NCBI RefSeq assembly: GCF_010093205.1
Contig: NZ_PDWN01000017.1
Span: forward strand, 1-64,000
Direction: 5' to 3'
DNA: 64,000 nt
Source of the DNA: Pseudoxanthomonas daejeonensis
GTDB lineage: Bacteria > Pseudomonadota > Gammaproteobacteria > Xanthomonadales > Xanthomonadaceae
Shown one piece after another: positions 1 to 64,000 of this stretch (positions are counted from its first letter, which is position 1; each line of letters opens with the position of its first letter). Position numbers and translations under genes: made by a program. The notes under the pieces are model-generated. The model saw only the letters and a list, made by a program, of their open reading frames with translations. It was not told the origin of the DNA and did no database searches.

Positions 1-75
1 ATAGTTAGTAGATATGTGAGAGTAGTAGTACTTGAATGATTAGAGTCAGTATTTTTTTTTAAAGAAGAAGACGGC
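1..75. other. AT-rich low-complexity window edge
   Basis: The first ~75 bases are AT-rich and repetitive, rich in short TAG/AGT words, with a run of ten or eleven T at about 52-62 followed by AAAGAAGAAGA. This is unlike the GC-rich DNA that begins at about 90. No gene is visible. It could be a sequence or assembly end artefact or a truncated repeat; the sequence alone cannot say which. Confidence 0.5.
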
Positions 76-411
76 AAACGAGTTTGGCTTTGGTCTGGTG
101 GGCTGGGAGTTGGTAATAGAAGACAGGGGCGGGGGTGGGCGGGCTGAGGTCGAAGCGGCTCATGGCGTCTCCATCGGGACCGGGGGCAGGGGAGGGTGGA
201 TCGAAGGCCTTGCGGCCTGTCGATGATGCACGACCCGCGTCTCCACCATATGGAGGCGCGGCGCCGTTCGCGCAAGCCGCGACGCGGCTCCCTACGAAAT
301 CCTGACGAAGCGTGCGCGGCGCGCTAACACCCGGGTTCCTACTTTCGGGGTGGGTTCCCTCTCGCCGGAAGTTTCCCACCCCCAATTCCAACCCACCTAC
401 AAGGAGAAACC
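76..411. other. Non-coding stretch upstream of the first gene
   Basis: I see no convincing gene here. A clear hairpin lies at 200-224: ATCGA/TCGAT outer and AGGCC/GGCCT inner pairs close on a TTGC loop, with one bulged G. It has no T-run, so it may be a rho-assisted terminator or a small palindromic repeat. The stretch ends in a strong Shine-Dalgarno sequence, AAGGAG at 401-406, five bases before the ATG at 412. Confidence 0.4.
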
Positions 412-816
412 ATGCGCAGGCTCCCCCGCGAAACCTGGGTGCTGGTCGCCGATGGCGCGTCCGCGCGCCTGTTCCGCAACCTCGGCAGTGAAACCGGCGC
501 GGTCAGGCTGCACCAGGAAGAAGCGCTGGCGCTGGATCCGGCCGAAGGGGTGATGCCCTCGGTCCTTCCGTCGGACACGCCGGCGCGCGAGGCCGACGAG
601 GCGTCCTTCGCCCGCCAGCTGGCTTTGCGGCTCAACCACGACGCGCTGGGCGGGCGCTACACCCACCTGGTCCTGGCCGCCGATCCACAGACCCTGGGCC
701 AGATCCGTTCGCTGCTGCACGAACAGGCGCGCAGCCGGGTGGTGGCCGAACTGCCCAAGAACTACACCAACGCCCCGCGCGAGCAGATCGAGCGCGCGCT
801 GGCGCCGGAGTTCTGA
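412..816 (+). CDS. Host-attachment family protein (baeRF-like fold)
   Basis: A 134-aa cytosolic protein of the family annotated as protein required for attachment to host cells, now grouped with bacterial relatives of the archaeo-eukaryotic release-factor fold. The family hallmarks are visible: an N-terminal strand WVLVADGASARLF at residues 7-19, the central histidine-rich helix region, a THLVLAADPQTLG strand near residue 83, and the terminal KNYTNAP motif at about 116-122. The ATG is supported by AAGGAG five bases upstream. It stands alone, with a convergent gene two bases downstream. The biochemical role is unknown; the attachment label comes from an old rhizobial assignment and should not be read literally. 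Confidence 0.8.
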   Translation: MRRLPRETWVLVADGASARLFRNLGSETGAVRLHQEEALALDPAEGVMPSVLPSDTPAREADEASFARQLALRLNHDALGGRYTHLVLAADPQTLGQIRSLLHEQARSRVVAELPKNYTNAPREQIERALAPEF

Positions 817-817
817 A

Positions 818-1384
818 TCAGCCGGCGTCGCCGCGGGCCACCGCCTGCGGCGACGGCAGTTCGCGCCGCAACCAGTCGTCGATCATCCGCTTCTCGTAGC
901 GCAGGTTGTCGGTGTTGATGGTGGAACCGGTCTGCAGGTAGCTCATGTCCGACAGCTTGCGCTCGCCCTCGGCCAGGACCTGTCCATCGGCGCCGGTGAT
1001 GCGCAGGTTGAGGGTCATCCGTGGCGGATAGATTTCGCGCATCACCCGGATATGGCTGTAGTTGATGCCCGCGCCCGGCTCGTAGCGCCCGGCACGCTGG
1101 ATGTCGGTGATGGTCACATCCATCCGCTGGCCGGCGGGCAGGCGCGCCTGGGCGCGTTCCTGCAGGTGCCGCGCGAGCTGGGTGACCCAGTCGCCTTGCT
1201 GGGCTTCCCAGCGGTTGTTGCTGAAGCGCAGGTCGGAAAACTGCGCCGGGTCGGTCCATTCCACACTGACCGCGCCATCGGCGGGAAGGGCGCGTGGCAG
1301 CGATGGATCGGTGACGGTGCGCGCGGCATGCGCCGGGGCGGCCACCAGGGCGGCAATCAGGGTGAGCAGGAAGAGCGGTCGCAT
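818..1384 (-). CDS. DUF3016 secreted protein
   Basis: A 188-aa protein with a signal peptide (MRPLFLLTLIAALVAAPAHA, cut after AHA). The mature part matches the DUF3016 pattern: VEWTDPAQFSDLRFS near residue 41, GMDVTITDIQRAGRYEPG-like strands in the middle, PRMTLNLRITGADG, and a terminal RYEKRMIDDWLRREL. Family members are periplasmic proteins of unknown function. It is a single gene convergent with the attachment-family gene, whose stop lies one base away; there is therefore no room for a separate terminator between them. Function unknown. Confidence 0.8.
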   Translation of the reverse strand: MRPLFLLTLIAALVAAPAHAARTVTDPSLPRALPADGAVSVEWTDPAQFSDLRFSNNRWEAQQGDWVTQLARHLQERAQARLPAGQRMDVTITDIQRAGRYEPGAGINYSHIRVMREIYPPRMTLNLRITGADGQVLAEGERKLSDMSYLQTGSTINTDNLRYEKRMIDDWLRRELPSPQAVARGDAG

Positions 1385-1589
1385 CGTGGCGGCCCTCGCA
1401 TGACCTGGGCCCGATTCTGCGCCGCCCGCTGTTTCCGGTGAAGGCCCCCGCGCCTGCCGTTGCCGCCGCTTCAGGCGCCGGCAGCGACGCGTCGATGCAA
1501 CGCTGTATCACTGCTGCGCGGGCATTTGCGGCGCGATCGGGCAGGGGCGCTGCATTAGAATCTGCGTCCGTCCCCCGCGGTCTTTCCCC

Positions 1590-2489
1590 ATGTCCGTCTC
1601 CGCACAGGCTCCGGCGCGCGCCGCCGGCCTGGCCGTCGTCGTCGCCCTGGCCATCGTCTACGTGGTGTGGGGGTCGACCTACCTGGCGATCCGCTTCGCC
1701 CTGGAAGGCGGCTGGCCGCCGCTGCTGGCGGTGTCGGGCGCCCGCTTCGTGGTTGCCGGCGGCGCCATGTACGCCTTCCTGCGCTGGCGCGGTGTCGCCG
1801 CGCCCACGCGCGCGCAATGGAAGAACCTGGCGGCGATGGGCGCGATGCTCCTGCTGCTGGGCAATGGCTGCGTGGTCCTGGCCGAACAGCATGTCTCTTC
1901 CGGCCTGGCTGCGGTGGCGGTGGCGTCGGTGCCGCTGTGGATGGGCTTCTTCGGCCTGTTCTACGGGGCGCGGCCGAGCCGGATCGAATGGGTCGGTATC
2001 GCGATCGGTTTCGCCGGCGTGGTCTGGCTCAACGCCGGCAGCAGCCTCAGCGCCAGCCCGACCGGGCTGGTGATGCTGCTGGTCGCGCCGCTGGGCTGGG
2101 CCTTCGGCTCGGTGTGGTCGCGCGGACGCGACCTGCCGTCGCCGTTCATGGCCGCGGCGGCGCAGATGCTGTGCGGCGGCGTCCTGCTGGTGGGCGTGGG
2201 CCTGCTGCGCGGCGAAAGCTTCACCGCGGTGCCGACCCTGCACGGCACGCTGGCGCTGCTGTACCTGGCCGTGTTCGGTTCGGTCATCGCCTTCAGCACC
2301 TACGTCTGGCTGCTGCACCACGTGCGTCCGGCGCTGGTCAGCAGCTACGCCTACGTGAACCCGGCGATCGCGGTGGCGCTGGGCGCGTGGCTGGCGAGCG
2401 AGCGCTTCACCGCGCATGACCTCGGCGCGATGGCGGTGATCCTGGCCGGCGTGGTGATCATCACCCTGGCCAAGGTATTGCGCCGGTGA
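1590..2489 (+). CDS. EamA/DMT family inner-membrane exporter (YedA-like)
   Basis: A 299-aa ten-helix drug/metabolite transporter built from two EamA repeats. The first helix holds the family signature VVWGSTYLAIRFA near residues 27-39, and the second repeat starts at about residue 155 (GLVMLLVAPLGWAFGSVW). It resembles YedA-type exporters for amino acids or metabolites, but the substrate cannot be read from sequence. Its TGA overlaps the GTG start of the next gene in a GTGA junction (2486-2489), so the two transporters are translationally coupled. Confidence 0.85.
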   Translation: MSVSAQAPARAAGLAVVVALAIVYVVWGSTYLAIRFALEGGWPPLLAVSGARFVVAGGAMYAFLRWRGVAAPTRAQWKNLAAMGAMLLLLGNGCVVLAEQHVSSGLAAVAVASVPLWMGFFGLFYGARPSRIEWVGIAIGFAGVVWLNAGSSLSASPTGLVMLLVAPLGWAFGSVWSRGRDLPSPFMAAAAQMLCGGVLLVGVGLLRGESFTAVPTLHGTLALLYLAVFGSVIAFSTYVWLLHHVRPALVSSYAYVNPAIAVALGAWLASERFTAHDLGAMAVILAGVVIITLAKVLRR

Positions 2490-3406
2490 GCGCGGCCGCC
2501 GCGGCGCAGCCGGGCATGGACCGCCGCGGCCTGGCGGTCACCGCCGCCACCTTCGTCATCTGGGGCGTGGTGCCGCTGTACTGGCACCTGCTCAAGGCGG
2601 TGCCGGCGCTGCAGATCATGGCCCACCGCGTGGTCTGGAGTGCGCTGCTGGTGGTCGGCTGGCTGCTGCTGCGCGACGGCTGGGGCTGGCTGCGCAGGCT
2701 GGCTGCGCAACCGCGGGTGCTGCCAGCCCTGGCGGTGAGCAGCGTGCTGATCGCGGTCAACTGGGGGTTGTACATCTGGGCGGTCAATGCCGGCCACGTG
2801 GTCGAGACCAGCCTGGGCTATTTCATCAACCCGCTGGTCAACGTGGTGCTGGGCGTGCTCGTGCTGCACGAGCGCCTGCGCCGGCTGCAATGGATCGCGA
2901 TCGGTTGCGCCGCCGCGGGCGTGGCCTGGCTGACGGTCAGCGCCGGTTCGCCGCCGTGGATCGCGCTCGGACTGGCCGCGTCGTTCGGCCTGTATGGACT
3001 GGTGCGCAAGCTGGTCTCGGTTGATCCGGTGGCCGGGCTCGGGCTGGAGAGCCTGTACCTGTTCCTGCCGTCGCTGGCGTACGTGGTGTGGGCCGAGAGC
3101 GGACACGGCGGTGGCTTCACCGGCGACTGGAGCCTGCGCACCGACCTGCTGCTGGTGTTCGGCGGCGTGGTCACCGCGGTGCCGCTGATCGGCTTCGCCT
3201 ACGGCGTGCGCCGGATCCCGCTCAGCGTGGTCGGCCTGCTGCAGTACATCGCGCCGACGCTGCAGCTGCTGCTGGGCGTGTGGTTCTTCCACGAACCATT
3301 CGACGCGGCGCGCGCGCTGGGCTTCGGCGCGATCTGGCTGGGCCTGGCGATCTACGCCGGCGAAGGCCTGTGGCGCAGCCGGCGCAGGGTGCCGGCTGCG
3401 GAATAG
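2486..3406 (+). CDS. rarD: EamA transporter RarD
   Basis: A 306-aa ten-helix DMT protein that matches the RarD subfamily. Features are FVIWGVVPLYWHLLKAVPAL in helix 1, the AHRVVWSALLV motif, NWGLYIWAVNAGHVVETSLG with the conserved family Asn/Tyr/Trp pattern, and a terminal second-repeat FHEPFDAARALGFGAIWLG. RarD proteins are linked to chloramphenicol sensitivity but the natural substrate is not known. The GTG start at 2486 overlaps the preceding stop by four bases. An ATG at 2516 (MDRRGL) is an alternative start, but the coupled overlap favours GTG. Confidence 0.85.
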   Translation: MSAAAAAQPGMDRRGLAVTAATFVIWGVVPLYWHLLKAVPALQIMAHRVVWSALLVVGWLLLRDGWGWLRRLAAQPRVLPALAVSSVLIAVNWGLYIWAVNAGHVVETSLGYFINPLVNVVLGVLVLHERLRRLQWIAIGCAAAGVAWLTVSAGSPPWIALGLAASFGLYGLVRKLVSVDPVAGLGLESLYLFLPSLAYVVWAESGHGGGFTGDWSLRTDLLLVFGGVVTAVPLIGFAYGVRRIPLSVVGLLQYIAPTLQLLLGVWFFHEPFDAARALGFGAIWLGLAIYAGEGLWRSRRRVPAAE

Positions 3407-3443
3407 ACGAGCGAGTCGAGACGCATCGCGGCTTCGTGCTTTT

Positions 3444-3540
3444 GCAGGAGCGGGCACGACCGCGACACCGACATCCTTTGAATCACGACGGCGTCGCCCG
3501 TACCCAGGGCGTCGGTGTCGCGGTCATGCCCGCTCCTACG
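3444..3540. repeat. Dispersed inverted repeat (GTAGGAGCGGGC family)
   Basis: An inverted repeat of about 97 bp. The left arm begins GCAGGAGCGGGCACGACCG at 3444, and the right arm is its near-perfect complement ending at about 3538 in GCCCGCTCCTAC. The arms are about 30 bp and the central spacer about 37 bp. The same arm sequence recurs at 11.6-12.1 kb and 17.6-18.2 kb. This is an intergenic REP/MITE-like element with no coding potential. It sits downstream of rarD, in a 362-bp gap that also contains a directly repeated ATGACGTGCG (near 3610 and 3670). Confidence 0.85.
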
Positions 3541-3701
3541 CGACGGGGTATGTGGGCTGTCGGTCCGTACGGCGGAACCAGCGCGCCGTCGCCGCGCCGT
3601 ACGACAATCATGACGTGCGTGGACCGGCCACCTCGCCCCGTGCACGGAACTGGCGCAGCACGGCGCACCATGACGTGCGAGGGTCACTGCCTTCTACCTG
3701 G

Positions 3702-3757
3702 ATCCGGTGACAGTGCGATGCCAGCGCCGGCTCCGTTCATCGGAGCCGACACCGGAT
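3702..3757. terminator. Nested hairpin between rarD and the MacAB-like operon
   Basis: An 8-bp perfect stem CGGCTCCG (3728-3735) / CGGAGCCG (3741-3748) with loop TTCAT is enclosed by a second perfect 8-bp stem ATCCGGTG (3702-3709) / CACCGGAT (3750-3757). It lies between convergent transcription units, 11 bp past the last permease gene. No T-tract follows on either strand. I read it as a bidirectional, probably rho-aided, stop; an unrelated palindromic repeat is possible. Confidence 0.5.
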
Positions 3758-3768
3758 GCCGCGGACCG

Positions 3769-5079
3769 TCAGAGCGCCCGCAACGCCGTCGTGATCGGCA
3801 ACCGCGCCGCGCGCAGCGCCGGGAACAGGCCGCCGACCAGTCCAATCCCCAGCGCCCACTTGAGCCCCGACCACAGCAGTTCGGGCGTGACCTTGAACTG
3901 GAACACCACCGCGCTGAAGTTGCTGCCCATGGTCGAGGCGCTGTAGCCGTTGAAGATCAGCCACGCCAGCAGCCCGCCAAGGATGCCGCCGAGCAGCGCC
4001 AGCAGCATCGTCTCCAGCATCACCGCCATCACCACCGGCAGGCCGCGGAAACCAATGGCGCGCATCGTCGCGATCTCGCGCGCCCGGCCCGCGACCGCCG
4101 CGTACATGGTGTTGAGCGCACCGAACACCGCGCCCACCGCCATGATCGCGCCGATCACCGTGCCCAGGATCGTCAGCAACTGGTTGAGCTGGCCGCTCTG
4201 CTTGGCGTAGTAGGCCTTGGTGGTTTCCACGTCGAGCTTGAGCCGCGGGTCGCCCGCCATCGCCGCCTTGAACTGCTCGAAGCCGGCCTTGCCCTCGGTG
4301 CGCACGCTGACCAGCTGCCAGGCGCCGCGGTTGTAGGTGCTGGCCAGGGTCTGCGCGTCGGTCCAGATCTCCGAATCGTGGACGTCGCCGGAGGCGAACT
4401 TGCCCACCACCTGCCACTGCTGGTTGCCCAGGGTGAGCGTGCTGCCCACGTCCAGGTCGCGGAACTGCTTCTGCGCGCCCTGGCCGACGACGATTTCGCG
4501 CAAGCCGCTGCCGTACTTGCGGCCCTCGACGATCTTGACGCTGTCGTGCACCGCCCAGCCCAGCTCGCCGACGCCGCGGAACTGCGCGTTGACGTCGTTG
4601 CCGTCCTCGCGCGAGACCAGGTTCACGACCTGCGACAGTTCCGGCGACACCAGCGGCCGGCCTTCGCCGTCGCGGGCGATGCCGGGCAGGCTGGAGATCA
4701 GCGGGACCTGGTCGCGCATGATCACCGAGTTGGTCTCGGCCTGCGAACCGCCACGCAGCACGATCGCGGTGTTCTCGTTGCCGGTGCTGTTCATGGTCGT
4801 CTGGAAGCCTCGGCCCATCGACAGCATCGCCACCAGCACCGCGACCACGCCGGCGATGCCCACGACAATTACCGACGAAGCGCCCCAGCGCTGCGGCAGG
4901 CTGGCGATGCCGATCCCGGTGGCGGCCAGCGCCAGCCGCCCTTGGCGGGTCAGGAACAGCCACAGCGCAAGCGCCACGGCGACGGCGAGCACGCCCTGCC
5001 AGGGCAGCATGATCCACGCGACCAGGCCCACGACGAGCAGCACGATCGTGAGCAGGTTCCAAAGCCATTGCTTGTTCAT
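3769..5079 (-). CDS. ABC transporter permease, FtsX/MacB type, second subunit
   Basis: A 436-aa inner-membrane protein. The MacB-like periplasmic core spans about residues 85-260 and the three-helix FtsX domain about 305-430, ending PALRAARLPITTALRAL. Unusually, two extra hydrophobic segments (about residues 5-25 and 28-45) precede the normal first helix, so the topology differs from the 385-aa partner. It is the last gene of the adaptor-ATPase-permease-permease operon, starting 12 bp after the preceding stop. With that partner it should form a heterodimeric mechanotransmission or export complex; the substrate is unknown. It is not a fused MacB, since the ATPase is separate. Confidence 0.85.
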   Translation of the reverse strand: MNKQWLWNLLTIVLLVVGLVAWIMLPWQGVLAVAVALALWLFLTRQGRLALAATGIGIASLPQRWGASSVIVVGIAGVVAVLVAMLSMGRGFQTTMNSTGNENTAIVLRGGSQAETNSVIMRDQVPLISSLPGIARDGEGRPLVSPELSQVVNLVSREDGNDVNAQFRGVGELGWAVHDSVKIVEGRKYGSGLREIVVGQGAQKQFRDLDVGSTLTLGNQQWQVVGKFASGDVHDSEIWTDAQTLASTYNRGAWQLVSVRTEGKAGFEQFKAAMAGDPRLKLDVETTKAYYAKQSGQLNQLLTILGTVIGAIMAVGAVFGALNTMYAAVAGRAREIATMRAIGFRGLPVVMAVMLETMLLALLGGILGGLLAWLIFNGYSASTMGSNFSAVVFQFKVTPELLWSGLKWALGIGLVGGLFPALRAARLPITTALRAL

Positions 5080-5091
5080 GATCAGGTTTCC

Positions 5092-6249
5092 TCAGCGGCC
5101 AGCCAGCGCATCGACGATCTTCAGCCGCTTGGCGCGCAGCGCCGGCAGCACGCCCACCACCAGGCCGATCAGCACGATCAGCACGGCGCCCACGATCCAG
5201 GTCTGCAGCGGGATGGTCGCCGGCAGCATGCCCTGCGCCTTGCTCGCCAGGCCCGGCAGGATCACCCGCGCCAGGGCCATGCCGATCACGCCGCCCAGTC
5301 CCACCAGCAGCACCGATTCCACCAGCACCAGCCACAGCACCGTCCCGTCCTTGAAGCCCAGCGTCTTGAGGATCGCCAGCTCCGGAATGCGCTCGCGCAC
5401 CGCCTGGGCCATGGTGTTGCCGGTCAGCAGGAGCAGGGTGAAGAACACCGCGCCCATGATCGAGGTGACGATCAGGCCGATGTCGGCGAACTGCTTGGCG
5501 AAGGATTGCTGGAACGCCGATTCGGTCTGGCTCTTGGTCTCGCGGTCGGAGTTCATCGACAGCGCATCGATGGCCTGGGCCACGCGCGAGGCGTGCGCCG
5601 GGTTGTCGAGGGTCACCGTGTACCAGCTCACCTGGCCCTTGATGTAGTCGTTGGATTCGTCGAAGTACTTCCAGTTCATCACCAGCTGGCGTTCCTCGCC
5701 GCTGGCCGCGGCACGGTCCTTGGAACGGAAGATGCCGACCAGCTGCAGCGGCCAGTCGTTGCTGCCCTGGCGCGGGAAGATCGTCGCCTGCAGCGGAATG
5801 GTGTCGCCGACCTTCCAGCCGAATTCCTTGGCCAGCGTCTCGCCGACCACCGCGCCGGTGCGCGTGTCCTGGAACGCCTTGAGCTGCTCGGGCGGCAGCT
5901 GCAGGTTGGAGTACACCTCGAAGTAGTTCGGCGCCACCGAGAAGCTCGGGAAGAAGTTCTTCGGGTCCTGGTAGATGCCGCCGAACCACATCGCGTAGGT
6001 GGCGTCCTTGACCCCGGGCACGGTGCGGATCTGTTCCTGCAGCCGCACCGGCAGGCTCTGGGTGATCGACAGGCGCGAAGTGGTGACCAGGCGGTTGGCG
6101 CCATCGACGCTGCCGCCGGAATTGAACGCCACGCGCACCGAGTCGAGCATCCCGAACAGCAGGAACGCGGTGACCACCGAAAGCAGGGTCAGCAGGGTCC
6201 GCGTCTTGCTGCGGAACAGCTGCGCCCAGACGAGCGAGAAGTATTTCAT
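5092..6249 (-). CDS. ABC transporter permease, FtsX/MacB type, first subunit
   Basis: A 385-aa permease. It has an N-terminal helix (about 15-35) after the [12 protein letters not shown] motif, a periplasmic MacB_PCD domain at about 40-240, and three C-terminal helices in an FtsX domain at about 255-380. The family signatures [16 protein letters not shown] and [21 protein letters not shown] are both visible. It lies 12 bp after the ATPase stop, in the same operon as the second permease and an RND-type adaptor. This layout is typical of MacAB-like tripartite exporters, here using two different permease subunits. Confidence 0.87.
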
Positions 6250-6261
6250 CGCTGCACTCCG

Positions 6262-6951
<690 letters not shown>

Positions 6952-7066
6952 CGCTTTGCTTCCTTGTCGTGGCCGTCGCGGGTGGCGCGTCGGCGGGTTC
7001 GGGATGGTGCGGAACAGTTCGGAAGGTGGTTCGTGTGGCGCGGCGCGTTTGTCACGCGCCGCGGGG

Positions 7067-8317
7067 TTACTGTCCTTCGGCGCCGGCCAGGCGCACGCGG
7101 TCGCCGTCGGCCAGGGTCTCGGGAACATCAAGTACCACCGTTTCGCCGGCGGTCAGGCCCGACAGCACCTGGCGGTCCTGGCCCATGGCGATGCCCGGCT
7201 TGACCGCGCGCTGTTCGACCGTGTCCTCGTTGCCGAGCACGAAGGCCACGTCGCTTCCGCCGCGCTGCACGATCGCCGCGGCCGGCACGCGCACGCCCTG
7301 CGGCTTCTGCTCGCCGGGTTCGGGAGCCTGCTCGAGGAAGCTCACCCGCACGCCCATGTCCGGCACGATGCGCGCGTCCTTTTCCTTCAGGGCGACGCGC
7401 ACCTTGACCGTGGCCTTGCCGCGGTCGGCGGCCGGAATGATCGCGATCACCTCGCCGGGAATGCGCCAGTCCGGATAGGCGTTGAGCACGATCTCCACCG
7501 GCATCTTCGGCTGCACGCGGCCGATGTAGGACTCGCCGACTTCGACTTCGACCTCCAGCGACTCCATGTCGACGATCGTGCCGATGCCGGTGCGGGTGTA
7601 GCCGCCGGTGGCCAGCGGCGAGACGATCTCGCCCGGCTGCGCCGCCTTGGAGGTGACGATGCCCGAGAACGGCGCGCGCACGATGGTGTTGTCCACGCCT
7701 TGGCCGGCGATGCGCAGCTGGTCGCCGGCGACCTGCGCGTTGCGTTGAGCGGTCACGAGCTGCGCACGCAGCGCGTCGCGCTGGGCCACGGCCTGCTCGT
7801 ACTGCGCGCGCGACACCAGCTGCTGGCCCACCAGCGAGGACAGGCGTCGCGCGTTGGCCTCGGCATCGACCAGCTGGGCACGCACGCTGTCGGCCTGGCT
7901 ATGCGCCGCCGACACCTGCGACGCGGCCAGCGCGCGCTGCGCATCGGCGTCGATCGGATCGAGCCGGGCCAGCACCTGGCCTTCCTCCACGCGCATGCCT
8001 TCCTCGATCAGCACTTCCTTGACCCGGCCGGTGACCTTGGCCGACACCGTGGCCATGCGTCGCGCGACGATATAGCCGCTGGCATCCAGGACCGAGGCGC
8101 TGGCGCCACCGGCGCCGGAAATGGCGACCACCGGCGCGGTGCGCACTTCGGGCGCCTTCTCGCCACCGAGCACCAGCCATGCGACCACGGCGGCGAGCAG
8201 CACGGCGGCGGCCACGGCCAGGCCGATCCACAACCCGCGCCGCGACGGCGGCGGCGTGGACGGTGCCTTGCCGCGTTCGATGCGGAGTTCCTTGAGCAGT
8301 TCAGCGGAAGCGTTCAT
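7067..8317 (-). CDS. Periplasmic adaptor subunit (MacA/HlyD-like)
   Basis: A 416-aa membrane-fusion protein: one N-terminal anchor helix (about residues 29-50), a lipoyl half-motif, an alpha-helical coiled coil (about 115-190, rich in Ala/Gln/Glu), a second lipoyl half, a beta-barrel and a membrane-proximal domain. It bridges the inner-membrane permeases to an outer-membrane channel, which is not encoded here. I chose the ATG at 8317 (MNASAELLKEL) over an upstream one because the extra 13 residues look non-coding. It is the first gene of the operon; a 283-bp gap separates it from a divergent ABC exporter. Confidence 0.88.
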   Translation of the reverse strand: MNASAELLKELRIERGKAPSTPPPSRRGLWIGLAVAAAVLLAAVVAWLVLGGEKAPEVRTAPVVAISGAGGASASVLDASGYIVARRMATVSAKVTGRVKEVLIEEGMRVEEGQVLARLDPIDADAQRALAASQVSAAHSQADSVRAQLVDAEANARRLSSLVGQQLVSRAQYEQAVAQRDALRAQLVTAQRNAQVAGDQLRIAGQGVDNTIVRAPFSGIVTSKAAQPGEIVSPLATGGYTRTGIGTIVDMESLEVEVEVGESYIGRVQPKMPVEIVLNAYPDWRIPGEVIAIIPAADRGKATVKVRVALKEKDARIVPDMGVRVSFLEQAPEPGEQKPQGVRVPAAAIVQRGGSDVAFVLGNEDTVEQRAVKPGIAMGQDRQVLSGLTAGETVVLDVPETLADGDRVRLAGAEGQ

Positions 8318-8510
8318 CAGGTTCTCGTTGCGATCCCGGTCCAGTGTCGGCGGCAAGGGTACACGGCGGCCAGCTGCCGGAAGTCACTTTCTGGCGGAGG
8401 GCCACCACGCGGGATGGAATACCTCCATGCCAGGACGGACGACGGTGGTGCGGTTCGACACGCCGCCCGGGCACCGGTGCATCCTGCCGATGCGCGGACG
8501 CACGGCGTAG

Positions 8511-8522
8511 TGACAGCTGTCA
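8511..8522. promoter_or_regulatory. Perfect 12-bp palindrome, candidate operator of the divergent ABC/two-component locus
   Basis: TGACAGCTGTCA is a perfect dyad in the 283-bp gap between the MacA-like gene and the ABC-2 exporter genes, about 80 bp upstream of the latter. Dyads of the TGACA-N2-TGTCA form are plausible targets for the NarL/DesR-type regulator encoded at 12217. No clear -10/-35 pair could be assigned nearby. Operator function is inference. Confidence 0.4.
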
Positions 8523-8600
8523 TGCGCTTGGCATGGCATCGACGACTGCCGCCGCCGGCGCGTGCGGCGGACACTGCGGCCACCTGCACGGAGACCGCCA

Positions 8601-9593
8601 ATGGATACCGCCACCCGCGTCGTCGCCCCTGTCGCCGTCCCCATCGCCACGGGCGACACCCGGAAGCCGGCGGCGCGCCTGCCGCTGGCGCGCCTGCACC
8701 AGGCCAGCAAGCGCTTCGGCGATGTCCAAGCGCTGGACGGACTGGACCTGGAGCTGCATGCCGGCCAAGTGCTGGCCCTGCTCGGGCCCAACGGCGCCGG
8801 CAAGACCACCGCCATCGGCCTGCTGCTGGGCCTGCACGCGCCCGACGCCGGCCGCGCCGAACTGTTCGGCCTGCCGCCGCAGGCACTGGAAGCGCGCCGC
8901 GGTATCGGCGTGATGCTGCAGACCGCCGGCATCCCCGACACCTTGAAGGTGCGTGAGCTGGTCGACCTGACCCGCAGCTACTATCCGCAGCCGCGCGACA
9001 TCGACGCGTGCCTGGCGCTGGCCGGTCTGCAGGACCTGCAGAAGCGTCGCTACGGCCAGTTGTCCGGCGGCCAGCAGCGACGCGTGCAGTTCGCGATGGC
9101 GCTGTGCGGCAATCCACGGCTGCTGTTCCTGGACGAGCCGACCACCGGCCTGGACATCGACGCGCGGCAGGCGCTATGGCGCGCGATCCGCGAACTGGCC
9201 GCGCAAGGCTGCGCGGTGCTGCTGACCACGCACTACCTGGAAGAGGCCGAGGCGCTGGCCGACCGGGTGGTGGTGGTCGACCACGGTCGCCTGCTGGCGC
9301 AGGGAAGCGTCGAACAGATTCGCGCCCGCGTCGCCCAGTGCCGGATCGGCTGCGCCTCCATTCTGTCGGCCGCGGCGGTGGCCGCCTGGCCGGGCGTGCA
9401 GGAAGCGGTCGTTCGCGATGGCCGCCTCCAGGTCGTGGCGGCGGACGCGGAAGCGGTCGTGCGCCGGCTGCTGGCCGAAGATCCGTCGCTGTCCGGTCTG
9501 GAAGTTCATCGCGCGGGCCTGGCCGACGCCTTTCTCGCCCTCACCGCGCACTCTGGCGCGAAGCAAGCACAGCCCGAAGAGGAGGTCGCCTGA
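8601..9593 (+). CDS. ABC-2 type exporter ATP-binding protein
   Basis: A 330-aa CcmA/DrrA-type ATPase. Walker A GPNGAGKT lies at residues 62-69, LSGGQ at 154-158 and Walker B LLFLDEP at 174-180; the His switch is in LLTTHYLEEAE. A roughly 85-residue C-terminal extension follows. The ATG at 8601 has GGAG seven bases upstream; a longer in-frame start at 8562 adds only low-complexity Arg/Pro residues. The stop overlaps the permease start in TGATG (9591-9595). It is co-directional with a DesK-like kinase and a response regulator, the usual setting of small signal-responsive exporters. Confidence 0.9.
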   Translation: MDTATRVVAPVAVPIATGDTRKPAARLPLARLHQASKRFGDVQALDGLDLELHAGQVLALLGPNGAGKTTAIGLLLGLHAPDAGRAELFGLPPQALEARRGIGVMLQTAGIPDTLKVRELVDLTRSYYPQPRDIDACLALAGLQDLQKRRYGQLSGGQQRRVQFAMALCGNPRLLFLDEPTTGLDIDARQALWRAIRELAAQGCAVLLTTHYLEEAEALADRVVVVDHGRLLAQGSVEQIRARVAQCRIGCASILSAAAVAAWPGVQEAVVRDGRLQVVAADAEAVVRRLLAEDPSLSGLEVHRAGLADAFLALTAHSGAKQAQPEEEVA

Positions 9594-10363
9594 TGGACGC
9601 CATCGACCGTTCCACGCCCGTGCGTTTCTCCGCCTCGCGCGCCTACATGCAGGAGGCCCGCTACGAATTCCTGCGGCTTTGGCGAACGCCGTCGTTCTCG
9701 CTGCCGTGCCTGCTGTTCCCGGCGGTGTTCTACCTGCTGTTCGGCGTGCTGCTGGGTGGCCGCGGCGGGCCGGACGCGGCGCGTTACATGCTGGCCGGCT
9801 ACAGCGTGTTCGGGATCATGGGCGTGGCCCTGTTCGGTTTCGGCGTCACCGTGGCGATGGACCGCGAGCAGGGACTGCTGACCCTCAAGCGCGCCCAGCC
9901 GATGCCGCCGGGCGCGTACCTGGCGGCGAAGGTGGCGATGGCGATGCTGTTCTCCACCGTCATCCTCGCGCTGCTGGCCGCACTGGCCATTGGCGTGGCC
10001 GGCGTGCGCCTGGCACCGGCGCAATGGCTGGGCCTGGTCGTGGCCTGCCTGCTCGGCGTATTGCCGTTCAGTGCGCTGGGCCTGTGGCTGGGCACGCTGG
10101 TCGGCGGGCGTGGCGCACCGGCGCTGATCAACCTGGTCTACCTGCCGATGGCGTTCCTGTCGGGGCTGTGGGTACCGCTGTCGATGCTGCCCGGGCTGCT
10201 GCAGGAACTGGCACCGGCGTGGCCGGCGTACCATCTGTCCCGGATCGCGCAGGCGCAGGTGGGGTTTGGCGACGGCGCGCCGCTGGGGCTGCACGTGCTG
10301 GTGCTGCTCGGCGTGACCCTCCTGTTCCTGGCCCTGGCGCGTCGTCGCCTCGCTACCCCCTGA
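9593..10363 (+). CDS. ABC-2 type transporter permease
   Basis: A 256-aa six-helix ABC-2 membrane protein: an amphipathic N-terminal helix (YMQEARYEFLRLWRTPSF), helix 1 at about 32-52, and the typical late motif LINLVYLPMAFLSGLWVPLSMLP-type segment near residue 180. It is coupled to the ATPase by a one-base overlap and followed 14 bp later by the histidine kinase gene, so four genes probably form one unit. The substrate is unknown; by family a lipid, peptide or antibiotic is possible. Confidence 0.87.
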   Translation: MDAIDRSTPVRFSASRAYMQEARYEFLRLWRTPSFSLPCLLFPAVFYLLFGVLLGGRGGPDAARYMLAGYSVFGIMGVALFGFGVTVAMDREQGLLTLKRAQPMPPGAYLAAKVAMAMLFSTVILALLAALAIGVAGVRLAPAQWLGLVVACLLGVLPFSALGLWLGTLVGGRGAPALINLVYLPMAFLSGLWVPLSMLPGLLQELAPAWPAYHLSRIAQAQVGFGDGAPLGLHVLVLLGVTLLFLALARRRLATP

Positions 10364-10377
10364 TCCGAGTCCCCGCC

Positions 10378-11580
10378 ATGCGCGCTGTCCCGCCCAATCG
10401 CTTCGTCCCCGGATGGATCAAGGTCGCGCCCGATTCGCTGCTGGCCGCCAGCCAGTCGCGTGGACAGCCCGCATGGATGGAGTTCATCCACGTGCTGTGG
10501 ACGATGTGGGTGTTCGTGGTGCCGGTGTTCACCCCGCAGGGCTACAACGCGTTGTGGTGGGCGTTGACCGCGCTGTCCTATCCGCTGTTCCTGGCCCTGT
10601 ACGCGGGCACGCTGGTGCTGCCGTCGCGCTGGGTCGCGGCGTGCGCCACCGGCATGCTGGTGCTGTGCCTGGCGCTGCTGCGCTGGTACCCGTCGGGCAT
10701 GAGCTACTTCGTGTTCGGCTGCGTGATGCTCGGCGCGCACCGCTGGCGCAGCGGCTGGCACTACGCGGCGGTCCTGCTGCTGGCCAACGTGTGCCTGGTA
10801 GTGCTCGCGCGCTCGATCGGTTATCCGTGGTCGGCGCTGGTGTGGCTGCCGGTGACCACGCTGGTGGTCGGCCTGATCGTGCACGTCGAGCGCCAGCGCC
10901 ACCACAAGGACGCCGCGCTGCGCCTATCGCAGGACGAGGTCCGGCGCCTGGCCGCCACCGCCGAGCGCGAGCGCATCGGCCGCGACCTGCACGACCTGCT
11001 CGGCCATACCCTGTCGCTGGTGGCGTTGAAGGCCGACCTCGCCGGGCGCCTGCTGCAGCGCGACCCGGAGGCGGCGCAGCGCGAGATCGGCGAACTGGGC
11101 CAGGTCGCGCGCGATGCGCTGGGCCAGGTCCGGCGCGCGGTCACCGGCATCCGCGCCGCGGGCCTGGCCGCGGAACTGGCGGCGGCCAAGGTGCTGCTGC
11201 AGGGCGAGGGCATCGGCTTGCAGGTCGACGTGCCCGCGGTCGCGATGCCGCCGGAACAGGAAACGGTGCTGGCGTTGTGCCTGCGCGAAGCGGTGACCAA
11301 CGTCCATCGCCATGCGCGCGCCAGCCGGGTACGGGTATCGCTGACGGGCGATGCGCGGCAGTGGCGGCTGTGCGTGGAGGACGACGGCCGTGGCGGCGTG
11401 GTCCGGCCGGGCAATGGCCTGGACGGCATGCGCGAACGCCTGCAGGTGCTCGGCGGCGCCCTGCGGATCGAGCCGGCGCCCGGGCGCGGCACGCGCCTGC
11501 TGGCCGACCTGCCGCACTGGCAGGCCGGTGCGACCACGCCACCGGCGCATGCCACGCGCACCGACGCCCCGCTGTCGTAG
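10378..11580 (+). CDS. DesK-like sensor histidine kinase
   Basis: A 400-aa kinase: four to five N-terminal membrane helices (about residues 35-165), a short linker, a HisKA_3 dimerisation box ERERIGRDLHDLLGH with the phosphoacceptor at H205, and a HATPase_c domain with ALCLREAVTNVHRHA (N-box) and GNGLDGMRERL (G-box). It should sense a membrane state and phosphorylate the regulator encoded at 12217. The last three codons (Leu, Ser, TAG) lie inside the first copy of the 120-bp repeat array, so the repeat supplies the stop codon. Confidence 0.9.
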   Translation: MRAVPPNRFVPGWIKVAPDSLLAASQSRGQPAWMEFIHVLWTMWVFVVPVFTPQGYNALWWALTALSYPLFLALYAGTLVLPSRWVAACATGMLVLCLALLRWYPSGMSYFVFGCVMLGAHRWRSGWHYAAVLLLANVCLVVLARSIGYPWSALVWLPVTTLVVGLIVHVERQRHHKDAALRLSQDEVRRLAATAERERIGRDLHDLLGHTLSLVALKADLAGRLLQRDPEAAQREIGELGQVARDALGQVRRAVTGIRAAGLAAELAAAKVLLQGEGIGLQVDVPAVAMPPEQETVLALCLREAVTNVHRHARASRVRVSLTGDARQWRLCVEDDGRGGVVRPGNGLDGMRERLQVLGGALRIEPAPGRGTRLLADLPHWQAGATTPPAHATRTDAPLS

Positions 11581-12118
11581 GAGCGGGCAAGACCGCGACA
11601 CCGACGCCGTAGCGCAGGCGACGCCCCCGCGATTCCGGCGGCGTCGGTGTCGCGGCCTGAAGTCCGCTCCTACAAGGGCGCGTGGTCTCCGCTGTCGTAG
11701 GAGCGGGCACGACCGCGACACCGACGCCGTAGCGCAGGCGACGCCCCCGCGATTCCGACAGCGTCGCGTCGCGGCCTGAAGTCCGCCCTTGCAAGGGCGC
11801 GTGGTCCCCGCTGTCGTAGGAGCGGGCACGACCGCGACACCGGCGCCATCGCGCAGGCGACGCCCCCGCGATTCCGGCGGCGTCGGTGTCGCGGCCTGAA
11901 GTCCGCTCCTACAGGGGCGCGTGGTCTCCGCTGTCGTAGGAGCGGGCACGACCGCGACACCGACGCCATCGCGCAGGCGACGCCCCCGCGATTCCGGCGG
12001 CGTCGGTGTCGCGGCCTGAAGTCCGCTCCTACAAGGGCGCGTGGTCCCCGCTGTCGTAGGAGCGGGCACGACCGCGACACCGACGCCATCGCGCAGGCGA
12101 CGCCCCCGCGATTCCGAC
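11571..12118. repeat. 120-bp tandem repeat array of inverted-repeat units, 4.5 copies
   Basis: Copies start at 11571, 11691, 11810, 11930 and 12050 (period 120, 119, 120, 120), the last cut short at about 12118. Each unit has a left arm starting GTAGGAGCGGGCACGACCG and a right arm ending GTCCGCTCCTAC that are near-complementary over about 30 bp, with a GC-rich centre. Copies differ at only a few positions. The array fills the gap between the kinase and its regulator and supplies the kinase stop codon. All reading frames across it are repetitive shadows; I see no gene. Confidence 0.95.
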
Positions 12119-12216
12119 CACGCCACCCGTGCGCCTCTGGCGGCCAGCAACCAGGACAGGCACCGCGAGTACGACTTTTGCTACCGTCGCCCCATGCCTG
12201 CACTGACCCCATCCCG

Positions 12217-12819
12217 ATGATCCGCGTGCTCCTGGCCGAAGACCAGGCGATGGTCCGCGGCGCGCTGGCCGCGTTGCTGGGCATGGAATCCGATATCGAG
12301 GTCGTCGGCGCCGTGGCCGATGGCGAGAGCGCCTGGCGCGAAGTGCAGCGCCTGCAGCCCGAGGTGCTGGTCACCGACATCGAGATGCCCGGCCTGACCG
12401 GACTGGAACTGGCGCAGCGCATCCAGCGCCACGAGCTTCCGATCAAGGTGGTGATCGTCACCACCTTCGCCCGCGCCGGATTCCTGCGCCGCGCGCTGGA
12501 GGCCGGCGTGGTCGGCTACCTGCTCAAGGATGCGCCGGCCGAACGCCTGGCCGAAGCGCTGCGCAAGGTCCGCCACGGCGGTCGTGCGATTGATCCGGAA
12601 CTGGCGGTGGAAGCCTGGGGCGAAGCCGATCCGCTCAACGAGCGCGAGCGCCAGGTGCTGCGCCTGGCCGGCGAGGGCAGGTCTTCCGGCGAGATCGCCA
12701 TCCAGCTGAACCTCTCGCAGGGCACCGTGCGCAACTACCTGTCCGAGGCGATCGGCAAGCTCGGCGTCGGCAACCGCATCGAGGCCGCGCGCCTGGCGCG
12801 GCAGAAGGGCTGGCTGTAA
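12217..12819 (+). CDS. NarL/DesR-family response regulator
   Basis: A 200-aa two-domain regulator. The receiver has the acidic pair E8/D9, phosphoacceptor D54 in VLVTDIEMPG and the conserved Lys in YLLKDAPAE. The C-terminal LuxR-type helix-turn-helix contains LNERERQVLRLAGEGRSS and GTVRNYLSEAIGKLG. It is the partner of the DesK-like kinase, although 636 bp of repeats separate them, so read-through or its own promoter is needed. The ATG at 12217 (MIRVLLAEDQ) gives the standard N-terminus. Likely targets are its own exporter locus and possibly the palindrome at 8511. Confidence 0.92.
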   Translation: MIRVLLAEDQAMVRGALAALLGMESDIEVVGAVADGESAWREVQRLQPEVLVTDIEMPGLTGLELAQRIQRHELPIKVVIVTTFARAGFLRRALEAGVVGYLLKDAPAERLAEALRKVRHGGRAIDPELAVEAWGEADPLNERERQVLRLAGEGRSSGEIAIQLNLSQGTVRNYLSEAIGKLGVGNRIEAARLARQKGWL

Positions 12820-12829
12820 TCCGGGCGCC

Positions 12830-13570
12830 TCAGCCGATGCCGAGCAGGCGTCGGCCCAGCTCCGGCCAGGCCTGGCCCTGGCCGATCGCCACCGCCAGCA
12901 GTTGCATGCCCACCAGGACCGGGATCGCGACGCGATGGACCGGGTGCACGCTGCCGCGCGTGGCCAGGTCGTAGCCCATCGCGGCGGCGAACAAGACGAG
13001 CACCCCGGCGTAGTTGGACAGCCACTCGGCCATGAAGCCCGGTGGCAATGCCGAGGCGATCGCGCCACCCCACCAGCGCGCGAATGCGGCGACGAGGATC
13101 ACCGTGGTGGCCAGGCACACCAGACGCTTGTGGTACGGCGGCGAGCGCCGCATCAGGAACGCCGCCACCGCGCAGCCGACGAAACCCAGCACGCTGTTCA
13201 TCGCGATCGGCAGGAAGCGGATGTTCTCCGGGTCGCCCGGCGCATAGAAGCGCTGGCTGTAGAACTCCGCGGCGACCGCCGACCAGGCCATCACCGGCAC
13301 CAGCAGCATGCCCAGCGTGCCGACCCTGCGGTGCCAGTGCAGGCGGCCGCTGCTGGCCAGCGCCACCTGCAAGGCCAGCAGCACCAGCCAGGCCGAGAAC
13401 GCCCAGACATGCACTTCCAGCGCGACCGGGGCCGGGTAGTCGGCCTGGCCGGTGAAGCGCGCCGTGACCTGGCTGGCGAACCCGATCACGACCGCGGTCC
13501 AGGCGAGCAGGACGAATGCCCAGCCGGAGGCGGTATCCAGCCGATGGCGTCGGGTGAAGCCGGTCCCCAT
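12830..13570 (-). CDS. DUF2306-like polytopic membrane protein
   Basis: A 246-aa protein (from the ATG at 13570) with about seven hydrophobic segments. Conserved-looking histidines occur in VALEVHVWAFSAWLVLLALQ-type and RLHWHRRVGTLGMLL segments, plus PPYHKRLVCLAT. The pattern is that of DUF2306/cytochrome-b561-like membrane proteins of unknown role. An ATG at 13618 would add 16 Arg-rich residues and is less likely. The gene is convergent with the response regulator, 10 bp apart. Confidence 0.7.
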   Translation of the reverse strand: MGTGFTRRHRLDTASGWAFVLLAWTAVVIGFASQVTARFTGQADYPAPVALEVHVWAFSAWLVLLALQVALASSGRLHWHRRVGTLGMLLVPVMAWSAVAAEFYSQRFYAPGDPENIRFLPIAMNSVLGFVGCAVAAFLMRRSPPYHKRLVCLATTVILVAAFARWWGGAIASALPPGFMAEWLSNYAGVLVLFAAAMGYDLATRGSVHPVHRVAIPVLVGMQLLAVAIGQGQAWPELGRRLLGIG

Positions 13571-13706
13571 GCGTCCCCCGGTGCGTGCACCGCGCCGCCA
13601 CGGACGTGGCCGGGCCATCCTAGCGCGCGGAATCGCGGGACGCTCCGGCGGTACGGACCTTGCATGGGGGCTGCCGTTTCACGTCCCGTCCCGCACACTT
13701 CCCGCC

Positions 13707-15407
13707 ATGCCCCGCCGCCTGCACCTCGCCAACCGTATCGGCCTGCCCGCCGCCGCACTGATCTTCGCCGGGATCGGCGTGGGCGTGCTGCTGGGCGCGC
13801 AGCGCTTCATCGCCGACGCCAACCAGGTGGCGCATACCAACGAGGTGATCGCCAGCGTCGATGCGGTCGAGGCGCGCCTGCGCGACGCCGAGGCGGCCCA
13901 GCGTGGCTACCTCCTGACCGGCGACGTCGATTACCTGGCGATCTACCAGGTCAGCCGCGAGCAGACCGCTCCGCAGCTGGACCGGCTGGAACGGCTGGTC
14001 CGCGACAACCCGCAGCAGCTGCAGCGGGTCCGGAGCCTGCGCGACCTGCGCGACCGCCGCATCGCCCAGATCGAGGCCAACCTGGGCCGTTACCGACAGG
14101 GCGGACTGGCCGCCGCGCAGGCGGGCATCGACCGCGACGTGCTGCAGGTGTCCTCGGCGATCCGCAGCGAGGCCCAGCAGCTGCTCGAGCGCGAGCGCGA
14201 ACTGCTCGCCGCCCGCGACCTCTCCAGCCGGCGCAGCGCCGACGTGCTGCGCCTGCTGGCCCTGCTCGGCATCCCGCTGGGGATTGCCGTGGTCGGCGCG
14301 GTGTACTGGCTGCTCGTGCGCGAGATCCGCCGCCGCGGCCGCGCCGAGCGCTCCGGCGCCGAAGCCAACCTGCGCCTGCGCGAGTCGGTCGGGCAGCTGG
14401 AACGGCATACCAGCGACCTGGCCGAACTCAACCGCTACGGCAGCCTGTTGCAGAACTGCCTCAAGCCCGAGGAGGCGGTGGCACTGACCACCCAGCTGCT
14501 GTCGCGGCTGCTGCCCGGCACCGGCGGCACGCTGTACCGCATCCGCGCCTCGCAGGACTACGCCGAGGAACTGGCGCACTGGGGCGAACACGTGGCGGCC
14601 AGCGCCGCCTTGCTGCCGCCGGAACATTGCTGGGCGCTGCGTCGCGGCCAGCCGCACCTGCTGCGCGCGCATGGCGAGACCCTGCACTGCGCGCACATCG
14701 AGCCGCCGGCCATCGACGTCGAGCTCAACACCGCCTGCATCCCGCTGGTGGCGCAGGGCAACCAGCTGGGCTTCCTGTACCTGTCGTCGGCGTCGCCGGC
14801 GATGCTGGCGCGGATGGACCTGGTGCAGGCGGCCACCGAGCAGCTGTCGATGGCGCTGCACAACCTGGCCCTGCAGGAACGCCTGCGCATCCAGTCGATC
14901 CGCGATCCACTCACCGGCCTGTTCAACCGCCGCTACCTGGAAGAGTCGCTGGCCCGTGAGCTGGCGCGCTGCGAGCGTCGCGCGATGCCGCTGAGCCTGC
15001 TCATGCTCGACCTGGACCACTTCAAGGCGTTCAACGACCTGCATGGCCATCCCGGTGGCGACGCACTGCTGGCCGGCTTCGGCCACCTGCTCGGGTCCAT
15101 CGCGCGCGGCGAGGACATCGCCTGCCGCTATGGCGGCGAGGAGTTCACCCTGATCCTGCCCGAGACCACGCTGGAGCAGGCCGGCCGCCGCGCCCTGGAG
15201 ATCGGCGACGCGGTGCGGGCGATGCGCGTGGAGCACCTGGGCAGCGAACTGCCGGCGGTCACCGTGTCGATCGGCATCGCCGGCTTCGAAGGCGCTGGCG
15301 ACGGCGCCGAGATGCTGATGCGACGCGCCGATCGCGCGCTGTACCGGGCCAAGCGCGCCGGTCGCGACCGTTTCGAATGCGAGGCCGCGACCGCATCGTC
15401 GGCCTGA
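13707..15407 (+). CDS. CHASE3-GAF diguanylate cyclase
   Basis: A 566-aa membrane-anchored GGDEF protein. Helix 1 at about 12-30 and helix 2 at about 175-198 bracket a CHASE3 sensory domain (HTNEVIASVDAVEARLRDAE near residue 44). A GAF-like domain covers about 235-390, and the GGDEF domain about 395-560. The active site is intact as GGEEF at 476-480, and the product-inhibition RxxD site is present (R467-D470), so an active, feedback-controlled c-di-GMP synthase is predicted. The ATG at 13707 places the first helix normally. It is monocistronic and convergent with the peptidase downstream. Confidence 0.9.
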   Translation: MPRRLHLANRIGLPAAALIFAGIGVGVLLGAQRFIADANQVAHTNEVIASVDAVEARLRDAEAAQRGYLLTGDVDYLAIYQVSREQTAPQLDRLERLVRDNPQQLQRVRSLRDLRDRRIAQIEANLGRYRQGGLAAAQAGIDRDVLQVSSAIRSEAQQLLERERELLAARDLSSRRSADVLRLLALLGIPLGIAVVGAVYWLLVREIRRRGRAERSGAEANLRLRESVGQLERHTSDLAELNRYGSLLQNCLKPEEAVALTTQLLSRLLPGTGGTLYRIRASQDYAEELAHWGEHVAASAALLPPEHCWALRRGQPHLLRAHGETLHCAHIEPPAIDVELNTACIPLVAQGNQLGFLYLSSASPAMLARMDLVQAATEQLSMALHNLALQERLRIQSIRDPLTGLFNRRYLEESLARELARCERRAMPLSLLMLDLDHFKAFNDLHGHPGGDALLAGFGHLLGSIARGEDIACRYGGEEFTLILPETTLEQAGRRALEIGDAVRAMRVEHLGSELPAVTVSIGIAGFEGAGDGAEMLMRRADRALYRAKRAGRDRFECEAATASSA

Positions 15408-15468
15408 GCGCCGAGGGTGCGGGAAGGGCGCCGTGGCCGGTTCGAGCGTGGCCGCGACGCCAGGTTCG

Positions 15469-16854
15469 TCAGCCGCCGTAGCGCGCCTTCAGCAGCGCCC
15501 AGGCCGAACGCAGGCCCAGCGCTTCGCCGCCGGCGGGGCGGCCGGCGCGGCTGCTGTCGTTCCAGGCGTAGGTGTCCAGGTGCGCCCAGGGCGTGCCGCC
15601 GGGCACGAAGCGCTCCAGGTACAGCGCCGCGGTGACCGCGCCGGCCATGCGCGAACCGGCATTGGCCAGGTCGGCGACATTGCTGGTCAGGTAGCGCAGG
15701 TACGGGCGCCACAGCGGCATGCGCCACACCGGGTCGCGGGTCTGCTCGCCGGCCGCCAGCCAGGCCGCGGCCAGCGCGTCGTCATTGGCGAACAGCGCCG
15801 GCAGGTCCGGCCCCAGGGCGATGCGCGCCGCGCCGGTGAGCGTGGCGAAATCCACGATCAGCGCCGGCTTCTGCTCGCCCGCATAGGTCAGCGCGTCGCA
15901 CAGGATCACCCGGCCCTCGGCATCGGTGTTGTCGATCTCCACGCTGACCCCGGCGCGGGTGGCGATCACCTCGCCCGGCCGGAACGCGTCCGGACCGATC
16001 GCGTTCTCCACCGCCGGCACCAGCAGGCTCAGCCGCACCGGCAGCTTGCGCGACATCACCAGCGCGGCCAGCGCCAGCGCGTGCGCGGCGCCGCCCATGT
16101 CCTTCTTCATGTTGCGCATGCCGTCGGCCGGCTTGATGTCCAGGCCGCCGGTGTCGAAGCACACGCCCTTGCCGACCAGCACCACGTGCGGATCGGCGCG
16201 GCTCTCGGGAGATTCGAAGCCCCAGCGCAGCTCGATCAGCCGCGGCGCGCGGTGCGAGGCGCGGCCGACCGCGTGGATCGCCGGGAAGTTGTGCGCCAGC
16301 AGCGATTCGCCGGTCACCACCTCGATGTGCGCGCCGTGTTCGGCAGCCAGCTCGCGGGCGATGGCTTCCAGCTGCGCCGGGCCCATGTCCTGGGTTGGCG
16401 TGTTGACCCAGTCGCGCACGCGCATGGTCGCCAGCAGCACGTCCAGCGCTTCGTCGTCGAGCTGCGGCAGGCGCAGCCTCGCCGGCGCGCGCGGCGGAGT
16501 CTTGTAACGGTCGAAGCGGTAGCTGCCCAGGCCCCAGCCCAGCTGCAAGGCGACCCGCTGCGCGGCCGGCAGGTCGGTGGCCGGCGCCCATGCACCCGGC
16601 GGCAATGCGGTCGGCGCGTGCGCGTAGCTGCACGGATCCAGCGGATCGCCGATCCCGACCACCGCGCCGCCGATCCCGCCTTCGCCCGGAAGCAGCGCCA
16701 CCGAACCGGCGCCGGGCTGGAATTCCTGCGCATCGAGCCACGCCGCCACGGCGGCCGGCTGCGTCGCGCGCCAGGCACCGTAGCCGTCGCGGTCGAGCAG
16801 GTGCATGGGAAGCGCGGAAGCGCCGGTATCGGCGTAATGGGACTGGGGGTTCAT
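15469..16854 (-). CDS. Leucyl aminopeptidase family (M17) protein
   Basis: A 461-aa M17 metallopeptidase. The signature NTDAEGRVILCDALTYA and the upstream GKGVCFDTGGLDIKPADGMRN segment, which hold metal ligands and the catalytic lysine/arginine, are intact. It should release N-terminal residues from peptides in the cytosol. The length is slightly below PepA (about 500 aa), as in the shorter PepB-like branch. Its ATG overlaps the stop of the HAD phosphatase gene in an ATGA junction (16851-16854), so translation is coupled. Confidence 0.9.
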   Translation of the reverse strand: MNPQSHYADTGASALPMHLLDRDGYGAWRATQPAAVAAWLDAQEFQPGAGSVALLPGEGGIGGAVVGIGDPLDPCSYAHAPTALPPGAWAPATDLPAAQRVALQLGWGLGSYRFDRYKTPPRAPARLRLPQLDDEALDVLLATMRVRDWVNTPTQDMGPAQLEAIARELAAEHGAHIEVVTGESLLAHNFPAIHAVGRASHRAPRLIELRWGFESPESRADPHVVLVGKGVCFDTGGLDIKPADGMRNMKKDMGGAAHALALAALVMSRKLPVRLSLLVPAVENAIGPDAFRPGEVIATRAGVSVEIDNTDAEGRVILCDALTYAGEQKPALIVDFATLTGAARIALGPDLPALFANDDALAAAWLAAGEQTRDPVWRMPLWRPYLRYLTSNVADLANAGSRMAGAVTAALYLERFVPGGTPWAHLDTYAWNDSSRAGRPAGGEALGLRSAWALLKARYGG

Positions 16855-17579
16855 GCGGCGTGGTCCGTGGCGATGTCGCGTTCGGGGAGGTGCGCTTCCA
16901 GCCAGTCGGCGAGCGCGGTGAGGGTCGTGTACTGCAGGTCGGGCACGATCTCCGCGTGCGCCCATTCGCGCGCCTCGCGGTTGATCCAGCAGCTGCGCAG
17001 CCCGGCGCGCGCGGCGCCGGCGACGTCCATCTCGACGTGGTCGCCCACGTGCAGGACATGTGCCGGGGCGCACTCCAGGCGTGCGCACGCGGCCAGGAAG
17101 ATGCTGGCCTCGGGCTTGGCCGCGCCGTGTTCGCGCGCGCCCAGCTGGAAGGCGAAGTGGTGGGCGATGCCGACTCGCTCCAGGTCCGCATTGCCGTTGC
17201 TCAGCGCCGCCACCGGCACCCGCGCCGCGATCCGGGCCAGTGCGTCGAGTGCGTCGGGGTAGTACTCGACCTGGTTGCGCGCGGCGTAGAACGCCTCGTA
17301 CGCCGGCTCGAGCAGGTCCAGGCTGGCGCCGCTGCGTTCCAGCGCTTCGGCCAGGGTCAGCCGGCGCAGTGCGGACAGGTCATGGTGCAGGTGCGGGTTG
17401 TCGCGGAACGAACGCTCGCGCAGTTCGCGCATCGCCGCGACCGGGTACATCGCCGCCGTCGCCGGGCTGTGCACGCCCATCCAGTCGTGCAGCACCTGGT
17501 CGATGCGCGCGCCGATCGGCGCGAACGGCCACAGGGTGTCGTCGAGGTCGAGGGTGATGGCGCGGACGATGAAGCTCAC
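16851..17579 (-). CDS. HAD-IA family hydrolase
   Basis: A 242-aa haloacid-dehalogenase-like phosphatase with motif I LDLDDTLWP at residues 10-18, motif II PVAALSNGNAD near residue 120, motif III Lys in KPEASIF and motif IV HVGDHVEMDVAGA. The cap is helical (subclass IA). The DDTLW motif resembles YigB-type FMN or sugar-phosphate phosphatases; the substrate is unknown. It is coupled to the M17 peptidase by a four-base overlap. A dispersed repeat begins about 48 bp upstream. Confidence 0.87.
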   Translation of the reverse strand: MSFIVRAITLDLDDTLWPFAPIGARIDQVLHDWMGVHSPATAAMYPVAAMRELRERSFRDNPHLHHDLSALRRLTLAEALERSGASLDLLEPAYEAFYAARNQVEYYPDALDALARIAARVPVAALSNGNADLERVGIAHHFAFQLGAREHGAAKPEASIFLAACARLECAPAHVLHVGDHVEMDVAGAARAGLRSCWINREAREWAHAEIVPDLQYTTLTALADWLEAHLPERDIATDHAA

Positions 17580-17627
17580 GGCGCCATTCTACCGCGCACC
17601 GCCGGGCCCGGCCGCCCGCCGCCCTTC

Positions 17628-18199
17628 GTAGGAGCGGGCACGACCGCGACACCGACGCCGCCCCCGATCGAGGTTGCCGGCATTCCGTCTCACCCCCAAC
17701 CTGGCCCCGTGTCATGGCCATCAGCCCTGCACGAATGGAACTGCAGACGGATGCAGGGATCATGGCGTCATCGCCGCCGCCACCCGCCCAGGTGTCGCGG
17801 TCATGCCCGCTCCTACAGGACATATCCGCCGCCACGCTCCGTACCCCTCCACCGGCTGCGCATTGCAGGAGCGGGCACGACCACAACTCCGGCGCGCCCC
17901 CGACCGACGCCCTGGAAATCCCCCTCGCCGCCGTAGGAGCGGGCATGACCGCGACACCGACGCCGCAAAATGACCGACGCCCCAGGATTCCGTCTCACCC
18001 CCGACCAGGAATGTCCGCCGCCGCGGCTCCCGTCATGCACGAGCGGACATGCGGCAGGATGGATGCGCGAATCATGGCGGCATCGCGGCCGCCGGCCACC
18101 TCGGTGTCGCGGTCATGCCCGCTCCTACAAGAGCTGCGACGGGGCATGCCCTTCAGGCCGCGAAGCGACACCGCCGGAACCGAGGGGGCGTCGCCTGTG
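17628..18199. repeat. Cluster of GTAGGAGCGGGC-family repeats, including a duplicated ~190-bp composite unit
   Basis: This gene-free stretch holds two similar composite units, 17628-17818 and 17933-18128. Each begins GTAGGAGCGGGCA, carries TTCCGTCTCACCCCC and ATCATGGCG, and ends GGTCATGCCCGCTCCTAC. A further left arm lies at 17865-17880. A degenerate copy of the right half of the 120-bp repeat lies inverted at about 18146-18199, abutting the stop of the AI-2E-type gene. Reading frames through it are repeat shadows. Confidence 0.85.
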
Positions 18200-18202
18200 C
18201 CT

Positions 18203-19318
18203 TTACTCCAGCAGCTTGGCCCAGCCGCCCATGCCGTCCAGCTGCGCCAGGACCAGCTTCACGCAGACCAGCAAAGGCACCGCCAGCAGCAGGCCGATCA
18301 GGCCCCACAGCCAGCCGAACAGCATCAGCGCCAGGATCAGCACCAGCGGCGACAGCGCCATGCGCCGGCCCAGGACAATAGGCGTGATCACCTGGCCCTC
18401 CACCGTGTGCAGCAGCAGGTACAGCGCCGCCGGCAGCAGCGAGTGCCAGGTGTCGTCGAAGGCGATGAAGCCGACCAGCAGCATCATGCACATGCCGATC
18501 AGCGGCCCCACGTAGGGCGCGTAGTTGAGCAGCATCACCATCGTGCCCCACAGCAGCGCTTCCTGTGCCGGGAAATCCAGCACGTAGAGGATGCCGGCGA
18601 AGGCCAGGCCGACCACCGCGTTGATCACGCTGATGGTCAGCACGTAGCGCGAGACCTCGCGCTCGATCGATTGCAGGATCTCGACGGTGAACTTCTTCTG
18701 CTGGCGCCCGGGCATCAGCGCGATCGCGTTGCGCTGCAGGTTCTCGCCGTAGACCATGAAGAAGAAGGTGAGCAGCACCACCGCCAGCATCGAAGCGGCC
18801 ACGCGCGGGGTCCGGGTCAATACCGCATAGGGGTCATCGACGCGGGTGCGCACCACCTGCACCTTGCGGTTCGGATCGCCGGCCGCCGCGCGGGCCATGT
18901 CTTCGGCGATGCGGTTGGCCTCGTGCATCGGCCGGGTCAGGTCCTGCAGCTGGCGGCCGAGCTTGCGCGCCTCGCGCGGCGCCTGCTCGGCCCAGGTGGT
19001 GGCCGGCGCGGCCAGTTGCACGGCCAGCGTGCCGGCCAGCGCCAGGCCGGCGCACAGCACCAGCAGCGCAGCCAGGAAGCGCGGCACCCAGAGCCGGCGC
19101 AGGCCGCGGATCAGCGGATTGCCGATCAGGGCGAAGAACGCGGCCAGCAGCACCGGCAGCAGGATTTCCTGCGCCGCCCACAGCGTGTAGCAGACCGCCA
19201 GCGTGGCCAGCACCAGCACGGCCGACGAAGCCCGCGGCCGCGCGAGCGGCCCCTGCGGATCGGCCGCTTCGGGCAGCGGCGGGAGGGGATCGGCGTGCGG
19301 CGGCGGGATGGCGGACAT
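18203..19318 (-). CDS. AI-2E family transporter (YdiK/PerM-like)
   Basis: A 371-aa inner-membrane protein with about eight helices and a large loop between helices 3 and 4 (about 110-185), typical of the AI-2E transporter/PerM family (PF01594). The C-terminal signature ILALMLFGWLWGLIGLLLA and the preceding GQVITPIVLGRRMALSP segment are clear. The family includes TqsA but also Na+/H+ antiporters, so the substrate is open. The ATG at 19318 (MSAIPPPHADP) gives a normal cytosolic lead; upstream in-frame codons are Arg/Pro noise. It is separated by 55 bp from the DUF883/holin-like operon and could be co-transcribed with it. Confidence 0.87.
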   Translation of the reverse strand: MSAIPPPHADPLPPLPEAADPQGPLARPRASSAVLVLATLAVCYTLWAAQEILLPVLLAAFFALIGNPLIRGLRRLWVPRFLAALLVLCAGLALAGTLAVQLAAPATTWAEQAPREARKLGRQLQDLTRPMHEANRIAEDMARAAAGDPNRKVQVVRTRVDDPYAVLTRTPRVAASMLAVVLLTFFFMVYGENLQRNAIALMPGRQQKKFTVEILQSIEREVSRYVLTISVINAVVGLAFAGILYVLDFPAQEALLWGTMVMLLNYAPYVGPLIGMCMMLLVGFIAFDDTWHSLLPAALYLLLHTVEGQVITPIVLGRRMALSPLVLILALMLFGWLWGLIGLLLAVPLLVCVKLVLAQLDGMGGWAKLLE

Positions 19319-19373
19319 GCGGACCCTGGGCGACAGGCCGGAGGCCGGCCGCGGAAGAAGAAGGAAAGGGAGG

Positions 19374-19823
19374 TCAGCGTTCGGAAACGTCGGTGGCCGC
19401 TTCGGCCGGTGCCGGCGCGCGCGTCCGCAACGGGTCGCTGGCCGCGGGCACGGGGGCCACCGGCGCGACCGGCGCCTGCCCGGTCGCCTCGGCCACGTTC
19501 TGGTTCGCGGCGGCGGCCTCCTGCGCGGCCACGTCGGCGGCTTCGCCGGCTTCATGCGAAGCGGCGGCCGCCTGCAGCGAGGCGAGCATGCTCGAGACCG
19601 TGCCCAGCATCTGCAGCCAGCGCGTACCACCGACCTTGGACAGCGGTTCGGCGCGGCCGACCAGGAACCCCGACAACAGTCCGGCGATCACGATCCGTCC
19701 CGGCGACCAGCCGCGGCGCCAGGCCTGGCCAAACTCCTGCCGGTGCACCTGCGCGCGGTCCATGCACGATTCCACGCGCCGCTCCGCGCGCTCGACCCGC
19801 TGCCGCAGCAGCTCGAACCTCAT
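19374..19823 (-). CDS. Small envelope protein, third gene of a YqjD/YqjE-like operon
   Basis: A 149-aa protein with a charged N-terminal helix (RQRVERAERRVESCMDRAQ), a short hydrophobic stretch at about 43-57 (GRIVIAGLLSGFLVG) and a low-complexity Ala/Pro C-terminus. I do not recognise a named domain. Its place matches that of YqjK in the yqjD-yqjE-yqjK order. The start overlaps the holin-like gene by four bases (19820-19823), which supports it as a real coupled gene. Confidence 0.7.
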   Translation of the reverse strand: MRFELLRQRVERAERRVESCMDRAQVHRQEFGQAWRRGWSPGRIVIAGLLSGFLVGRAEPLSKVGGTRWLQMLGTVSSMLASLQAAAASHEAGEAADVAAQEAAAANQNVAEATGQAPVAPVAPVPAASDPLRTRAPAPAEAATDVSER

Positions 19824-20371
19824 CGCGGCCGCTCCTGTGAAAGCGGGTCCTGCGAGGGCGTGGCCGCCGTGGTCAGCGACGCGGCGACCGCATCGGCGCG
19901 CGGCGCCTCGCCGTTTCCGTCGTCGTCATCCTCGCCGTGTTCGTCGTGTTCGTCGAACACGCCCATGCGGCTGAGCTGCCGGCGCGTGGCGTGCAGGCCC
20001 ATGTAGTCGAAGAAGCGCGAGGTGCGCCACGCGGCCAGGCCGGTGATGGCCAGGTTGAACAGCGCCGCGATGCTCAGCGACGCCAGCCAGGACAGGCCGA
20101 AGCGCTGCATCAGCGCCACCCCCGCGGCGGTGGCCAGCAGCCACGCCGAGGCGCCGAACACCACGGCGACGCCGGCCCAGGCGATGCCGCGGCCCAGCGC
20201 GCTGCGGGCCAGCGCCAGGTCGGCAGAAAGCAGCGCGCGCAGCGAACGCAGCGAGTCCTTCGTCGCGCCCAGCGTCGCCTTGCCGGCTTCGCTGACCGCA
20301 CGCAGGCTCTCGTCCAGCGGCGGCGGGGGAGTCGCGTCCCCTGCCTGTTCCGTGCGCTCCCCTTCGCTCAT
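19820..20371 (-). CDS. Phage-holin-like superfamily III membrane protein (YqjE-like)
   Basis: A 183-aa protein of the YqjE/putative holin superfamily III group, which occurs in ordinary chromosomes and is not evidence of a prophage. An amphipathic N-terminal helix (residues 20-60) is followed by two helices (about 66-90 and 96-116) joined by a short turn. The C-terminus is very acidic (DEHDEHGEDDDD). It lies between a DUF883 protein (16 bp upstream) and a coupled small protein. The role is likely envelope stress or ribosome tethering as inferred for YqjD; not shown here. Confidence 0.82.
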   Translation of the reverse strand: MSEGERTEQAGDATPPPPLDESLRAVSEAGKATLGATKDSLRSLRALLSADLALARSALGRGIAWAGVAVVFGASAWLLATAAGVALMQRFGLSWLASLSIAALFNLAITGLAAWRTSRFFDYMGLHATRRQLSRMGVFDEHDEHGEDDDDGNGEAPRADAVAASLTTAATPSQDPLSQERPR

Positions 20372-20387
20372 CGCCGCGGCGATCCGC

Positions 20388-20747
20388 TCAGCGGTCGCGA
20401 CGGGTCAGCGCGGCGACCAGCCAGCCGGCGGCGAAGGCCACGCCGAAGGAGGCCAGCGGGCGCTCGCGGATCAGCTCCGAGGCGCTGTCGATCAGGTCAC
20501 GGCCCTTGTCCATCAGCGCGTCCATCTGCTCGCGCGCGGCGTCGCCCCCCAGCTCGGCCGCGGCCAGCCCGGCCAGCGCGCTGTCGGCCAGTTCGGCCTT
20601 GACGTTGGCACGGCCCAGGCGCAGCTCGTCGGTGGCGGCACCGGCCGCCCCGCGCAGCGCCTCACCGGCGGCACCGGCGGCGGTCTTCAGGTGGGAGCCG
20701 GCTTCGCTCAGGTTGTCCTTCATGTTCTCGGTGGAGGTGGGGCTCAT
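20388..20747 (-). CDS. DUF883 family protein (ElaB/YqjD-like, C-tail anchored)
   Basis: A 119-aa protein: a long amphipathic Ala/Glu/Lys-rich helical region (residues 1-90) and a C-terminal helix with the family pattern ERPLASFGVAFAAGWLVAALTRR. ElaB/YqjD proteins are inner-membrane tail-anchored and bind ribosomes in stationary phase. The ATG at 20747 is set by AAGGAG (20755-20760 on the minus strand) seven bases upstream. It is first in a three-gene operon with the holin-like and small envelope proteins. Confidence 0.87.
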   Translation of the reverse strand: MSPTSTENMKDNLSEAGSHLKTAAGAAGEALRGAAGAATDELRLGRANVKAELADSALAGLAAAELGGDAAREQMDALMDKGRDLIDSASELIRERPLASFGVAFAAGWLVAALTRRDR

Positions 20748-20887
20748 CGTGGGTCTCCTTGGCCGGGTAGGGCCTGCTGCAGTGGGTGGCAACGCCATGA
20801 CGGCGGGACGTGGCCATGGAAGCATGGGCCCGGTGTAGGCCCTGTCATGGAAACTTTGCACGCGACATGCGGAACGCCAGGCCGCGC

Positions 20888-22345
20888 TCAGCGCATCGGC
20901 AGCCTGCCCTGCACGTTACCGCGAGTGACCAGCAGCACCAACTGCGCCGGCGGCTGCGCCAGGCTGCTGCGCAGCGCGGCCAGGTCGTCGACCGCGCCGG
21001 CGCTGGTGGCGCCGATCACGTCGCCCGCGCGCAGGCCGTTCTGGGCGGCGCGGCTGCCGGCCTGCACCTCTTCGACCAGCACGCCGCGGCCGCGGGCCTG
21101 GCGCTGCGCCTCGGGCAGCTCGGCCAGGCGCGCGCCGGCCAGGCGCGCGTCGACCGAAGCGCCATCCAGCGCACGCGGCTGTTCGCGCAGGGTCGCGTCG
21201 AGCTTCAGCGTCTTGCCGTCGCGCAGCACCTGCAGGGGCACCTTCGCCCCGACCGGCTGCAGGCCTTCGAAGTTGTGCAGCGACAGCGGGTCGGCGATGC
21301 GCTGGCCGCCGGCCGACACGATCACGTCGCCCGGCTTGAGCCCGGCCGCCGCCGCGCCGGAGTCGGCGTACACCTGGGTCACCAAAGCACCCTGCTGGCC
21401 CTCGGCCAGCCCCAGGCTGCGGGCCAGGCGCGGGTCCAGCGCCTGCGTGTCCAGGCCCAGCGTGCCGCGCCGGACCTCGCCGGTGGTGACCAGCTGGTGG
21501 ACCACGTCGCGGGCGAGGTTGGAGGGAATGGCCAGGCCCAGGCCGATGTTGCCGGCCATCGAGCCGCGCGGGTTGAGGCTGGCGGTATTGATGCCGACCA
21601 GTTCGCCGCGCAGGTTGACCAGCGCGCCGCCGGAGTTGCCCGGGTTGATCGACGCGTCGGTCTGGATGAAGTTCTGGTAGCCCAGGCCGCGGATGCCGCT
21701 GCGCCCGACCGCCGAAACAATTCCCGAGGTCACCGTCTGGCTCAGCCCGAACGGGTTGCCGATCGCCACCACGTAGTCGCCCACCCGCAGCTGCCCGCTG
21801 TCGCCCAGCGGCAGGCCCTTGAGGTCCTGCGCCGGGATCCGGATCAGGGCCACGTCGGTGTCGGCGTCCGAGCCGAGGAACTCGGCCTTGAGCGTGCGCC
21901 CGTCGGCCAGGGTCACCGAGACGTTGTCGGCGCCCACGACCACGTGGTGGTTGGTCATCACGTAGCCGCGCTGCGCGTCGATGATCACCCCCGAGCCCAG
22001 CGATTCGTTGATCCGCTCCTGCGGCACCTGCGGGAACAGGCGGCGGAACATCGGGTCGTCGAAGAACGGGTTGCGCACCGCCACCCTCTGCTGGGTGTGC
22101 ACGCTGACCACCGCCGGCATCACCCGCTCCAGCATCGGCGCCAGCGACGGCATCGCCTGGCCCTCGACCAGCGGCGGCAGGCTGGCCGGCTGGGCGACCG
22201 GCAGCAGCGGCGCAGGCGCGGGCACCGGCGCGGTGGCCGGGGCGGCTTCGGCGCGGTTCTCCAGCAGTTCGTTCATCGCGGTGGCGGCAAAGCCACCGAA
22301 CGCGGCGGCGGCAGTCAGGGCGATCAGCAGGGGGGTGCGGCGCAT
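20888..22345 (-). CDS. Do-type periplasmic serine endoprotease (DegQ/MucD-like)
   Basis: A 485-aa HtrA protease for folding stress in the periplasm. The N-terminal helix (MRRTPLLIALTAAAAFGGFA) is a signal peptide or anchor, followed by an Ala/Pro linker. The trypsin-like domain has the triad H134 (TNHHVV), D164 (DTDVALI) and S238 (GNSGGA), then two PDZ domains (about 290-385 and 400-480). The proline-rich linker and the loop DPMFRRLFPQVPQE match DegQ/MucD rather than DegS, which has one PDZ. The ATG at 22345 is chosen because it opens a clean hydrophobic segment. Confidence 0.92.
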   Translation of the reverse strand: MRRTPLLIALTAAAAFGGFAATAMNELLENRAEAAPATAPVPAPAPLLPVAQPASLPPLVEGQAMPSLAPMLERVMPAVVSVHTQQRVAVRNPFFDDPMFRRLFPQVPQERINESLGSGVIIDAQRGYVMTNHHVVVGADNVSVTLADGRTLKAEFLGSDADTDVALIRIPAQDLKGLPLGDSGQLRVGDYVVAIGNPFGLSQTVTSGIVSAVGRSGIRGLGYQNFIQTDASINPGNSGGALVNLRGELVGINTASLNPRGSMAGNIGLGLAIPSNLARDVVHQLVTTGEVRRGTLGLDTQALDPRLARSLGLAEGQQGALVTQVYADSGAAAAGLKPGDVIVSAGGQRIADPLSLHNFEGLQPVGAKVPLQVLRDGKTLKLDATLREQPRALDGASVDARLAGARLAELPEAQRQARGRGVLVEEVQAGSRAAQNGLRAGDVIGATSAGAVDDLAALRSSLAQPPAQLVLLVTRGNVQGRLPMR

Positions 22346-22566
22346 CGGACCGGGTTCCTCGGCAGGGTCGGGGGGTGTCGGGCCGGCCGGGTGCGCGAAC
22401 GTGCGTGCCGGTGGCCGGTCGATCATGAAGCTGAACGAGTCTGCTGCGCGCGAATTTAACGGCTGGTGAAGTGGGTTTCGGGCACCGGCGGCCGGGGCCG
22501 TTTCAACCTCCGCCGACGGCGCCCGCGGCAGGGTCTGGAACACCGTGAGGAGCGTCACGCAAGTGG

Positions 22567-22595
22567 TTGACACTGCCGGGGACCGGGGGTAGCTT
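22567..22595 (+). promoter_or_regulatory. Candidate sigma-70 promoter of nrdJa
   Basis: A perfect -35 TTGACA (22567-22572) is followed after 17 bp by a weak -10 TAGCTT (22590-22595, matching TATAAT at 3 of 6 bases). It would start transcription near 22602 and give a leader of about 270 nt. Just downstream, CCACTAGATGTTGCGG (22610-22625) loosely resembles an NrdR box, but no second box at the usual spacing was found. Confidence 0.45.
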
Positions 22596-22652
22596 GACGG
22601 CCTGTTGCGCCACTAGATGTTGCGGTGCGACGGAATCCAGGCCCAAGCGATG

Positions 22653-22745
22653 GTGTTTTCCTGAACACGCCTCGCCAAGCCCAATCGCCGGGGGGTGGCG
22701 AGCGGATGCAGCAGGAAAACACAGTCGGAAACGGCCTTTCAGGCC
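22653..22745 (+). ncRNA. Structured 5' leader of nrdJa with alternative folds
   Basis: A perfect 11-bp long-range stem joins GTGTTTTCCTG (22653-22663) to CAGGAAAACAC (22712-22722). It encloses a second stem CTCGCCA (22671-22677) / TGGCGAG (22696-22702), extended by a CCC/GGG pairing. The left strand can instead fold locally as GTGTT-TTCCTG-AACAC (22653-22668), which excludes the long stem. A third hairpin GGCCT-TTC-AGGCC follows at 22733-22745. Mutually exclusive folds suggest a cis-regulatory RNA. An nrdJ RNA motif is, from memory, described in Rfam; I could not test the match. The usual B12-riboswitch core was not recognised. Confidence 0.6.
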
Positions 22746-22871
22746 ATAAGGAACCCACCGTCTGACCCGGCGAGCGGCGCGTACCCACGCGACCCGCCGG
22801 CCTTGCCGTCCCCGTTCCATCCGTCCCTCCGGGCTATGAGATCCAGCTGCGGTAAAGGAGAAACCAACAGC

Positions 22872-25028
22872 ATGAGCACGGTGCGCCTCGAAGTGGTCCA
22901 GGACAACACCAAAGCCAGCGGCGAAATTCCGCTGCAGCCCGCCTCCCAGGACATCTGGGACAAGAAGTACCGCCTGAAGACCAAGCAGGGCGTTCCGCTG
23001 GATGCCGACATCGACGGCACCTACCAGCGCGTGGCCCGGGCCCTGGCCGACGCCGAGGGTACCGACGAGAAGAAGGCCTACTGGTACGAGCGATTCGTCT
23101 GGGCGCTGCGCCGCGGCGCGATCCCGGCCGGCCGCATCACCTCCAACGCCGGCGCGCTCGAGCACAAGCCGGCGACCAGCACGATCAACTGCACCGTGTC
23201 GGGCACGATCACCGACTCGATGGACGGCATCCTGGAGAAGGTCCACGAGGCCGGCCTGACCCTGAAGGCCGGTTGCGGCATCGGCTACGAATTCTCGACG
23301 CTGCGTCCGCGCGGCGCGTTCGTCGCCGGCGCCGGCGCGTACACCTCCGGCCCGATGTCCTTCATGGATATCTACGACAAGATGTGTTTTACCGTCTCCA
23401 GCGCCGGCGGCCGCCGTGGCGCGCAGATGGGCACGTTCGACGTCAGCCACCCGGACGTGAAGGACTTCATCCGCGCCAAGCGCGAAGACGGCCGCCTGCG
23501 CCAGTTCAACCTGTCCCTGCTGATCACCGACGGCTTCATGAAGGCCGTGGCCGACGATGACGACTGGCCGCTGGTGTTCCCGGTCAGCGCCAAGGAGCAG
23601 GGCGACTTCGACCTGGCCGACGCCGACAAGGTGGTCTGGCGCGACTGGCCGACCCACGTCAACTACGTCACCCGCGACGACGGCCTGGTGGCCTGCAAGG
23701 TGTACGGGCACATCCGCGCCCGCCACCTGTGGGACATGATCATGGTCTCCACCTACGACTTCGCCGAGCCGGGGTTCATCCTGATCGACAAGGTCAACGA
23801 GATGAACAACAACTGGTGGTGCGAGAACATCCGCGCGACCAACCCGTGCGGCGAGCAGCCGCTGCCGCCGTACGGCGCCTGCCTGCTGGGCTCGGTCAAC
23901 CTGACCACCTTCGTGCGCGACCCGTTCACCGACAAGGCGCGCTTCGACTGGGAGGAATACAAGGAAGTCGTGCGCGTGTTCACCCGCATGCTCGACAACG
24001 TAGTCGAAGTGAACGGCCTGCCCCTGCAGCAGCAGCGCGACGAGATCATGCGCAAGCGCCGCCACGGCATGGGCTTCCTGGGCCTGGGCAGCACCCTGAC
24101 CATGCTCAAGATGAAGTACGGCTCGCCGGAAAGCCTGGAGTTCACCGAGCAGGTGTCGCGCGACATGGCCGTGGCCGGCTGGGAAGTGGGCCTGTCGCTG
24201 GCCATCGAGAAGGGCGCCGCCCCGATCATGGAAGAGCGCTTCGAGGTCACCGCGCAGATGCTGCGCCAGCGCCCGGAAATGGCGAAGGACGGCTGGCGCC
24301 TGGGCCAGGAAATCCCCGGCAAGGTGCTGCACGCCCGCTACAGCCGCTACATGCAGCGCATCGCGTCGGTGGCGCCGGAGCTGGTGGACGAGCTGGCCGA
24401 AGTCGGTTCGCGCTTCACCCACCACAGCTCGATCGCCCCGACCGGCACCATCTCCCTGTCGCTGGCCAACAACGCCTCCAACGGCATCGAGCCGTCGTTC
24501 GCGCACCACTACAGCCGCAATGTGATCCGCGAAGGCAAGAAGTCCAAGGAAAAGGTCGACGTCTACAGCTACGAGCTGCTGGCCTACCGCCACCTGGTCA
24601 ACGCCAAGGCGATGCCGTTCTCCGAAGCTGCCGACGCGCAGCTGCCGGAGTACTTCATCTCCGCCGACGACATCCATCCCAAGGAGCACGTCGACGTGCA
24701 GGCCGCCGCCCAGAAGTGGGTGGACAGCTCGATCTCCAAGACCGCGAACGTCCCGACCGACTACCCGTACGAGGACTTCAAGGACATCTACCGCTACGCC
24801 TACGAGCAGGGCCTGAAGGGTTGCACCACGTTCCGCTTCAACCCGGCCGCCTTCCAGGGCGTGCTGGTCAAGGAGAAGGACCTGGAGAACACCACCTACC
24901 GCTTCGAGCTGGAAGACGGCTCGGTGATGGAGGTCAAGGGCAACGAAGAGATCGAGTACGACGGCGAGACCCACACCGCCGCCAACCTCTTCGATGCGCT
25001 CAAGGAAGGGTATTACGGCAAGTTCTGA
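22872..25028 (+). CDS. nrdJ: Class II adenosylcobalamin-dependent ribonucleotide reductase, catalytic subunit NrdJa
   Basis: A 718-aa catalytic half of a B12-dependent ribonucleotide reductase, which makes dNTP precursors with or without oxygen. The active-site triad N324-C326-E328 in [10 protein letters not shown] carries the thiyl radical cysteine. C107 (TINCTVSG) and C337 (11 residues after C326) form the redox pair expected for class II enzymes. The ATG at 22872 lies 11 bases after AAAGGAG. The chain ends at LKEGYYGKF without the C-terminal cysteine tail; that tail is on NrdJb, encoded 985 bp downstream, a split known from Pseudomonas. A long structured leader precedes the gene. Confidence 0.94.
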
Positions 25029-25158
25029 TGCTTGCCAGGGTCGCGGCGCGCGCTTCTTCCGGGCGCCCGCCGCGGCCGGTTCCTCGCAGCACGGCGCCCG
25101 GAATGCAGGTGAAGTTGTCCCGATTACCACACAGAGAGCGCCCCCAGGAGGGCTCCCC

Positions 25159-25920
25159 ATGAGCAATGGCAATGGTGTGACGGCGACCCTCTCCGAGGCC
25201 GCCGAGTCCGTGAAAGAGAAAGCGGCCGAAGTCGGCCACGCGATCAGTGCCACCGCCAGTGGCGCGGTCGCCAGCGCCGGCAAGAGCGTGACCAAGGCGA
25301 AGAAGGCCGCCAAGAAGACCGTGACCAAGGCCAGGAAGGCGGCCAAGAAGACCGTCGCCAAGGCCACCAAGGCGGTGAAGAAGGAAAGCGCCAAGGTGAC
25401 CAAGGCGGTGACCAAGACGATGTCCAAGGCCAAGAAGAAGCTGACCGCCGCCAAGGACAAGGCCACCGCCGAAGCCGACGCGCTGCGCAAGAAGCTGGGC
25501 AAGAAGAAGCCGGCCAAGAAGGCAGCTGCCAAGAAGGGTGCAGCCAAGAAGACCGCGAAGAAGGCTGCCGCCAAGAAGGCTGCACCGAAGAAGGCCGCGG
25601 CCAAGAAGGCGGCAGTGAAGAAGGCGCCGGCCAAGAAGGTCGCTGCGAAGAAGGCTGCGCCGAAGAAGGCCGCCGCCAAGAAGGCCGCCGCCAAGAAGGC
25701 AGTGAAGAAGGCCGCGCCGAAGAAGGCCGTCGCCAGGAAGGCCCCGGCGAAGAAGGCTGCGCCGAAGAAGGCCGCCGCCAGGAAGGCAGTGAAGAAGGCC
25801 GCGCCGAAGAAGGCCGTGGCCAAGAAGGCGCCGGCGAAGAAGGCCGCCCCGAAGAAGGCTGCCGCCAAGCGCGCGCCGGCCAGGAAGGCGCCGGCCAAGA
25901 AGGCCGCCAAGAAGAAGTAA
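25159..25920 (+). CDS. Histone H1-like / AlgP-like Lys-Ala repeat protein
   Basis: A 253-aa highly basic protein. An N-terminal helical segment (about 1-50, [20 protein letters not shown]) is followed by about 110 residues of helical Lys-rich sequence. From about residue 115 to the end it is almost pure [17 protein letters not shown] repeats. Such tails bind DNA non-specifically, as in HC1, AlgP and eukaryotic H1; the copy number is probably unstable. The ATG at 25159 has AGGAGG seven bases upstream. Its position between the two halves of the reductase is unusual. A role in nucleoid packaging or dNTP/DNA coupling is only inference. Confidence 0.85.
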
Positions 25921-25940
25921 GCAGTACCCGTCGCACCACC

Positions 25941-25964
25941 TTCCCTCCCCAGCCGGGGAGGGAA
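25941..25964. terminator. Perfect 10-bp hairpin between the H1-like gene and nrdJb
   Basis: TTCCCTCCCC (25941-25950) pairs perfectly with GGGGAGGGAA (25955-25964) around a 4-nt AGCC loop. It is followed by GGCGGC, not T residues, so it is unlikely to be a full intrinsic terminator. It may partially terminate, stabilise the upstream mRNA end, or set different levels of nrdJb and the upstream genes. Confidence 0.5.
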
Positions 25965-26013
25965 GGCGGCGGCGTCCCCGCCGCTCCCACGCAACGCTCA
26001 CAGGACACGCAAG

Positions 26014-26814
26014 ATGGCCGTCAAGATCGACAAGAAAATCAAGGGTTACGCCGTGCTTACCGCCGAAGACAAGGCGCGCGAATCCGCGCCGCCGGTGGTC
26101 GCCGCGCCGGTGGACCGGGCCGTGATGGAGGCCGAGGCCGCCAAGGACAACATCATCCACATGCACGAGCGCATCGAGCGCCCGGAAGTGCTGATCGGCA
26201 GCACCTACAAGATCAAGTCGCCGATGGTCGAGCACGCCATGTACGTGACCATCAACGACATCGTCCTCAACGCCGGCACCGAGCACGAGCTGCGCCGCCC
26301 GTTCGAGGTGTTCATCAATTCCAAGTCGATGGAACACTTCCAGTGGATCGTCGGCCTGACCCGGATCATGTCGGCCGTGTTCCGCAAGGGCGGCGACGTC
26401 ACCTTCCTGGTGGAAGAGATGAAGGCCGTGTTCGACCCGCGCGGCGGCTACTTCAAGGCCGGCGGCGTGTACATGCCCTCGCTGGTCGCCGAGATCGGCG
26501 CGGTGGTCGAGGAGCACATGAAGTCGATCGGCCTGATCATCGACCCGGAGATGAGCGCGCACCAGAAGGCGCTGATCGCCGAGAAGCGCAAGCAGTTCGA
26601 AGACCGCTCAAAAAAAAAGAGTGACCTGATCCCGGCGGGCGTTGCTGCCCAAGCGGGCGCCGCGAGCGCCGGCACCGAAGACATCGCCGTCACCGGCGAC
26701 GGCACCAGCTTCCCGCCCAGCGCCACCATGTGCCACAAGTGCAGCACCAAGGCGCTGGTGATCATGGACGGGTGCGCGACTTGCTTGAATTGTGGGTATA
26801 GCAAGTGCGGGTGA
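26014..26814 (+). CDS. Class II ribonucleotide reductase accessory subunit NrdJb (C-terminal redox tail)
   Basis: A 266-aa second half of the split B12-dependent reductase. The first ~200 residues resemble the C-terminal domain of one-chain NrdJ (RPFEVFINSKSMEHFQWIVG). The tail holds six cysteines: C240/C243, C254/C257, and C260/C265 in a CxxxxC spacing like the swinging redox pair of class II enzymes that relays electrons from thioredoxin. AGGA lies eight bases before the ATG. An A9 tract at 26610-26618 contains a slippery heptamer; a -1 shift there would end the protein at about residue 203 without any cysteine. An intrinsic terminator follows. Confidence 0.88.
   Translation: MAVKIDKKIKGYAVLTAEDKARESAPPVVAAPVDRAVMEAEAAKDNIIHMHERIERPEVLIGSTYKIKSPMVEHAMYVTINDIVLNAGTEHELRRPFEVFINSKSMEHFQWIVGLTRIMSAVFRKGGDVTFLVEEMKAVFDPRGGYFKAGGVYMPSLVAEIGAVVEEHMKSIGLIIDPEMSAHQKALIAEKRKQFEDRSKKKSDLIPAGVAAQAGAASAGTEDIAVTGDGTSFPPSATMCHKCSTKALVIMDGCATCLNCGYSKCG
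26613..26619 (+). other. dnaX-like slippery heptamer inside nrdJb
   Basis: In zero frame the codons run TCA AAA AAA AAG AGT GAC, so the heptamer A AAA AAG sits in exactly the frame used in E. coli dnaX. The next bases, AGTGA, match those of dnaX as I recall it. A tandem -1 slip gives Glu then TGA (26622-26624). The total run is nine A (26610-26618), also long enough for RNA-polymerase slippage. A possible downstream stem CCGGCG (26632-26637) / CGCCGG (26667-26672) starts 12 nt after the heptamer. No clear internal Shine-Dalgarno was seen upstream. Confidence 0.6.
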
Positions 26815-26842
26815 GCGTCTGATAAATCGCTAATCGGAAACG

Positions 26843-26880
26843 AGGGCCAGAAGTTCATCAGTGAACCTGGCCCTTTTTCT
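26843..26880 (+). terminator. Rho-independent terminator after nrdJb
   Basis: AGGGCCAG (26843-26850) pairs with CTGGCCCT (26867-26874), extended inside by GTTCA/TGAAC around a TCAG loop with a two-A bulge, and followed by TTTTCT. A strong intrinsic terminator. It lies just 26 bp before the next gene, so that gene needs its own promoter or read-through. Confidence 0.9.
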
Positions 26881-26905
26881 TGCCGGATAAAAGAGGGGGT
26901 GGCTG

Positions 26906-28420
26906 ATGTCGTATATAAAGCTCTTGTCGAACCTGGGCTTCGATAGCGATCCGTTCGCGAAGACCAATGCGGACGAAGAAGATCGCCTCGTGAGGTACTT
27001 CATCTCACCTCCGTTCTTTAACGCGGTCTATGGTGATCCCTCTAGCCCGAAATCTGCTGTGGTGTTTGCGCCGCGTGGCGGAGGCAAGACTGCGCTCAAG
27101 CGGCGCATAGAGATAGCGTCTTTGGAATCAAATTTTCTATGTGTGACCTACAACGATTTCAACGTCGCGGGTCTTAAGTTGGCGCAGATTGATGCTAACT
27201 ATCATCTGCGGAATATCGCTCGCCTCGTCCTCGTGGCTGTCATCACGGCTGCATCCAGTAGGGGGGCCGCACTGACGAATGGGCAGAAGCACATCCTCTT
27301 CCTTCTCACGAAGGAGCATCTGTCTGAGATTGACAGGACGACTCTCAACTCCGCGATCTCGTCGATCAAGAATTTTGGCGACAAAGCCAAGGAGGCGTGG
27401 AATATGCTCACAGGTCCGATCGGAGTTGTGATCAACGCCGTTCTTGCGAAGGTTGGGGTGGGGGCCGCCGAGATTAGGAGGTTTGAGGGGGAGGGCGGAA
27501 CGGTAGGTTCGTATCTAGATCAACTTAAAGCGCTTTACTCCATTTCGTCGTCTATTGGTTATCAGTCGATCTACGTTCTGATAGATAAAGTGGACGAGAC
27601 TGCGATAACAGGAAAGGCATCGAAATCCTATGAATTTATTGCGTCCATTGTTTCCGACCTTCAGCTGTTGGAATTGCCAGGGTTTGCCTTCAAGTTTTTC
27701 TTGTGGGATCTGTTGCTGGACGACTACAGGAAGCTAGCTAGGCCGGACAGGGTTAAGTACTACCAGCTTAAGTGGAGCGATGCTCAGTTGACGGCGATGC
27801 TTTCCGAGCGACTGAAAGCTTTCAGTTCGGATGCCATCACTTCCTTTGACGAAATTATCGAAGATTCGGGTAAAACCTCGGATCCAGATCAGGTTGTTTC
27901 GATGTTTGCGCAGGGATCCCCTCGCAAGATGATCAGGATATGCAAGGAAATTCTCGACCAGCAGAGTGAGCTTTCTTCAGCCGTATCTCAGATCTCGCAT
28001 GAGGCGTTTGTTGGCGGCATCGACAGTATTGCCGCAAGTCTTTCAACTGAAGAGTTCGATCCTCAACAGTTGCGCGATATGAAGCGAAATCGCCGCGTCG
28101 ACTTTACGATCAGGCATGTCTATCTGAACGTATTCAAGTTCACTCAGCAGGCGGGGATGAACAAGGTCAAATCCTGGGAGGATTCGGGCGCGGTCGAGTT
28201 CCTTGGCACCATCAAAGACACGCAGGGTGCGAAGGCGAGCAACCACTACGGAATTTCTAACTATCTTCTGGCCAAGCATGTTTGCGCAGATCTTCCTGTT
28301 TTCGATTTCATTGAGAGGAAGATTCGCCGGTGTCCAAAGTGTGAAGTTGTAGTAATGCGTGACTGGGATCTGTTGAATGAACACCTTTGCCAGTCTTGTC
28401 AGGCCGATGTACTGGCATAG
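26906..28420 (+). CDS. P-loop ATPase with C-terminal zinc finger, candidate defence NTPase
   Basis: A 504-aa protein, probably of the Sll1717-like P-loop ATPase group. It has an N-terminal LGFDSDPFAKTNADEED segment, Walker A APRGGGKT at residues 55-62, Walker B YVLIDKVDE with D227 and E231, and a KAP/STAND-like helical C-terminal part. A four-cysteine zinc finger closes it (C476/C479, C495/C498). No membrane helix is certain, though 148-166 is hydrophobic. Codon use is much less GC-rich than in neighbouring genes (25 of 60 bases G/C in 27601-27660), which indicates recent transfer. A role in phage defence is inference from family type and context; it could be any NTP-driven switch. Confidence 0.65.
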   Translation: MSYIKLLSNLGFDSDPFAKTNADEEDRLVRYFISPPFFNAVYGDPSSPKSAVVFAPRGGGKTALKRRIEIASLESNFLCVTYNDFNVAGLKLAQIDANYHLRNIARLVLVAVITAASSRGAALTNGQKHILFLLTKEHLSEIDRTTLNSAISSIKNFGDKAKEAWNMLTGPIGVVINAVLAKVGVGAAEIRRFEGEGGTVGSYLDQLKALYSISSSIGYQSIYVLIDKVDETAITGKASKSYEFIASIVSDLQLLELPGFAFKFFLWDLLLDDYRKLARPDRVKYYQLKWSDAQLTAMLSERLKAFSSDAITSFDEIIEDSGKTSDPDQVVSMFAQGSPRKMIRICKEILDQQSELSSAVSQISHEAFVGGIDSIAASLSTEEFDPQQLRDMKRNRRVDFTIRHVYLNVFKFTQQAGMNKVKSWEDSGAVEFLGTIKDTQGAKASNHYGISNYLLAKHVCADLPVFDFIERKIRRCPKCEVVVMRDWDLLNEHLCQSCQADVLA

Positions 28421-28428
28421 GAGGCGGA

Positions 28429-28450
28429 TAACGGGGTCAGGTTCACTTCT
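28429..28450 (+). repeat. 22-bp direct repeat, copy 1
   Basis: An exact match to 29043-29064, starting TAACGGGGTCAGG. A relative, GGGGTCTGAGTGCACTTCC, lies at 28468-28486 in the same orientation, and a third copy with 17 of 20 matches lies at 29901-29920. Each copy sits just past a gene's stop. These resemble REP-associated GGGGTCAGAGTKCACTT words common in proteobacteria. Confidence 0.8.
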
Positions 28451-28529
28451 TGCAGTTGGGGCAAGCAGGGGTCTGAGTGCACTTCCTGTTCTCCAGAGTT
28501 CAGCGTGACTGAGGCATTCCGAATTTCGC

Positions 28530-29045
28530 ATGGCGATTCATATCGATAGCGACGAGTACAAGGCCTGGCATGAAGTCGGTCACGCGACCGTCTGCTTGCA
28601 TCTGGGCGGTAATCTCCGTGGCATCGAATTCCTTGAGGGGGACGATCGGGGTTTCGCGGTTGCTCGCGGCTGCGACGTCGCGCCAGATAGAGAGCGGAGC
28701 GTCGCATGCGGCGGGTTCGCCGCCGAGGTCTACTTGCTACGAGCTGGTTGCGTCGAAGGGGTTGACCCGAATGCCCCCGAAGCGACTGCTGAAGTGAGTG
28801 CTCGTGTTTTCAGTAATGCTTGGAGGGATCAACAAGCCTTTTTCCGGCGCACTGTCACCGAAAACAACGACTTCACGAAGGAAGAGTGCGAGGAGTTCAT
28901 GCGCTACGCGACAGAGCGCGTCGCCCCAATTTTCGATATCTACTTCCCAAGAATGAAGCTCGTCGTGCGCGAGCTTCTTGCCGCGCGGAGGATCGATGGT
29001 GCGCGAGTGAGGGACATTCTTCAGATCGGCGTTTACCAGCGGTAA
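28530..29045 (+). CDS. Small HExxH zinc peptidase (M41-like), no ATPase domain
   Basis: A 171-aa protein whose N-terminus carries HEVGH at residues 14-18 in the context AWHEVGHATVCLHLGG, as in FtsH-type M41 peptidase domains. A GGFAAEVYLL segment near residue 62 resembles the M41 helix after the active site. There is no AAA domain or membrane helix. It follows the low-GC P-loop ATPase by 109 bp, and its TAA is part of the second 22-bp direct repeat, so the gene lies exactly between two repeat copies. It may be a stand-alone protease or the partner of the ATPase; both are inference. Confidence 0.65.
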   Translation: MAIHIDSDEYKAWHEVGHATVCLHLGGNLRGIEFLEGDDRGFAVARGCDVAPDRERSVACGGFAAEVYLLRAGCVEGVDPNAPEATAEVSARVFSNAWRDQQAFFRRTVTENNDFTKEECEEFMRYATERVAPIFDIYFPRMKLVVRELLAARRIDGARVRDILQIGVYQR

Positions 29046-29064
29046 CGGGGTCAGGTTCACTTCT
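29043..29064 (+). repeat. 22-bp direct repeat, copy 2
   Basis: Identical to 28429-28450. Its first three bases are the TAA stop codon of the M41-like peptidase. With copy 1 it brackets that gene as a cassette of about 614 bp. Confidence 0.8.
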
Positions 29065-29169
29065 GGACGTGAGGACAGGGACAGCACTATGCGGGCTTGG
29101 GCATATCTCTTCTTCGTCACGAATCCGCCTTCGGGAAATGAGCCTGGCCTGATAAGTCGCAATCGGTGG

Positions 29170-29877
29170 ATGGCGCGGATTGTCGTGGCGATGCTGGGCA
29201 TGGCGCTCACGCTGGTCGCGCATGCGACTCCTCTATTGCCTGCGGCGGGCGCTGCGCCGGAGAGCGATGTCCACGCTCGGACCGTGGTCTTCATCGGCCA
29301 GAAACTTTCCATCGAGCCGCTTCCGGATCCCTGCGCCGAGAAGGCCAAACAGACCGGCGTGCTGGACTGCATCTCCATGGACAGCCTGTACCGGGCGACC
29401 TACCGCGTGGTGCAACCGGTGGTCGGCGAAACAGTGGGCGAGGCGATGACGTTCTCGGTGGCCGACCACTACGGCTTTCCGTATTTCGCCCACTTCACCC
29501 ATGCGCTGCTGTTCGTGGAGGTCGGCAAGGACGGGGCCTGGCTGCACAAGTACCAGGCCATCCCGATGTTCCGCACTGCCGACGGCCAATGGGCCGCATG
29601 CGGTGACATGGACTATCGCAGCGACCAAAAGCCACTTGTCGCACAGGCGCGTCCGATGGCATTCGCCGAGCCGATGCTGACCGTCGGCACGCTGGACGCA
29701 GATGCGCGCGAGCGACTGGCCTCCCGATGGAAGCAGGCGCCCGATACCTATCGGGTAACCCGCGGGCAGCTGCATTGCCTGAAGGGTGTCCCGGTCGGGG
29801 AGGCCTACGAGATCGTGCGCCAGGGCGTCATGGACGCGCGCGAGGTGCCATTGCCGGCGTGGCCAGCGGGAACCTGA
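29170..29877 (+). CDS. Secreted hypothetical protein
   Basis: A 235-aa protein with a signal peptide (MARIVVAMLGMALTLVAHATP). I chose the ATG at 29170 because the upstream extension from 29089 breaks the signal peptide. The mature part has strands such as DVHARTVVFIGQKLSIE and RATYRVVQPVVGE, plus four cysteines (PDPCAEK, VLDCIS, WAACGD, LHCLKG) suited to periplasmic disulfides. I do not recognise the family. GC content is back to near-normal, so it may mark the edge of the transferred island. A diverged copy of the 22-bp repeat follows at 29901. Confidence 0.65.
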   Translation: MARIVVAMLGMALTLVAHATPLLPAAGAAPESDVHARTVVFIGQKLSIEPLPDPCAEKAKQTGVLDCISMDSLYRATYRVVQPVVGETVGEAMTFSVADHYGFPYFAHFTHALLFVEVGKDGAWLHKYQAIPMFRTADGQWAACGDMDYRSDQKPLVAQARPMAFAEPMLTVGTLDADARERLASRWKQAPDTYRVTRGQLHCLKGVPVGEAYEIVRQGVMDAREVPLPAWPAGT

Positions 29878-29900
29878 GGCTGTCGAATGCACCGACCATG

Positions 29901-29920
29901 ACGGGGTCGGGTTCACTCCC
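29901..29920 (+). repeat. Diverged copy of the GGGGTCAGG-type repeat
   Basis: ACGGGGTCGGGTTCACTCCC matches the two upstream copies at 17 of 20 positions, in the same orientation, 24 bp after a stop codon. Confidence 0.6.
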
Positions 29921-29970
29921 TGTCTGCGAAGCGGGTCGTTGAGTAGAGTGCGCGCGATAGGGAGAGCAGC

Positions 29971-30645
29971 ATGGACATGGAACACAGACCACCACTGACC
30001 TTCGCCGTCCTGGAAGCAAAGATCGAAGCATTGCCCGAGGGGCCGGTCTCGGCGCTCAACACGCCGCGTTGGGCCCGGCATCTCGCGTTGGCCGGCGTGG
30101 TCGGGATGATTGCCGCCTTCGTGCCTTCGCTTCTGGTGAAGTGGCTGCCGCCACAACCCTGGATGGTCTTGCTTGCCCAGGCAGGTCTCGTGGTGACGGT
30201 TGCAGGCTTCCTGCCCGGTTTACTGCGCAACCTGTGGGTGCTGGTACAGGATCTCCGCCACCATCGCGCCGGTTTGATCGCGCAGTTCGACCATGACGTT
30301 GACCAGTTCAAGGCTCTCGCGACTTGGCTTGCCGGCTACCCGCGCGAGACGCTGGAATCGAGCCTGCGCTATGCGCGCATGGGCCATGAGCGCCTGCATT
30401 CGCGCCTGGGCATGCTGTTGGGTGGAATCGACCGGCTCGGCTTGCTGCCCGTCCTGGTCTCCCTGTTCGTACTCCTGCGCAACTGGCAGGACCTGCTGCA
30501 CCTGCCGGGCTGGCTGGCGGTCCTGGGCCTGTTGGCCCCGTTCCTGTGGCTGATCGCCTGGCGCGGCGCCGAGTTCAGCCGTCGCCTCCAGCTGTATGCC
30601 TTCCTGCTCGACGAGGCGCTGCGGGCCGAGGGTGCGGCGGACTGA
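29971..30645 (+). CDS. Inner-membrane hypothetical protein
   Basis: A 224-aa protein with four predicted helices, two at about 37-57 and 64-90 and two at about 154-170 and 180-197. They are separated by a polar helical stretch (RHHRAGLIAQFDHDVDQFKALATWLAGYPRETLESSLRYARMG, in part). The ATG at 29971 follows AGGGAGAG by about five bases. I do not recognise a family. The middle segment could be a cytosolic coiled region. Confidence 0.7.
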   Translation: MDMEHRPPLTFAVLEAKIEALPEGPVSALNTPRWARHLALAGVVGMIAAFVPSLLVKWLPPQPWMVLLAQAGLVVTVAGFLPGLLRNLWVLVQDLRHHRAGLIAQFDHDVDQFKALATWLAGYPRETLESSLRYARMGHERLHSRLGMLLGGIDRLGLLPVLVSLFVLLRNWQDLLHLPGWLAVLGLLAPFLWLIAWRGAEFSRRLQLYAFLLDEALRAEGAAD

Positions 30646-30743
30646 TCGCAAAAGCGCAGGCCAGGCAAGTGGAGACGGACACGTTGATCGGGACCGGCGT
30701 CAGGGCGCACCTTCGGAGGCTGCAGTCGACAGGGATCGAAGCG

Positions 30744-31376
30744 ATGACCTACCGCAGGCGCGGCATGCAGGGATGGGTGGCACTGTTGTTCGCGCTGTTC
30801 GCAGCGCCCTTTGCGGTTGCGGCCGCCCAAGCGGCGACGCAGGAGGATGCGGCGCCCGCGGAGTTGCCCGGCCAGTTCCTCGCACATCCCCTGTTCGCCT
30901 CGTCCTATGCCTGCTCCGAGCACGCCTGGGGCGAGCTGCCCTACCTGGGCGACGACCTCGGGCAGGACTGCGTGCCGCAGGAGTTCGTCGACGAGGGCGG
31001 CCGGGCCTTCATGAAGTCCTACCGCACCGACGGGCTGGCCAATGTCGACTGGTTCGGCTGGAACCAGCCGGTGCTGTCGCCGTGCGACTGCACGGTGCTG
31101 AAGATCAGCCTCAATGCCGTCGACAACGTGCCGGGCGTGCTCGGCAAGCCGCCCGCGTCGCTGATCCTGCTCGAGGCGGCCGACGGAACGAAGGTCGTGC
31201 TGGCGCACATCCAGTCGCCGGGCGTGGAGGAAGGCCAGCGCGTGGCGGCCGGCGAGGCCATCGCCCGGGTCGGCAACAATGGCTATTCGCGCAACCCGCA
31301 CATCCATGTCGGCGCCTGGCTCGAGAAGAGGGCGCTGCAGATCCGCTGGGACCAGCGTCATATTCCCATTCTGTAG
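30744..31376 (+). CDS. Secreted M23-like protein with incomplete metal site
   Basis: A 210-aa protein with a signal peptide (hydrophobic part WVALLFALFAAPFAVAAAQA). It then has a lysostaphin/LytM-type fold signature: AHIQSPGVEEGQRVAAGEAIARVGNNGYSRNPHIHVG, of which only the HIH part matches a catalytic motif. The first zinc-ligand motif HxxxD, usual about 80 residues earlier, is replaced by WFGWN before PVLSPCDCTV. It is therefore probably a non-catalytic peptidoglycan- or partner-binding member, like EnvC. An alternative ATG at 30765 also gives a signal peptide. Confidence 0.7.
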   Translation: MTYRRRGMQGWVALLFALFAAPFAVAAAQAATQEDAAPAELPGQFLAHPLFASSYACSEHAWGELPYLGDDLGQDCVPQEFVDEGGRAFMKSYRTDGLANVDWFGWNQPVLSPCDCTVLKISLNAVDNVPGVLGKPPASLILLEAADGTKVVLAHIQSPGVEEGQRVAAGEAIARVGNNGYSRNPHIHVGAWLEKRALQIRWDQRHIPIL

Positions 31377-31488
31377 GAACGCAGCGCTGGCCCGGGCGGC
31401 GTGCATGTTCGCCAGGCACAGGCCGCTCCGCCAGAATGGCGACCCAACCCGATAGTCAGACAACCTCGACCACTGCGAAGGACGCACG

Positions 31489-31752
31489 ATGAAAGCTTTC
31501 TCCCGGGTCATGCTGGTGCTGATGGTGGTGTTCAGCGTCGTCCATGCGATCGACTTCATCGTCTATGGACAGAAGCTGCAGAGCGCACTGGCGTGCGTCG
31601 GCTTCGGCCTGATGGCCTACGGCGCGTGGCGTAATCCGTGGAACCAGGCGGTCGCCGCCGGCGCCGGGGTGCGCAACCGGACCGCCCAGGTGCTCAGCAC
31701 GATCGGCATCGTCCTGGTCCTGGTTTCGTTCGTGCTGCGGTACGTTGCCTAG
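31489..31752 (+). CDS. Small membrane protein
   Basis: An 87-aa protein with three hydrophobic stretches (about 6-26, 33-46 and 66-85). AAGGA lies six bases before the ATG. It is followed 49 bp later by another small membrane protein gene. Family not recognised. Confidence 0.6.
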   Translation: MKAFSRVMLVLMVVFSVVHAIDFIVYGQKLQSALACVGFGLMAYGAWRNPWNQAVAAGAGVRNRTAQVLSTIGIVLVLVSFVLRYVA

Positions 31753-31801
31753 GGACCCGCTGTCCAGCTGCCGCGAACGCGGCAGCCACCAAGGAGACGC
31801 C

Positions 31802-31981
31802 ATGTACTTCGTCGAGATCACCCTGTTCGTCGCTGGCCTGGTGCTGTTGTTCACCGGCTACCGCAAGAACCATCGCAACCTGCTGCTGTGCGCGGCGATC
31901 ACGCTGTTCCTGTCCGCCGGGCTTGGCTCGATGGTGGACGGATTCAGCGAGGGCTACCGGGAGTCGCGCGCGTCCCGCTGA
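31802..31981 (+). CDS. Small membrane protein, 59 aa
   Basis: A 59-aa protein with two hydrophobic helices (about 2-18 and 26-44) and a charged loop RKNHRN between them. AAGGAG at 31791-31796 lies five bases before the ATG at 31802, which supports translation and sets the start. A 63-bp tandem repeat begins 16 bp after its stop. Confidence 0.65.
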   Translation: MYFVEITLFVAGLVLLFTGYRKNHRNLLLCAAITLFLSAGLGSMVDGFSEGYRESRASR

Positions 31982-31997
31982 GCGCGGTGGCGTCGCC

Positions 31998-32249
31998 GCA
32001 GAAAACTTCTCCATCGCCGGAGCTTTTTTCCCGGACCGCCGAGCTCAGAACTCCGACGTCGATGAAAATTTCACCGACGCCGCAGCTTTTTGCTCCGGCC
32101 GCCGAGCTCCGGGCTCCGACGTTGATGAAATTTTGTCCGACGTCGGAGCTTTTTTCTCCGACCGCCGAGCCCGCAACTCCGACGATGGTGAAAATTTGTC
32201 CGACGCCCGAGCTTTTTGCTCCGCGTGTGAGGCAAAAAGCCCCGATTCT
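31998..32249. repeat. Tandem array of four 63-bp repeats
   Basis: Units lie at 31998, 32061, 32124 and 32187, each 63 bp. They share GATGAAAATTT-like starts, a GAGCTTTTTT core and a CCGCCGAG/CTCCGAC end, with many substitutions between units and a decayed fourth. Each carries a T5-T6 tract in a hairpin-like context (for example CCG-C-AGC-TTTTT-GCT-C-CGG). Because 63 is a multiple of three, every frame gives a false 21-aa protein repeat. No start or RBS supports translation. The array lies between convergent genes. Confidence 0.9.
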
Positions 32250-32326
32250 GTGGATAACCCGGGCGTGCGGGCCGTTCCACACGACGCCCGGGCAAGGTTC
32301 CACGAGTTCCGGAGAACGCGTCCCCT

Positions 32327-32908
32327 TTACCGCGCCGCCTGCAGCCGCAGGTCGATGCACTGGTAGTACAGGTCGTCGGCGTCCTCGGCGGACGGGTCGT
32401 ACGGCGACTTGGCCAGCTCGGTCATCACCTGGATGATCTGCAGCGTGCAGTTCTCGCATTCCACGTCCGGCAGTTTGACCTGCGCCGAGTAGCGCTTGCC
32501 GTGTGGGCTGTCGTCGTGCCGGCCGAAGTCGTCGACCAGGACGGTTTCGTTGTTGTAGAAATCGCCGTCGCCGCAGTTCGGTTCGCCTGCGGCGCAGGCG
32601 CGGCCGGCAGGAGCAATGCTCGCCGGATTGCGGAAGTCGTCGTGGCCATCGCGGTCGAAGGCGATGCGGTAATAGCCCGGATGCCCGACGTACTCGATCC
32701 ACGACACGTCGATCGTCTGGCCCGGCGCGTAGGCATGGACGTTCTCGCCGCGCTCGCTGTCCGGGCGGCCGCACGGTGCGTTCTTGATTTCGCCCGGCCC
32801 ATGGCGGGACACATGGGTATCGCCCATGTCCACGGCGAAGTGGGCATGGGCGCTGCCGGCGCACAGGCCGAACGCGACCAGCAGGCAGGCGGAAAGGCGC
32901 AGGTGCAT
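32327..32908 (-). CDS. LPMO-like secreted protein (SCE4755-type polysaccharide monooxygenase-like)
   Basis: A 193-aa secreted protein. The signal peptide ends AHA, leaving H23 as the first mature residue (HFAVDMGDTHVSRHG). This is the N-terminal histidine that forms the copper histidine brace in lytic polysaccharide monooxygenases. A second brace histidine could be in WIEYVGHPGYYR. Six cysteines in the mature part suggest disulfides (APCGRP, RACAAG, NCGDGD, ECENCT). It resembles the small SCE4755 family, whose activity is, as far as I know, not firmly shown. Chitin or peptidoglycan attack is inference; a GH20 hexosaminidase lies 7 kb away. Confidence 0.7.
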   Translation of the reverse strand: MHLRLSACLLVAFGLCAGSAHAHFAVDMGDTHVSRHGPGEIKNAPCGRPDSERGENVHAYAPGQTIDVSWIEYVGHPGYYRIAFDRDGHDDFRNPASIAPAGRACAAGEPNCGDGDFYNNETVLVDDFGRHDDSPHGKRYSAQVKLPDVECENCTLQIIQVMTELAKSPYDPSAEDADDLYYQCIDLRLQAAR

Positions 32909-33056
32909 GGACGGTTCCTTGGGTGGGGGTGCGATCCGGACATTACACAGCGGGCGACACGAGGGGAACGGGGCTGGCCATCCCCGGCGAGCAGGGAGCG
33001 GGGTGAACGGCAGGCCCGTCCGGGCTTTCGCCTGCGGACGGCCGTGCCGCGTGTCG

Positions 33057-34184
33057 TCACTCGGAGCGCACGCGCCCGGCCTGCTGCTGCGCCAGCGGCC
33101 TTGCCCGCTGCACCAGCGTCAGCAGCAGCTTGCCCGGCTCTTCGGCGAAGATCTCGTGGGCGGAGTTCTCGAACCACTCGAAGTGCTTGTACGGCGCGTC
33201 CACCGTGTCGAACCACTCGTGCGCGACGTAGGGATTGACGCTGCGGTCGTGGCGGCCGGCAAGCACGATCAGCGGGCAAGCGAGCCGGGTCTGCGCGCTC
33301 ATGTCCACGCCGATGACGTCGCTGAAGAGGAACTCCTGCGAGAACCCGTTGCCGTCGTACGCGCGCGCGGCTTCGTCGTCGGAGTACTCGGGCGAGAGGC
33401 GAACGGCGATGCCGTCGACCTGGCGTTCGCGGTAGGCCATGACGCCGCCGAAATGGTCCGACCAGCGCCGCTCCAGCGCGATGTCCGCCAGCGGGATCGC
33501 CGCGCCGGCCTGGGCATAGGGGGCGATGGATTCCAGGTCGGCGATGGCCTGCCGGTTCCCGGTCCGGCGTGCCTGTGCCAGCGCATGCGCGTACCCGCGC
33601 CGTTCGCTTTCCGGGCTGTCGATCGCCTGGCCCATGCCGATGTAGGCATGCAGCCACTCGGGGCGGCGCAGGGCGAACTGCAGCCCCACGTAGCTGCCCC
33701 ACGAGGTGCCCAGCAGGAAGACCTTCTCCTGCGCGAACTCGCTGCGCAGCCACGCGACCAGTTCCTCGGTGTCGTCGACGAAACGCCCCGGGGTCATGGT
33801 CGGGCCTACCGTGGCGGGGTCGTTGGCCAGGTGGGTCTTGCCGGCGCCGCGCTGGTCCCAGTGGACGACGGTGAAGTACTCCTCCAGCGGACGCGTGGCC
33901 CACCAGGCGATGCCGGACGTGGGGAAGCCCGGTCCGCCGTGGACGACCAGCAGCACCGGGTTGCCGCGGTCCTGGCCGCGGATGCTGACGAACTGGTCGA
34001 TGCCACCGACCGGCACGTACTCGTACCGCTCCACGCCTGCGGGCGCCACGATCCGCCGCAGTTCGCGGATGACCTCGACCGCCTCGGCGCGACTGGCCGG
34101 CCTGGCCGGTTCGGCGGCAGGCGCGAGCGCCGGCGCCAGCAGGGCGATGAGTGCAGCGGCGAGTGCGGCGTGGATCCGGGTCAT
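33057..34184 (-). CDS. Secreted alpha/beta hydrolase, S33 prolyl aminopeptidase family
   Basis: A 375-aa protein with a signal peptide (MTRIHAALAAALIALLAPALAPAAE). The alpha/beta-hydrolase core has oxyanion motif HGGPG at 82-86, HWDQRGAGKT, nucleophile elbow GTSWGS with S161, then acid D313 (AGRHDRSV) and H343 (NSAHEIF). HGGPG plus WDQRGAG is the S33 proline iminopeptidase signature, so release of N-terminal proline or small residues in the periplasm is likely. It is divergent from the FKBP gene with a 173-bp gap; no clear promoter was resolved there. Confidence 0.87.
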   Translation of the reverse strand: MTRIHAALAAALIALLAPALAPAAEPARPASRAEAVEVIRELRRIVAPAGVERYEYVPVGGIDQFVSIRGQDRGNPVLLVVHGGPGFPTSGIAWWATRPLEEYFTVVHWDQRGAGKTHLANDPATVGPTMTPGRFVDDTEELVAWLRSEFAQEKVFLLGTSWGSYVGLQFALRRPEWLHAYIGMGQAIDSPESERRGYAHALAQARRTGNRQAIADLESIAPYAQAGAAIPLADIALERRWSDHFGGVMAYRERQVDGIAVRLSPEYSDDEAARAYDGNGFSQEFLFSDVIGVDMSAQTRLACPLIVLAGRHDRSVNPYVAHEWFDTVDAPYKHFEWFENSAHEIFAEEPGKLLLTLVQRARPLAQQQAGRVRSE

Positions 34185-34357
34185 GGTGCGTTTCCTTCGG
34201 CGATCAACGGGTAAGGGGAGTGGGGAAAGGGTAAGCGGGAATGGTGTGAGACCAGGTGCAGGGCACCGTGTCGATGAGGTCCTGCACTCCCCGCGGGCCG
34301 TCCACGCTGCGCGCCGCTAGACTGGGCGCCCTTCCACGCATCCACGAGGATCCGCCC

Positions 34358-34711
34358 ATGGCTTTCACCACCACCGCTTCCGGCCTGCAGTACGAAGACA
34401 CCGTCGTGGGCACCGGCGCCGAAGCCGCGCCCGGCCGCAACGTCACCGTGCATTACACCGGCTGGCTCTACGAGGGCGGCGCGCAGGGCGCCAAATTCGA
34501 TTCCAGCAAGGACCGCGACGAGCCCTTCATCTTCCCGCTCGGCGGCGGCATGGTCATCAAGGGCTGGGACGAAGGCGTGCAGGGCATGAAGGTCGGCGGC
34601 ACCCGCGTGCTGGTGATCCCGTCCACCCTCGGTTACGGCGCACGCGGCGCCGGCGGCGTGATCCCGCCCAACGCCACGCTCAAGTTCGAAGTGGAGCTGC
34701 TGGGTACCTGA
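34358..34711 (+). CDS. FKBP-type peptidyl-prolyl cis-trans isomerase
   Basis: A 117-aa single-domain FKBP. Core residues are recognisable: [36 protein letters not shown] (in part), and the terminal [22 protein letters not shown]. The GVIPPNATL motif and aromatic pocket are intact, so active prolyl isomerase is expected. There is no signal peptide, so it acts in the cytosol. The ATG at 34358 gives [14 protein letters not shown]; upstream in-frame codons do not fit the family. Confidence 0.9.
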
Positions 34712-34724
34712 GGCCGTTCCCGCG

Positions 34725-34811
34725 ATGAGCCGGTCGTTCCACATCGACGTCAACGGCCAGTGCGTCGTCGACCGCTTCGTCGTGCCCTGGAAGATCGACT
34801 GCGGCACCTGA
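34725..34811 (+). CDS. Possible 28-aa ORF after the FKBP gene
   Basis: A 28-codon frame (MSRSFHIDVNGQ... ending WKIDCGT) starts 13 bp after the FKBP stop. It is hydrophilic with two cysteines and has no recognisable family. No good Shine-Dalgarno is visible. It could be a small protein or the decayed end of a lost gene. Confidence 0.25.
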   Translation: MSRSFHIDVNGQCVVDRFVVPWKIDCGT

Positions 34812-35016
34812 GCGGCACGGGATCGATTCGCATCGCAGCACAGGGCTGACCGGGGCCCGGCCGGGTCCCGGCAGCCAGCCGCGGAAGCGGGTACGCTCTG
34901 CCCGCCAGCCGCAGGTATCGAGGGGAACGACGATGCCCGCGTCCGGCGACAGGGATGCAGGGTGTTCGGGGTGCGACTTCCGGCGCGCGACCGCGCCATC
35001 GACCAGGAGCAACGCC

Positions 35017-35739
35017 ATGAGGGGTTTCCTCGTTGTCGTAGGGTTCGTGCTGTCGCTGTACTGCGCCGCGGCGCAGGCCAATCCGCTGAAGGAACTGGTG
35101 TCTTCGCGCGGCACCTCCACGATCAAGTACGAACGTGCCGTCGGCAAGCGCGCCGAGTTCGCGCAGTTGTCCGCCGACGGCCCGGCGGCCGGGGTGGCGG
35201 TGACGGTGGTGGATGACGGCGGTACCGGCGCCGGCGAGAAGGTCGCCGCTGCCTATCTCGAAGGGCTGCGCAAGGTGCTGCCGCAGTCCGGTCCGTTGGC
35301 CGCCGGGGACGGCACCTCGCCGCAGTTCGTGGCGCGCATCGCCCTGTCCGCACACGAGGGCCGGGCCGGCGAGGCGACGAAGCTGATCGTGGGCGCCCAG
35401 GGCACCACCTGCATGCAGGTGAGCAAGGACAAGATGCAGTGCCAGGAGATCGGCCCCGCACCCAACGCGATGGGCAAGACCGCGGCCACCTGGATCAACC
35501 CGGAACTGACCGTGATGATCCGCCTGTACCGGTTCGATCCCCGGGACAGTTCGGTGGCGCCGGTGGTGGTGTTCGAAGACCTGTATTCGCTGTCCTATGT
35601 CCAGACCGAATGCACCGATCCGGGTGCGGCCGCGGCCGCGGTGGCGCGCCTGCTCGGCGAGACGGCCCTGTCCAGCCGGGCGGTCAACATCGACTTCCCT
35701 ACCACCCCGCGCGCGCTGGGCTGCAACGCCAAGACCTGA
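35017..35739 (+). CDS. Secreted hypothetical protein, NPLKEL family, paralog A
   Basis: A 240-aa protein with a signal peptide (MRGFLVVVGFVLSLYCAAAQA), after which the mature chain begins NPLKELVSSRG. Features include YERAV, a GTTCMQVSKDKMQCQEIG two-cysteine hairpin (about 130-146), MIRLYRFD and VVFEDLYSLSYVQTEC. It shares start motif, cysteine spacing and strand order with the 235-aa protein at 54385, so the two are paralogs. Family and role unknown; a periplasmic location is likely. The ATG at 35017 is chosen for its signal peptide. Confidence 0.7.
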   Translation: MRGFLVVVGFVLSLYCAAAQANPLKELVSSRGTSTIKYERAVGKRAEFAQLSADGPAAGVAVTVVDDGGTGAGEKVAAAYLEGLRKVLPQSGPLAAGDGTSPQFVARIALSAHEGRAGEATKLIVGAQGTTCMQVSKDKMQCQEIGPAPNAMGKTAATWINPELTVMIRLYRFDPRDSSVAPVVVFEDLYSLSYVQTECTDPGAAAAAVARLLGETALSSRAVNIDFPTTPRALGCNAKT

Positions 35740-35788
35740 CCGCCGCGGGTGCGGGCAGGCACGCGGGAAAACCGATGAAGGAAGCTCC

Positions 35789-36325
35789 ATGAGGTCGAAC
35801 GTCGCGCTGTGCCTGGCCGCGCTGCTGCTCCCGGGTGCAGCGCTGGCCTGCGATCCCGCGGGCGCCTACGGCATCGCGTTCGGCGACAAGCCCGGCCGCG
35901 ATGCACGCAAGCAGCCGGGCAGCGGCACGGTGACGATCTGGTACCAGGTCACGCCGCCGCAGCCCGACACGCGCTTCGACCGCTACCTGGTGCGCACCGA
36001 CGCGGCCACCGGCAGGATCTACCAGGTCGATGGCGTCAGGACGATCATCCCGCTGGAGCGTTCGGAGGGCCTCACCGATGCACAACGCGCGGCCGGCGTG
36101 CAGCAGGCCGAGGCGTTCGCGCAGGATTACTTCGCATCGCTGCCACCCGATATCCGGTCGCGACTGGTCGACGAATACGGCACCTCGCACCGGGAAGGCG
36201 CGATCGCCGACGGCACGTGGATGACAGTGGACGTCAATTTTTCCTGGGACGTCACCGTGTCGTGCCGCGACCTGGCCGGCGAACGGGTGATGGGAGAGCG
36301 GGTGCTGCCGGAAATGTTCAGGTAG
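35789..36325 (+). CDS. Secreted hypothetical protein, 178 aa
   Basis: A 178-aa protein with a signal peptide (MRSNVALCLAALLLPGAALA, cut before CDPAGAYG). An alternative is a lipoprotein, since LALAC resembles a lipobox. The mature part has VTIWYQVTPPQPDTRFDRY, RTDAATGRIYQVDG and a final DVNFSWDVTVSCRDLAGERV. It lies 49 bp after the NPLKEL paralog in the same direction and may be co-transcribed with it. Family not recognised. Confidence 0.65.
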   Translation: MRSNVALCLAALLLPGAALACDPAGAYGIAFGDKPGRDARKQPGSGTVTIWYQVTPPQPDTRFDRYLVRTDAATGRIYQVDGVRTIIPLERSEGLTDAQRAAGVQQAEAFAQDYFASLPPDIRSRLVDEYGTSHREGAIADGTWMTVDVNFSWDVTVSCRDLAGERVMGERVLPEMFR

Positions 36326-36379
36326 CGGGTCCGATCCAGGCAACAGTGGAACTAGAACCCGTTCAACAGCGAGGACGCC

Positions 36380-36721
36380 ATGGCCAAGTACCTGATCTCC
36401 TTTCCCGGCGCGGCGATGGTCGCGCGCGGCGACGAACTGGAGGCTGCGGGCCGCGACTCGCGCGCGGTGATCGAAGCGGCGAAGGCCGCCGGGGTGTACG
36501 TGTTCGCCGGCGGCCTCGACGAATCCGTGCGGCCGGTGCTGGTCTCGGCGGACGGGACGATCCGCGAAGGCGGCTATCCGTGGGGACCGTCGCTCGATGG
36601 CGGCTTCACCGTGCTGGAACTGCCCACGCGCGAGGACGCCATCGCCTGGGCCGCGCGCATCGCCAAGGCCTGCCGCTGCGCGCAGGAGCTGCGGGTGTTC
36701 ATGTTCGACCCGGCGTCCTGA
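36380..36721 (+). CDS. YCII-related domain protein
   Basis: A 113-aa ferredoxin-like alpha/beta protein of the YCII/DGPF family. The core AKYLISFPGAAMV strand, the AKAAGVYVFAGGLDE turn and FTVLELPTREDAIAWAARIAKA helix are visible. Family members are small dimeric enzymes or binding proteins, often next to ECF sigma factors, but none is near here. GAGGACGCC precedes the ATG with only weak RBS character. Role unknown. Confidence 0.75.
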   Translation: MAKYLISFPGAAMVARGDELEAAGRDSRAVIEAAKAAGVYVFAGGLDESVRPVLVSADGTIREGGYPWGPSLDGGFTVLELPTREDAIAWAARIAKACRCAQELRVFMFDPAS

Positions 36722-36781
36722 CGGCCGCGTGCACACCGTCGACCGAACAGTGCGCAACACCACGCAGGAAGAAGGACCGAT

Positions 36782-37798
36782 ATGGCACGAAGCACCTGCA
36801 TTTCGCCGCTGGCCTGGATGCTGGCCACCCTGGTGGCTATCGCGTTGTGCATTGCCGACGTCGCCGCCCAGCCGGGCGCCAGGCAACCCGGCGACTATCC
36901 GCTGACTGCCGACTCGCGGGTCCAGGCCGGCGTGCCGCATGGCCGGCTGGAGGGGCCGTTCGAGTTCCACAGCCGCGTCTTCGCCGGCACCGTGCGCCGC
37001 TACTGGATCTACGTGCCGGTGCAGTACGACGGCAGCCGGCCGGCGAGCCTGCTGGTGTTCCAGGATGGCCAGCGCGCGACCAATCCGCAGGGGTCGCTGC
37101 GCGTGCAGAACGTGCTGGACAACCTGATCCATCGCGGCGAGATCCCGGTGACCATCGGACTGTTCATCACCCCCGGCAATCGCTCCGCGCACTATCCCGA
37201 CGACCTGGGCATGTCCAACCCGGACCATCGCGCAGAAGAGTACGACGCGCTCGACGACCGCTATGCGCGCATGCTCGTCGAGGAGGTGCTGCCGCTGCTC
37301 GACGCCCGCTTCCGGCTCGCCGACGATCCGGCGCAGCGGGCGATCGGTGGCACCAGCAGCGGCGCGATCTGCGCGTTCACCGTCGCCTGGCATCGGCCCG
37401 ACGTGTTCGGCAAGGTCATCAGCATGATCGGCAGCTACACCTCGATCGGTTACCGGCCCGCGCAGGACGGCAAGCCCATGGTGCCTGGTGGCGACCTGTA
37501 TCCGGGGCTGGTCCGCAAGAGTCCGATCCGGCCGCTGCGGATCTTCCTGCAGGACGGTGCGAACGACCTCGACAACGAGCACGGCCACTGGTTCCTGGCC
37601 AACCAGCAGATGCTCGCCGCGCTGCACTGGGCCAACGCCCATGCGGACAGCGAAGGTGATCGCGGCCCGCGCTACGACGTCGCCCATGCCTGGGGCGACG
37701 GCGGCCACTCCGACGCGCATGGCGGCGCGCTGCTGCCGGACATCCTGCGCTGGCTGTGGCGGGATGCGCCGACGGCCGCGGAGCCGCCCGCAGGTTGA
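36782..37798 (+). CDS. Secreted esterase (Fes/IroE-like alpha/beta hydrolase)
   Basis: A 338-aa putative esterase with a signal peptide (hydrophobic LAWMLATLVAIALCIADVAA). RRYWIYVPVQYD opens the esterase-D/enterochelin-esterase-like domain. The nucleophile S192 lies in GGTSSGAIC; the acid is probably the Asp in LQDGANDLDN and the base the His in GDGGHSDAHG. A siderophore or carbohydrate ester is a possible substrate; nothing nearby decides it. It follows the YCII gene by 60 bp. Confidence 0.8.
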   Translation: MARSTCISPLAWMLATLVAIALCIADVAAQPGARQPGDYPLTADSRVQAGVPHGRLEGPFEFHSRVFAGTVRRYWIYVPVQYDGSRPASLLVFQDGQRATNPQGSLRVQNVLDNLIHRGEIPVTIGLFITPGNRSAHYPDDLGMSNPDHRAEEYDALDDRYARMLVEEVLPLLDARFRLADDPAQRAIGGTSSGAICAFTVAWHRPDVFGKVISMIGSYTSIGYRPAQDGKPMVPGGDLYPGLVRKSPIRPLRIFLQDGANDLDNEHGHWFLANQQMLAALHWANAHADSEGDRGPRYDVAHAWGDGGHSDAHGGALLPDILRWLWRDAPTAAEPPAG

Positions 37799-37978
37799 GG
37801 CCGTCGCGTCCGGGACACCGCGTCCGGCGATGCGCGCACCCCTGCCATGCACGCTGCGTCGCCCGCCGCTGGCCCGACCGCGGGCCGCACCCGGGTCGCA
37901 CCGGCGCGCTGGCAGTCACCGCGCGCTTTAGGCGGATGCCCTGATGCCGCAGTGGCGCGGTCGATCGGGAACACGCAG

Positions 37979-38776
37979 ATGAAGACGCAGGTCATGTGGG
38001 GGCTGGCGATGCTGTCGCTGGCCACGTCTACCGGTGCCTGGGCCCAGGACGCCATCGTCGGCGAGAAGGGAACGGCCGCGGACGAGGGCATCGTCGGCGA
38101 GAAGCGACCGGCCAATGAGCAGGGCGTCATCGGCGAGAAGCGCCCAGCCAACGAACAGGGCGTCATCGGCGACAAGACCCAGCGTGGCAATGGCGTCGTG
38201 GGCGAGAAGGGGCGCGCCACGCAGAGCGGCGCCACGTCGGTCCCGATGCTGTTGCCGGAGGCCAGCCGGCTGCTGCGGCAACCGACGACCGCGGTGCGCT
38301 ATCGGCCGCCCGCAGTGAAGTTGCAGCAGCTGCCCGCCGAGGTCAGGACCACGCAGTTGCAGACCAGCGACCTGGGCACGCCGTTCCGGATCGAACCGGC
38401 AAGCCCGCCCGGTACCGACCGGCAGTGGTATGCCAGCCAGATCTCAAGCCTTACCAGCGCGATGGACGTGATGGAACTGGTCAGCAGCGGTGGCCGCAAT
38501 GGCGGCGGCTTCGGCGTGGCGTTCCCTGTGCAGGCCGGCTACCGCTACCTGGTCGACTGCGCGATGGCGCGTGCCACCGATTTCGAGTTCAGCCATTCCG
38601 GCCTGGGCCCGGTCTGGAGCGCGGGCCGCGTCACCGCCAACGACGGGATCGTGACCCTGGTGTCCGCGCCGGTGACCGGCGCTGGACGGGCGCGGGTGGA
38701 GTTCGAGGCGCTCAGTGCACCGGGTGCGACCTGGCAGTGGCGCGGCTGCGAGATCACGCCACTGCGGGTGCGTTGA
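37979..38776 (+). CDS. Secreted protein with five 12-residue VGEK repeats
   Basis: A 265-aa protein with a signal peptide (MKTQVMWGLAMLSLATSTGAWAQ). A repeat block at residues 25-77 has [IV][VI]G[ED]K at 27, 39, 51, 63 and 74, spaced about 12. Two of the repeats, KRPANEQGVIG, are nearly identical at DNA level. The C-terminal 150 residues form a beta-rich domain (AMDVMELVSSGGRNGGGFGVAFPVQAG in part, ending RGCEITPLRV) with two cysteines. I do not recognise the family. The repeats could be a surface-exposed spacer or binding array. Confidence 0.65.
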   Translation: MKTQVMWGLAMLSLATSTGAWAQDAIVGEKGTAADEGIVGEKRPANEQGVIGEKRPANEQGVIGDKTQRGNGVVGEKGRATQSGATSVPMLLPEASRLLRQPTTAVRYRPPAVKLQQLPAEVRTTQLQTSDLGTPFRIEPASPPGTDRQWYASQISSLTSAMDVMELVSSGGRNGGGFGVAFPVQAGYRYLVDCAMARATDFEFSHSGLGPVWSAGRVTANDGIVTLVSAPVTGAGRARVEFEALSAPGATWQWRGCEITPLRVR

Positions 38777-38793
38777 GGGGACGGGGCCGGCGC

Positions 38794-38816
38794 GGCAGCG
38801 CGGTCTTCGCGCTGCC
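38794..38816 (+). terminator. GC-rich hairpin after the VGEK-repeat gene
   Basis: A perfect 9-bp stem GGCAGCGCG (38794-38802) / CGCGCTGCC (38808-38816) with loop GTCTT lies 18 bp after the stop. No T-tract follows, so it is probably a weak or rho-assisted terminator. Confidence 0.5.
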
Positions 38817-38995
38817 CGCCGCGCCACGTTGCGCAACCCTGTCGATCCGCAGGCCGAAGCTGTCGGCGATGCGGAAGGCCAGCCGCTGAGCCGCCCGTAC
38901 GGCGAACTCCCGGCTGAACGGGACGGCCGTTTGCCAACCAATGGCAGGGTGGAAGCGCCGCGGCTCGCCTCTAGCCTGAGCGTCACTTCCGACGG

Positions 38996-39721
38996 ATGGC
39001 CGCCTCCATGCGCACGACTGCCCTTGCTGCGACTGCCTTGCTGCTGGTCGCCCCGCTGTCGGCCTGCACCCCGGCGCAGCTGCGCATGCCCGAAGGCTTC
39101 GGTGCGGACACAGTGGCGTACGAGGTGAGCGGGCATTCGCCGCGGCGGTTCAACGAGCCGGTGCGCTTCGGACCCTACAGCGCGCTGGAAATGGAGGAAG
39201 GTTCGACCTTCGCCTGGGCGGTGCCGCTGCCGGGATTCGACGTGGGCCGCACGAGCAAGCCGTACGCCTACACACTGGTGGCGCGCGACCTGCCGCCGGT
39301 GCAGGTGCAGTGCCTGACGCGTGCGTGGACGGCCGGCGCCGGACGCGAATCGCGACGCGCCACGGTCGACCTGACCCCGCTGTCCGGGCCCCTGCTGGCC
39401 TGTGGCCTGCAGCTGGATGGCGAGGCGGCGCAACCGCTGGAGGTCGCCCGCGAGGGCCGCCACCTGCAGGGGCGGCTGCTGGCGCCGTGGGGCCACGAGT
39501 ACGCCGTGCACGGCTTGAACGGCTACGAGGGAACGCCGATCACCGCGGCCGAGCCGACCGGCTACGCCATCGTCGATGGCGCCACCACGCTGGCCGTGGT
39601 CGACGTGCTCAACGGCGGCCGCGTGCACCTGGCGCGCACGCTCGACGACGAGCAGCGCGTGTACTTCGCCGCCACCGCGGCCGCGCTGCTGCTGCTCGAT
39701 CCGGCGCTCGGCGAGGGCTGA
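38996..39721 (+). CDS. Predicted lipoprotein, 241 aa
   Basis: A 241-aa protein with a type II signal peptide; lipobox LSAC places the acylated cysteine at C24 (or C20 if the ATG at 39008 is used). The mature chain is beta-rich, with RFGPYSALEMEEGSTFAWAVPLPG, QVQCLTRAW and VVDVLNGGRVHLARTLDDEQ segments. No known domain is recognised. It is probably on the periplasmic side of the outer membrane, since no Asp follows the Cys. It precedes the GH20 lipoprotein gene by 85 bp. Confidence 0.65.
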   Translation: MAASMRTTALAATALLLVAPLSACTPAQLRMPEGFGADTVAYEVSGHSPRRFNEPVRFGPYSALEMEEGSTFAWAVPLPGFDVGRTSKPYAYTLVARDLPPVQVQCLTRAWTAGAGRESRRATVDLTPLSGPLLACGLQLDGEAAQPLEVAREGRHLQGRLLAPWGHEYAVHGLNGYEGTPITAAEPTGYAIVDGATTLAVVDVLNGGRVHLARTLDDEQRVYFAATAAALLLLDPALGEG

Positions 39722-39806
39722 GGGCGAAACGACCGGGCATGGTTCGGGTGCGGAAAAGGATCGCTGCCACTATCCTGACCCGGTCCTTTCCAGGTGCCGC
39801 CCAACG

Positions 39807-41333
39807 ATGAAGTTGCCGATCGCGTCCAAGGTCCTGCTCGCCTGCCTGCTCGCCTTTGCCATCGCCGGCTGCAGCAAGGCGCCACCGGAGGCCACCGCTG
39901 AAGCCGCGGCCCCGCTGGCGCAGATCGTGCCGTTGCCGCAGTCGGTGGAGATGAAGTCCGGCGCGTTGGAGTTCTCCGATGCGGTGGCGCTGGATCTGCC
40001 GGTCACCGCACCCAACGCACGACGCGCACTGGAAGAGCTGCTGGCCGGCCTGGGCATCAGGCAGGACGATGCGGCGCCGGTGCGCATCCGCCTGCAGCAG
40101 GTGGACGAACCGGCGCTGGGCGCCGAAGGCTACCGGCTGGTGGTGGGCGAGGGCATCGACCTGGTCGCCAACAACGACACCGGCCTGCTGCATGCGGTGC
40201 AGAGCCTGCGCCAGCTGCTGCCCGCGCAGGCGCAACCCGGATACCGGCTGCCACGCATGGCGGTCACCGATGCGCCGGCGTACCCGTGGCGCGGCGTGTC
40301 GCTGGACGTGGCCCGCAGCTTCCTGCCGGTGGCGTACCTGGAAAAGCACATCGACCGCATGGCGATGTTCAAGATGAACCGGCTGCACCTGCACCTGACC
40401 GACGACCAGGGCTGGCGCATGGAGATCAAGCGCTATCCGAAGCTGGTGGAGATCGGCGGTGCCAGCGCGGTCAAGGGCGGGCGCAGCGGCTGGTACACGC
40501 AGGACCAGCTGCGCCACCTGGTCGCCTACGCGCAGGCGCGCGGCATCACCATCGTGCCGGAGATCGACATGCCCGGCCACGTGCAGGCTTTGCTGGCCTC
40601 GTACAACGAACTGGCCTGCGACGACGAGGACAACCTGTCGACCTACGACGGCCTGGAAGTGGGCTTCAGCGTGCTGTGCCTGGATAAGCCCGAGGTGGTC
40701 TATCCGTTCGTGCGCAACGTGCTGGAGGAAGTGCTGGCGGTGTTCCCCTCGCAGGAGATCCACATCGGCGGCGACGAGATCAAGCACCCGCTGTACGCGC
40801 AGTTCGTCGCCCGCACCGCGGCGATGGTGCAGGAGATGGGGCGCACGCCGATCGCGTGGGAAGAGGGTTCGGTGGCCGACACCACGCCCGAGGTGATGCT
40901 GCAGCTGTGGAACGACGGCTACGCCATCGACGCGGCGGTGGAGAAGGGCCACCCGCTGATCCTGTCGCCGTGCACGTACTTCTACGTCGACCACGGCAAC
41001 TACGCCGGCCAGCCGCAGACCTACGACTGGTGCCGCAAGGAAGGCGTGCCGATGGCGCGGATCTACAGCTTCGATCCGTCGAAGTTCAAGACCGCGGTGG
41101 GCGTGGAAGCGGCGCTGTGGACCGAGCTGGTCCACGACGATGCGGCCGCCGACAACCGGCTGTGGCCGCGACTGGCCGCCGTGTCCGAAGTGGCGTGGAC
41201 GCCGGTCGCACGGCGCGACTACGCCGGCTTCGTCCAGCGCATGGGCGCGCTGCGCCCGCACCTGGACGCGCAGGGCATCGGTTACCACGCCGAACCGGAC
41301 CTGGGCTGGGACAAGGCGCAAGGCGCACGCTGA
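39807..41333 (+). CDS. Beta-N-acetylhexosaminidase, GH20 lipoprotein
   Basis: A 508-aa GH20 enzyme that removes terminal GlcNAc/GalNAc from chitin oligomers or glycans. A lipobox AIAGC sets C22 as the lipid anchor. A GH20b-like N-terminal domain (about 40-150) precedes the barrel (about 160-490). The catalytic pair D323-E324 lies in HIGGDEIK, with MNRLHLHLTDDQGWR and EIDMPGHVQALL typical of the substrate site. It would act at the cell surface or in the periplasm. A hairpin follows. The LPMO-like protein 7 kb upstream may share a substrate (inference). Confidence 0.92.
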   Translation: MKLPIASKVLLACLLAFAIAGCSKAPPEATAEAAAPLAQIVPLPQSVEMKSGALEFSDAVALDLPVTAPNARRALEELLAGLGIRQDDAAPVRIRLQQVDEPALGAEGYRLVVGEGIDLVANNDTGLLHAVQSLRQLLPAQAQPGYRLPRMAVTDAPAYPWRGVSLDVARSFLPVAYLEKHIDRMAMFKMNRLHLHLTDDQGWRMEIKRYPKLVEIGGASAVKGGRSGWYTQDQLRHLVAYAQARGITIVPEIDMPGHVQALLASYNELACDDEDNLSTYDGLEVGFSVLCLDKPEVVYPFVRNVLEEVLAVFPSQEIHIGGDEIKHPLYAQFVARTAAMVQEMGRTPIAWEEGSVADTTPEVMLQLWNDGYAIDAAVEKGHPLILSPCTYFYVDHGNYAGQPQTYDWCRKEGVPMARIYSFDPSKFKTAVGVEAALWTELVHDDAAADNRLWPRLAAVSEVAWTPVARRDYAGFVQRMGALRPHLDAQGIGYHAEPDLGWDKAQGAR

Positions 41334-41356
41334 TCCGACCGTGCATTTCCCCGTCC

Positions 41357-41385
41357 GCACCGGCAGGGTTTACCTGCCGGCGTGC
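41357..41385. terminator. Hairpin after the GH20 gene
   Basis: A perfect 8-bp stem CCGGCAGG (41360-41367) / CCTGCCGG (41373-41380) with loop GTTTA, extended outside by GCA/TGC after one bulge. It lies 26 bp past the stop and has no T-tract. Probable terminator. Confidence 0.6.
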
Positions 41386-41536
41386 GGCGGATCACCAGGC
41401 CGCACGGCACACCTCGATCTCCAGAGGCGCGCCTGCATCGGCGACGACCTCGCTTGAGGGCTCTTGCCGCCGCCCGGGATGACGGCCGCCGGATGGCCGG
41501 TCAGATCCAGTGCACCACCCACCGCCAGGAGCACCG

Positions 41537-41959
41537 ATGCAGATCGCTTTCATCGAAGACGCCGCCGGCATCGACCGCAGCTTCGAGCTGATGTCGCGGT
41601 TGCGGCCGCGCCTGTCGCGCGAGGACTATCTCGCCGCGGTGCCGCGGCTGATGGCCACCAGCGGTTACCGGCTGGTGGGGCTGGAGGACGGGGGCCTGCG
41701 CGCGCTGGCCGGCATCCGCATCGGCGAGTGGCTGCACGGCGGCCGCTACCTGGAAATCGAGGAACTGGTCACCGCCGAGGCCGACCGTTCGCGCGGTTAC
41801 GGCCACGCGCTGCTGGCCTGGATCGCCGCGTACGCACGCACGCAGGAGTGCCGCCAGCTGCGCCTGGTTTCCGGCGTGCAACGCAGCGACGCGCACCGCT
41901 TCTACGCGCGCGAAGGCATGGCCTGGGAAGCCAAATATTTTTCGATGGACCTGGCCTGA
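41537..41959 (+). CDS. GNAT family N-acetyltransferase
   Basis: A 140-aa GNAT acyltransferase. YLEIEELVTAEADRSRGYGHALLAWI contains motif A with the acetyl-CoA binding pattern R-S-R-G-Y-G-H, and the end HRFYAREGMAWEAKYFSM is the typical motif B/C. It uses acetyl-CoA to modify an amine; the substrate is unknown. AGGAG lies seven bases before the ATG at 41537, which I prefer to a GTG-type start nine codons upstream. Confidence 0.85.
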   Translation: MQIAFIEDAAGIDRSFELMSRLRPRLSREDYLAAVPRLMATSGYRLVGLEDGGLRALAGIRIGEWLHGGRYLEIEELVTAEADRSRGYGHALLAWIAAYARTQECRQLRLVSGVQRSDAHRFYAREGMAWEAKYFSMDLA

Positions 41960-42031
41960 CCCAAGCCATCGCCGGTCCGGCCGTCATTTCCATCCACTGA
42001 TGCTTCGATCCATTGATGCAAGGAGTCGTCC

Positions 42032-42469
42032 ATGTCCTTCCTGGCCCTCGTTCTCGCCGCCGCATCGACCGCTGCCGCGCCTGTCGCGATCGAACCTGCC
42101 ACCCGTGCCGCGCTCGAGGCGACCTGCCTGGACTATGTCGACGGCCAGCTCGAGGGTGATCCGGCGCGCGTGGCGCGCGCGCTGCATCCGGACCTGGCCA
42201 AGCGGCGCGTGCTCGGCGAAACGCCCGACGAACGCCTGGGCCTGCGCCGGATGGGCAGGGAGGAGCTGGTCGAACTGACCCGGCAGGGCGCGCTGAAGAC
42301 GCCGCGGGAACAATGGAACCGCAGTTGCACCGTGCTCGACGTCGCTGGCGATGCGGCGGTGGTGCGCGCCGAGACGCCGTGGTTCGTGGACTTCTTCCAC
42401 GTGGGCCGTTTCGGCGAGCGCTGGATCATCGTCAACGCGCTCTGGTACCAGAAGCCGCGCGACAAGTGA
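42032..42469 (+). CDS. NTF2-like / putative lumazine-binding family protein
   Basis: A 145-aa protein with a short hydrophobic N-terminus (MSFLALVLAAASTAAAPVA, probably a signal peptide). An NTF2-like cone fold follows: ATCLDYVDGQLEGDPARVARALHPDLAKR, then GDAAVVRAETPWFVDFFHVGRFGERWIIVNALWY (in parts). The family also covers DUF4440/lumazine-binding-like proteins, with no single known activity. It is probably periplasmic. Confidence 0.78.
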   Translation: MSFLALVLAAASTAAAPVAIEPATRAALEATCLDYVDGQLEGDPARVARALHPDLAKRRVLGETPDERLGLRRMGREELVELTRQGALKTPREQWNRSCTVLDVAGDAAVVRAETPWFVDFFHVGRFGERWIIVNALWYQKPRDK

Positions 42470-42770
42470 CCGGCCACCCTGGCAGCGCCGCGTCGATGTC
42501 GCCCGCCCTGCCGGAACGCATCGCCAGGAACGCCTGATCGGGCGTGCTCGACGCCGGCCTGCGCCGCGGCCTAGGTGGCGGACACGGCTCCGCCCTGCAC
42601 ATCGTGCAACCGAACCCCAAGCCGCGCTGAACCGCTTTCCTTCCTTTGCAACCGACCGCCGACGTGCGACGCGCGTTTCACGTGCTGCCGTCCACGTTGT
42701 CCGCACCTGCACGCTGCAGGGACGCCCGGACACGGGCGACTCGACAGAAAACGACAGAAGGAAATGCATC
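42470..42770. other. 301-bp gap, no gene supported
   Basis: Between the NTF2-like gene and the GTG start at 42771 I see no convincing gene. A short open stretch near 42560-42630 (GLGGGHGSALHIVQ in one frame) faintly recalls a kinase G-box but has no start, RBS or remaining domain. The last 20 bases contain the RBS of the next gene. Confidence 0.4.
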
Positions 42771-43550
42771 GTGGACAACAACAAGAATGAAACCCGCGAC
42801 CTCAATCGCGATCCGATCAGTGGCACGCCGGGCTCGCATCCGGTCGGCGTCGGCGTGGGTGGCGTGGGCGGGGCGGCGGCGGGCATGGTGGTCGGCGCGC
42901 TGGCCGGGCCGCTGGGCATGCTCATCGGCGGCGGCATCGGCACGCTGGTCGGCGCGGCCGCCGGCAAGGGCGTGGCCGAGCGCATCGATCCCACCGGCGA
43001 GGAAGCGTTCTGGCGCGAGACCTACACCTCGCGTCCGTACCATGACGCGAACTTCGACTACGAGAACGATTACGCACCGGCTTACAGCTATGGCGTGGAC
43101 GCGCGCAGCCGCATGACCGGGCGCCAGTGGGACGACAGCCTCGAGCGGGAGCTGGGCACCGGCTGGGGCCAGGTCCGCGGCCAGTCCAAGCTGGAATGGG
43201 ACCACGCCCGCGACGCGGTGCGCGACGCCTGGGATCGCAGCGACCGCACCTATCGCGCCTACGATGCCAGCGACCGGCATTACGCCAGCCAGTTTGATGG
43301 GGTCGATTACCGTGACGGCGAAGCGTCCTACGAGGACTATCGCCCGGCGTACCGCTACGGCACCCAGGCCCGCGCCCGGTACGCGGACCGGCAGTGGGAC
43401 GATCGCCTGGAGAGCGAGCTCGGCCAGGGCTGGGACAAGGTCAAGGGCAACTCGCGCCTGGGCTGGGAGAAGGCCAAGGCTGCGACCCGCGATGCCTGGC
43501 ACGGCGTTGAGCGCGTGCTGCCGGGTGATGCCGACGGCGACGGCCGCTGA
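42771..43550 (+). CDS. Glycine-zipper protein with two long internal repeats
   Basis: A 259-aa protein that starts at GTG 42771 (AAGGAAA upstream); the nearby ATG at 42764 is out of frame. A glycine-zipper stretch (about 25-65, GVGGVGGAAAGMVVGALAG) could insert in or associate with membranes. Two repeats of about 65 residues follow, each with Y-G-x-x-ARxR-x-x-x-RQWDD-x-LE-x-ELG-x-GW and ending ARDAVRDAW or KAATRDAW. The family is not named but resembles stress-related Gly-zipper proteins next to YsnF/CsbD-like genes. A strong terminator follows. Confidence 0.75.
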   Translation: MDNNKNETRDLNRDPISGTPGSHPVGVGVGGVGGAAAGMVVGALAGPLGMLIGGGIGTLVGAAAGKGVAERIDPTGEEAFWRETYTSRPYHDANFDYENDYAPAYSYGVDARSRMTGRQWDDSLERELGTGWGQVRGQSKLEWDHARDAVRDAWDRSDRTYRAYDASDRHYASQFDGVDYRDGEASYEDYRPAYRYGTQARARYADRQWDDRLESELGQGWDKVKGNSRLGWEKAKAATRDAWHGVERVLPGDADGDGR

Positions 43551-43576
43551 GTCGCGGCGACCTGGCGTGATGACGA

Positions 43577-43608
43577 AGAAGGCACCGTTCGCGGTGCCTT
43601 CTTTCCTT
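43577..43608. terminator. Intrinsic terminator after the Gly-zipper gene
   Basis: A perfect 10-bp stem AGAAGGCACC (43577-43586) / GGTGCCTTCT (43593-43602) with loop GTTCGC, followed by TTCCTTG on the plus strand. It could also serve the convergent small gene at 43653-43823 on the minus strand, where AGAAGG... is preceded by few T. Confidence 0.8.
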
Positions 43609-43652
43609 GTCCGGGCGAGGGTGACCGCAGCGGGGCGGTGCCGGTGCCTCGG

Positions 43653-43823
43653 TCAGCGACTGCCCGGTACCTCGCCGAACGCCCACAGCACCATGCCCAC
43701 GATCACCGCGCAGGCGAGGATCAGGCCGATCATCAGTCCCAGTGCCAGGCGCGGCGGCTTGTCTTCGGTGGGATGGCGCGCTTCGGGTGGCGCACCCAGG
43801 CGGGTGTCGTTTTCGGGTGCCAT
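43653..43823 (-). CDS. Small single-span membrane protein, 56 aa
   Basis: A 56-codon gene: MAPENDTRLGAPPEARH, then a DKPPRLALG linker, one strong transmembrane helix (about residues 31-47, LMIGLILACAVIVGMVL) and the tail WAFGEVPGSR. GGAG (from CCGGAGAC) lies about six bases upstream of the ATG at 43823. Codon use is GC-rich and gene-like. Similar small proteins occur in this bacterial group; no role is known. Confidence 0.65.
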   Translation of the reverse strand: MAPENDTRLGAPPEARHPTEDKPPRLALGLMIGLILACAVIVGMVLWAFGEVPGSR

Positions 43824-43960
43824 GGCTGTCTCCGGTGGGGGGCGCGCGAGGACGCGGCGCGCGTCCGTCGATAGTGCGCCGCACCGGCGTCACGGGGGCG
43901 TGCAGCGCGCATGCGCGACCGGCGCAGGCACGCAGGCACGCATCCAGGCGCTGCACCCGC

Positions 43961-45067
43961 TCAGGCGGAGGCGTTCCATCCCTCGTCCGCGCGCGGTTCG
44001 CGCAGCGGGCAGTGGTTGAACCGGCTGCGGAACTCGCGCGAAGTCGCCATCACCACGCGGCGTGCACGGTTGAGCGCGCCCAGCGGGCGGTGCGCGGCCA
44101 GGGCATGCCACGGCGAGAACGCCAAGGCGTCCTCGGCATGCGGGCTGACGCTCGAATCCCAGGCCAGCTGCGAAGACACGGACAGGCGCGCCACCGGTTG
44201 CCACGGACTGTCGGCCTCGTCCCATTCCACCGAGGCATCTTCGATCGGCATGCGCTCGAGGTCACGGCACAGCTGCGCCCGCAGGATCCATTCCACCGGT
44301 GCATCGAGGTGGTTGAAGAAGGTGCAGATCGCCTCGCGCTGCGCGTCCTCGTCCGGCTCCAGCGGCTGGCCACGCAGTGCGACCAGTGCCGGCGAGGCCG
44401 GCTCCAGCGAGAACTTGGCCATGTACGGTCCGAGGAGGAACGGCACCTGGGTGAAGTAGGTCTCGCCGAGGGGATGGTGCTGCGGTTCGCCGCCCAGGCC
44501 GCGCAGGCGCGTGCCGTCGGCGCCGGCGGCCTCGAGCACCGCCTCCACGCCGCGCAGCGTGGCCGAGATGACTTCCTTGGTCCGCGGCATGCGCTCGGTG
44601 GTGGCGGCCAGCAGGCGTGCCGCGCGCAGGAAACCGTCGAGGCCCGGGCTGGAGAACGTGGGTCCGTTGACCATCAGGAAATCCTGCGAGTGCTGCTCGC
44701 CGCCGCCGTCCACGCGTGGTCCGTCGACGCCCGACACCTTGATCGCCAGCGCGCGCGGCGTGGACACGGTGTCGGGCAGCTGCTCGGCCGGGGGCGAGGA
44801 CATCCGCACCAGCGCCGGATAGTTGGCCGGATACGCGAACAGGCCGTGGCTGAAATCCGGGGGCAACGCATCGAGTACCTGCAGGCGCGCGCGCAACAAT
44901 GCATGGCCCTTCGCATGCACCGCACGGTGCGCATGCTGCTCGTGCCCGGCCACCGTCCGTGCCATGCCCTCGAACAGGCGCGCCAGTTCTTCGATGGTCC
45001 GGGCTTCCTCGCCGTCGGCATGTTCCAGGTCCGGCCGGTAGCGGACCGGAGGGAGGGGCTCGGCCAT
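43961..45067 (-). CDS. Catalase-family protein (heme peroxidase-like)
   Basis: A 368-aa protein of the catalase-like superfamily (y4iL type). Typical parts are HAKGHALLRARLQVLDALP, HGLFAYPANYPALVRMSS with the PALVR core, AIKVSGVDG, DFLMVNGPTFSS and the C-terminal FSPWHALAAHRPLGALNRARR. The PHRPLG-like end and the N-terminal histidine region correspond to the shortened catalase fold, which may bind heme and act on organic peroxides rather than H2O2. I prefer the ATG at 45067 because GAGGAG is six bases upstream; the ATG at 45073 abuts it directly. Confidence 0.8.
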   Translation of the reverse strand: MAEPLPPVRYRPDLEHADGEEARTIEELARLFEGMARTVAGHEQHAHRAVHAKGHALLRARLQVLDALPPDFSHGLFAYPANYPALVRMSSPPAEQLPDTVSTPRALAIKVSGVDGPRVDGGGEQHSQDFLMVNGPTFSSPGLDGFLRAARLLAATTERMPRTKEVISATLRGVEAVLEAAGADGTRLRGLGGEPQHHPLGETYFTQVPFLLGPYMAKFSLEPASPALVALRGQPLEPDEDAQREAICTFFNHLDAPVEWILRAQLCRDLERMPIEDASVEWDEADSPWQPVARLSVSSQLAWDSSVSPHAEDALAFSPWHALAAHRPLGALNRARRVVMATSREFRSRFNHCPLREPRADEGWNASA

Positions 45068-45295
45068 GGTCATCTCCTCGCGCATCTGACCGCCGAGCAG
45101 ACACCGGGGGCGGTTAAGCCGACGCAAACGGAACCTGCATTCCGGGGCCCGCCGCTGCGCGGACGCGATGCGTCGCATGCGGCGGCTGCGGACGTTGCGC
45201 CCCTCGGCGCGCACGCCACGCGTGCCGGGCCCCTCACGCGGCAGTGGGTCCTGCGACGCTAGGCTGGATCCGATTTCCCTCCGCAGGTGCCACGC

Positions 45296-45682
45296 ATGGC
45301 CGGCAAACGCAGATCGCGCAGGACGTCCAGCGTGGGACAGATGCTGGAACTGGGCATGGCCGCGCCGCAGGTGGTCGCCCATCGGCTGGCGCGGATGGCC
45401 GCCGCCGGGGCCGCGCCGTCGGCACGCGACCGCAAGGAGTTCGTCGGCATGGTCCTGGAGAAGCAGGCCGCCTTCGCCCAGGGCTGGACGGCGATGTGGA
45501 TCGAGGGCTGGCTGGCGCAGCAGAAGTTCGCGCTGGCGTGGATGAGCGGCAAGCCCTGGACCTCGCGCGACACCGCGCGCGCAAGCGCCGCCCTGGAGCG
45601 CATCGCCACGCGCGGCATCGCGCCGGTGCATCGCAAGGCGGTAGCCAATGCACGGCGCCTGGCGCGCAGCCGGCAGGATTGA
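45296..45682 (+). CDS. Phasin-like hypothetical protein
   Basis: A 128-aa helical, basic protein (MAGKRRSRRTSSVGQMLELG...). AARDRKEFVGMVLEKQAAFAQGW-type helices and WMSGKPW recall phasin/PhaM-type proteins that coat PHA granules, but the match is weak. A GTG at 45287 could extend it by three residues. It has no operon partners; the next gene is 222 bp away. Confidence 0.55.
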   Translation: MAGKRRSRRTSSVGQMLELGMAAPQVVAHRLARMAAAGAAPSARDRKEFVGMVLEKQAAFAQGWTAMWIEGWLAQQKFALAWMSGKPWTSRDTARASAALERIATRGIAPVHRKAVANARRLARSRQD

Positions 45683-45904
45683 TCGCGCGACTGCAGGCGA
45701 CGGCGGCAGGAGCGCCTGCCGCCCCAGTTCCCGGGCCGGAAACGGCGCGCCTCCGAGCAGGCCGGCGCCGGGCCGTCGGCGAGGTTCCCGACTGCGCCGT
45801 GGTTCCGGATGCCAGTGCGTCGACCGGGCCTGGGCCGCTGACGGCCTGTCGATTCCCCGGGTGCTGGCCCGTCATGGCAGTGACATCGCACGGAACCGCC
45901 ACCC

Positions 45905-47155
45905 ATGCCTGCTGCCCCCCCACCCGCCGCACCCGCCATGGACCGCAACTGGGCGCTGGTGGCCGCCGGCGCGGTGCTGGGCTGCGTCGGCGTTGGTGCA
46001 CTGTTCTCGCTTGCGGTGCTGCTGCAGCCGATGGGCACGGACACCGGCTGGTCGCGCACGGGCCTGTCGGCGGCGATGACCCTGGCGTTCCTGGCCAGCG
46101 GCTTCGCCGGCTTCGGCTGGGGCGCGCTGAGCGATCGCATCGGGCCGCGCCCGGTGGTGACCGCAGGCGCGCTGCTGCTCGGCCTTGCGCTGGTGCTGGC
46201 CAGCCGCGCGACGACGTTGCTGCAGTTCCAGCTGGCGTTCGGCGGATTGTTGGGCGTGGCGGTCGCCAGTTTCTTCGCGCCGGTGATGGCGGCCACCGCG
46301 GCTGCGTTCGATCGCCGGCGCAACCTGGCCGTGTCACTGGTGTCGGCCGGTGTGGGCGTGGCGCCGATGACGATGTCGCCGCTGGTGGCGTGGCTGCTCG
46401 CGCATTACGGCTGGCGCGAAACCTTGCTTGTGATCGGCGTGCTGGCGTGGGCCCTGACCTTGCCGGCCACGTGGTTCGTGCGCACGGCGCCCATCGCGGG
46501 CGACGGCACCGCGGCCGCGGATGCACCGGCCGCGGGCATGACCCTGAGGCAGGCGCTGCGTTCGAAGGCATTCCTGGTGCTGGGCCTGGCGTTCTTCGCC
46601 TGCTGCGCCGCGCACTCCGGGCCGATCTTCCACACGGTGAGCTACGCGGTCGGCTGCGGGCTGTCGGTCACCACGGCGGTGACGATCTACAGCATGGAGG
46701 GCGCGGCCGGGCTCGGCGGGCGCCTGCTGTTCGGCGTGCTCGGCGACCGCTTCGGCGCCAAGCCCGTGCTGGTCGCCGGCCTGGCCACGCAGGCGGTGGC
46801 GGCGGTGTCGTACCTGGCGGTCAGCCAGGTCGGGGGCTTCTACGCGGTGGCGCTGGTGTTCGGCCTGGCCTACGGCGGCACGATGCCGCTGTACGCCTCG
46901 CTGGCGCGCGACGCGTTCCCGCCGCGCATCCTCGGCAGCGTCATCGGCGCGATGACGCTGCTGTCGGGCCTGGGCATGGCCCTGGGTCCGCTGCTGGGTG
47001 GCTGGCTGTTCGACCGCCATGGCAGCTACGCGTGGATGTACATCGGCGCGCTCATGCTGGGCCTGGCCGCCGCGGGGATCGTCTCCCAGTTTCCGGGCCG
47101 GCGCGCGGGGCGGGCGGGACCGGGCGGTAACGACCTCGGCCTGGCATCCGGCTAG
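45905..47155 (+). CDS. MFS transporter, OFA (monocarboxylate/oxalate) type
   Basis: A 416-aa twelve-helix major facilitator. The loop 2-3 motif appears as GFGWGALSDRIGPRPVV, with the second-half copy GRLLFGVLGDRFGAKPVLV. The overall pattern (GWSRTGLSAAMTLAFLASG and VGVAPMTMSPLVAWLL) is that of OFA/MCT-like carriers for monocarboxylates or related anions. The central loop (about 190-215) is short. Substrate not decidable. The ATG at 45905 has no strong RBS; MDRNWALV at 45938 is an alternative. Confidence 0.85.
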   Translation: MPAAPPPAAPAMDRNWALVAAGAVLGCVGVGALFSLAVLLQPMGTDTGWSRTGLSAAMTLAFLASGFAGFGWGALSDRIGPRPVVTAGALLLGLALVLASRATTLLQFQLAFGGLLGVAVASFFAPVMAATAAAFDRRRNLAVSLVSAGVGVAPMTMSPLVAWLLAHYGWRETLLVIGVLAWALTLPATWFVRTAPIAGDGTAAADAPAAGMTLRQALRSKAFLVLGLAFFACCAAHSGPIFHTVSYAVGCGLSVTTAVTIYSMEGAAGLGGRLLFGVLGDRFGAKPVLVAGLATQAVAAVSYLAVSQVGGFYAVALVFGLAYGGTMPLYASLARDAFPPRILGSVIGAMTLLSGLGMALGPLLGGWLFDRHGSYAWMYIGALMLGLAAAGIVSQFPGRRAGRAGPGGNDLGLASG

Positions 47156-47239
47156 CGGCGCGGGCGGCGTGCATTACCGCTTCGACACGCCGATACGGTA
47201 GCGTTCCCGCACCGCATTCCGCGGTCCGGAGATTTCGCC

Positions 47240-47827
47240 ATGCGCCTGATCGGTCCGACGTCCGTCCTTGTTATTGCACTGGTGGCGCTCGCCGCCTGCA
47301 GCAGCTCGCCTTCCTCGAAGTCCACCGCGCCGGTCACGCTCGCGTCCGAGCAGGTGACGCTCGAAGGTTCGATCACGCGCGTCGACCGTACCCAGCGCAT
47401 GGTGACCATCCGCGGTGCCGACGGCGGCGAGGTGGACTTCTTCGCCGGCGAGCAGGTCCGCAACTTCGAACGGCTCCAGGTCGGTGACCGGGTCGCCCTC
47501 GACTACACCACCGCGGTTGCCCTGGAGATCCAGCCGGCCGGCAGCGCCGAGGTGGGCGCGACGATCGAGCAGGGCCGGTCGATCCCGGCGGCGGGCGCAC
47601 GGCCGGGCGGCGCGGTGTCGGAGACCGTCACCGTGGTGGCCGAGGTCGTCGCCGTCGATGCGGCGGCCAACACCGTCACCGTGCGCGGCCCGCGCGGCAA
47701 CGTCGTCACCCTGGATGTGGTCCGCGAAGACCTGCGCGCCGGCTTGCGGCGGCTCAAGGCCGGCGACCTGTTGCGCGTGACCTTCAGCGAGGCGGTCGCG
47801 GTGGATATCCGTCCCCGTCCGCAATGA
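47240..47827 (+). CDS. Predicted lipoprotein with duplicated beta domain
   Basis: A 195-aa lipoprotein: signal peptide with lipobox ALAAC giving C20, a Ser-rich linker, then two similar modules. The first is LEGSITRVDRTQRMVTIRG to about residue 105, and the second VVAEVVAVDAAANTVTVRGPRG to the end. Each has the OB/SH3-like pattern of a V-D-x-x-x-x-x-VT-[IV]-RG hairpin, and each ends with an RVALDY/RVTFSEAVAVDI strand. Family not named; outer-membrane, periplasm-facing. Confidence 0.7.
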   Translation: MRLIGPTSVLVIALVALAACSSSPSSKSTAPVTLASEQVTLEGSITRVDRTQRMVTIRGADGGEVDFFAGEQVRNFERLQVGDRVALDYTTAVALEIQPAGSAEVGATIEQGRSIPAAGARPGGAVSETVTVVAEVVAVDAAANTVTVRGPRGNVVTLDVVREDLRAGLRRLKAGDLLRVTFSEAVAVDIRPRPQ

Positions 47828-47991
47828 CCGGCGTGGTGGTGCGTGCGGCCAAGGATGTCCTGGTGGCACGCACCATGCGCAGTGCGGCACCGGTCCGGAT
47901 TCGCCGTCGGCGAAAGCGCGCCGGGCGGCAGCGGGGCTGAACCTCGCGATGCGCCGGTACTCGTCCGGCGCATCATCCGCGAGTGCTCAGC

Positions 47992-48480
47992 TCACTCGGC
48001 GGGAGCCGGCTCGCCGGTGCGGAAGCGCAGGGTCAGGCCCTTGAGGAAGTTGCGCAGGATCTGGTCGCCGCAGGGGCGGTAGTGCTTGTGCCCGGGCTGG
48101 CGGAACAGTGCGGTCAATTCCGGCTTGGTGATCGGGAAGCCGGCGGCATTGAAGGTGTCGTGCATGTCCACGTCCTTCAGCTGGAAGGCCACGCGCAGCT
48201 TCTTCAGCACCAGGTTGTTGGTGATCCGGCCTTCGACCGGGCGCGGCGGCAGGCTCTCGTCGCGGCCGCGGTAGTAGACCACCAGCCCGTCGAGGAAGCG
48301 GGCCAGCAGGGCATCGCTGCATATCACCGCGCCGTCCTCGTCCTCCTTCTTCACCAGCGCCGGGATGTCGGCCTTGTCGAGCGCGAATTCCGGGTCGGCC
48401 AGGTGCGTGACCTCCACGACCTTGGCGTCGCTGAAGTCCAGCATGTAACGGATGCTGCGGAGGACGTCGTTGTTGATCAT
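47992..48480 (-). CDS. DUF1456 family protein (YehS-like)
   Basis: A 162-aa cytosolic protein with two DUF1456 repeats: MINNDVLRSIRYMLDFSDAK opens the first and RITNNLVLKKLRVAFQLKD the second, near residue 84. NDVLRxxRYxL and NNLVLKKLRVAFQL are the diagnostic helices. E. coli YehS belongs here; its function is not established. Single gene, divergent from a small membrane protein gene 205 bp away. Confidence 0.88.
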   Translation of the reverse strand: MINNDVLRSIRYMLDFSDAKVVEVTHLADPEFALDKADIPALVKKEDEDGAVICSDALLARFLDGLVVYYRGRDESLPPRPVEGRITNNLVLKKLRVAFQLKDVDMHDTFNAAGFPITKPELTALFRQPGHKHYRPCGDQILRNFLKGLTLRFRTGEPAPAE

Positions 48481-48685
48481 CGCGAGGGCTCGGGGCGGCA
48501 GGCGTCCGGGGCGCGCAGTCTAGCGCCTGGCGGGGGCGCGGCGCGTCGCCGTGCTGCCCGCGGGAGCCCCGTGGGTCCATCGGGGGGATTACCACCAGCA
48601 CATCGCTGGCCGCTGCATGCGGTGCTGTAATCGCCGTACAGGCCGGCCATCCGCCGGACCGTCAACCACGGGCAGGAGAGCGAAA

Positions 48686-49141
48686 ATGAAGCATCCGAGG
48701 CGCGTGGTCTCCGGTACGCGGGCACTGCCGTGGCATGGCTGGATGGCCGGTGGCCTGCTGCTGCTGTTCGGCATCGCGGCCGCCTTCGACCATGGAATGA
48801 GCCTGGCGCTGGGCGAGGAGTTCTACCGCGCGTCCGGGATGAGCGAGGCGCAGGTCGGTTACTTCGCCGCGGTCCCGGCCTGGGCGATCGCGGGCTGGAC
48901 GCTCTCGGTCTGGGGCGGGCTGCTCGGGGCCGCGGCGCTGCTGCTGCGCCGGCGCCAGGCGGGATGGCTGTTCGCCGCCTCCCTGCTGGGCGGGCTGGTC
49001 TACATCCTGTACGTGCTGGTGCTCTCGGAAGGGCGCCAGGCGATGGGCGTGCTCTGGATGATGCCGCCGGTCATGGCGGCCATCACCGCGCTGATGGTGC
49101 GCTACTGCCAACGGCTGGTGCGTCGCGGCGTGCTGCGCTGA
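48686..49141 (+). CDS. Four-helix membrane protein, unknown
   Basis: A 151-aa protein with four predicted helices (about 20-38, 64-84, 95-115, 120-138) and the motif FYRASGMSEAQVGYFAAVPAW in the first periplasmic loop. Close relatives are hypothetical sugar transporter-like or DoxX-like membrane proteins; I cannot assign one. GGAGAG lies six bases before the ATG at 48686. Confidence 0.65.
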   Translation: MKHPRRVVSGTRALPWHGWMAGGLLLLFGIAAAFDHGMSLALGEEFYRASGMSEAQVGYFAAVPAWAIAGWTLSVWGGLLGAAALLLRRRQAGWLFAASLLGGLVYILYVLVLSEGRQAMGVLWMMPPVMAAITALMVRYCQRLVRRGVLR

Positions 49142-49224
49142 GGCAGCCCGTGGCCCGGCGCCGGCCGGGGTGGGGGCTGCCGGCCGGGTCTACACTGCGT
49201 CCGTAGCAGCGGACGGGGAAAACC

Positions 49225-49833
49225 GTGAACGACCAGTTCCAGCACGTCATGGTGCTGATCTCGATCATCATCGGCCTGGCGATCACCCACCTGCTGTCGG
49301 GCGTGGTCGATGCGGTGGATCGCGCCAACGACGAGGACGATCCGGAGATCTACAGCCTGCTCGGCGCGCTCTGGGCGACCACCGTGTTCTTCTGGATGGT
49401 CAACTTCTGGTGGTTCCAGTTCCGGCTGCTGGCGATGGAGGGCGCATGGACGCTGTGGCGCTACCTTTTCATCATCCTGTACTCGGTGGCGCTCTACACC
49501 CTCGCGGTCATCCTGGTGCCGCGCAACTGGGATGCGATCAAGCGCTACACCGAGTACTTCATGCGCAACCGGCGCTGGTTCTTCGCCGCGCTGCTGCTGG
49601 CGAGCGTGGCCGACGTGGCCGATGCCTGGCTCAAGGGCGGATGGGATTACGTACTGGGCATGGGTCCATTCAACAACCTCGTGGCGGTGTTGACGGTTCC
49701 CGTGGTCGCCATCGGCATCGCGTCGAAGAAGATCCGCACGCAGACGGTCGTGGCGGCGATCTATTCGGTGCTGTTCCTGATCGCAGTGTTCGAGTACACG
49801 CCGGTGCTGGTTTCGCCCGGGCACACCATCTAG
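49225..49833 (+). CDS. Polytopic membrane protein, unknown
   Basis: A 202-aa protein with about six helices. The first has IIIGLAITHLLSG, with a histidine, and is followed by an acidic loop RANDEDDPE. WFQFRLLAMEGAWTLWRYLF and RRWFFAALLLASVADVADAWLKGG follow. Family not recognised. It lies 83 bp after the preceding membrane gene and may share its transcript. It is convergent with the tail-sheath gene (48 bp). Confidence 0.65.
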   Translation: MNDQFQHVMVLISIIIGLAITHLLSGVVDAVDRANDEDDPEIYSLLGALWATTVFFWMVNFWWFQFRLLAMEGAWTLWRYLFIILYSVALYTLAVILVPRNWDAIKRYTEYFMRNRRWFFAALLLASVADVADAWLKGGWDYVLGMGPFNNLVAVLTVPVVAIGIASKKIRTQTVVAAIYSVLFLIAVFEYTPVLVSPGHTI

Positions 49834-49881
49834 GCAGCCGTTCGAACCATGGATGCCGGCTGGACCGCCGGGGCAGCGGCG

Positions 49882-51099
49882 TCAGCCCATCGCCGTCTGC
49901 TGGGTGATCCGGAAGATCATGAACTCGGCGGGCTGGATCGCGGCCACGCCGACCAGGCACACCACGCGACCGTGGTCGAGATCGTCCTGGGTCATGGTGC
50001 TGCGGTCGCAGCGCACGAAGTACGCCTGCTCGGACCGCGTTCCGAGGAGCGCGCCATTGCGCCACTCGTTGTGGAGGAAGGCATCGATGGTCGTGCGCAG
50101 CTCCGCCCACAGCGGCTCGCCGTTGGGCTCGAGCGCCGCCCATCGCGTGCCGCGGTCGAGCGAGGCTTCCAGGTAATTGAAGTAGCGCCGCATCGGCACG
50201 TACTTCCACTCCGGATCGGAGGACAGCGTGCGTGCCCCCCAGACGCGATTGCCGCGTCCCGGGAACGTGCGCAGGCAGTTCACTCCTTCTGGATTGAGCA
50301 GGTCCTGTTGCGCGGCGGTGACCGGTGCGTCGAAGCGCAGGGCCGAGCGCACCACCTCGTTCGCCGGCGCCTTGTGCACGCCGCGCTGGACGTCGTTGCG
50401 CGCGAAGATGCCGCAGATGAAGCCGGCGGGCGGAAGCGCCAGCTCGGCGGGGATGTCGGCGCGGCGCGGCGCGGCGGCGGGATTGGCCACGACCACCCAG
50501 GGGTAGTACAGGGCGGCATGCTTCGAATCGAGCGTGCGACGCAGCGCGCGAACCGATGCGACGTCCAGCCCCGGCGGCGTTTCCAGTACCGCCATGCGCC
50601 AGGCGCGCGCGTGGCTGGCGTGGTCGATCTGCAGTTGCAGGACGCGGGCGGCGTTCCCGGCATCGCCCAGAGCCGTGGCACCGGGTGCGGCGAACGTGGA
50701 CACGTCTTCCAGCGCGTCGATCGCCGCCAGTGCGTCCACGTAATCGGCGGCCTGAGGCGCGGGGCCATCGCCACCTCCGGACAGGTCGTCGCCCTGCGCT
50801 CGGCCGGCGGCCACGCGCGCGGCATACAGCCGGACGCCACCTTCTTCGAAGTAGGCGCGCACTGCGTGGGCCAGGTAGTTCGGGACGACCCTGTCGCCGA
50901 ACCGCAGGTCGGCGGCACTGCCATAGATGCGCTCGAACTCGGCGACGCTGGTGAGCAGTTCCGGCGCTTCGTTGCCGGCGACCGGCCCGCTGCGGGTCGG
51001 GCCGACGAAGGCGCAGGTGGTCGTGGAGACAGCCTGGATCGCGCGGCTGCGGTAGGCGGTCTCCTCGACATAGACGCCGGGGGCGAGGTACTCGGGCAT
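49882..51099 (-). CDS. Orphan contractile-tail sheath protein
   Basis: A 405-aa phage-tail-sheath family protein. It starts MPEYLAPGVYVEETAYRSR, the classic sheath N-terminus, and ends with the conserved C-terminal domain: RRYFNYLEASLDRGTRWAALEPN, VRCDRSTMTQDDLDHGRV and VAAIQPAEFMIFRI. It is somewhat short, like sheath proteins of contractile injection systems and R-type particles. No tube, baseplate, spike or terminase gene is nearby, so it cannot assemble a tail alone from this locus. The ATG at 51099 is fixed by the family N-terminus. Confidence 0.87.
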   Translation of the reverse strand: MPEYLAPGVYVEETAYRSRAIQAVSTTTCAFVGPTRSGPVAGNEAPELLTSVAEFERIYGSAADLRFGDRVVPNYLAHAVRAYFEEGGVRLYAARVAAGRAQGDDLSGGGDGPAPQAADYVDALAAIDALEDVSTFAAPGATALGDAGNAARVLQLQIDHASHARAWRMAVLETPPGLDVASVRALRRTLDSKHAALYYPWVVVANPAAAPRRADIPAELALPPAGFICGIFARNDVQRGVHKAPANEVVRSALRFDAPVTAAQQDLLNPEGVNCLRTFPGRGNRVWGARTLSSDPEWKYVPMRRYFNYLEASLDRGTRWAALEPNGEPLWAELRTTIDAFLHNEWRNGALLGTRSEQAYFVRCDRSTMTQDDLDHGRVVCLVGVAAIQPAEFMIFRITQQTAMG

Positions 51100-51194
51100 G
51101 GCGCCGTCCTGTGGCCAGCAAAGTCCGGTGTATACACGGGATTGCGTGTGAACAGGAGACACGGACCGGTTCGCGGTCGCTCCAGGGAGGAGAA

Positions 51195-51608
51195 ATGGGC
51201 ATCAGCTGCCACCTGTCGTTCGATGGCGAATGCGCGGTGGCGTTCCGCCGCTACCAGCGCATCCTCGGTGGCGAGTTCACCACGCTGTTGACCTACGGCG
51301 AGTCGCCGCTGGCGCGCCAGGTCCCACGCGAATGGCAGTCGCGGATCCTGCACGCCACGCTCATGGTCGACGACCAGGAGCTGCTGGGCTCCGACGCGTT
51401 TCCCGGCACCTACGTGAAATTGCAGGGTTTCTCGGTCACCTTGCACGTACCCGTGCACGAGGCCGCGCGCGTGTTCGTGTCGCTTTCGGAAGGCGGCAGC
51501 ATCCGCATGCCGTTCGAGCCGACGTTCTGGTCGCCGGGCTTTGGGATGCTGGTCGACCGTTACGGCATCCCGTGGGAAATCAACGGCGAGCGCGTGCACC
51601 GCGCGTAG
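51195..51608 (+). CDS. VOC family protein, PhnB-like
   Basis: A 137-aa glyoxalase/VOC-fold protein of the PhnB type. FDGECAVAFRRYQRILGGEF, ILHATLMVDDQELLGSDAF, and FWSPGFGMLVDRYGIPWEIN are the paired beta-alpha-beta3 markers. Catalytic metal ligands are not conserved in this group, which often has unknown roles. GGGAGGAGA lies just before the ATG at 51195. It is divergent from the sheath gene, 95 bp apart. Confidence 0.85.
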   Translation: MGISCHLSFDGECAVAFRRYQRILGGEFTTLLTYGESPLARQVPREWQSRILHATLMVDDQELLGSDAFPGTYVKLQGFSVTLHVPVHEAARVFVSLSEGGSIRMPFEPTFWSPGFGMLVDRYGIPWEINGERVHRA

Positions 51609-51759
51609 TCATTTCGCTGTCCTGTTCAGGTTTCCGCCTGTTCGCCCAACGGCGCTGTCCGTTGCGCGCAAGGCGCCGCGTTGCAAACGAGGCGAGCCGC
51701 GGCAATCCGTCGCGGCGGGTACAAGGGACTGCACCCGGGGGAGCTTCCGGAGCAGCGAC

Positions 51760-52824
51760 ATGAGCGACACGCAAACCACCCTCGACCACGACCGCCTCAA
51801 CCAGTTCCTCGGTGCCGCGGTGGTCGACCTCGGCGCGGCGATCAGCGCCAGCCTGGTGCTGGTCGGTGACCGGCTGGGCTTCTACAAGGCGCTGGCGCAG
51901 GCGCCGGCCACGCCGGCGGAGCTGGCCGCGCGCACCGGTACCCACGAACGCTACGTGCGCGAATGGCTCGGCAACCAGGCCGCCGGCGGCTACGTGCAGT
52001 ACGACCCCGCCGATGGCCGCTACCGCCTGGACCAGGCGCAGGCGCTGTGCCTGGCCGATCCGGGTGGACCGGTCGACCTGCCCGGCGCCTATTACCTGAT
52101 CGAGGCGACCTTCCATGCGCTGGACCGCACCGTGGAAAATTTCCGCAGCGGGCGCGGCATGGAGTGGGGAGAGCACCATGCCTGCCTGTTCCACGGCACC
52201 GAGCGCTTTTTCCGTGCCGGCTACAACGCACACCTGCTCGGCGAATGGCTGCCGGCGCTGGAGGGCGTGACCGCCAAGCTCGAGCAGGGTGCGAAGGTGG
52301 CCGACATCGGTTGCGGCCATGGCGCCAGCACCGTGCTGATGGCGCACGCCTATCCGCGTTCGGAATTCATCGGCTACGACTACCACGCCGAATCGATCCG
52401 CATCGCCAACGAGCGCGCCGCCGCGGCCGGGCTCGGCAATGCGCGCTTCGAGGTGGCCGATGCGACCGGTTACGCGGCGCGCGGCTTCGACCTGATCGCC
52501 TTCTTCGATTGCCTGCACGACATGGGCGACCCGGTCGGCGCGGCGCGGCATGCACGCCAGGCCCTGGCCGACGATGGCACCTGCCTGCTGGTGGAGCCGT
52601 TCGCCGGCGACCGCGTCGAGGACAACCTCAATCCGGTCGGCAGGGTCTACTACGGTGCGTCCTCGCAGATCTGCGTGCCGGTGTCGCTGGCCCGCAACGG
52701 CCCGGCGCTGGGCGCGCAAGCCGGCGAGGCGCGCCTGCGCCAGGTGATGACCGAAGCGGGTTTCAGCCGCTTCCGTCGCGCGACTGAAACACCCTTCAAC
52801 CTGGTGCTCGAAGCGAGGCCGTAG
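51760..52824 (+). CDS. Class I SAM-dependent methyltransferase with N-terminal winged helix
   Basis: A 354-aa methyltransferase. Residues about 20-95 form a winged-helix dimerisation domain (LGFYKALAQAPATPAELAARTGTHERYVREWL), as in Rv2258c-like and O-methyltransferase-like enzymes. The Rossmann part has motif I VADIGCGHGAST near residue 185 and GYDYHAESI, with the motif IV region LIAFFDCLHDMGDP. Small-molecule methylation is likely; substrate unknown. It lies 151 bp after the VOC gene. Confidence 0.85.
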   Translation: MSDTQTTLDHDRLNQFLGAAVVDLGAAISASLVLVGDRLGFYKALAQAPATPAELAARTGTHERYVREWLGNQAAGGYVQYDPADGRYRLDQAQALCLADPGGPVDLPGAYYLIEATFHALDRTVENFRSGRGMEWGEHHACLFHGTERFFRAGYNAHLLGEWLPALEGVTAKLEQGAKVADIGCGHGASTVLMAHAYPRSEFIGYDYHAESIRIANERAAAAGLGNARFEVADATGYAARGFDLIAFFDCLHDMGDPVGAARHARQALADDGTCLLVEPFAGDRVEDNLNPVGRVYYGASSQICVPVSLARNGPALGAQAGEARLRQVMTEAGFSRFRRATETPFNLVLEARP

Positions 52825-52895
52825 CGGCTTGAAGTCGTGCGGACCCATCGCGCCGGGCGATTGCGAGGCATAACCGCCTCGGCCTGCAGGTGGGT

Positions 52896-52935
52896 GCGGG
52901 CGCGAGGGCCTTCCCGAAGGCCGTCGCCGACCCGC
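52896..52935. terminator. Nested GC-rich hairpin between convergent genes
   Basis: GGCCTT (52907-52912) / AAGGCC (52917-52922) around CCCG, enclosed by GCGA/TCGC and GCGGG (52896-52900) / CCCGC (52931-52935). It lies between the methyltransferase and alpha-galactosidase stops and is a likely bidirectional terminator without a T-tract. Confidence 0.6.
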
Positions 52936-52984
52936 GCCGCGGATAGGCCCGGTTGCTGGTCCGCCGCGACTTCTTCCGTCGACG

Positions 52985-54202
52985 CTACTGCGGCGAGAGC
53001 CGCAGTACCACCACGCCGTGCGCGGGAAGGGTCGCCGTGTACACCGTGCCGGTCGAACCGGAGCCGCCGTTCCACACGTCGCGCCAGGCGAAGCGCTGCT
53101 TGTTGAAGTCGATCGCGCGCCCGCTGATGTCGTCCTTCATGCCGTTGAACGCCCAGTCCAGGGTGTAGTCGCGTGGTACATCATCGCGGTTGAGGAACAG
53201 CACCGCATACCCGCCGCGATCCAGCGGCTTGATGTAGACCTCCACGTCGCCTTCGTCGAGCCATTTCATCGCCTGGATGCCGAGGCGGTCCTGGTTGATC
53301 GCGATCATGCCGGGGTGGGTGAGGATGCGCCGGGTGGCATCACTCATGCTGCGCAGGTCGTTGCCGGCGATCAACGGCGAGGCGAGCATCGCCCACAGCG
53401 AGAAGTGCGAACGGTCCTCCTCCTCGCTCATGCCGTTGCCCACTTCCATCATGTCCATGTCGTTCCAGCGACCGGGGCCGGCGTACTTGCGCAGGCCCGC
53501 CTGCTTGTCGAGGATCGGCAGCACGCCCAGCGAGGACCATGAGCCGTGGCTGTGCTCGCAGCGCCAGCACGGGAAGATGTCGCCGGTGGTGCGCCAGGAA
53601 TGGCCCAGGTCGGCGGCCCACTCCCAGGGCTTGTTGTCGCCCCATTCGCAGATGCTGAAGAGCATCGGCCGGCCGGTGGCGCGGATCGCGTCGCGCATGG
53701 TGGTGTAGGCCGACGCCGGGTCGATGCCCTTGGTGTCGCACCAGTCGTACTTCACGTAGTCGATGCCCCAGCGCGCGTAGGTCAAAGCGTCCTGGTACTC
53801 GTGGCCGCGGCTGCCGGGCCTGCCGGCGCAGGTGGTGTTGCCGGCATCGGAATAGATCCCCAGCTTCAGCCCGCGCGCATGCACGTAGTCGACCAGTGCC
53901 TTCATGCCGGACGGGAAGGTCTTCGGGTCGGCCTGGATGTTGCCGTCGGCATCGCGCGTGCCGTGCCAGCAGTCGTCGATGTTGAGGTACTCGTAGCCGG
54001 CGGCCTTCATCCCGCTGGCGACCATGGCATCGGCCATCTGCCGGATCATCTTCTCGTCGACGTTGCAGCCGAAGCTGTTCCAGCTGTTCCAGCCCATCTG
54101 CGGCGTATGCGCGAGCTGCTCGAATTTCTGCGCCGCCGCCGGCGTGCACAGCAAGGCCAGGATGCTGGCCAGGCCCAGGCGAACGATCGGGTGGCAGGTC
54201 AT
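52985..54202 (-). CDS. Secreted alpha-galactosidase, GH27
   Basis: A 405-aa GH27 enzyme that cleaves alpha-1,6-galactose or related terminal residues. Signal peptide MTCHPIVRLGLASILALLCTPAAA. The barrel shows TPQMGWNSWNSFGCN, YEYLNIDDCWHG, the nucleophile Asp in YVKYDWCDTKG and the acid/base Asp in PGRWNDMDMMEVGN. The C-terminal beta domain has ISGRAIDFNKQRFAWRDVW. The ATG at 54202 is chosen because it opens the signal peptide. It is divergent from the NPLKEL paralog gene. Confidence 0.92.
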   Translation of the reverse strand: MTCHPIVRLGLASILALLCTPAAAQKFEQLAHTPQMGWNSWNSFGCNVDEKMIRQMADAMVASGMKAAGYEYLNIDDCWHGTRDADGNIQADPKTFPSGMKALVDYVHARGLKLGIYSDAGNTTCAGRPGSRGHEYQDALTYARWGIDYVKYDWCDTKGIDPASAYTTMRDAIRATGRPMLFSICEWGDNKPWEWAADLGHSWRTTGDIFPCWRCEHSHGSWSSLGVLPILDKQAGLRKYAGPGRWNDMDMMEVGNGMSEEEDRSHFSLWAMLASPLIAGNDLRSMSDATRRILTHPGMIAINQDRLGIQAMKWLDEGDVEVYIKPLDRGGYAVLFLNRDDVPRDYTLDWAFNGMKDDISGRAIDFNKQRFAWRDVWNGGSGSTGTVYTATLPAHGVVVLRLSPQ

Positions 54203-54384
54203 CGGGATCCGTCGCGAGATGTCGAAGGAGGGCGAGCATAGCGGCTGGAGGATGCCGCGGGTCTGGTTTCGTCCGATGTTTCTTGCCGTATGAAGCATGG
54301 CGATAGCTCGCCTCGGTTTTCGGAATAAGCACCGCCAGCCGTGCGCGGTTACCCTCGCGGCGGGGACTCACATGGAGATGGGGA

Positions 54385-55092
54385 ATGAAGCCTGTGTCGA
54401 TGCTGGCCTGTGCCGCACTGCTGTGCGCGTCGAGCGCGCATGCGGCCAATCCACTGAAGGAATTGCAGTCCGTGCGTGGTGGCGTGGTCGTGGAGTACGA
54501 ACGCGCGGTGGCGGGCGACGACGAGTTCGCCAGGCTCCCCGGCACGGATGCGGTGGTGGTGGCGCTGGCCGAAGGAACGCCCGATGCGGCCGGTCGCGTG
54601 GTCGCCACGGCCTATGCCGATGCCCTGCGTACGCTGCTGCCACAGGCCACGCTGGCGGCCGGTCACGCGCAGCCTCCGGCACCGGGCTACCTGGTCGAGG
54701 TAGGCCTCAGCAGCGGGAGCAAGACCGTGGAGGGCAGCGAGGAGGTCTATGCCAGCCGCCAGGCCGGCACCACCTGCAAGGCGCAGCCCGATGGAAGCGT
54801 GGTGTGCAACGACGTGGGCAGCGCGCCGATCTCGGTCGGCACGCGCCCGACCGCGGAGACCCAGAACACCATCAGGACGGTGATCCGTTCCTATCGCATC
54901 GACGCGGGCGGAGCGCGCACGGTGGTGTTCGAGGATGCGTACTCGGTGAACTACCTGGGAGAACTGTGCCGCAACGAAGTCGCCGCGGCGGCCACCGTCG
55001 CCAAGGCGCTGGGCAAGGATGCGCTGTCGGCCAAGCCGCTCAACATCCGCCTGCACAGCACGCCCAAGCTGATGCAGTGCGACCACAAGTGA
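54385..55092 (+). CDS. Secreted hypothetical protein, NPLKEL family, paralog B
   Basis: A 235-aa protein with a signal peptide (MKPVSMLACAALLCASSAHAA) and mature start NPLKELQSVRG. It shares YERAV, the two-cysteine hairpin GTTCKAQPDGSVVCNDVG, VIRSYRID and VVFEDAYSVNYLGELC with the protein at 35017, with a similar length. The pair defines a small periplasmic family without known function. It lies 138 bp before another secreted-protein gene. Confidence 0.7.
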   Translation: MKPVSMLACAALLCASSAHAANPLKELQSVRGGVVVEYERAVAGDDEFARLPGTDAVVVALAEGTPDAAGRVVATAYADALRTLLPQATLAAGHAQPPAPGYLVEVGLSSGSKTVEGSEEVYASRQAGTTCKAQPDGSVVCNDVGSAPISVGTRPTAETQNTIRTVIRSYRIDAGGARTVVFEDAYSVNYLGELCRNEVAAAATVAKALGKDALSAKPLNIRLHSTPKLMQCDHK

Positions 55093-55230
55093 GCTGGCCT
55101 CGCACCGGCCTGGTGGCCGGTGCGGCGCCGGATTTCGACGCCGGGCGGACCCGGGGAGCCAGCCCCCGTTCAATCCGCTGCTGCTAGCGTGTGCCCATGC
55201 CGCCCGCGGGGCGGCCCGGGAACCTTCGCC

Positions 55231-55677
55231 ATGCGCCTGATCGCCGCTGTCCTTGCCTGCCTGTGCGCGACCGCCTCCGCGGCGGCGTTCGCCGACGAAC
55301 TGGAGGCGCTGGACCTGGTGCTGCCCAAGGCCCCCGTCTCCACTTTCAACAGCGACCCGCCCGGGACCTGGTACGGCGACCGCAGCGGCGTGCCGGCAGC
55401 CGCCGCGAGCACCACCACCCGGACGCGCGCGCGCTGGGGCTGTCCCACCAGCCCCGATGGCGGGGAGCGCGCGGTCACCGGCAGCTTCACCACCGGCGTG
55501 GGCTATTCCTCGGACCTGGGCAGCAGCACCTACAACGGCGCAAACCTGGGCTACTGCAAGACCTACGTCGACGACGACGGCGGCGAACGCACGATCAACC
55601 TGCAGATGCATGTCGACCGCTACGACGGCCCCGACATGCGCCAGGGTCCCTACCGCGGATCGCGCGGTCCGCGGTAG
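55231..55677 (+). CDS. Secreted hypothetical protein, 148 aa
   Basis: A 148-aa protein with a signal peptide (MRLIAAVLACLCATASAAAFA). The mature chain has an acidic start, FNSDPPGTWYGDRSG, RARWGCPTSPDGGERAVTG, GLYSSD-like Gly/Ser stretches, and YCKTYVDDDGGERTINLQMHVDRYDG. Two cysteines may form a disulfide. Family not recognised. The ATG at 55231 is fixed by the signal peptide. Confidence 0.65.
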   Translation: MRLIAAVLACLCATASAAAFADELEALDLVLPKAPVSTFNSDPPGTWYGDRSGVPAAAASTTTRTRARWGCPTSPDGGERAVTGSFTTGVGYSSDLGSSTYNGANLGYCKTYVDDDGGERTINLQMHVDRYDGPDMRQGPYRGSRGPR

Positions 55678-55773
55678 TCGATGCGCCATCGCCGTCGCGC
55701 CCGTGCGTCCATCGAGGCACTGTCGAACGCCGGTGGGACCCTGTAGCGACGCGCCGACGCTCGAACGTGCGGT

Positions 55774-56307
55774 CTAGCCCTGGCCCAGGCGGATCGCGTA
55801 TTCGTCGCGCAACCGTGCCCAGTGGTCCCAGAACGGCTCGGGCTGGGTGCCGCGCAGGCGCGCGTCGAGCACGTCGAGGTGGCTGTGCCAGCCCGCACCG
55901 ATCCTGAGCATGTTCGCGTGGTCGGAGATGCCGCGATGGGACACGGTGAGCAGTACCTGGGCACCGCGTGGCTCCAGGGCGAAGGTCACTTCGCCGCCAC
56001 CCCAGGTGAACGAGAGGCGCCGTGGTGGATCGACCTCGGTGAGCTGGCTCTGCATGCGGTTCTCGACGTTGAAGCCCTCCGGGCGATGGCCCGGCGGCTG
56101 CGTGAGTTCGTCGTTGCGCCACACCAGTTCGAACGGTGCGCCGACAGCCAGTTCCATCTCGCCGGCGGCAAGCCACTGGCGGCGCAGCTCGCCTTCGGTG
56201 AGGTAACTCCAGGCCCGTTCGATCGGGCCCGGCAGCAGGCGTTCGATGCGCACCGCATTGGCGGCGGTCGCGGTGGCGTAGGCGGATGGGGATGCGGCGA
56301 GGTTCAT
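55774..56307 (-). CDS. SRPBCC (AHSA1-like) domain protein
   Basis: A 177-aa protein of the SRPBCC/START-like family. RIERLLPGPIERAWSYLTEGELRRQWLAAGEME is the AHSA1 entry motif, followed by FTWGGGEVTFALEPRGAQVLLTVSHRG and a C-terminal helix HLDVLDARLRG. Such proteins bind hydrophobic ligands. The ATG at 56307 overlaps the stop of the upstream ArsR-type regulator in ATGA (56304-56307), so the two are coupled and expression is set by the regulator promoter. Confidence 0.87.
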   Translation of the reverse strand: MNLAASPSAYATATAANAVRIERLLPGPIERAWSYLTEGELRRQWLAAGEMELAVGAPFELVWRNDELTQPPGHRPEGFNVENRMQSQLTEVDPPRRLSFTWGGGEVTFALEPRGAQVLLTVSHRGISDHANMLRIGAGWHSHLDVLDARLRGTQPEPFWDHWARLRDEYAIRLGQG

Positions 56308-56693
56308 GGCTTCTTCCTCCGGGATGCGCGCTTGCGCGGCGCGGGCGTGGCGGCGGCCTTGCGTGCGTCGTCGGCCCTGAGCAGGGCTTCCAGCGCGTCG
56401 AGGCGACCGGTCCAGAATTGTTCGTAGTGGCGGATCCATTCGGCACCGGCGTGCAGCGGGCGGGCATCGAGCCGGCACACGTGCACGCGGCCCTGGATCT
56501 CGCGTTCGATCAGGCCGGCCCGCTCCAGCGCCTGCACGTGCTTGGAGGCGCCGGCCAGCGAGATCTCGAACGGCGCGGCGAGTTCGCCGACCGTGCGCGG
56601 TCCGGCGGCGAGCTCGTGCAGCATCGCGCGGCGGGTGGGGTCGGCCAGGGCACGGAAGACCGAATCGAGGCGTTGGGAGTTTTTGTCAACCAT
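56304..56693 (-). CDS. ArsR/SmtB-family repressor
   Basis: A 129-aa winged-helix regulator: LDSVFRALADPTRRAMLHELAAG, then the recognition helix ISLAGASKHVQALERAGLIEREIQGR, and a Lys/Arg-rich tail (RKRASRRKK). It lacks the metal-binding ELCVCDL box, so it is the non-metal ArsR type often paired with SRPBCC proteins. The start at 56693 coincides with the predicted transcription start; a second in-frame ATG at 56732 lies in the upstream operator and is therefore unlikely. Autorepression is inferred from two operators. Confidence 0.88.
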   Translation of the reverse strand: MVDKNSQRLDSVFRALADPTRRAMLHELAAGPRTVGELAAPFEISLAGASKHVQALERAGLIEREIQGRVHVCRLDARPLHAGAEWIRHYEQFWTGRLDALEALLRADDARKAAATPAPRKRASRRKKP

Positions 56694-56701
56694 GAGGTTG
56701 A
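56686..56701. promoter_or_regulatory. Operator 1 of the ArsR/SRPBCC operon
   Basis: TCAACCATGAGGTTGA, a perfect 6-bp dyad with a 4-bp centre, overlaps the ArsR start codon and touches the -10 box. Its twin is at 56725-56740. Binding here would block transcription start. Confidence 0.75.
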
Positions 56702-56728
56702 ATATACGCCGGGCCGGACTATTGTCAA
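56701..56728 (-). promoter_or_regulatory. Sigma-70 promoter of the ArsR/SRPBCC operon, probably leaderless
   Basis: On the minus strand TTGACA (56728-56723) and TATATT (56706-56701) are separated by 16 bp. The expected start about 7 bp downstream (near 56694) falls at the ATG of the regulator (56693), so the mRNA should have almost no 5' untranslated region. Confidence 0.75.
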
Positions 56729-56740
56729 CCATTAGGTTGA
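56725..56740. promoter_or_regulatory. Operator 2 of the ArsR/SRPBCC operon
   Basis: TCAACCATTAGGTTGA has the same dyad as operator 1, 39 bp away start to start, and covers the -35 box. One centre base differs. Confidence 0.75.
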
Positions 56741-56859
56741 ATTAATTCCGGCGCTGCGACCTTGCGCGCGCGCGGGTAGGGCCAAGGGCCAATTGCCCGC
56801 TGCCGGCGCGCGGGGCGACGGTACCGGCGCCGATCACGGCGGGCCCGGGGAATCGATCG

Positions 56860-57930
56860 ATGAAATGGCTGCTGGTACTCGTGCCGCTGGCGATCGTGCT
56901 GGAGCACTTCGCGCCGGGCAACGCCTTGCTGATCTTCGCGGTCGCCGCGCTGGGCATCGTGCCGCTGGCGGCGATCATGGCCCAGGCGACCGGTTCGCTG
57001 GCCACGCGTCTGGGCGCCGGCCTCGGCGGGCTGCTCAACGCGACCTTCGGCAATGCCGCCGAACTGATCATCGCCCTGGCCGCGCTGCGCGCCGGCCTGC
57101 ACGACATGGTCAAGGCGTCGCTGGCCGGCACCATCATCGGCAACATCCTGTTCGTGCTCGGCGTGGCGATGGTGGTCGGTGGCATCCGCCATGGCGACCA
57201 GACCTACGATGCGCGCGCCGCGCGCACCCAGGCGACCATGCTGACCCTGGCGGTGATCGCGCTGATCCTCCCCGCCGCGTACCTGGGCCTGGTGCCGAAG
57301 GCCGAGGCGCAGATGGGTTCGCTGAGCGCGCTGATCGCCTGCATCATGCTCGCGGTGTACGTCGCCAACGTCGCGTTCACCCTAGTCCGCAGCCGCGCCG
57401 ACGCCAGCGCGAATCACGCGCAGGCCGGCCATGGCGACCTGCATCACGGCCCGCAATGGAGCCCGCGCAAGGCGCTGGCGGTGCTGTTCGCGGTGACCAT
57501 CGGCATCGTCTGGCTCAGCGAGATCCTGGTGGGCACGGTCGAGGCCGCGAGCGAGGCGATGGGCTTCTCCGACGCGTTCACGGGCGTGTTCGTACTGGCG
57601 GTGATCGGCGGCGCGGCCGAGCAGGCCACCGCGATCGTGGCCGCGCGGCAGAACCGCATGGACCTGTCGATGTCGATCACCCTGGGCGCCAGCGTGCAGC
57701 TGGCCCTGCTGGTGGCGCCGCTGCTGGTGCTGCTGAGCTTCTTCATGGGGCCGCAGCCGATGGACCTGGTGTTCGGCCCGGGCCTGGTGCTGACCATCCT
57801 GTTCTCGGTGATCATCGCCGGCCAGGTCGCCAGCGACGGTCGCACCGACTGGTTGCGCGGCATCCAGCTGCTGGCCGTCTACGTGATCCTGGCCTCGGTG
57901 TTCTTCTTCGTGCCCGACGTCGTGGCGTGA
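56860..57930 (+). CDS. Ca2+/H+ antiporter (CaCA/CAX family)
   Basis: A 356-aa eleven-helix cation exchanger. The first alpha repeat has LNATFGNAAELIIALAAL with N65 and E68, and the second has VIGGAAEQATAIVAAR with E254. Both supply the acidic residues that bind Ca2+. The usual GNAVEH in the second repeat is GGAAEQ, a mild change. It exports Ca2+ in exchange for protons. A His/Asp-rich loop (NHAQAGHGDLHHG) lies between the halves. The ion-channel gene starts three bases after its stop, so co-transcription is likely. Confidence 0.9.
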   Translation: MKWLLVLVPLAIVLEHFAPGNALLIFAVAALGIVPLAAIMAQATGSLATRLGAGLGGLLNATFGNAAELIIALAALRAGLHDMVKASLAGTIIGNILFVLGVAMVVGGIRHGDQTYDARAARTQATMLTLAVIALILPAAYLGLVPKAEAQMGSLSALIACIMLAVYVANVAFTLVRSRADASANHAQAGHGDLHHGPQWSPRKALAVLFAVTIGIVWLSEILVGTVEAASEAMGFSDAFTGVFVLAVIGGAAEQATAIVAARQNRMDLSMSITLGASVQLALLVAPLLVLLSFFMGPQPMDLVFGPGLVLTILFSVIIAGQVASDGRTDWLRGIQLLAVYVILASVFFFVPDVVA

Positions 57931-57933
57931 TCC

Positions 57934-58605
57934 ATGAGGCGGTCGCCGGCCCTGCAGCAGATCACGCGTCACCGGTACGCGATCCTGTTCTGCGTACTGC
58001 TGGCCACGATCGCCGTGGGTCCGTTGCTCGAAGCGCTGGACTTCGGGCGGGTGGCGGTTGAAGCCCTGCTGACCTTCAGCCTGATCGCCGCGGTGTTCCC
58101 CATCGGCGTGATGGAGAAGCGCCGCACGATGCTGGCGATCGTCGGCACGGCGCTGCTCATGCGCGGGCTCGCCTCGCACCTGGATTCGGCCGCCGTCTCG
58201 GCGCTCGGCGCGGTGTTGTGGGGCGCGGTGGCGGTGGTGGCCGCGTTCGGCGCGATCCGCTACTCCCTGTCCAGCGTGCGGGTGGATGCCGAGCACCTGT
58301 ATGCGGCGCTGAGCGCTTACCTGCTGATCGGCGTGTGCTGGGGCGTGGTCTACGTGGCCGTGGTCCGCGTGGATCCGCTGGCGATGCTCCATGGTGGCAC
58401 GCCATTGCCGGATGGATTGAGCATGGGCGATGCGATCTATTTCAGCTTCGTCACCCTGGCCACGCTGGGCTACGGCGACTTCACCCCGGCGACCCCGGTG
58501 ATGCGCGGGCTTTCGGTGTTCGAAGCGATCATCGGCCAGCTGTACCTGGCGATCATGGTCGCGCGCCTGGTCAGCCTGCGCGTGTCGGACCAGTCCTCGC
58601 GGTAG
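57934..58605 (+). CDS. Two-pore-domain-like potassium channel (Ion_trans_2)
   Basis: A 223-aa membrane protein. Several N-terminal helices (about 18-110) precede a pore module: helix LYAALSAYLLIGVCWGVVY, selectivity filter TLGYGD at 177-182, and the final helix IGQLYLAIMVARLVSL. The intact TxGYGD filter predicts a K+ channel. There is no RCK domain, so gating is unclear. It lies three bases downstream of the Ca2+/H+ antiporter, hinting at linked ion homeostasis. Confidence 0.9.
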   Translation: MRRSPALQQITRHRYAILFCVLLATIAVGPLLEALDFGRVAVEALLTFSLIAAVFPIGVMEKRRTMLAIVGTALLMRGLASHLDSAAVSALGAVLWGAVAVVAAFGAIRYSLSSVRVDAEHLYAALSAYLLIGVCWGVVYVAVVRVDPLAMLHGGTPLPDGLSMGDAIYFSFVTLATLGYGDFTPATPVMRGLSVFEAIIGQLYLAIMVARLVSLRVSDQSSR

Positions 58606-58750
58606 GCATCGAAGGCGGGCGCGGGCATGCGCACTGGCCCAATGCAGTGGCGCGTACCCTCGCGAAACCGGGGTCCTGGAACCTGCGTTACATCGCTGCT
58701 GCGGATGCTTTGGGTCGCGGCAAGCCTTGGCCGGGTGGACCCGGATCGAC

Positions 58751-60076
58751 TCAGCCGGTCCGGCGCGGAAAGCGGTAGAACACGCTGCCCACCGCCATCG
58801 CCAGCGCGACCGCCAGCAGGTGCATCGGGCTGGCGCTCAGCAGCATCGCCAGCGACAGCACCAGCGCGGCCACCGGAACCAGCGTACCTCCGGGCAGGCC
58901 GAACGATCCGGGCGGATCGCCATGGCGCCGGCGCAACACCAGCACGCTGGCCGAGGTGCTGATGTAGGCCAGCAGGCGCGTGACCATCGACAGAAGCGCC
59001 AGCTGCACGAACGATCCGCTCAGCGCCAATGCGAGCGCCAGCGCGCACTGGAAAGCGATCGCCACCGCCGGCGTGTGCAGGCGCGGGTGCACATGGGCGA
59101 ACACGCGCGGGCCATAGCCGTCGCTGGCCAGCGTATGCAGGAAGCGCGGACCCAGCAGCATGGTCGCGTTGCTGGTGCCCAGGATAGAAAGCGCCGCGCC
59201 GAGGGTGAGCAGCAGTGCCAGCGTCTCGCCACCGAACATGGCCGCGGCGTCGGCCAGCGGCGTGGTGGAGGCGGCCAGTCCCGGCAGCGTGCCCTGGGCC
59301 ACCAGCTGCACCGCCGCGTACAGCGCCGTGACCAGCACGATCATCGCCACCAGCGCGAAGGGCACGTTGCGGCGCGGGTTGTGGTATTCGCCCGCGGCCA
59401 CCGACAGGTTCTCGAACCCGGCGTACGCGAACAGCAACAGCAGCGCGGCCTGTCCGGTCTGCCGCCAATCCAGCGCCGACGGTGCCGCCGCGCCGAAGGC
59501 CATGCTCCAGTCGACATGGAACAGGCCGATGCACACGAACAGCGCCAGCGGCAGGAGCTTGCCGACCACCAGCGCCATCGACACGTTCGCCGCCCAGCGA
59601 ACGCCGATGATGTTGATGCCGGCCAGCAGCAGCAACGAGCCGGCGATGACCAGGATGCGTCCGCCGCCGTCGCCGGCGGGCGCCCAGAAGCGCGCGATCG
59701 CCGCGGCCAGGCCATTGGCCAGCGAGGCGGCCGTGGCGATGCGGGTGAGCCAGATCATCCAGCCGACCTGGAAGCCGGCGAACGGCCCGAACGCTTCGCG
59801 TGCGTAGAGCACGCTGCCGCCCTGCACGTCGAAATAGCTGGCGGCCTTGGCGTAGCACAGCACCAGCAGGCTGACGGTCAATCCCGCCAGCAGCACGCCC
59901 CACACGCTGTACGGGCCAAGCAGGGCGAAGGCCGTGGCCGGCAGCAGGTAGACGCCGCTGCCGACCACGCTGTTGATCGACAGCCCGAGGATCTGCCAGC
60001 GGCCGACCGCGCGCAGCAGGCCCTGCGCGGAATGCGGACCCGGGGGTGGACCACCGGGTCGCGGCCGCTGCGTCAT
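58751..60076 (-). CDS. APC-superfamily amino acid permease
   Basis: A 441-aa twelve-helix APC transporter. Helix 1 has INSVVGSGVYLLPAT, the unwound substrate-binding GSG motif, and helix 6 has LLFAYAGFENLSVAAGEYHNPRRNVP. LGTSNATMLLGPRFLHTLASDG in the second half is also typical. It is probably an amino-acid or polyamine carrier. Its ATG overlaps the stop of the SMP-30-like gene by four bases (60073-60076). Confidence 0.87.
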   Translation of the reverse strand: MTQRPRPGGPPPGPHSAQGLLRAVGRWQILGLSINSVVGSGVYLLPATAFALLGPYSVWGVLLAGLTVSLLVLCYAKAASYFDVQGGSVLYAREAFGPFAGFQVGWMIWLTRIATAASLANGLAAAIARFWAPAGDGGGRILVIAGSLLLLAGINIIGVRWAANVSMALVVGKLLPLALFVCIGLFHVDWSMAFGAAAPSALDWRQTGQAALLLLFAYAGFENLSVAAGEYHNPRRNVPFALVAMIVLVTALYAAVQLVAQGTLPGLAASTTPLADAAAMFGGETLALLLTLGAALSILGTSNATMLLGPRFLHTLASDGYGPRVFAHVHPRLHTPAVAIAFQCALALALALSGSFVQLALLSMVTRLLAYISTSASVLVLRRRHGDPPGSFGLPGGTLVPVAALVLSLAMLLSASPMHLLAVALAMAVGSVFYRFPRRTG

Positions 60077-60981
60077 TCCGCGTCGGCCCCGGGTGCCCAG
60101 CGGTAGGCGCGCATCACGTCGTCGAACAGGAAGGGAATCACCAGCAGTTGCTCGTCGGGCAGGTAGAGGTGGTCGGCGTTGCCCTTGACCAGGGTCAGCA
60201 GCCGCGTCGGCGTGCCGTCGGCATCGACGTGCAGCAGCGTGCCAGGGGTGAAGTCGGTCACCGTCCAGCCACCGCGTCCATCCGGCTCGATGCCGTCGAT
60301 ATGGCCGATGGGCTGCTGGCCGATGCGACCGATCGTCCCCGTGGCCAGGTCGATCGTGGTGAGGTGGCCGAGCTGCTCCCCGTCCGGGCCGGCGACCTGC
60401 CAGCTGCCGAGCAGCAGGCGGTCGCCGTCCGCGCGCAGGCCATTGAACTTGCCGGTGACGTTCGTATCCACCTTCACCCACGGCGCGAACGTACCGTCGG
60501 ACAGGCGGAACACGGTATCGAGCCGTCGACTGAAGGCGTAGACATTTCCCGCCGCGTCGGCAGTGGTGTCGTTGAACTGGGCCGGGCCACCATCGGCCGG
60601 CGCGTGGCGCGCGACGATGGCCGCGGCGTCCAGGTCCATCTCCACCAGCGCGTCGTCATCGCCGGCGTAGAGCCGGCCGTTGGCCAGGGACAGCCCCTTG
60701 GGGTTCTGCAGGCCGGTGATCCACTTCAGTTCGGTGATGTTGCCGCGGCCATCCAGCTGGCTGATGAAGCCGTCACCCGGCGTGGCGCCCTCGCCGCGCG
60801 TGGCCATGTTGGAGACATAGAACCGGTCGCGCGCGCGGTCGTAGACCACCGATTCTGGCGTGGAGAATCCGCCGACGGTCCACAGCAGCTCTGGCGCCGG
60901 TTGCGCCGCATGGACGGGCGCGGCAAACGCGGCGAGCGCGAGGCCCACCGAAGCGGTGCGTACGTGGGAAAGCAGGTCCAT
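60073..60981 (-). CDS. Periplasmic SMP-30/gluconolactonase-like beta-propeller protein
   Basis: A 302-aa secreted protein with a signal peptide (MDLLSHVRTASVGLALAAFAAPVHA). Repeated YVSNMATRG, NPKGLSLANGRLYAGDDDALVEMDLD, NDTTADAAGNVYAF and HIDGIEPDGRGGWTVTDF blades are the pattern of SMP-30/NHL propellers. Calcium-ligand residues E (STPESVV), N (FNDTTAD) and D (HIDGIEPD) look conserved, so hydrolase activity is possible. It is coupled to the APC permease by a four-base overlap; the two could serve uptake of a lactone-derived or amino compound (inference). Confidence 0.82.
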   Translation of the reverse strand: MDLLSHVRTASVGLALAAFAAPVHAAQPAPELLWTVGGFSTPESVVYDRARDRFYVSNMATRGEGATPGDGFISQLDGRGNITELKWITGLQNPKGLSLANGRLYAGDDDALVEMDLDAAAIVARHAPADGGPAQFNDTTADAAGNVYAFSRRLDTVFRLSDGTFAPWVKVDTNVTGKFNGLRADGDRLLLGSWQVAGPDGEQLGHLTTIDLATGTIGRIGQQPIGHIDGIEPDGRGGWTVTDFTPGTLLHVDADGTPTRLLTLVKGNADHLYLPDEQLLVIPFLFDDVMRAYRWAPGADAE

Positions 60982-61106
60982 CGGAACATCCCCTCTCGAA
61001 TCGAAAACCGTTTCTAGCATAGGGGGGGCGGTGCCCGCCCTGCGAACTCGCGCGCGCGCCGGCTTCCAGCGCGGGCGCCGCTCGTCGAAGATAGCGGCAT
61101 ACCCCG

Positions 61107-62396
61107 ATGGACTCCTGGCAGCACATGGCCCCCCACCGCATCGCGATCGTCGGCTACGGCAGCGCCGGGCAGGCCGCAGCCCTGCTGCTCGGCCGCGACG
61201 GCCATGCGGTCACCGTGTACGAGCGCGTCGCCCGGCCCGGCCCGGTGGGCGCGGGCTTCCTGTTGCAACCCAGTGGCCTGCAGGTGCTGTGGAAGATGGG
61301 CCTGCTCGAGCCGGTGCTGCGCCACGGGGCGCGCGTGGACCGCCTGTTCGGCGACACGCCCTGCGGCCGCGCGGTGATGGACATGCGCTATGCGGGGCTG
61401 GAGTCGCGCCTGTACGGCGTAGGGCTGCAGCGCGGCGCCCTGTTCTCGATCCTCGAAGCGGCCTGGCCCGATCGCCGTCGCGCGCTGCAGGCCGGCCACG
61501 ACATCGTTTCGGTCGACCCCGAGCGCGGCGTGCTGCGCGATGCGCTGGGTGGCGAACATGGTCCGTACGACCTGGTCGTCGTCGCCGATGGCGCCGCATC
61601 GCGGCTGCGCGATGCCGTCGCCGCGCCGCGCATCGACCGGCCGTATCCCTGGGGCGCGCTGTGGTGCCTGCTGCCGGCCGGCGAGTGGCCGTGGCTGGCC
61701 GAGCTGCGCCAGCGCTACGTCGCCGCGCGCCGGATGATCGGGCTGCTGCCGGTCGGCAGTTGCCCCGGTGATGCGACCCGGCGCTTGAGCTTCTTCTGGA
61801 GCCTGCGTACCGATGCCTTCGAGGCCTGGGAAGGGCAAGGCCTTGCCGCCTGGCAGGACGAGCTGCAGCGGTTGTGGCCCGAGGCCGCGGGCGTGTTCGC
61901 GGGCATCACCGACGCCGGCCAGCTGGCGCGGGCGCGCTATCGCGACACGACCGTGAGGCACTGGCATCGCGGCCGCGTGGTGCTGCTCGGCGATGCGGCC
62001 CATTCGATGAGCCCGCAGCTGGGGCAGGGCGTCAACATGGCGCTGATGGACGCGCACGCACTGGCGCGCTCGCTGCAGGGCGAGGCATCGCTGCCGGAGG
62101 CACTGGCCGCCTATCAGCGCGAACGCCGCGCGCACGTGTGGATCTACCAGCTGTGGAGCCGATGGCTCACCCCGCTGTTCCAGTCCGAGCAGGATGTCGC
62201 GGCGAAGCTGCGCGACGCCGCGCTGTTGCCGCTGGGGCGCATGCCGGGCGGGCGTGGCCAGATGCTGCGGGTGCTGACCGGCACGCGTCGGGGACTGTTC
62301 GGCACGCTGGGGCTGGAGGACGGCTTCATCGACGCGCTCGAGCAGCCGATGCCTGCGGCCGGCTGCATCGCAGCGACGGAACAGGCGCGCGCATGA
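61107..62396 (+). CDS. FAD-dependent monooxygenase (UbiH/PHBH-like)
   Basis: A 429-aa flavoprotein: N-terminal dinucleotide fold VGYGSAGQAAALLLGRDG, the DG motif in VVVADGAASRLR and the second FAD motif VVLLGDAAHSMSPQLGQGVN. It resembles aromatic-ring or salicylate hydroxylase-type monooxygenases using NAD(P)H. The C-terminal 100 residues are helical (LWSRWLTPLFQSEQDV). The ATG at 61107 could instead be 61125 (MAPHRIAIVG). It is coupled to a VTT-domain membrane gene by ATGA overlap. Confidence 0.87.
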   Translation: MDSWQHMAPHRIAIVGYGSAGQAAALLLGRDGHAVTVYERVARPGPVGAGFLLQPSGLQVLWKMGLLEPVLRHGARVDRLFGDTPCGRAVMDMRYAGLESRLYGVGLQRGALFSILEAAWPDRRRALQAGHDIVSVDPERGVLRDALGGEHGPYDLVVVADGAASRLRDAVAAPRIDRPYPWGALWCLLPAGEWPWLAELRQRYVAARRMIGLLPVGSCPGDATRRLSFFWSLRTDAFEAWEGQGLAAWQDELQRLWPEAAGVFAGITDAGQLARARYRDTTVRHWHRGRVVLLGDAAHSMSPQLGQGVNMALMDAHALARSLQGEASLPEALAAYQRERRAHVWIYQLWSRWLTPLFQSEQDVAAKLRDAALLPLGRMPGGRGQMLRVLTGTRRGLFGTLGLEDGFIDALEQPMPAAGCIAATEQARA

Positions 62397-62833
62397 TCGC
62401 CAGCGGCATGGTCTACGGTGGCTTGTTCCTCGCCGCCTTCCTGGCCGCCACGTTGCTGCCGATGCAGTCCGAGGCGGCGCTGGTCGCGCTGCTGCTGGCC
62501 GACTATCCGCCGTGGTTGCTGGTGGCGGTGGCCAGCACCGGCAACGTGCTGGGCTCCACGCTGAACTGGTGGCTGGGGCGCGAGCTGCTGCGCTTCCAGG
62601 GGCGTCGCTGGTTTCCGGTATCGCCGGCTGCACTGACGCGCGCGCAGCACGGATATGGGCGCTGGGGCCGCTGGTCGCTGCTGCTGAGCTGGATGCCCGT
62701 GATCGGCGATCCATTGACCCTGGTCGCCGGCGTCATGCGCGAACCGCTGCGGGTATTCCTGCCGCTGGTGGTCGTGGCCAAGGCCGGGCGCTACCTCGTG
62801 CTGGCCTGGGCCACGCTGCGCTATCTCGGCTGA
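62393..62833 (+). CDS. YqaA/DedA-like VTT-domain membrane protein
   Basis: A 146-aa inner-membrane protein of the YqaA/SNARE-associated (VTT) family: LPMQSEAALVALLLADYPPW, NVLGSTLNWWLGRELLRF, and the signature GRWSLLLSWMPVIGDPLTLVAGVMR. The conserved Gly and Pro of the re-entrant loop are present. Related DedA/VTT proteins move lipids; role here unknown. Its start overlaps the flavoprotein stop (62393-62396). Confidence 0.87.
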   Translation: MIASGMVYGGLFLAAFLAATLLPMQSEAALVALLLADYPPWLLVAVASTGNVLGSTLNWWLGRELLRFQGRRWFPVSPAALTRAQHGYGRWGRWSLLLSWMPVIGDPLTLVAGVMREPLRVFLPLVVVAKAGRYLVLAWATLRYLG

Positions 62834-62874
62834 CGCGACGATCGTGTCGCCGGCGTCCGCGTCCTGAAGACGGA

Positions 62875-62908
62875 ACGGCCCGGTCCCGCAACGGCGGAAC
62901 CGGGCCGT
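62875..62908. terminator. 10-bp hairpin between the VTT-domain and SHOCT genes
   Basis: ACGGCCCGGT (62875-62884) pairs perfectly with ACCGGGCCGT (62899-62908) around a 14-nt loop in the convergent gap. No T-run follows; a likely bidirectional terminator. Confidence 0.6.
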
Positions 62909-62920
62909 GCGCGTGCCGTA

Positions 62921-63301
62921 TCAGCCGAGGGCCTTGGCCTTCAGCTTGGCGAACTCTTCGGCGTTGATGGTGCCGGCATCCAGCAGCGCCTTGGCTTCGG
63001 CGATCTGCCCGGCCGCCGACTTGCCGCCGGCGATGTTGCGGATGTAGGCATCGGTCTCCGCGCGTGCCTCATGGACCGCGGCGGCCTGGCGTTCGGACAT
63101 GCCGCGACCGCGGGCGATGATGTAGAGCAGCGCGGTGAGGAACGGCAGGAAGATCAGGCCGATGAACCAGATCGCCTTGGAGAACCCGCCCAGGTTCTTG
63201 TCGCGGAACAGGTCGACGATGATCTGGAACAGGACCAGCAGGTACGCGACCAGGACGAAGGTCATCAGGATCAGCCACACGGTATCCCAGAAATTGCTCA
63301 T
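62921..63301 (-). CDS. PLDc_N/SHOCT domain membrane protein
   Basis: A 126-aa protein: two helices (about 5-30 and 42-62) in a PLDc_N-like anchor (FWDTVWLILMTFVLVAYLLV, KAIWFIGLIFLPFLTALLYI), then a charged linker and a C-terminal SHOCT motif (EAKALLDAGTINAEEFAKLKAKAL). SHOCT motifs mediate oligomer formation. The ATG at 63301 (MSNFWDTV) has a good RBS (GGGGAGGACC on the minus strand). Role unknown. Confidence 0.82.
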   Translation of the reverse strand: MSNFWDTVWLILMTFVLVAYLLVLFQIIVDLFRDKNLGGFSKAIWFIGLIFLPFLTALLYIIARGRGMSERQAAAVHEARAETDAYIRNIAGGKSAAGQIAEAKALLDAGTINAEEFAKLKAKALG

Positions 63302-63532
63302 CTTTTCGGTCCTCCCCTTGCAGTGACTACGATGGTGGACGCCTGACCATGCCCCCCATGAAAGGCGCTGTGTGTCGCCGGTCACACTAGCACCGGTGCC
63401 ATGACAAGTCATTGGCAGGGCATCTGGGGCGTGTTTGCGATGCGCGATGCCGTGGATGCGCGGCGTCGCGGTGCGCAACGCGCAGGCCACGGAGTCGCGG
63501 TACGCTTTGGCTCCTGGGCCAGGGGAATGGCG

Positions 63533-64000
63533 ATGTCGGGGGGCGCGATGATCATGCGAATGGGGTGGGCCGCGATGTGCGCGGGCCTGTTGGTTTCACC
63601 CGTGGCGGACGCGGCGCGGGATTTCGCCTGGCCCGATGGCAGGAGGGCCGCGGTCAGCCTGTCCTACGACGACGCGCTGGATTCGCAGCTGGACAACGCG
63701 ATCCCCGCGCTGGACCGGCATGGACTGAAGGGCACGTTCTACCTGGTGCCCGCGAACGAGCCGGTGCGACTGCGCATGGAGGGCTGGCGTGCCGCGGCGC
63801 GCAACGGCCACGAACTGGGCAACCACAGCCTGTTCCACCAGTGCTCGGCGCAGGGCGCGGGCCGCGAATGGGTGCAGCCCGAACGCGACCTCGATGGCGT
63901 CAGCGTCGCGCAGATGCGCGAACAGGTGGTGCTGGCCAACACGTTCCTGCAGGCGCTCGACGGACGCAGCGACGGGCGTACCTTCACCGCGCCCTGCGGC
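63533..64000 (+). CDS. Polysaccharide deacetylase (CE4), truncated by the window end
   Basis: The 5' 156 codons of a secreted CE4/NodB-fold enzyme. A signal peptide (MIMRMGWAAMCAGLLVSPVADA) is followed by RRAAVSLSYDDALDSQ with the motif 1 Asp pair (TFDD-like, here SYDD), GTFYLVPAN, and HELGNHSLFH, the metal-binding H-(S/T)-x3-H motif 2. The frame runs off the end at a TFTAPCG strand (motif 3). The ATG at 63533 lies seven bases after AGGGG; other in-frame ATGs lie at 63527, 63548, 63554 and 63560. It should deacetylate a surface polysaccharide or chitin-like polymer. Confidence 0.82.
   Translation, partial: MSGGAMIMRMGWAAMCAGLLVSPVADAARDFAWPDGRRAAVSLSYDDALDSQLDNAIPALDRHGLKGTFYLVPANEPVRLRMEGWRAAARNGHELGNHSLFHQCSAQGAGREWVQPERDLDGVSVAQMREQVVLANTFLQALDGRSDGRTFTAPCG

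What the first reader, a model, noticed from the sequence alone, without database searches (positions are those of the whole stretch)
22653..22745. Mutually exclusive hairpins in the nrdJa leader: candidate regulatory RNA
GTGTTTTCCTG (22653-22663) can pair over 48 nt with CAGGAAAACAC (22712-22722), closing a second 7-bp stem, or fold locally with AACAC (22664-22668). The two folds exclude each other, as in riboswitches and attenuators. The element sits about 150 nt before the start codon of the B12-dependent reductase. It does not look like a standard cobalamin riboswitch, so the ligand could be a nucleotide, cobalamin derivative or protein.
Basis: partly seen in the sequence, partly recalled or inferred. 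Interest (0 to 1): 0.7.

Follow-up and report, generated by a model that had tools for sequence, protein, structure and literature searches.

The report
Repressor site beside conserved leader hairpins
The long inverted repeat is real, but its switch-like pairing is not kept in related species: its first arm begins inside a probable site for the known nucleotide-sensing repressor NrdR, while a different set of hairpins in the same leader of the B12-dependent ribonucleotide reductase gene is conserved in the genus and matches no known RNA family.

Summary
The 11-bp inverted repeat (22653-22663/22712-22722) and the local alternative exist as described. The proposed switch is not supported: over 16 congeneric nrdJ leaders the long-range stem shows no covariation (75.4% of cells paired, 75.8% after shuffling), and its predicted pairing probability is 1.00 in the window and 0.00 in the 15 others, sister species included.

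Two other things are there. First, a conserved promoter, then tandem NrdR boxes (22610-22625, 22641-22656; box 2 degenerate) 31 bp apart; the repeat starts at the key G of box 2, and nrdR is in the genome. That points to ordinary dATP/ATP-sensing repression. A 19-codon frame keeps start and stop in 15 of 16 species, without peptide conservation. No Rfam family matches.

A cobalamin riboswitch sits at nrdAB, the other reductase. Verdict: partly supported; an undescribed genus-level leader element of modest interest.

The parts
22567..22595 (+). Putative promoter: TTGACA (22567-22572), 17 nt, TAGCTT (22590-22595)
   Evidence: 11 or 12 of 12 bases kept in 15 of 16 congeners (L096 8 of 12), 9 or more of 12 in 69 of 76 wider loci (the words were taken from the window). 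The generic sigma-70 scan did not report it (0 found).
22610..22625 (.). NrdR box 1, key bases C22613 and G22622
   Evidence: Found in 76 of 80 wider nrdJ loci by a consensus score, which favours the invariant positions; contacts as published.
22641..22656 (.).
   Evidence: Offset 31 fits in 16 of 16 congeners, a neighbouring offset fits as well in each; score on the box 1 matrix only -6.8.
22653..22663 (+).
   Evidence: Present; pairing with the right arm not conserved.
22712..22722 (+).
   Evidence: Alignment A1.
22647..22675 (+). Hairpin P1: 22647-22652 with 22670-22675 and 22653-22657 with 22664-22668
   Evidence: Covariation above shuffles and repeated independent changes on the nrdJ tree; weakened in the window itself.
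22685..22701 (+). Hairpin P2 with G-rich loop
   Evidence: Conserved, 92.5% of cells paired, no double changes.
22706..22765 (+). Candidate upstream frame, 19 codons (ATG to TGA)
   Evidence: 18 or 19 codons in 15 of 16 congeners; codon test negative.
22722..22764 (+). Helix P3 (22722-22728 with 22758-22764) enclosing hairpin P3b (22731-22736 with 22742-22747)
   Evidence: P3b 94.7% of cells paired, 4 pairs with double changes; P3 weak, 74.1%.
22774..22797 (+). Hairpin P4
   Evidence: 93.4% of cells paired, no double changes.
22854..22860 (+). Ribosome-binding site of nrdJ (AAAGGAG)
   Evidence: Located; GGA at 22857 kept in 16 of 16.
22872..25028 (+). nrdJ, B12-dependent ribonucleotide reductase, catalytic part
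   Evidence: TIGR02504, 580.9 bits, cut-off 399.95.

Best explanation
The site is the transcription start region of nrdJ, with two layers. Layer 1 (supported by conservation, not by experiment here): a promoter followed by two NrdR boxes three DNA turns apart, on which an NrdR tetramer loaded with dATP and ATP would block transcription of nrdJ when dNTPs are plentiful. Layer 2 (structure partly supported by covariation, function inferred): the transcript made when NrdR is off carries a genus-specific leader of hairpins P1 to P4 and possibly a short translated frame between P2 and P4; most likely it tunes how much nrdJ mRNA is completed or translated, by translation-coupled or Rho-type attenuation. 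The 11-bp long-range pairing is a by-product in this one species: box 2 fixes GTGT, a conserved stretch after P2 fixes most of CAGGAAAAC, and drifting bases in the P1 loop complete the match.
For: Long-range stem without covariation and predicted only in the window (1.00 against 0.00 in 15 of 15). Local structure above all 500 shuffles on 4 of 5 measures; P1 with repeated independent compensations on the nrdJ tree. P1 lower stem predicted at 0.5 or more in 12 of 15 congeners. NrdR box 1 in 76 of 80 loci, exact spacing, contacts as published, spacers of 14-17 bp are bound (here 15), nrdR gene at 194 bits. Leader element found in the genus only, once per genome, at nrdJ. No intrinsic terminator, C-rich tail after P4.
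Against: NrdR binding is not measured and box 2 is degenerate (-6.8 on the box 1 matrix). The generic promoter scan found none. In the window itself the long-range fold is predicted to win over P1, P2 and P3, so a species-specific switch is not excluded. Predicted folds of single congeners mostly do not show P2 and P3. The uORF codon test is negative. The covariation shuffles do not correct for relatedness; only the tree counts address that. Layer 2 has no functional evidence.
Confidence: 0.68

Rival explanations
1. One reading: a two-state RNA switch or attenuator in which the 11-bp long-range stem and the local hairpin exclude each other under control of a ligand.
For: Both folds are possible in the window; the 106-nt stretch is unusually stable, the AT-rich 11-bp repeat is unexpected by composition. 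L085 can form all 11 pairs with G-U.
Against: No covariation, predicted in 1 of 16 species, sister species L083 keeps 8 of 11 pairs, no Rfam match.
Confidence: 0.07
2. A leader-peptide attenuator: the 19-codon uORF is translated, and ribosome position decides whether P3/P4 or a Rho site acts on transcription into nrdJ.
For: Start and stop kept at 18 or 19 codons in 15 of 16 congeners, the two length changes are of 3 nt; anti-SD pairing of -10 kcal/mol or better before the frame in 12 of 16, of which 10 beat at least 96% of shuffles; C-rich tail after P4.
Against: No codon-level selection: window against 14 congeners 0-2 synonymous and 7-15 non-synonymous codons, z 0.39 (the positive control had modest power, z -1.26 to 3.18 in 8 windows). 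L096 has no ATG there although it is among the 12 with a strong SD; 4 of 16 have only -6.2 kcal/mol.
Confidence: 0.25
3. A CsrA/RsmA-regulated leader: conserved GGA motifs at 22704 and 22714 and the nrdJ SD at 22857 are bound by CsrA.
For: Those three GGA are kept in 16, 15 and 16 of 16 leaders (window included), the other two in 5 of 16 each; a csrA gene is present, 93.1 bits.
Against: They lie in broadly conserved sequence (34 of 228 trinucleotides kept in 15 or more), GGA is not enriched (5 against 4.2 by shuffling), and one is simply the SD. The CsrA motif is recalled, from no call.
Confidence: 0.12

Closest known systems
Tandem NrdR boxes of RNR promoters (Streptomyces coelicolor nrdRJ; PMC9110341, passages seen)
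   Same: Two boxes with the key G-C pairs 31 bp apart, next to a class II reductase gene, nrdR in the genome.
   Different: Box 2 is degenerate, and both boxes lie just downstream of the putative -10 element; binding untested here.
nrdJ RNA motif, Rfam RF03034 (listed at nrdJ of Streptomyces lividans; PMC8079986, passage seen)
   Same: A candidate RNA in front of nrdJ.
   Different: Best own-genome score 15.3 bits against 40.3 needed, on another contig; nothing at this locus.
Cobalamin riboswitch RF00174
   Same: Sits at a ribonucleotide reductase operon of this very genome.
   Different: It is at nrdAB and at one other place, not at nrdJ.
5'UTR feedback control of methionine synthesis in Xanthomonas campestris (PMC6230763, title and abstract start seen)
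   Same: A regulatory leader RNA in a related bacterium (family relation recalled).
   Different: Other gene and other signal; sequences not compared.

Membership tests
NrdR operator | Palindromic 16-bp box with conserved C and G nine bases apart near the promoter | tested here: met
   Box 1, 76 of 80 loci.
NrdR operator | Second box about three helix turns away, spacer 14-17 bp | tested here: met
   Offset 31 fits in 16 of 16 congeners; with the best of five offsets C and G are kept in 73 of 76 wider loci. Spacing rule from passages. The box 2 sequence itself is degenerate (-6.8).
NrdR operator | nrdR gene in the same genome | tested here: met
   TIGR00244, 194 bits, cut-off 124.65.
NrdR operator | Binding and repression by dATP/ATP-loaded NrdR | not testable with these tools
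   Needs a binding assay.
Cobalamin riboswitch RF00174 | Match to the covariance model at the nrdJ leader | tested here: not met
   0 at gathering in the window, 0 at E<=10 in 22480-22900; the two genome copies are elsewhere.
nrdJ RNA motif RF03034 | Match to the covariance model at the nrdJ leader | tested here: not met
   Local helix yes, long-range helix no.
   No data.
Leader-peptide attenuator | Short translated frame with conserved start and stop | tested here: inconclusive
   Frame kept in 15 of 16, no codon signature.
Leader-peptide attenuator | Intrinsic terminator in the leader | tested here: not met
   0 found in 22450-22900; Rho-dependent termination was not testable.

The most novel reading that the evidence does not exclude
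A new class of cis-regulatory RNA, limited to one genus of Lysobacteraceae, controls a B12-dependent ribonucleotide reductase after transcription starts: hairpins P1 to P4 with a short translated frame, stacked under NrdR control, giving this reductase a second sensor (of dNTP pools, cobalamin or translation state).
Probability: 0.13. Interest if true: 0.62.

Novelty: new member of a known kind. Interest (0 to 1): 0.35.

Why it matters
The genome suggests how two reductases share labour: the B12-independent nrdAB behind a cobalamin riboswitch, the B12-dependent nrdJ behind NrdR boxes and an undescribed leader RNA. If the leader regulates nrdJ, it would add a post-initiation layer to dNTP supply. 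For the finding itself the main value is the correction: a perfect inverted repeat in an operator-bearing leader can arise from two unrelated conserved stretches, and comparison with congeners exposes that.

Tried and rejected
Rfam scans of the window, of the leader at E<=10, of 20 of the 80 family loci and of five weak model hits gave nothing. A family-wide hairpin with box 2 as its 5' arm was tested in 74 of 80 loci and not found (mean z -0.31, 8% at p<=0.05); of its controls, box 1 as arm gave a lower mean z (-0.86), a downstream arm 0.13. A P2-like hairpin with a GGGG loop before an ATG occurs in 16 of 71 wider leaders tested (9 of 80 skipped) against 5.4 expected, many of them in close relatives, so only a weak trace. 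Model R1 gave 11 matches at E<=1 in the 80 loci, of which six lie in nrdJ leaders (L004, L003, L012, L014, L054, L034), the last four weak, E 5e-4 to 0.86. The five non-genus R1 matches at about 29 bits lie in DNA without an nrdJ match; four are copies of one stretch, 99-100% identical, transposase-like by eye, the fifth aminotransferase-like by eye (no family search was made). NrdR boxes at nrdAB: only a weak match, 6.5 on the box 1 matrix, left open. One search tested the uORF one base out of frame; one search replaces it. Notes written give the uORF start one or two bases off; 22706-22765 is right. Literature: searches (8 of 12 listed) list no paper that by its title is about this leader; they cover only the held open library.

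Full report
What was claimed and what is there. The 11-bp inverted repeat and its local alternative are in the sequence at the stated places. The gene downstream is the B12-dependent reductase nrdJ (TIGR02504, 580.9 bits). The stretch 22645-22750 folds better than 200 of 200 shuffles (z -4.51); the longer leader 22601-22875 is less striking (z -1.80).

Relatives. A search of 17 genomes of the same genus found a full nrdJ match in 15 and one in pieces (G011), own included; G007 has only a distant match of 28% identity, like the class I matches of the others. Eighty further nrdJ loci came from named genomes; two of them, L003 and L004, are probably the same records as L086 and L091 of the genus set. 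The window and 15 congeneric leaders were aligned.

The long-range stem. With G-U allowed, all 11 pairs are possible in 2 of 16 leaders (window, L085); the sister species L083 keeps 8, the others 4 to 9. Across the alignment 75.4% of cells pair against 75.8% after shuffling, and the covariation score is 0.118 against 0.123. Predicted mean pairing probability is 1.00 in the window and 0.00 in each of the 15 others. The stem is therefore not a conserved switch. How it may have arisen: box 2 fixes GTGT, a conserved stretch after P2 fixes most of CAGGAAAAC, and the loop bases between them drift (inference).

The local structure. A structure of five helices pairs in 87.7% of cells against 86.0% shuffled (0 of 500 as high), with 7 pairs changed on both sides (0 of 500); the fifth measure, further pair types, was reached by 31 and 29 of 500. 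On a tree of nrdJ the pair at columns 8/48 changes about four times on each side, C-G to U-A, and the outer pair 1/56 is A-U in three separate lineages. P3b has four pairs with double changes. P2 and P4 are conserved but nearly invariant, so covariation neither supports nor refutes them; P3 is weak at 74.1% of cells. Against this: folds of single leaders mostly prefer other pairings for P2 and P3, z-scores of the 16 run from 0.32 to -3.00, and in the window P1 itself loses to the long-range fold; in the congeners the lower stem of P1 has a probability of 0.5 or more in 12 of 15.

Distribution. A covariance model of the element (R1) matched 21 of 297 family genomes (strict filters): 16 in the genus, which are the sequences it was built from, each once and just before nrdJ, and five weak matches in DNA without nrdJ. 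Among the 80 nrdJ loci it strongly matched the two congeners, L012 at E 5e-4, and three more leaders at E 0.3 to 0.86, among 11 matches in all. The element is thus genus-level, with faint traces outside.

The NrdR operator. Upstream lies TTGACA-17-TAGCTT, kept at 11 or 12 of 12 bases in 15 of 16 congeners, though the generic promoter scan did not report it. Then comes box 1 at 22610-22625, found in 76 of 80 wider loci with seven positions the same in all 76; the score used to find it favours these positions. The published S. coelicolor structure puts the key GC pairs at 9 and 18 and at 40 and 49, with two boxes about three turns apart (PMC9110341, passages); spacers of 14-17 bp are bound well (PMC12051234, passages). 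Box 2 keeps C and G at offset 31 in 16 of 16 congeners (a neighbouring offset fits too) and, with the best of five offsets, in 73 of 76 wider loci, which inflates that count; otherwise it diverges and scores -6.8 on the box 1 matrix against 21.4 for box 1. The genome has nrdR.

The short frame. ATG 22706 to TGA 22765 gives 18 or 19 codons in 15 of 16 leaders; L096 lacks this ATG, though by eye a GTG lies in frame. The two length differences are of 3 nt. Anti-SD pairing before the frame is -10 kcal/mol or better in 12 of 16, L096 among them, and -6.2 in 4. Codon-level conservation is absent (z 0.39; 0-2 synonymous against 7-15 non-synonymous codons; control windows of nrdJ z -1.26 to 3.18). A translated frame with an unconstrained peptide is possible; a conserved peptide is not supported.

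Regulatory setting. The class I operon nrdAB of this genome carries a cobalamin riboswitch (107.7 bits) that abuts the start of the longest nrdA frame, overlapping it by 5 nt, and a second copy lies elsewhere. The actinobacterial nrdJ RNA (RF03034; seen in passages of PMC8079986 and PMC8388888) does not match. So B12 sensing is on the alternative reductase, and nucleotide sensing by NrdR is probably on nrdJ.

Mechanism. Shown by conservation: promoter words, NrdR box 1 and its spacing to box 2, leader hairpins P1 and P3b. Inferred: NrdR repression; post-initiation tuning by the leader through translation-coupled or Rho-type attenuation (no intrinsic terminator; C-rich tail), with CsrA as another candidate. 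The long-range stem may still form in this one species, but it cannot be the conserved function.

Noticed in passing
window 22872-25028 and 26014-26814: The B12-dependent reductase looks split: the catalytic part and a 266-aa second frame that matches positions 582-759 of a NrdJ model (49.8 bits, below that model's cut-off) are separated by a lysine/alanine-rich frame, histone H1-like by eye (24994-25920).
   Followed up: partly
L136:6730-6955 (G000:C11:277229-277454, minus strand): A cobalamin riboswitch sits at the start of the class I nrdA-nrdB operon, so B12 probably turns off the B12-independent reductase.
   Followed up: partly
L138:956-1196 (G000:C22:266455-266695): A second cobalamin riboswitch; its downstream gene was not examined.
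   Followed up: no
L097, L099 (G011:C1:488363-490483): In one congener nrdJ is read in several pieces, which suggests frame breaks, in an assembly rated 57% complete.
   Followed up: no
window 11593-12087: Inverted repeats that recur: arms CCGCGACACCG at 11593, 11832 and 11952, steps of 239 and 120 bp.
   Followed up: no
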